Shown: in pieces, positions 1 through 14,043 of the stretch
Layout of the letters: each line of letters opens with the position of its first letter
How positions within the stretch are numbered: the first letter of the stretch is position 1
NCBI GenBank assembly: GCA_002721875.1
Contig: PBLU01000014.1
Location: 1 to 14,043, forward strand
DNA from: Chloroflexota bacterium
Lineage (GTDB): Bacteria; Chloroflexota; Dehalococcoidia; UBA1151; TMED-70
Length of the DNA: 14,043 nucleotides
Direction: 5' to 3'
Notes under the pieces: generated by a model
Told to the model about the DNA's origin: nothing
Databases searched by the model: none
What the model saw: only the letters and a program-made list of their open reading frames with translations
Program-made: the position numbers and the translations under genes

Positions 1-1684
1 CTTTACGTTGGTCTAAATCCAACCCCAACACCATATGGTTAGCTTCAGCTTGAGGATCATCCATCCAAGCCTCTAAGTGGTCTAACCACTCATCTCTTCG
101 TCTGTCTTTTATCTGTTGTTGAGCGGATATTGCGAGGGCATCTGTAAACCATTTAACGCCTTGGGCGAGAGAGTCGATTCTGTCATCGTGTCTAACAGCC
201 CCTCGTTCTCTGCACATTCTGCTGATTTGGTAAGCAAGCATATATTGGAATCTATTTTCAGTCGCCTCATCTGCATTACTTTTATAATCCCAGTTAATGA
301 CGGCAGGATCCACAACAAGCCTATGCTGATTAAAGACAGGCTCAAGAGAGCTAATAATCCGATCTTCTTTCCTGACATTTGCTCTAGTCTCCTCTATGTT
401 GATGTTGGTTTTTGTCGTTTGACAGTGTTTTTTAAACAGCTCTGATACAATACCATCGCCAAAGTTACTCTCGATGAGCAATGTACTCGCACCATACTTT
501 CTACACCTCTTTAATATATTTAATAATGTATTGTCGCTATAACCGTCTTTAGTGGCGTATATTTCATGTAGATATATAAACCCATTCAACTGTGATAAAT
601 AGCATGCTACAGTCTCGTCTGAGCCCCTTCCAGAGGGGTCTACGCTGCAGATAGTTTCACTATATTCTTTCCACTCTCCCTGAATTTGCATAGGTTTGTA
701 ATAATAGTCCCCTGGGAGTCCTGCACAAGGCAGTTCTTTACACATATTTTCTGGATTAGAGCACCATATTATGTTTTCTGGTGCATGTGTAGGGTTAACA
801 GGGTTAATTATTAGGTCTGCAAACTTTAACGGGAACTTTTCTGCGTCAGATAGGGTAGTATCTAACATAAATTGCAACATAAAGTTACTACGACCCATAG
901 ATGCCTCTCTTTCCAGTAGATCACCTTCTTTAAATCGTGTATCTGTAGGTTGCCAAGCAAGATCACCTTTTTCTAGGTCTTCTGTTAGCTGAGGTGCTAA
1001 CAATCCATCATACATAGCAATTTTGCGGGGGTATCTAGCTGGCCATACAAATGGTCTGTAGCTACGTTCCCTTAACTTGTTATATACAGTGAATGTCGTC
1101 TGAGGAGTGCCGAGAAACATAATACGAGAGTCACGTTTAGGAGTAAGAATAGACTCACATTCAGTAACAAGCTGTAAAAGTTTTTCACGTTGTAACTCCG
1201 TCATACTATTATTTGGTACTTCTACGTCATCGAGTACCATTAGATCTGCCCTAGAACCAGTTAACTGTCCTGTAATACCTACAGACTTAACTGATGGGGC
1301 TTGATGCGGGGCTGCTGGCCCTACATCAAATGATATACGTGACCACCTTTGGTCATCGTTCTTAGGCTTTAGCTGTGATAGCCAAGGCACTTCTAATATT
1401 AGTCTTTGGCAGAATATGGAGAAACTGTCAGCTCTATCTTTAGATGCCGATACAACCATGATTTTTTTATCTGGGTTGTTAAATAGCGTCCAAAGAACGA
1501 AAGCAGCAGTGATCCAAGATTTACCGACACCACGAAACGCTTGGATTTGGAGTCGTTTAGGGCCATGTTGTAGATACTCCGCTATACATAACTGTGCTCT
1601 GGTAGGAGCTGGTAGACTAAGGTGTGTCCATACAGCAGTTAGAAAGTATCTAAAATCATCATGTAATTTAGATTCTATATTCAT
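1..1684 (-). CDS. terL: Terminase large subunit (T7 gp19-like), 3' end outside window
   Basis: This is the ATP-driven motor and headful/concatemer nuclease that packages phage DNA into the prohead. I translated it from the sequence: it starts at ATG 1684-1682 and 561 codons are visible with no stop. The first half is an ATPase: Walker A FRGVGKSW (about residues 50-57), the stretch SVKSVGITGQLTGSRAD (131-147), Walker B LMVLDDVEV (148-156) and motif III LGTPQT (191-196). The second half is an RNase H-like nuclease: VDPSGRGSDE (348-357, D349), LLIESNFGDG (402-411, E405) and HDDRIDSLA (499-507). All of these line up with T7 gp19 as I remember it (586 residues), so only about 25 residues should be missing. 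The start overlaps the preceding stop as ATGA, implying translational coupling. The DNA here looks less AT-rich than in the fibre and core genes. Confidence 0.97.
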   Translation of the reverse strand, partial: MNIESKLHDDFRYFLTAVWTHLSLPAPTRAQLCIAEYLQHGPKRLQIQAFRGVGKSWITAAFVLWTLFNNPDKKIMVVSASKDRADSFSIFCQRLILEVPWLSQLKPKNDDQRWSRISFDVGPAAPHQAPSVKSVGITGQLTGSRADLMVLDDVEVPNNSMTELQREKLLQLVTECESILTPKRDSRIMFLGTPQTTFTVYNKLRERSYRPFVWPARYPRKIAMYDGLLAPQLTEDLEKGDLAWQPTDTRFKEGDLLEREASMGRSNFMLQFMLDTTLSDAEKFPLKFADLIINPVNPTHAPENIIWCSNPENMCKELPCAGLPGDYYYKPMQIQGEWKEYSETICSVDPSGRGSDETVACYLSQLNGFIYLHEIYATKDGYSDNTLLNILKRCRKYGASTLLIESNFGDGIVSELFKKHCQTTKTNINIEETRANVRKEDRIISSLEPVFNQHRLVVDPAVINWDYKSNADEATENRFQYMLAYQISRMCRERGAVRHDDRIDSLAQGVKWFTDALAISAQQQIKDRRRDEWLDHLEAWMDDPQAEANHMVLGLDLDQRK

Positions 1685-1971
1685 ATATCACACTCAACAT
1701 CTCTAGTTATACTCATGTCGTTCAATCCTTTGACTTCTGATGATATAATTTTGACCCCTGGTTCACTACGCCAGTCTTCACAAAAATCACATAGTTTATT
1801 ATATTCCTCAAGAGCATCATCTACAGCTTTCTTAGCTTTGTAGTCTACATATTTAGGTTCTAACCATAATAAAAACCACACCATAGCCCAACGTAAGGGC
1901 TTAGGTGTAGTATATGCAATGTCTTTGAGTTCCTGTAATAATAACTTGTTAGGGTTAAATAATTTATTCAT
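1681..1971 (-). CDS. Hypothetical 96-residue protein between HNH nuclease and large terminase
   Basis: I do not recognise this protein. It has an N-terminal charged helix-like part, a short Trp-rich hydrophobic patch (RWAMVWFLLWLEP, about residues 27-39) and a helical, mixed-charge segment around residues 40-68 (VDYKAKKAVDDALEEYNKL). The hydrophobic patch is too short to call a membrane span with confidence. Both ends are ATGA overlaps, with the HNH gene before it and the large terminase after it, so it is almost certainly translated as part of the packaging operon. In T7 the genes between small and large terminase are the spanins 18.5/18.7, but nothing here looks like a lipobox or an N-terminal anchor, so a spanin role is not supported. 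A packaging accessory role is a guess from position only. Confidence 0.8.
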   Translation of the reverse strand: MNKLFNPNKLLLQELKDIAYTTPKPLRWAMVWFLLWLEPKYVDYKAKKAVDDALEEYNKLCDFCEDWRSEPGVKIISSEVKGLNDMSITRDVECDI

Positions 1972-2297
1972 TTAATCCAATTTAAAATTAGGTTTTCTCT
2001 AAATGGGTTTGGTGGGAAGTTATCCCTAAACCACGTTAACCAGTTGTCACTTCCTTTTTGTTGATTACATCGTCTACAGGCGGGAACACAGTTGCAAGTA
2101 TTGGTATTACCTCCCATACTTCGGGGATGTACATGGTCAATGGTAAGATCATATTCATGATGTTTTTGTCCGCAATAGATACATTCATAGTTGTTTGCCT
2201 CCTTAATAGCTTTTCTCCATAACCGTTTAGCGTCTGCTGATGTCATGACTATTAAGTTTTGTGTGTAATGTTTATAAGTAGGAAGTACTGGTGTCAT
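1968..2297 (-). CDS. HNH endonuclease in the packaging operon
   Basis: A 109-residue zinc-type HNH nuclease that would nick or cut double-stranded DNA using one metal ion. The motif is complete: CIYC (C39, C42), then TIDHVHPRSMGG (D54, H55, H57), then NCVPACRRCNQQKG (N69, C74, C77, N78). The two CxxC pairs form the structural zinc knuckle and DH/N/N the metal site. It sits between the small and large terminase genes with ATGA overlaps on both sides. HNH proteins beside terminases are known in many tailed phages, and in some HK97-type phages they are needed for packaging; in others they are free-standing homing nucleases. The tight overlaps favour a fixed packaging partner over a recent invader. 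The first 17 residues are less typical, and Met18 (ATG at 2246) is a possible alternative start. Confidence 0.92.
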   Translation of the reverse strand: MTPVLPTYKHYTQNLIVMTSADAKRLWRKAIKEANNYECIYCGQKHHEYDLTIDHVHPRSMGGNTNTCNCVPACRRCNQQKGSDNWLTWFRDNFPPNPFRENLILNWIK

Positions 2298-2563
2298 TTT
2301 CTGCTTCTGTTTCTAGCTCTGTTTTTAGAAGGACTTTCCCTTACTAATCTTCCTGATTTAGTGTGTGAAAAATCCTTACCGCCCTTACCTTCTGCCCCCG
2401 CTTTTCTACGGGCTCTTTTAAGTTCCACCCTATAGGCGATGGCTTCTGGTGTTGCGTTACGTTTTCTGTTGTAAGCGTTTTTCTTAGCTCTAGACTTTGG
2501 GTTGTCTCTGTAGTTTCTTGCACTTCGTTTTAATTGTTTCCGTGGTAGTTTTCTAGGAGCCAT
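2294..2563 (-). CDS. Small highly basic protein, possibly degenerate HNH-like
   Basis: An 89-residue protein very rich in Arg and Lys (MAPRKLPRKQLKRSARNYR at the N-terminus), so probably a nucleic-acid binder. The C-terminal part, GGKDFSHTKSGRLV followed by ESPSKNRARNRSR, resembles short phage proteins that carry GKDVDHxxG...SPSNLR...NRSR, which are HNH-related. Here the first Asp of the Asp-His pair is replaced (FSH instead of VDH), so catalytic activity is doubtful. That similarity comes from memory of the pattern, not from a search. The start overlaps the small terminase by 11 bases and its stop overlaps the HNH start as ATGA. Position suggests a packaging or DNA-binding accessory. No Shine-Dalgarno is visible upstream, consistent with coupling. 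Confidence 0.8.
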   Translation of the reverse strand: MAPRKLPRKQLKRSARNYRDNPKSRAKKNAYNRKRNATPEAIAYRVELKRARRKAGAEGKGGKDFSHTKSGRLVRESPSKNRARNRSRK

Positions 2564-2816
2564 GTTTAATTACCGATTTCTGTACTGTATCAAAATCGAC
2601 ACTAGGCATAATGTCGGCTAGTTGTGACAATGGTGATGTGTCAAATGCCACACCTGTAATGTCGTTCTTGTATAACCAGTCAGAAGCAGCTTTTAAGTCA
2701 GCAGTAGTGGCTTCACCACTGCGTATTCTTGCAATGAGTTCGGTTGTAACTAACTTATGTAGCTCATTAAACTCATCTTCCCCAGCTCTGCGGGGTATAC
2801 GTTGAACTTCACTCAA
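2553..2816 (-). CDS. terS: Probable terminase small subunit (T7 gp18 position)
   Basis: An 87-residue protein that probably recognises the phage DNA and controls the large terminase. It carries the pattern of podovirus small terminases: a helix FNELHKLVTTELIARIRSG (about 16-34), then EATTADLKAASDWLYKNDI (35-53), then a short acidic linker and a C-terminal helix. The phrase 'E-A-T-x-A-D-L-K-A-A-x-x-(F/W)-L-(K/Y)-x-N-(D/N)-I' is what I know from T7-like marine phages. The likely start is TTG at 2816-2814, seven bases after a GAGGA Shine-Dalgarno (2824-2828); there is no in-frame ATG nearby. It overlaps the preceding 52-residue gene by 8 bases and the next by 11. Its place upstream of the large terminase agrees. 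The alternative would be an unrelated small late protein. Confidence 0.8.
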   Translation of the reverse strand: MSEVQRIPRRAGEDEFNELHKLVTTELIARIRSGEATTADLKAASDWLYKNDITGVAFDTSPLSQLADIMPSVDFDTVQKSVIKHGS

Positions 2817-2967
2817 TTTTTAATCCTCGTTTAATAAATTCTACTGCCTTGTCATCAAGGTCATTATCGCTTTCTTTGGATAACTTTTCTAATAAATCAA
2901 CAACAAATAATTTAAATTTGTCACTTTTTAAAAAAGTTAAAACGATTGGTTTTAGTAGTGCTAACAT
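2809..2967 (-). CDS. Hypothetical 52-residue protein upstream of terS
   Basis: A short gene starting at ATG 2967-2965 and ending at TGA 2811-2809. It reads MLALLKPIVLTFLKSDKF at the N-terminus, then FVVDLLEKLSKESDNDLDDK and a short C-terminal helix AVEFIKRGLKIE. The first half is hydrophobic and could be a membrane-associated amphipathic helix; the second half alternates acidic and leucine-rich. I recall similar short proteins near terminase genes of marine T7-like phages but cannot name a function. It overlaps the end of the preceding secreted-protein gene by 47 bases in another frame and terS by 8 bases. Its coding ends carry the terS ribosome binding site. I judge it real because without it about 100 bases would be empty in a region that is otherwise fully packed, and because the protein looks globular and non-random. 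Confidence 0.75.
   Translation of the reverse strand: MLALLKPIVLTFLKSDKFKLFVVDLLEKLSKESDNDLDDKAVEFIKRGLKIE
2824..2828 (-). promoter_or_regulatory. Ribosome binding site for the TTG start of terS
   Basis: GAGGA on the minus strand lies seven bases before TTG 2816-2814. This spacing is what decides the TTG start for the small terminase. The site lies inside the coding end of the upstream 52-residue gene, where it reads as part of KRGLK codons. Confidence 0.6.
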
Positions 2968-3499
2968 TTGGTTTGGGTAATAATGATTGAATAGGTACTA
3001 CGTCTGAGCACATGTGTGCAACACGGGTCTCAGGTCGAAAGGTAAAACCTTTTTGTTGTAGTTCGGCACATTTAAGAGCACGTACCAGCTCATGATCTAA
3101 CCTCATCTTCTCTTCTTGTCTTGCAGCAATTCTTCTGCATTGTTCTAAACCACGTTTATCAAGCGGTATCATAAAATTAACTTGAAAACCCCAGTTCTCA
3201 TTTAACTGATAACTAGATGGGTGTAGTCCATTAAGACCTTCTTTTTCAGAATATGGGTTAACATGGTTTCCCATGTAAAAGGGTGAAAAAGTCATAGTCG
3301 CCCCGTTACATGAAATACCACTGCCATAATTCTGTCTTGACGAAGTTCCATTGTTCTGGAATTGCACTGCTTGGTTAGTCACATTCCCCGTTGCTGCTGC
3401 AACAGGGTTGGAGTGATTTGTAACTTCTGGATCAGTTGCTAAAACAGGACTTATTGTGAGAAGACTGATAAGGATGTAGTAGTAGTATTTATAGTCCAA
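2921..3499 (-). CDS. Exported hypothetical protein, 192 residues, TTG start
   Basis: The open frame continues upstream to 3877, but that part is a Gln/Asn-rich shadow of the neighbouring gene. The real protein most likely starts at TTG 3499-3497, giving MDYKYYYYILISLLTISPVLA, a good Sec signal peptide with a cut near A21/T22. The mature part begins TDPEVTNHSNPVAAATGNV, has four cysteines (C64, C121, C144, C164) that could form two disulfides, and a strongly helical stretch at 112-150 (LEQCRRIAARQEEKMRLDHE). I recall similar conserved proteins in marine phages with no known role. It overlaps the 118-residue exported gene by 49 bases and the 52-residue gene by 47. There is no clear Shine-Dalgarno at the TTG, so translation may depend on coupling. 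It lies where T7 has spanin genes, and a helical periplasmic domain behind a hydrophobic N-terminus would suit that, but there is no lipobox in either partner. Confidence 0.78.
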   Translation of the reverse strand: MDYKYYYYILISLLTISPVLATDPEVTNHSNPVAAATGNVTNQAVQFQNNGTSSRQNYGSGISCNGATMTFSPFYMGNHVNPYSEKEGLNGLHPSSYQLNENWGFQVNFMIPLDKRGLEQCRRIAARQEEKMRLDHELVRALKCAELQQKGFTFRPETRVAHMCSDVVPIQSLLPKPNVSTTKTNRFNFFKK

Positions 3500-3807
3500 T
3501 CTGTTGTTGCGTCTATCTGTTCTACTAACCCAGCAGCTCTTGTTACTACTTCCATATTCCAAGGTTTGGTTACGTCTTTGACGGAAAATGTTGTATCTGC
3601 TGCTGTAATGTTTGAAGAAGGTTCGACATTGCTTCCAGACCAACTTTTTATTGCTGATCCAAAGGTTTGAGTCTTTTTGACTTCTTTTACAGTTTGGGTT
3701 GTTGTTGTTGTACTGTTCATACTCCCCTGAGTAAAGTTGGGGGTTATTGTGTTTGCTCTTGCGACTGCGGGTGCAAGCAGAGCTAAGAGAAGAATCCATT
3801 TCTTCAT
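3451..3807 (-). CDS. Exported hypothetical protein, 118 residues, Thr/Ser-rich
   Basis: The start is ATG 3807-3805, overlapping the previous stop as ATGA; an in-frame ATG at 3852 would add 15 Asn/Lys-rich residues ahead of the signal peptide and is unlikely. The N-terminus MKKWILLLALLAPAVARA is a classical Sec signal peptide with a likely cut after ARA (residue 18). The mature protein is small, without cysteine, rich in Thr and Ser (SMNSTTTTTQTVKEV at 29-43), followed by SAIKSWSGSNVEPSSNITAA and a C-terminus ending SLSVFSQ. It would be periplasmic or in the outer envelope of an infected Gram-negative host. The last 16 codons are read in a second frame as the signal peptide of the next gene. 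I do not recognise the family. Its position beside a candidate holin suggests envelope or lysis work, which is inference. Confidence 0.78.
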   Translation of the reverse strand: MKKWILLLALLAPAVARANTITPNFTQGSMNSTTTTTQTVKEVKKTQTFGSAIKSWSGSNVEPSSNITAADTTFSVKDVTKPWNMEVVTRAAGLVEQIDATTDWTINTTTTSLSVFSQ

Positions 3808-4130
3808 TGTTTTGGTTTTGTTGTTGTTGTTGTTGGTTTTGCCATTGGGCAATTTGGTGGGGTTTTGTTAGCCCCATTTTTTCCAGTTGTCAAGCCAAAT
3901 GTGGCGAGTGCTCCTGTAAATACGCTGGCCACAAAAGTGATATCTGAGTTACCAGATTTTTTTACCATAGGAATATCAACGTAGTTCATTGTAATGATGA
4001 AACCAGACCAGACAACAACGCCTAGTCTGACTACTGTTCCAAGAAATTCTATCTGGTGTTCTTTATCTTCAGCTATATCTTTTACTTTACCTAAGAAACC
4101 TTTGGTTTTGGTTGTCTTATCTTCTTCCAT
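3804..4130 (-). CDS. Two-helix membrane protein, holin candidate
   Basis: From ATG 4130-4128 the protein has 108 residues: a charged cytoplasmic-type N-terminus (MEEDKTTKTKGFLGKVKDIAEDKE), one membrane helix at about 29-48 (FLGTVVRLGVVVWSGFIITM), a short loop with VDIPMVKKSGNSD, a second helix at about 64-81 (ITFVASVFTGALATFGL), and a Thr/Lys/Pro-rich tail TTTTTKPKQ. An upstream in-frame ATG at 4169 would add 13 residues but deepens the overlap with the preceding gene to 79 bases, so I prefer 4130 (40-base overlap). Small size, two helices and charged tail fit a class II holin, and T7 keeps its holin (17.5) between fibre and terminase as here. Similar proteins occur in marine phages as conserved hypotheticals; the holin role is unproven. 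Confidence 0.75.
   Translation of the reverse strand: MEEDKTTKTKGFLGKVKDIAEDKEHQIEFLGTVVRLGVVVWSGFIITMNYVDIPMVKKSGNSDITFVASVFTGALATFGLTTGKNGANKTPPNCPMAKPTTTTTKPKQ
3815..3837 (-). repeat. CAA/ACA microsatellite at a gene junction
   Basis: Minus strand has six CAA-type triplets just before the ATGA junction of the holin candidate and the 118-residue gene. They code for the TTTTT part of the TTTTTKPKQ tail. The stretch is unstructured and A/C-rich, so it may also keep the coupled start accessible in place of a Shine-Dalgarno; that is inference. Confidence 0.6.
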
Positions 4131-4489
4131 GTTGTTTTTAATATTGGTTTCATAGCTGTAACTAACCATTTAAAAACTGCGGTAGCAGTAAGAGTGGCAG
4201 CTACAGAAATTACTGCTGTAGTTCCAGCTGTAATTAATATTTCACTTTCAGGCACAGGCATTTGTACATTAATAATAGGTATATCTACCTGCTTTATACC
4301 AGCCGTTTGATTGGCACTAGCTTCCTGTTTAGAATTATTTATAGTTTGAGATTTAACTCCTTCTGGAGCTCTTAAATCACTAGGTGGAATTACTAAAGGA
4401 GTATACTGTGGTATTTTTCCTATAGGTAATTCAAATTCAAAATTTGGAAAATCGTAAGCATCTGGTAAATATAGAACTGGTAGTTCCAT
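4091..4489 (-). CDS. Membrane-anchored hypothetical protein, 132 residues
   Basis: The N-terminal ~80 residues are proline- and acid-rich and look extended (MELPVLYLPDAYDFPNFEFE, then IPQYTPLVIPPSDLRAPEG). They are followed by one hydrophobic segment at about 84-104 (ILITAGTTAVISVAATLTAT) and a basic C-terminus (MKPILKTTWKKIRQPKPK). I recall a family of marine phage proteins beginning MELPxLxLPE with this same layout; no function is established that I know of. The repeated 'P-x-x-x-P' pattern suggests a flexible spacer that could cross part of the envelope or bind a partner, and the basic end would sit in the cytoplasm. It starts 11 bases after the stop of the chaperone-like gene and overlaps the two-helix gene by 40 bases, so the two are likely coupled. 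Being next to a holin candidate, a lysis-related role is possible but inferred. Confidence 0.8.
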   Translation of the reverse strand: MELPVLYLPDAYDFPNFEFELPIGKIPQYTPLVIPPSDLRAPEGVKSQTINNSKQEASANQTAGIKQVDIPIINVQMPVPESEILITAGTTAVISVAATLTATAVFKWLVTAMKPILKTTWKKIRQPKPKVS

Positions 4490-4500
4490 AAGTTTAGAAG

Positions 4501-4941
4501 TTAGCTAGGTTCTGTAGGCCAAGTAATGTTAAAAGGATCGGGTTGAGAAGGTACGTCCCTAAGTGCTTGACGATAATCCCTCCAAGCATCAGATAATGTA
4601 CGATCAGTAGATGCTCTCCAGTCTGTTTTTTCAAGTATAGAGTTTCTTGCTGCTCTTACATTACTCCATTCTAAGTTTGTAATGTAAGCCTGTTCATCTG
4701 AAGTTGTACTGTCAACTCTTACGTTATAAGCCTTATTTTCACTTTGTACATAATAAGGACTTACAGTAGTTAATTTTTGTGTTGGTGTTGTATAATCAAG
4801 AGTTTGTACAAGTTCTACTACATTATTTTCAGTTAAAAAATCTGCATTAGCACCAGCACTAGAAAAGCATGTAGTTGGAAATAATTTTTGTAGTGTACCA
4901 GTGTCTGTAACATTAGTACCATTAATAATTGCGTAATTCAT
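4501..4941 (-). CDS. Tail chaperone-like protein (Phage_tail_APC type), 146 residues
   Basis: The C-terminal part, about residues 91-145, shows the phage tail assembly chaperone pattern: NVRAARNSILEKTDW, then SDAWRDYRQALRDVPSQPD, ending FNITWPTEP. The hallmark residues are R-x-x-R-N-x-x-L-x-x-T-D-W, Y-R-Q-x-L-R-D and W-P-x-x-P. The first 90 residues differ from other members and read MNYAIINGTNVTDTGTLQKL, then a beta-rich part. The gene ends the second fibre cassette, after the LamG-like adhesin. A paralogue with the same C-terminal domain closes the first cassette (6480-6764). Because podoviruses have no long tail tube, I infer that it helps fold or attach the fibre proteins next to it, in the manner of Tfa-type fibre chaperones, rather than a tape measure. 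It could also remain as a virion component. Confidence 0.82.
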   Translation of the reverse strand: MNYAIINGTNVTDTGTLQKLFPTTCFSSAGANADFLTENNVVELVQTLDYTTPTQKLTTVSPYYVQSENKAYNVRVDSTTSDEQAYITNLEWSNVRAARNSILEKTDWRASTDRTLSDAWRDYRQALRDVPSQPDPFNITWPTEPS

Positions 4942-4957
4942 AATTTCATAATATTAA

Positions 4958-5863
4958 TTAGGGTAAGTTGGTGAATCTTGTTTTTGCAATTGCATAGTGA
5001 GTTGCTACATCTGATGCAGTTAAAGCAGTGCCATTATAAATTCTGTGAAGACCTATATTGGCTACCAGTTTATACATTTGTCTACTCCATCCACCACTTA
5101 AACCTGATGGATTAAACGAATAATCAATACTATTTGTTTTTTGACCTAACAGACTGCCATTTCTATAAAATTTCATACCATTTGTACCTGTATTTTCTCT
5201 TGTAACTACAATATGTTCCCAAACATTATAATAAGTTTGATAAAATTCTTGAGGAGTACTTTCGACTGCAAGATAGTTATAATTAGCTAGATTACCACTT
5301 GTTGCATTTCCAGAACCAGATAATCCGTATTCACCTAATACCCATCTATCAATACCGCTAATATTTGTTTTGAAATATCCTAGTGATACATAATAATTAT
5401 GCCACACAAATGTAGGACTAAATGTATAAAAACTTGATTGTTCTTGCCATAAATCCTGTGGAGCAGTACTTACTGAAGGTGGAGGTAAGTAAACTGAATG
5501 AATAAACTCAAGTGCAAAAGGATCAGTTCCAATATTTTGCATTTCAAAATCCAGACGACTTCGTCTACCCATATTAGGGTTATACATATTACCAGCAATC
5601 GGGTATTGAGTTAATTCTAGATAACCACCATATGCTGACTGATAAGTATAACCTGAACTCATATTCATATACCATTGTGCACTGGTGGTATTCTGAGTAC
5701 CATCTTTTATTGATCCGTCAGGATTCAAAGCCCACATATAATTTGGTTGTGAACTATGATTAGGATCCCAAGAATTAGTATCTCCCCAATCGTAGTACCT
5801 CATATTAGTTGTAACAATACCACCTGAGTTACCAGCAGCAGCTCGTAAATTATGCGGTCTCAT
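4958..5863 (-). CDS. LamG/concanavalin-like adhesin of the tail, 301 residues
   Basis: The protein has no signal peptide or membrane segment and is rich in Tyr, Asn, Ser and Gly, like a virion beta protein. The C-terminal half carries a LamG/concanavalin-type jelly roll: NVWEHIVVTRENTGTNGMKF (about 215-234) followed by YRNGSLLGQ, then VANIGLHRIYNGTALTASDV (268-287) and THYAIAKTRF. Those lines match the usual 'W-x-H-I-(V/A)-x-(T/S)-R...F-Y-(R/V)-N-G...G...R-(I/L)-Y-N-x-x-L-(S/T)-x-x-(E/D)-(I/V)' of the family. The N-terminal half (residues 20-130) has aromatic motifs such as NMRYYDWGDTNSWDPNHSS and is not recognised. It begins at a TAATG overlap with the upstream fibre, after a GGAG six codons before the stop, so it is coupled to it. 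Its job is probably to bind host surface glycan at the tip of that fibre. Confidence 0.8.
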   Translation of the reverse strand: MRPHNLRAAAGNSGGIVTTNMRYYDWGDTNSWDPNHSSQPNYMWALNPDGSIKDGTQNTTSAQWYMNMSSGYTYQSAYGGYLELTQYPIAGNMYNPNMGRRSRLDFEMQNIGTDPFALEFIHSVYLPPPSVSTAPQDLWQEQSSFYTFSPTFVWHNYYVSLGYFKTNISGIDRWVLGEYGLSGSGNATSGNLANYNYLAVESTPQEFYQTYYNVWEHIVVTRENTGTNGMKFYRNGSLLGQKTNSIDYSFNPSGLSGGWSRQMYKLVANIGLHRIYNGTALTASDVATHYAIAKTRFTNLP

Positions 5864-6474
5864 TATGCAACATCTCCAACTGTTGCACCGTATAAAGTAC
5901 TAGCTGTTTTCCATAGTTCTATAACTGTATAACCACTTGTAGCTAGAGTAGGTGCTGAACCACCAACCCAAGTTATTGTTGGGAAAGTTAAGGTATAACT
6001 TCCAGCTGAAACCATTAACATCACTGATTGTCCAGCAGACAAACTTTCTGTTGCTGTTCTATTAGCTCCTAATGTCCATTGCTGAATCATTCCATTGTCA
6101 GGATCTAAATCAACACTTGCTCCATCTGTAATGGTGTAAACAGTTTCATTTATTGCATCTTCAAAAGTAACTGAGCCTGTTAATGTACCACCTGTAAGTG
6201 GTAATTTTGTTGCGTCTGTTGTACCTGTTAAAGCGGAACCATCAATAGCTGGTAAAGGATTAGGTACGCTAGCATTTGGAATAGTGCCTGTTAAATTTGC
6301 TGCATTATATGTACTAGGTGCTGGTACATTTGTTAAGTTTGCTCCATCCCCTGTAAAGGATGTAGCTGTTACTCCAGCATCGAAAGTAACATTATTATTA
6401 GCATTAAGTGCTATCGCAGGGTTTGTGTTTGAGCTTGCTGTATGCTCAATTTCCTGCACTCTTATTTTTGACAT
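5863..6474 (-). CDS. Short tail fibre protein B, 203 residues
   Basis: The N-terminus MSKIRVQEIEHTASSNTN and the segment ATSFTGDGANLTNVPAPSTY (about 37-56) are standard for marine phage fibre proteins. The middle contains the repeated type 'AxLTGxIP..LPAIDGSALTG' (58-84). The C-terminal domain (about 104-203), with YTITDGASVDLDPDNGMIQQ, WTLGANRTATESLSAGQSV, and SGYTVIELWKTASTLYGATV, is a compact beta domain I know from many marine phage structural proteins. Residues 37-83 are close to the same region of the 276-residue fibre at 6764-7594, and the DNA shares an ungapped block. It is followed by a TAATG-coupled LamG-like adhesin and then a chaperone-like gene. It probably serves as a connector linking the adhesin to the virion. 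Confidence 0.85.
   Translation of the reverse strand: MSKIRVQEIEHTASSNTNPAIALNANNNVTFDAGVTATSFTGDGANLTNVPAPSTYNAANLTGTIPNASVPNPLPAIDGSALTGTTDATKLPLTGGTLTGSVTFEDAINETVYTITDGASVDLDPDNGMIQQWTLGANRTATESLSAGQSVMLMVSAGSYTLTFPTITWVGGSAPTLATSGYTVIELWKTASTLYGATVGDVA
6227..6365 (-). repeat. Dispersed repeat, copy in fibre B gene
   Basis: This stretch aligns without gaps to 7356-7494 at a constant offset of 1,129 bases, about 85% identical by eye. It codes for the shared part from SFTGDGANLTNVPAPS to AIDGSALT of the two short fibres. Confidence 0.85.
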
Positions 6475-6479
6475 ATTAT

Positions 6480-6764
6480 TTAATTAGGTTTTGTTGGATA
6501 AGTAATATTATCTACATCAGTTTGTGTGGCTGGTAAATCTCTTAATTCTTGACGATAGGTTTTCCATTCATCACTTAATGCAACTCCTGTATCAGATGCT
6601 TTTGTAACTACCCAATCTGTGTCTAACAATAAACGATTTCTTTTATTCCTTACCTGTAACCATTTAATTTCGGTTTCTGATGGTGCAGCAGCTTTTCTAG
6701 TTTCTAAATCTTTTAATTCATCAGATGTAAGTGGTACAACGACTCCGTTTACTAACTTATTCAT
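6480..6764 (-). CDS. Tail chaperone-like protein, 94 residues, paralogue of the 4501-4941 gene
   Basis: Nearly the whole protein is the chaperone-type domain: WLQVRNKRNRLLLDTDWVV (about 35-53), LSDEWKTYRQELRDLPATQ (63-81) and the ending NITYPTKPN. The N-terminus MNKLVNGVVVPLTSDELKDL is common in such fibre-adjacent proteins. Compared with its paralogue it lacks the ~80-residue leading part. It starts at a TAATG overlap with the fibre upstream and has the strongest Shine-Dalgarno in the window. That fits a chaperone made in quantity alongside its fibre. I infer it acts on the 276-residue fibre; the family name 'tail assembly chaperone' was given from long-tailed phages and the tape-measure role should not be assumed here. 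Confidence 0.82.
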   Translation of the reverse strand: MNKLVNGVVVPLTSDELKDLETRKAAAPSETEIKWLQVRNKRNRLLLDTDWVVTKASDTGVALSDEWKTYRQELRDLPATQTDVDNITYPTKPN

Positions 6765-7594
6765 TATGCCTCCTTATATTTGTAAAGTAAAATTTTTGTA
6801 TCAGTTGTAAAACTCCATCCTTGTGGACTAAACAGTCTAAATCCATTGGCTTTAGCGTGTGTAGCAGTTTGATTAGGGTCATTATTTGTATTATTTGTGT
6901 AGTTTTCCTTACCACCCCAAAAAGATACAAATCCATAAACTGTATTAGGATTTATAAATTTTGCTAATACATAAGGTCGAGAACCTGTATAAAAATCAAT
7001 TGAACCTCCATGTTTAGATGAATGGTAGCCATCCATATCAAATGTCCAATAACTGGCACTATGCTGATTTCCTGAACTATTGCTTTCATTAACAAAATTT
7101 CCAAAAAAATTACTATAATCAGTCATTGTTGTAGCATTATCTAAAAATACTTTCATACCCATAACAGTATTGCTGTTAAAATTAGCTTCTGGAATTATTA
7201 TTTTGTAGAGAGTATCATATTCAAGCCCTGTTTTATCTATTTCAGTTACAGTGCTAGGTGGTTCTATTTTTTGTACAAACTCAAACGCACCACCACCTGC
7301 ATTAGTCAAGAGGTTGGCTGGTATAGCACCAGTTAAGTTTGCTGATGTTAAAGAAGTTAAAGCTGAACCGTCAATAGCTGGTAAAGGGTTAGGTAAACTA
7401 GCATTTGGAATAGTGCCTGTAAGATTTGCTGCATCAAATGTACTTGGTGCTGGAACGTTAGTTAAGTTTGCCCCAGATCCTGTAAAAGTTGTAGCATTGC
7501 AATCACCATTTATAGTTGCACCAGTACTTGTAAGACCTATAGTTGAAGTTGCGTGTTGTGTAGATTGTATAGTATCTACTTTTATTTTTGACAT
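6764..7594 (-). CDS. Tail fibre protein A, 276 residues
   Basis: The first ~100 residues resemble those of the 203-residue fibre: MSKIKVDTIQSTQHAT, then ATTFTGSGANLTNVPAPSTF (about 34-53), TIPNASLPNPLPAIDGSALT (63-82), and a further SANLTGAIPANLL repeat. The C-terminal ~170 residues are different and beta-rich, with YKIIIPEANFNSNTVMGMKV, then SASYWTFDMDGYHSSKHGG, YVLAKFINPNTVYGFVSFWG and a final GFRLFSPQGWSFTTDTKILL. That layout resembles small beta-sandwich domains of marine phage fibres, but I cannot name the fold. It starts 12 bases after the main fibre gene and is joined to the chaperone-like gene by TAATG. Shared N-terminus with a different C-terminus is the usual sign of host-range module exchange: a common docking part with an exchangeable tip. 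Confidence 0.84.
   Translation of the reverse strand: MSKIKVDTIQSTQHATSTIGLTSTGATINGDCNATTFTGSGANLTNVPAPSTFDAANLTGTIPNASLPNPLPAIDGSALTSLTSANLTGAIPANLLTNAGGGAFEFVQKIEPPSTVTEIDKTGLEYDTLYKIIIPEANFNSNTVMGMKVFLDNATTMTDYSNFFGNFVNESNSSGNQHSASYWTFDMDGYHSSKHGGSIDFYTGSRPYVLAKFINPNTVYGFVSFWGGKENYTNNTNNDPNQTATHAKANGFRLFSPQGWSFTTDTKILLYKYKEA
6769..6775 (-). promoter_or_regulatory. Strong Shine-Dalgarno before the 94-residue chaperone-like gene
   Basis: Minus-strand AAGGAGG lies four bases before ATG 6764-6762 (AAGGAGGCATAATG). It is the only full-strength site I found among the starts in this window, and it works across a TAATG stop-start junction. Confidence 0.7.
7356..7494 (-). repeat. Dispersed repeat, copy in fibre A gene
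   Basis: Partner of 6227-6365. The longest exact stretches are around gcatttggaatagtgcctgt and caatagctggtaaagg on the plus strand. The rest of the two genes, especially downstream, is not alike. Confidence 0.85.
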
Positions 7595-7606
7595 AATTTT
7601 AAATTG

Positions 7607-10138
7607 TTAAACAAAAGCCATAGTTGAACCAGCAACTATAGTTACGGTGACTCCAGATGCAACTGTTAATGGAGAAGCAGATACATAGTTTTTATTTGTT
7701 GTAGTTGTAAAATTATTATTTACTTCATTTTCTGCTTCAACAAATAATTGCTCGTTTCCACCTCCTACTAAACCAGAACTTTGATCGACCCATGCATAGT
7801 CTGTTCCATTCCAAGACATAACTTGGTTAGAATTAGCAGTGCTTTGATTTAAATGTGTATTAACGTCAGAGTCTGTATATCCTGCATTATCTACCCACGC
7901 ATAATCCGAACCATTCCAACTAAGTACATAACCTGCTGTAGGATTACTTTGATTTAAATGTGTATCAACACTGTTATCACTATAAAGTTGGTTTTGTGCT
8001 GTAACACCACCTTGCCAAGAAGAACCGTTATAAATTTTTAACTCGTTAGCAGTAGTGTTAAAGAATAAATCTCCTGTATCTAGATTAGTAGTTGGGTTAG
8101 TAGCACCTGAACTATATCTAGCTGCAAAGTCATTAACAGTACCAATATTACTTGCAACTGTATTTACGTTTGTTATCGAATTACCAACATTATTTACGTT
8201 GGTTATATTACCAGCAGTAGTATTTACGTTTGATATGCTTCCAGCAACTATTCCTATATTGTCATCAATAACTGATATGGAATTACCCATACTATTACCG
8301 TGTTGAGTACAGTAATATATCAGCGAGTTTGGTGCAGTTGATGGTACAGCAAAAATTACTGAAGATCCAGCTTGACCTGCTGTTCCATTTACTGTTACAC
8401 CTGTGGTATATGAAGCATTACTACTATCTCTAAATGCTAGTGGATGGTTATTGTTAGTACTATCAGATTGGTCAAATGTGTATGTATACCCTCTAGTTAA
8501 AGTTAAAGGAGGGTTAGCTGCACCATTTATATAAAAAACACCACCAGATACAGTTACAGTATATGTCTGTGCAGTCCCTAAAGAATTAGCTACAGCATTT
8601 ATATTTACAAGGTTTGAACTAACAGTGTTTACGTTAGCAATGTCATTTGCAACAGCATTTACGTTGGCAATATCACTTGCTGTTGTACTTATATCAGAAG
8701 CGTTAGTATTAGCTGTATTTATAGCTGATATGTTGCTTGCTACAGTTGTAACTTCTGTTGCCTTCGGTACTAATCTATGAAAGCTATATGTATGTAATGT
8801 GGTAGTTGTTTCTACTAGAAATCCAAAGTCTTGAGGTATAGCACTTGTTACTCCTGTAATTGTAACTGTATTACCAGTTCCAGCACCATTAGTAATAGTT
8901 ACTGTAGTTCCGCTTGGAGTTAAAGTAGTTGATGCTGTTTTAACAGAGACAATAGTGCCAGTACCGTTGTTTGCATCTGGGTTTGCTGTAGGAAAACTTG
9001 TTTCGTTTGCTATCGGTACAAAACCACCGACATCATCAATTAAATCAATAATCCTGTCATTAATAGCTGCTGTTGTAGCAATAGTTGTATCGTTGTCTGG
9101 AAATGCATCACCATCTTTAATAGTGTCTCCAGAAGATATATTGAAATATCTAGCATCCGCAGCCGATTGAGTAAAGTATCTACTATCAAGAACACCATCA
9201 GTTGCTAGTTCTGTTTCTGTGTAGTATCTACCATCAAGAGAACCACCTGATGTAAGCTCTGTTTCTGTAAAATACCTTGTATCAAGTTGTCCAGCATTAA
9301 GCTCAGTTTCTGTGTAGTATCTATTATCTAACTGACCTGCATCTAATTCTGTTTCTGTGTAATATTTACTATCAAGTACACCACCAGAGGTAAGTTCAGT
9401 TTCTGTATAATATCTATTATCTAATTGTCCAGAATCTAATTCAGTTTCTGTATAGTATCTACCATCAAATGTACCAGTTGGTATATTATTAGCATCTACT
9501 GAAATATCACTAGGAAGTGTACCACTACCTAATTTATCTAAAGTTACAGAATCATTAGCTAATTTAGAACCTTGTATATTTGCACTTGCGTTTATATCAG
9601 CATCAAGAATAGAACCATCTACTATTTTTTCTGATGTAACAAAATTAGATGTTATAGCACCTCCATTAAACAGTGCTCCTTCTATTTCTAATGCTTTGTT
9701 TCTAGCATCTTGTGCTGTAAAATTAGATTCAGTAGATGAATTGTTAAGGTCAGTAGCTCTAATTGTACTGCCACTAGCAAATGTAGTATATGTACCGTCT
9801 GCATCTCTTGTTCTACGTTCACAAAAAACTACTGCACCTTGCGGTAGTGCAGAGTTAAATGTAATGGTGTTGTTATCGCTGGAAAGTTGGTAGTTATATA
9901 AAGTTGTACCCGCAGATACTGCAGGAAAGTATAATCCATCTGTGTTGTTCACCTGTGGGTGAGTAGATTGTGCAGTACTACCAGTAGACTGGCGTAGCTG
10001 TAGCACTCTAGTACCACCCGATAATGTGACATAAACATCTAAATCATCTTGGTTATTCAGTTGTATGCTGACTGGCGTAAATGCAGTTGTAGTTGCATTA
10101 GACGTAGCAGCGAAAGTTTTTTTAGTTGTAACTGCCAT
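7607..10138 (-). CDS. Main tail fibre (T7 gp17-like N-terminus) with cupredoxin-like insert
   Basis: Residues 1 to about 155 form a T7 tail-fibre docking domain (start MAVTTKKTFAATSNATTTAF, later GAVVFCERRTRDADGTY and ALEIEGALFNGG). Residues ~226-332 are seven repeats of type RYYTETELxxGxLD. Residues ~466-520 and 631-672 are runs of ANVNAVANDI-type repeats, as in trimeric fibre shafts. Between them, ~524-625, lies a cupredoxin-like domain: H565 (NNNHPLAF), then YYCTQHGNSMGN with C610, H613 and M617. Two copies of a WNGxDYAWVD module follow (723-785). The end, SPLTVASGVTVTIVAGSTMA, is a common marine fibre C-terminus. It directly follows the internal core gene, as gp17 follows gp16 in T7. There is no clear Shine-Dalgarno. 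The protein should form the side fibres that attach to the tail and touch the host. Confidence 0.93.
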   Translation of the reverse strand: MAVTTKKTFAATSNATTTAFTPVSIQLNNQDDLDVYVTLSGGTRVLQLRQSTGSTAQSTHPQVNNTDGLYFPAVSAGTTLYNYQLSSDNNTITFNSALPQGAVVFCERRTRDADGTYTTFASGSTIRATDLNNSSTESNFTAQDARNKALEIEGALFNGGAITSNFVTSEKIVDGSILDADINASANIQGSKLANDSVTLDKLGSGTLPSDISVDANNIPTGTFDGRYYTETELDSGQLDNRYYTETELTSGGVLDSKYYTETELDAGQLDNRYYTETELNAGQLDTRYFTETELTSGGSLDGRYYTETELATDGVLDSRYFTQSAADARYFNISSGDTIKDGDAFPDNDTTIATTAAINDRIIDLIDDVGGFVPIANETSFPTANPDANNGTGTIVSVKTASTTLTPSGTTVTITNGAGTGNTVTITGVTSAIPQDFGFLVETTTTLHTYSFHRLVPKATEVTTVASNISAINTANTNASDISTTASDIANVNAVANDIANVNTVSSNLVNINAVANSLGTAQTYTVTVSGGVFYINGAANPPLTLTRGYTYTFDQSDSTNNNHPLAFRDSSNASYTTGVTVNGTAGQAGSSVIFAVPSTAPNSLIYYCTQHGNSMGNSISVIDDNIGIVAGSISNVNTTAGNITNVNNVGNSITNVNTVASNIGTVNDFAARYSSGATNPTTNLDTGDLFFNTTANELKIYNGSSWQGGVTAQNQLYSDNSVDTHLNQSNPTAGYVLSWNGSDYAWVDNAGYTDSDVNTHLNQSTANSNQVMSWNGTDYAWVDQSSGLVGGGNEQLFVEAENEVNNNFTTTTNKNYVSASPLTVASGVTVTIVAGSTMAFV
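7784..7972 (-). repeat. Two tandem HLNQS...WNGxDYAWVD modules near the fibre C-terminus
   Basis: Residues ~723-750 (VDTHLNQSNPTAGYVLSWNG then SDYAWVD) and 757-785 (VNTHLNQSTANSNQVMSWNG then TDYAWVD) are close copies. The module is frequent in marine phage fibres. Confidence 0.88.
8123..8248 (-). repeat. Coding repeats of NVNTVASNI type, second run
   Basis: Residues ~631-672 resume the same repeat (SISNVNTTAGNITNVNNVGN, ITNVNTVASNIGTVND) after the cupredoxin-like domain. The two runs look like a single shaft segment split by the insert. Confidence 0.85.
8579..8743 (-). repeat. Coding repeats of SDIANVNAVAND type, first run
   Basis: Residues ~466-520 of the main fibre repeat a motif of about ten residues, (A/S)(S/N)(D/N)I(A/S)xVNxVA, for example ANVNAVANDI and ANVNTVSSNL. 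This kind of run is typical of phage fibre shafts. It ends where the cupredoxin-like domain begins. Confidence 0.85.
9143..9463 (-). repeat. Coding tandem repeats RYYTETELxxGxLD in the main fibre
   Basis: Six clear copies plus one degenerate copy (RYFTQSAADARYF), alternating between 15 and 16 residues per unit, so 45 or 48 bases. The units differ at wobble positions and in the linker (DSGQLD, TSGGVLD, DAGQLD, NAGQLD, TSGGSLD, ATDGVLD). Such repeats usually build an elongated trimeric shaft. Confidence 0.9.
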
Positions 10139-10158
10139 TGATAATCAATGTTAAAGGT

Positions 10159-13100
10159 TTAATACCCGACTTTTCTCATTTCTTCGATTTCTGCGTTAAT
10201 GTCATCGACTGAGTATCCAGGTTCGTTTTCTAAGTTAGATTTTATTTCTTTCACATTTATTCTAAATTGTAAAGACTTAGGATCTTTAATATTACCAAAT
10301 TTAGTATCTGGGCTTAACATCATGTCCATTGCTCTTTGTTTTGCATCCATCATGACGTTATCTACCATTTGATAAAATATTGCATTTTTATAATCATACC
10401 CACCTACTTCATCTCCAGATATACCAAACCTACCAGACTTAGAAAATAAACCTTTGTCTACTTTTCTGTTGTCAGCTCTGTATTGTGCTAACGATTCTTT
10501 AAATGGTTTGCTTTCAATTACATTAAGTAGTTCCTTACGTAAATGAGGATCCATAGCTAATAGTCTTTGAAACTCAGATTGCTCTGGGCCAGTAAGTTCT
10601 TCTCCTTTATATGATGTCATATTTGCATTAAGATCATATCTAATATCTAGTAAAGCATCAGTAATAGGATCTTGTTTTTCAAAATCTATACCAATAGGAG
10701 ATATAGTTGAGAACAATCTTAAGAAGAAATTATCTGGTAATCTTCTTAGTTTTTTAGCTTCTCTTTTTTCATTAAACACATCATATCGTTGTGGTAAAGC
10801 AGCTCTAAGAACAGAAGTTCTATACATTAACTTTTCGTTTAGACTTTCTAATTCTTTCATACTACCATCTACAAGATCATTTATATCAGCAAATTGACCA
10901 GTAAAAGGTGCAAAAGAACCTAGCACGTTAGCTCCACTAGATGTAATCATATCATTTGGTTTTTCTGCTTGAAATATGTTAGCAAAATCTGTAAGACCTT
11001 GTAATGGGCCATTATCAACTAACAATGTACCAGCAATAAATGATAGTTTTGAAAGAGCATAGCTTACCTCTGATTCTCCAAGTATATCTCCTTCATGAAT
11101 AAGATTAGCAATCACTCTAGCAAACGTAGTCCATATCTCTGCTCCAGAAAAACCTACATATAAATCTTGATCTGTGTATGGTACTTTAAATCTAAAAGAT
11201 AAGGGCTTGATTCCTGCTTGTTGCCACATTTCTCTATCGCCTGGATCTCTTGGATAGTCACCTACAATACGACCAGTTGCTGCTAATCTTGCCATATATG
11301 CTATAACACCAGTACCAAATGCCATCTTACCTTCCATTTCTGCTATTTCACCTGGAAGTGTACGGGAAGTTATACCATATTTTTGTAATTCAACCATATC
11401 ACCTCTTAACATAGCGTGATATTTTTTGTTAGTTACAGCAGCAGCATAACTATGATCCCATGCTATTTTTAGACCATTAATAGCAGGAGTTAAGAATTTA
11501 AAAAAGATTGAAGAACCTGGAATTTGCCCTAAAAGTTTAGTATATGCTTTTTCTATACCTTCTAAATTTCTAGTAAGTGTAGCTTCATCTCCACCTAATC
11601 TAGCTAGTTTATCTGAAACAATTTTATGTTTAATTTTAGTGCCATTTTCTAGAGTTTCTTCTTTATATCTAAATATTTTTGACTCAAATAATTCTTCGTA
11701 CTTATCTCTAAACTTTACAAAATCTTCAACACTTGCACCAGACTCCATAGCTTCATGAAATGACTCTGACGCTAATCGTTGCATACCAATATTATACCTT
11801 GCTGCAGCATCACCAGCTCCCATAGCAAGAGTAGAGTGCCTTACAAAAGGGTTAGTATTAAAGTTTTCTAGGTGTTTAGCTGCTGCATAACCCATGTCAG
11901 TTAGTTTATCATCAGTATACTTATTTTTAAAATATGCTAAATCTTTAAACTGTTCTGTTCTTCTTTCTATGGCATACTTACCAACGTAATCCATATCTTT
12001 CTTTTTAAAACCTAACTTATAGTTACGTAAAAAGACTTTTAAAGTATCACCCATAGATTTAGTAGCATTATCTAATTCAAATAATGCTGATAATGTTTCT
12101 CTTTGTAAAAACTCTGCATCTTTAAAATCTGGATATAATGCTTTATATCCTTTAGAGCTTAGAAAACCTGCATCTATTTGAGATCTAGATATACTTAATG
12201 GATTTAAAAATCCTAATCCTTTCATTATTCCTTTGTAATAAGCAAGAAAACCAGTATTTACTATAGCTTTGACAGGAGTTCTTACTCTACCTAAAAGAGC
12301 ATTAAAAGAAACACCCATAATTTCTTGCATCACCTTAGAGGGCATAGCTTTAAATCTTTGTCCTGCAGCTCCTGTGTACCCTAAAAAATTACCACCGTAA
12401 AGGTATGATCTTAAATAAGTACCTATATCATCTAAAGATAAAACATCACCATCTGTCATAGCAAAGATACGCATTAGATCTTTTATACCTGTTTCATCAC
12501 CTGTTTCTCTTGCAACTTTTTTTAAGGCTTTCATATTTTCTTTCAATATTTCTCCATCCCTAACAGCTTCAGCAAAAGAAGAACCTCGTTTACCTGATTG
12601 TAACGTATCTAATACTTTAATATTACCTTGTTGCATTAGTCCATCAGTACCCCAAGCATACATATACTCTTTGGTTTTAATAAACACTTCTTTCATAAGA
12701 TCAGTCAATTTATCATAGTTTTGATAAACTGTCAGACCATTCGACATTTCCAATGCACCTGTAGATAAATCAGAAATAGTTTTAGCTATAGATTTTAGTA
12801 TAATCATATTAGCATCTTTTTCCAAAGGGCCAATAGTTTCTAAATACCTAGGTTGACCTGTTTCTGGATCTTTACCATATGAGAATGTTCTATACTCATC
12901 ACTACCTTTTTTACCTTTTCTTAAAGCAGTAATACGTTTTTTATATTCATTTAAAATACTCTTAACATCACCTTTGGTAAAGTCAGCTATCTTGTGTAAG
13001 AAAGGTTCAGCTCTGTCTACAGCATATTTAGCAAGTCGTTCATAATCTTCAGACTTATATGTTTTAGACACCTTTTTTGTAAAGTCGTCCATAACTTCTC

Positions 13101-14043
13101 TGAATATCTTGGCTAGGTTTTCATCCCCTCCAGATACCCTTTGAATCATGTTCTTAGTAACTTGTTCTGCATTATGTACAGGTGTGTTAGCTTCCTTATA
13201 AATATCAGCTTCATCAAACAATTTAGTTGATACTTCCTCAGTTTTCTTTGCATTGTCTGCCATATCATCTATAGCATTAACATCTTTAGCATAACTAACC
13301 TTTTCAAAATCATCAAACTGTTCTGGATTGACGGTAGGATCTGGTTGTCTACCTGCATTTTCAGAATCTAAAGATGTACTAGAATATCTCTTATCATTCC
13401 AATTATCACCAACACTAGCACCCTGATTTTTAGCTTTTTGAGTTAACTCTTCAATAGTTGCCTTTGCATCTATTCTAGTATCAATGTTACCAGATGTTGT
13501 TTCTTGTATGACATTATCATAGGTAAGTAAATCTTCTTCACTTAAATGTCTACGTACATACTTTTCTAGAGGATCCATAGGGTCTATACCCTTACCAGAT
13601 GCTAATTTAACTACAGACAACTTTTGTGCAGCTCTTTCAGCATTGATAACTTCTTCAAGCATGGCACGTCTAAATGCTTTAGCACCTTCTTTGTTACCAA
13701 TATCAACTGCTTCTTGAATAGATTTACCATTTTTTAATGCTTCTCTAGCTGTTGATCTTGCAGTTTTAAAACCACCTCTAATCAAAGCACTAAAGAAATA
13801 ACCAATATGATTAAGACCAGCTCCCATTGTTACAGTCTTAAGTCTAGCTTCCCATGCAGTATCATCTTCATCTACAGCTAATCTTTCCATAATTCCAGGT
13901 AGTAACCAAGGAGTATGTTCTTGAGCTAAGTTAGCAATATTAGCATATTCTGATGATTCAGATATAAGTTCTGCTAAACCACCCTCTGCAGTAATTTTCA
14001 TACCTGTTGTTAAAAACTGCATAGGTCTATTAGTAGCAACAAA
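10159..14043 (-). CDS. Large internal virion (ejection core) protein, T7 gp16 position, 5' end outside window
   Basis: The frame is open to the window edge: seven codons (FVATNRP) precede the first Met at 14022, so about 1,294 C-terminal residues are visible. The protein is almost all helical and charged, with few predicted membrane segments, as expected of the T7 ejection proteins that leave the capsid and form a conduit across the host envelope. Recognisable blocks of marine T7-like core proteins include AAKHLENFNTNPFVRHSTLA, then AINGLKIAWDHSYAAAV, YPRDPGDREMWQQAGIKPLS (about 921-940) and FRLQFRINV-like C-terminal text ending IEEMRKVGY. T7 gp16 is 1,318 residues and carries a lytic transglycosylase at its extreme N-terminus; that part would lie outside this window, so its presence cannot be judged. 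Its direct neighbour is the gp17-type fibre, matching T7 order. A different large core protein (gp15 type) is less likely from size and position. Confidence 0.83.
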   Translation of the reverse strand, partial: FVATNRPMQFLTTGMKITAEGGLAELISESSEYANIANLAQEHTPWLLPGIMERLAVDEDDTAWEARLKTVTMGAGLNHIGYFFSALIRGGFKTARSTAREALKNGKSIQEAVDIGNKEGAKAFRRAMLEEVINAERAAQKLSVVKLASGKGIDPMDPLEKYVRRHLSEEDLLTYDNVIQETTSGNIDTRIDAKATIEELTQKAKNQGASVGDNWNDKRYSSTSLDSENAGRQPDPTVNPEQFDDFEKVSYAKDVNAIDDMADNAKKTEEVSTKLFDEADIYKEANTPVHNAEQVTKNMIQRVSGGDENLAKIFREVMDDFTKKVSKTYKSEDYERLAKYAVDRAEPFLHKIADFTKGDVKSILNEYKKRITALRKGKKGSDEYRTFSYGKDPETGQPRYLETIGPLEKDANMIILKSIAKTISDLSTGALEMSNGLTVYQNYDKLTDLMKEVFIKTKEYMYAWGTDGLMQQGNIKVLDTLQSGKRGSSFAEAVRDGEILKENMKALKKVARETGDETGIKDLMRIFAMTDGDVLSLDDIGTYLRSYLYGGNFLGYTGAAGQRFKAMPSKVMQEIMGVSFNALLGRVRTPVKAIVNTGFLAYYKGIMKGLGFLNPLSISRSQIDAGFLSSKGYKALYPDFKDAEFLQRETLSALFELDNATKSMGDTLKVFLRNYKLGFKKKDMDYVGKYAIERRTEQFKDLAYFKNKYTDDKLTDMGYAAAKHLENFNTNPFVRHSTLAMGAGDAAARYNIGMQRLASESFHEAMESGASVEDFVKFRDKYEELFESKIFRYKEETLENGTKIKHKIVSDKLARLGGDEATLTRNLEGIEKAYTKLLGQIPGSSIFFKFLTPAINGLKIAWDHSYAAAVTNKKYHAMLRGDMVELQKYGITSRTLPGEIAEMEGKMAFGTGVIAYMARLAATGRIVGDYPRDPGDREMWQQAGIKPLSFRFKVPYTDQDLYVGFSGAEIWTTFARVIANLIHEGDILGESEVSYALSKLSFIAGTLLVDNGPLQGLTDFANIFQAEKPNDMITSSGANVLGSFAPFTGQFADINDLVDGSMKELESLNEKLMYRTSVLRAALPQRYDVFNEKREAKKLRRLPDNFFLRLFSTISPIGIDFEKQDPITDALLDIRYDLNANMTSYKGEELTGPEQSEFQRLLAMDPHLRKELLNVIESKPFKESLAQYRADNRKVDKGLFSKSGRFGISGDEVGGYDYKNAIFYQMVDNVMMDAKQRAMDMMLSPDTKFGNIKDPKSLQFRINVKEIKSNLENEPGYSVDDINAEIEEMRKVGY

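What the first reader, a model, noticed from the sequence alone, without database searches (positions are those of the whole stretch)
8264..8569. A cupredoxin-like domain with a full type-1 copper ligand set inside a phage tail fibre
Residues ~524-625 of the main fibre read as a beta-sandwich with N-terminal YTVTVSGGVFYINGA, a middle GYTYTFDQSDSTNNNHPLAF and an end YYCTQHGNSMGN. H565, C610, H613 and M617 correspond to the His, Cys, His, Met set of blue copper proteins; C-x2-H matches plastocyanin, while the Met is four residues after the His (five in plastocyanin). The domain sits between two runs of the same shaft repeat, as if inserted. I recall related YYCTxH...M segments in other marine phage structural proteins, but know of no proven function. 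Copper binding, use of copper for host contact, or a structural relic are all open.
Basis: partly seen in the sequence, partly recalled or inferred. Interest (0 to 1): 0.72.

Follow-up and report, generated by a model that had tools for sequence, protein, structure and literature searches.

The report
Blue-copper domain in marine phage fibre
The tail fibre of this marine virus carries, partway along its shaft, a domain predicted to fold like the blue copper proteins of photosynthesis and holding the complete set of copper-binding residues, and relatives of it occur in tail proteins of many ocean viruses, so virus particles may carry copper, which has yet to be measured.

The parts
7607..10138 (-). 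Main tail fibre, 843 aa, carrying the domain
   Evidence: PHROG 21412 tail fiber protein E 2.6e-83; Pfam Phage_T7_tail 24.2 bits, just under its cut-off of 25.2
8267..8569 (-). Cupredoxin-fold domain, residues 524-624
   Evidence: profile match; AlphaFold2 pLDDT 92.7, pTM 0.85 for residues 515-630; Foldseek and VIA-align matches
8444..8446 (-). H565, first His ligand, just before a strand
   Evidence: H in 253 of 258 distinct copies
8309..8311 (-). C610, Cys ligand, last residue of strand 91-96 of the model
   Evidence: C in 255 of 258
8300..8302 (-). H613, second His ligand, in the turn before the last strand
   Evidence: H in 254 of 258
8288..8290 (-). M617, presumed axial Met ligand, fourth residue of the last strand by DSSP
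   Evidence: M in 252 of 258
8570..8776 (-). Shaft repeat before the domain (residues 455-523)
   Evidence: predicted helical with low confidence
8111..8266 (-). Shaft repeat after the domain (residues 625-676)
   Evidence: predicted partly helical with low confidence
9659..10138 (-). N-terminal attachment region (residues 1-160), used to collect fibres with and without the domain

Best explanation
The domain is a type-1 copper (cupredoxin) bead carried in line on the fibre shaft and exchanged as a module among marine phage tail proteins and giant proteins of marine bacteria. Shown by computation: the predicted fold, the order, position and conservation of His-Cys-His-Met, the optional plug-in presence, and the profile link to recognised copper proteins. 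Inferred: the domain folds empty in the host cytoplasm and takes up copper after lysis, from the lysate or seawater, so that the metal held by the loops stabilises the bead. With trimeric fibres this gives three sites per fibre, about 18 per T7-like particle (fibre number recalled). Least certain: the loaded bead serves as an extracellular contact surface along the shaft for host or particle surfaces, not as the specific receptor-binding tip, because it sits mid-shaft and the same module occurs in proteins annotated as baseplate-fibre connectors and other structural parts of different phages.
Against: No metal data and no visible spectrum. Foldseek E-values are only about 1e-3 and TM-scores about 0.5, and metal-free or unrelated sandwiches (peptidylarginine deiminase, SO1698 and others) also rank in its first 50. 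The 50 VIA rows are few distinct proteins, and the laccase part matched (residues about 37-187) is the first domain, which as I recall does not hold the blue copper; so these rows support the fold more than the site. By sequence alone antibody chains outrank plastocyanin. The domain stays below the Pfam Copper-bind cut-off. The residue after the first His is Pro, not the Asn of plastocyanin. Ligand-less relatives exist in genome assemblies and cyanophage giant proteins, so the family is also used without the site. A role in host contact has no direct support.
Confidence: 0.62

Rival explanations
1. The Cys-His-His-Met site is a metal staple but the metal in the particle is not copper (for example zinc taken up in the cytoplasm during assembly); its job is only to hold the loops together.
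For: The fibre is made in the cytoplasm, where free copper is held very low (established knowledge). The site is mostly kept or lost as a unit. Positions in differently annotated structural proteins suit a generic stability role.
Against: Met as fourth ligand and the cupredoxin order are hallmarks of copper sites; the nearest sequence relatives found are recognised copper proteins.
Confidence: 0.2
2. Trojan copper: the loaded site docks the phage to host copper-handling surface proteins, as proposed for iron sites in other phage tail fibres.
For: The iron version of the idea is in print for tail fibres with HxH sites (PMC11705849, PMC12753301, passages read). The site would lie on an exposed part of the virion (inference).
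Against: The domain is mid-shaft, not at the tip, and absent from 46 of 72 closed fibres with the same N-terminus. It occurs in phages named for hosts as different as cyanobacteria, Pelagibacter and Methylophilales, so it is not a host-specific key.
Confidence: 0.13
3. A redox or light trigger: the blue-copper centre senses redox state or light and makes adsorption light-dependent.
For: P-HM2, whose fitted dark adsorption may be effectively zero, has 5 matches (at least one without ligands), while P-SSP7, for which constant adsorption could not be rejected, has none.
Against: S-PM2, which I recall as light-dependent, has only one weak match, and that copy lacks the ligands; it has no match to the bridge family or PF00127 either. 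P-HM2 and P-SSP7 differ in much else (a large phage annotated T4-like against an Autographiviridae member).
Confidence: 0.03
4. A structural relic: a cupredoxin fold kept as a spacer whose ligands no longer matter.
For: Ligand-less copies that keep the family signature exist (L107, L113, L115, L116, L118, L122, L124 and cyanophage giant proteins).
Against: Those copies suggest that the fold does not need the ligands, yet in the family as collected they are near-invariant at a mean pairwise identity of 46%.
Confidence: 0.04

Closest known systems
Plastocyanin / pseudoazurin / amicyanin family (Pfam PF00127 Copper-bind)
   Same: Cupredoxin fold, His-Cys-His-Met in the same order, Cys-x2-His, Cys, His and Met grouped before and at the last strand; profile relation directly and through the bridge family
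   Different: A bead inside a viral fibre, not a free electron carrier; first His followed by Pro, not Asn; Met is 4 residues (39 of 78) or 3 residues (33 of 78) after His instead of 5 (1 of 78 further away, 5 of 78 without the motif); below the Pfam cut-off
Secreted or arrayed HPFY-type cupredoxins of marine bacteria (L301, L305; over the PF00127 cut-off)
   Same: His-Pro, YYxC-x2-H...GM-x-GTI end, hhalign 97.9% over 97 columns
   Different: Free-standing small protein or part of a longer bacterial protein; no fibre shaft
Rusticyanin and AcoP
   Same: Single-domain proteins among the first Foldseek matches
   Different: About 15-21% identity, TM about 0.5; electron carriers of iron oxidisers (recalled)
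Metal sites in phage tail fibres: HxH iron sites of T4 gp37 and the predicted ones of alterophage R22Y (PMC11705849, passages read)
   Same: Metal held, or predicted to be held, by a phage tail fibre
   Different: Octahedral iron held by His-x-His motifs of a trimer; here one chain would hold one site in a separate domain
PHROG 13518, 21412, 30742 and 677 (tail fibre, baseplate wedge tail fibre connector and unknown)
   Same: Match this fibre
   Different: No copper domain is named in their descriptions

Membership tests
Type-1 copper proteins (cupredoxins) | Greek-key beta-sandwich of about eight strands | tested here: met
   Nine strands of 3 or more residues, pLDDT 92.7; fold matches to cupredoxins. 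A predicted, not a solved, structure
Type-1 copper proteins (cupredoxins) | His just before a mid-sheet strand; Cys at the end of the penultimate strand; His and Met just after, before or at the last strand | tested here: met
   H565 = model residue 51, strand 53-57 follows; C610 = 96, end of strand 91-96; H613 = 99 in the turn; M617 = 103, within strand 100-110 by DSSP
Type-1 copper proteins (cupredoxins) | Ligands conserved in homologues | tested here: met
   250 of 258 distinct copies complete; 250 of 263 if five ligand-less gapped copies are added
Type-1 copper proteins (cupredoxins) | Four side chains converge on one point | not testable with these tools
   No coordinates are returned by the prediction tool
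Type-1 copper proteins (cupredoxins) | Binds copper, S(Cys)-Cu band near 600 nm | not testable with these tools
   Needs purified protein
Pfam PF00127 Copper-bind (plastocyanin/azurin) | Score over the curated cut-off | tested here: not met
   Window domain: not listed at E up to 1; 6 of 62 family members listed, best E 0.048
Pfam PF00127 Copper-bind (plastocyanin/azurin) | Relation by profile comparison | tested here: met
   85.4% directly, 97.9% and 97.9% through a three-row bridge family
Phage tail fibre (T7 type, PF03906) | N-terminal attachment domain | tested here: inconclusive
   24.2 bits against a cut-off of 25.2; PHROG tail fiber protein E 2.6e-83

The most novel reading that the evidence does not exclude
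Particles of many abundant ocean phages carry ordered blue-copper sites on their tails, acquired after lysis, and use the copper-loaded beads to attach to host copper-handling surfaces; phage particles would then be a copper-binding fraction of seawater.
Probability: 0.17. Interest if true: 0.88.

Novelty: new variant of a known kind. Interest (0 to 1): 0.7.

Why it matters
Cupredoxins are known as free or membrane-bound electron carriers and as parts of copper enzymes. A conserved, modular cupredoxin with intact ligands inside phage fibres, with relatives in records named as cyanophages, Pelagibacter phages and Methylophilales phages, is not described in the papers I could search. If copper is bound, it adds a second metal to the debate on metals in marine phage tails, gives a coloured spectroscopic handle on native virions, and makes the question of what metal sites do in phage adsorption directly testable with existing isolates (Baldr, S-TIM5, P-HM2, P-SSM2).

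Tried and rejected
Sequence search of the domain against PDB gave antibody chains first and a plastocyanin at E 0.84. Family profiles put plastocyanin at E 0.067 and 0.094, with antibody and other chains above it. Sequence against solved structures alone does not prove the relation.

Pfam and NCBIfam gave the domain alignments no match that I would take as a family: for PF00127 the best of 62 members is E 0.048, for the NCBIfam plastocyanin model 2 of 62 members, best E 0.012. A sub-threshold hit to PF25489 (At5g54830-like; window E 0.0052, 5 of 62 members, best 0.0016) was not followed.

Light-triggered adsorption was tested on named phages and set aside: S-PM2 has no ligand-bearing match.

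No plasmid of 72,556 records matches. No RNA family at gathering threshold and no tRNA in the window.

The shaft-domain-shaft model is of low confidence in the shaft (pLDDT 40-54 per block of ten) and shows only that the domain folds again between helices.

Virion proteomics of cyanophages (PMC3037559, passages read): the passages shown do not name the domain-bearing proteins; supplements could not be opened. So that these proteins are in the virion rests on annotation names.

Rows dropped before the 258: duplicates, and 8 rows with a gap at a ligand column. Read afterwards, five of the 8 are ligand-less copies from genome contigs (L118 twice, L122 twice, L124) and three are fragments (L054, L068, L162). 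Broken copies are not all independent: L107 and L115 are near-identical, L118 and L122 come from one contig.

Papers: one search's one paper (PMC9605863), one search's 20 listed of 21 and one search's 10 listed of 154 were seen as listings only.

Full report
What is there. The window is part of a 17,540-base virus record. The minus-strand ORF 7607-10138 is an 843-aa tail fibre, next to an internal virion protein gene (10159-14022), with smaller fibre-like genes and the terminase further along. The domain spans residues 524-624 and contains one Cys.

Distribution. By tblastn, 348 of 50,697 phage records hold a match at E up to 0.01, 537 places in all. By first word of the name they are Synechococcus (251), Cyanophage (59), Prochlorococcus (25), Methylophilales (4), Marine (3), Pelagibacter (3) and three others; I did not check the source of each record. 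In 60 rows taken evenly down that ranking, 37 lie under a baseplate wedge tail fibre connector name, 4 under other baseplate names, 3 under tail fibre, 5 under virion or structural protein, 9 under hypothetical protein and 2 in records without annotation. The protein database gave 519 matches, the window's own protein among them (best 120 listed). In bacterial and archaeal genome assemblies there were 45 loci, some of which may be phage contigs. Nine of these genomes were searched whole: in five of them (two labelled by their loci as Prochlorococcus or Bacteroidetes, three as SAR86) copies lie in open frames of about 2,000 to 5,500 codons. Of 101 genomes of the genus of one Prochlorococcus, 11 match at 1e-6; five of these match only in frames of 139-164 codons, which I did not read one by one. 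No plasmid of 72,556 matches.

Ligands. I collected 352 domain rows from 201 loci and 120 proteins, the window included. After removal of duplicates and gapped rows, 258 distinct copies have a letter at all four positions, and 250 of them have His, Cys, His, Met. At under 70% identity there are 78 copies: H 74, C 76, H 75, M 73. Among the 98 well-filled columns the four rank within the first 11; the median column is 58% conserved and the mean pairwise identity is 46%. To avoid selecting on the ligands, I counted apart the loci found with seed patterns that hold no ligand: 82 of 82 distinct viral copies (new loci) and 42 of 49 genome-contig copies are complete; with the five gapped ligand-less copies the latter is 42 of 54. 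Both codons are used at each His and at Cys. Of the eight broken copies in the 258, four have lost three or four ligands and four have lost one; the five gapped ones have lost two or more. More distant cyanophage giant proteins also have ligand-less copies. So the family can persist without the site, and its retention elsewhere points to selection on the site itself. The broken copies named by locus come from genome assemblies or named cyanophages, one (P0027) from a protein of unlisted origin.

Sequence link. Directly, profile comparison with eight plastocyanin/pseudoazurin-like proteins taken from the same bacterial genomes gives 85.4%. A bridge family of three domains with HPFY or HPLY, two of them over the PF00127 cut-off, gives 97.9% with the phage family over 97 columns and 97.9% with the classical family. 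It matches solved plastocyanins at E 9.2e-6. The Pelagibacter phage Baldr copy is hit by both profiles. The bridge alignment has only three rows and hhalign values are for single comparisons, so these figures are rough.

Module. Of 80 viral fibres with a related N-terminus plus the window, 72 have a closed frame; 26 of them (window included) carry one copy and 46 none; the nine open ones carry none in what is held. L223 and L226 align on both sides of the domain and have shaft repeats without it; L235 and L252 have a different stretch there. A wider model again folds the domain (pLDDT 85-90 in its blocks) between low-confidence helices. In other proteins the neighbours include collagen-like repeats, other shaft repeats or a second copy.

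What it most likely does. Fold, order of the site and modularity are supported computationally. Copper is inferred from the ligand set and kinship. Loading after lysis follows from low free copper in the cytoplasm (established knowledge). The use as a stabilised contact bead is the least certain step. Zinc or another metal as a mere staple is the main rival.

Light test. P-HM2, with fitted dark adsorption that may be zero (PMC7112961, passages read), has five matches and P-SSP7 none, but S-PM2 has only a ligand-less one, so the copper site does not explain light-dependent adsorption in general.

Literature. Searches for cupredoxin with phage and tail fiber (0 papers), with bacteriophage and virion (0), with cyanophage (1, not read) and mixed terms (listings) showed no description; the library lacks most subscription papers. 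Related metal proposals exist for iron (PMC11705849 and PMC12753301, passages read).

Noticed in passing
window 5863-6474 and 6764-7594 (-): Two fibre-like genes share an 88-column N-terminal stretch with 61% identity, followed by different C-terminal parts, as if one attachment end had been copied onto different tips.
   Followed up: partly
window 4501-4941 and 6480-6764 (-): 4501-4941 matches Phage_tail_APC (E 1.2e-14); 6480-6764 looks like a second copy by eye (shared YRQ-x-LRD and C-terminal pattern), so different fibres may have their own chaperones.
   Followed up: no
window 1968-2297 (-): HNH endonuclease near the terminase large subunit.
   Followed up: no
window 2921-3877 and 3451-3852 (-): Two ORFs overlap in different frames on the same strand, the shorter one with a secretion-signal-like start by eye; possibly a lysis gene pair.
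   Followed up: no
L107, L115, L113 (first copy), L116, L118, L122, L124: Copies in genome assemblies in which most or all of the four ligands are gone together while the family signature stays.
   Followed up: partly
L342 (P-HM2) gene gp7, record 46318-59682: A 13.4 kb gene annotated as baseplate wedge subunit with two domain copies, one of them without ligands.
   Followed up: partly
alignment A2 against Pfam PF25489: Sub-threshold match of 5 of 62 members to the plant At5g54830-like domain (best E 0.0016); may mark a eukaryotic relative.
   Followed up: no
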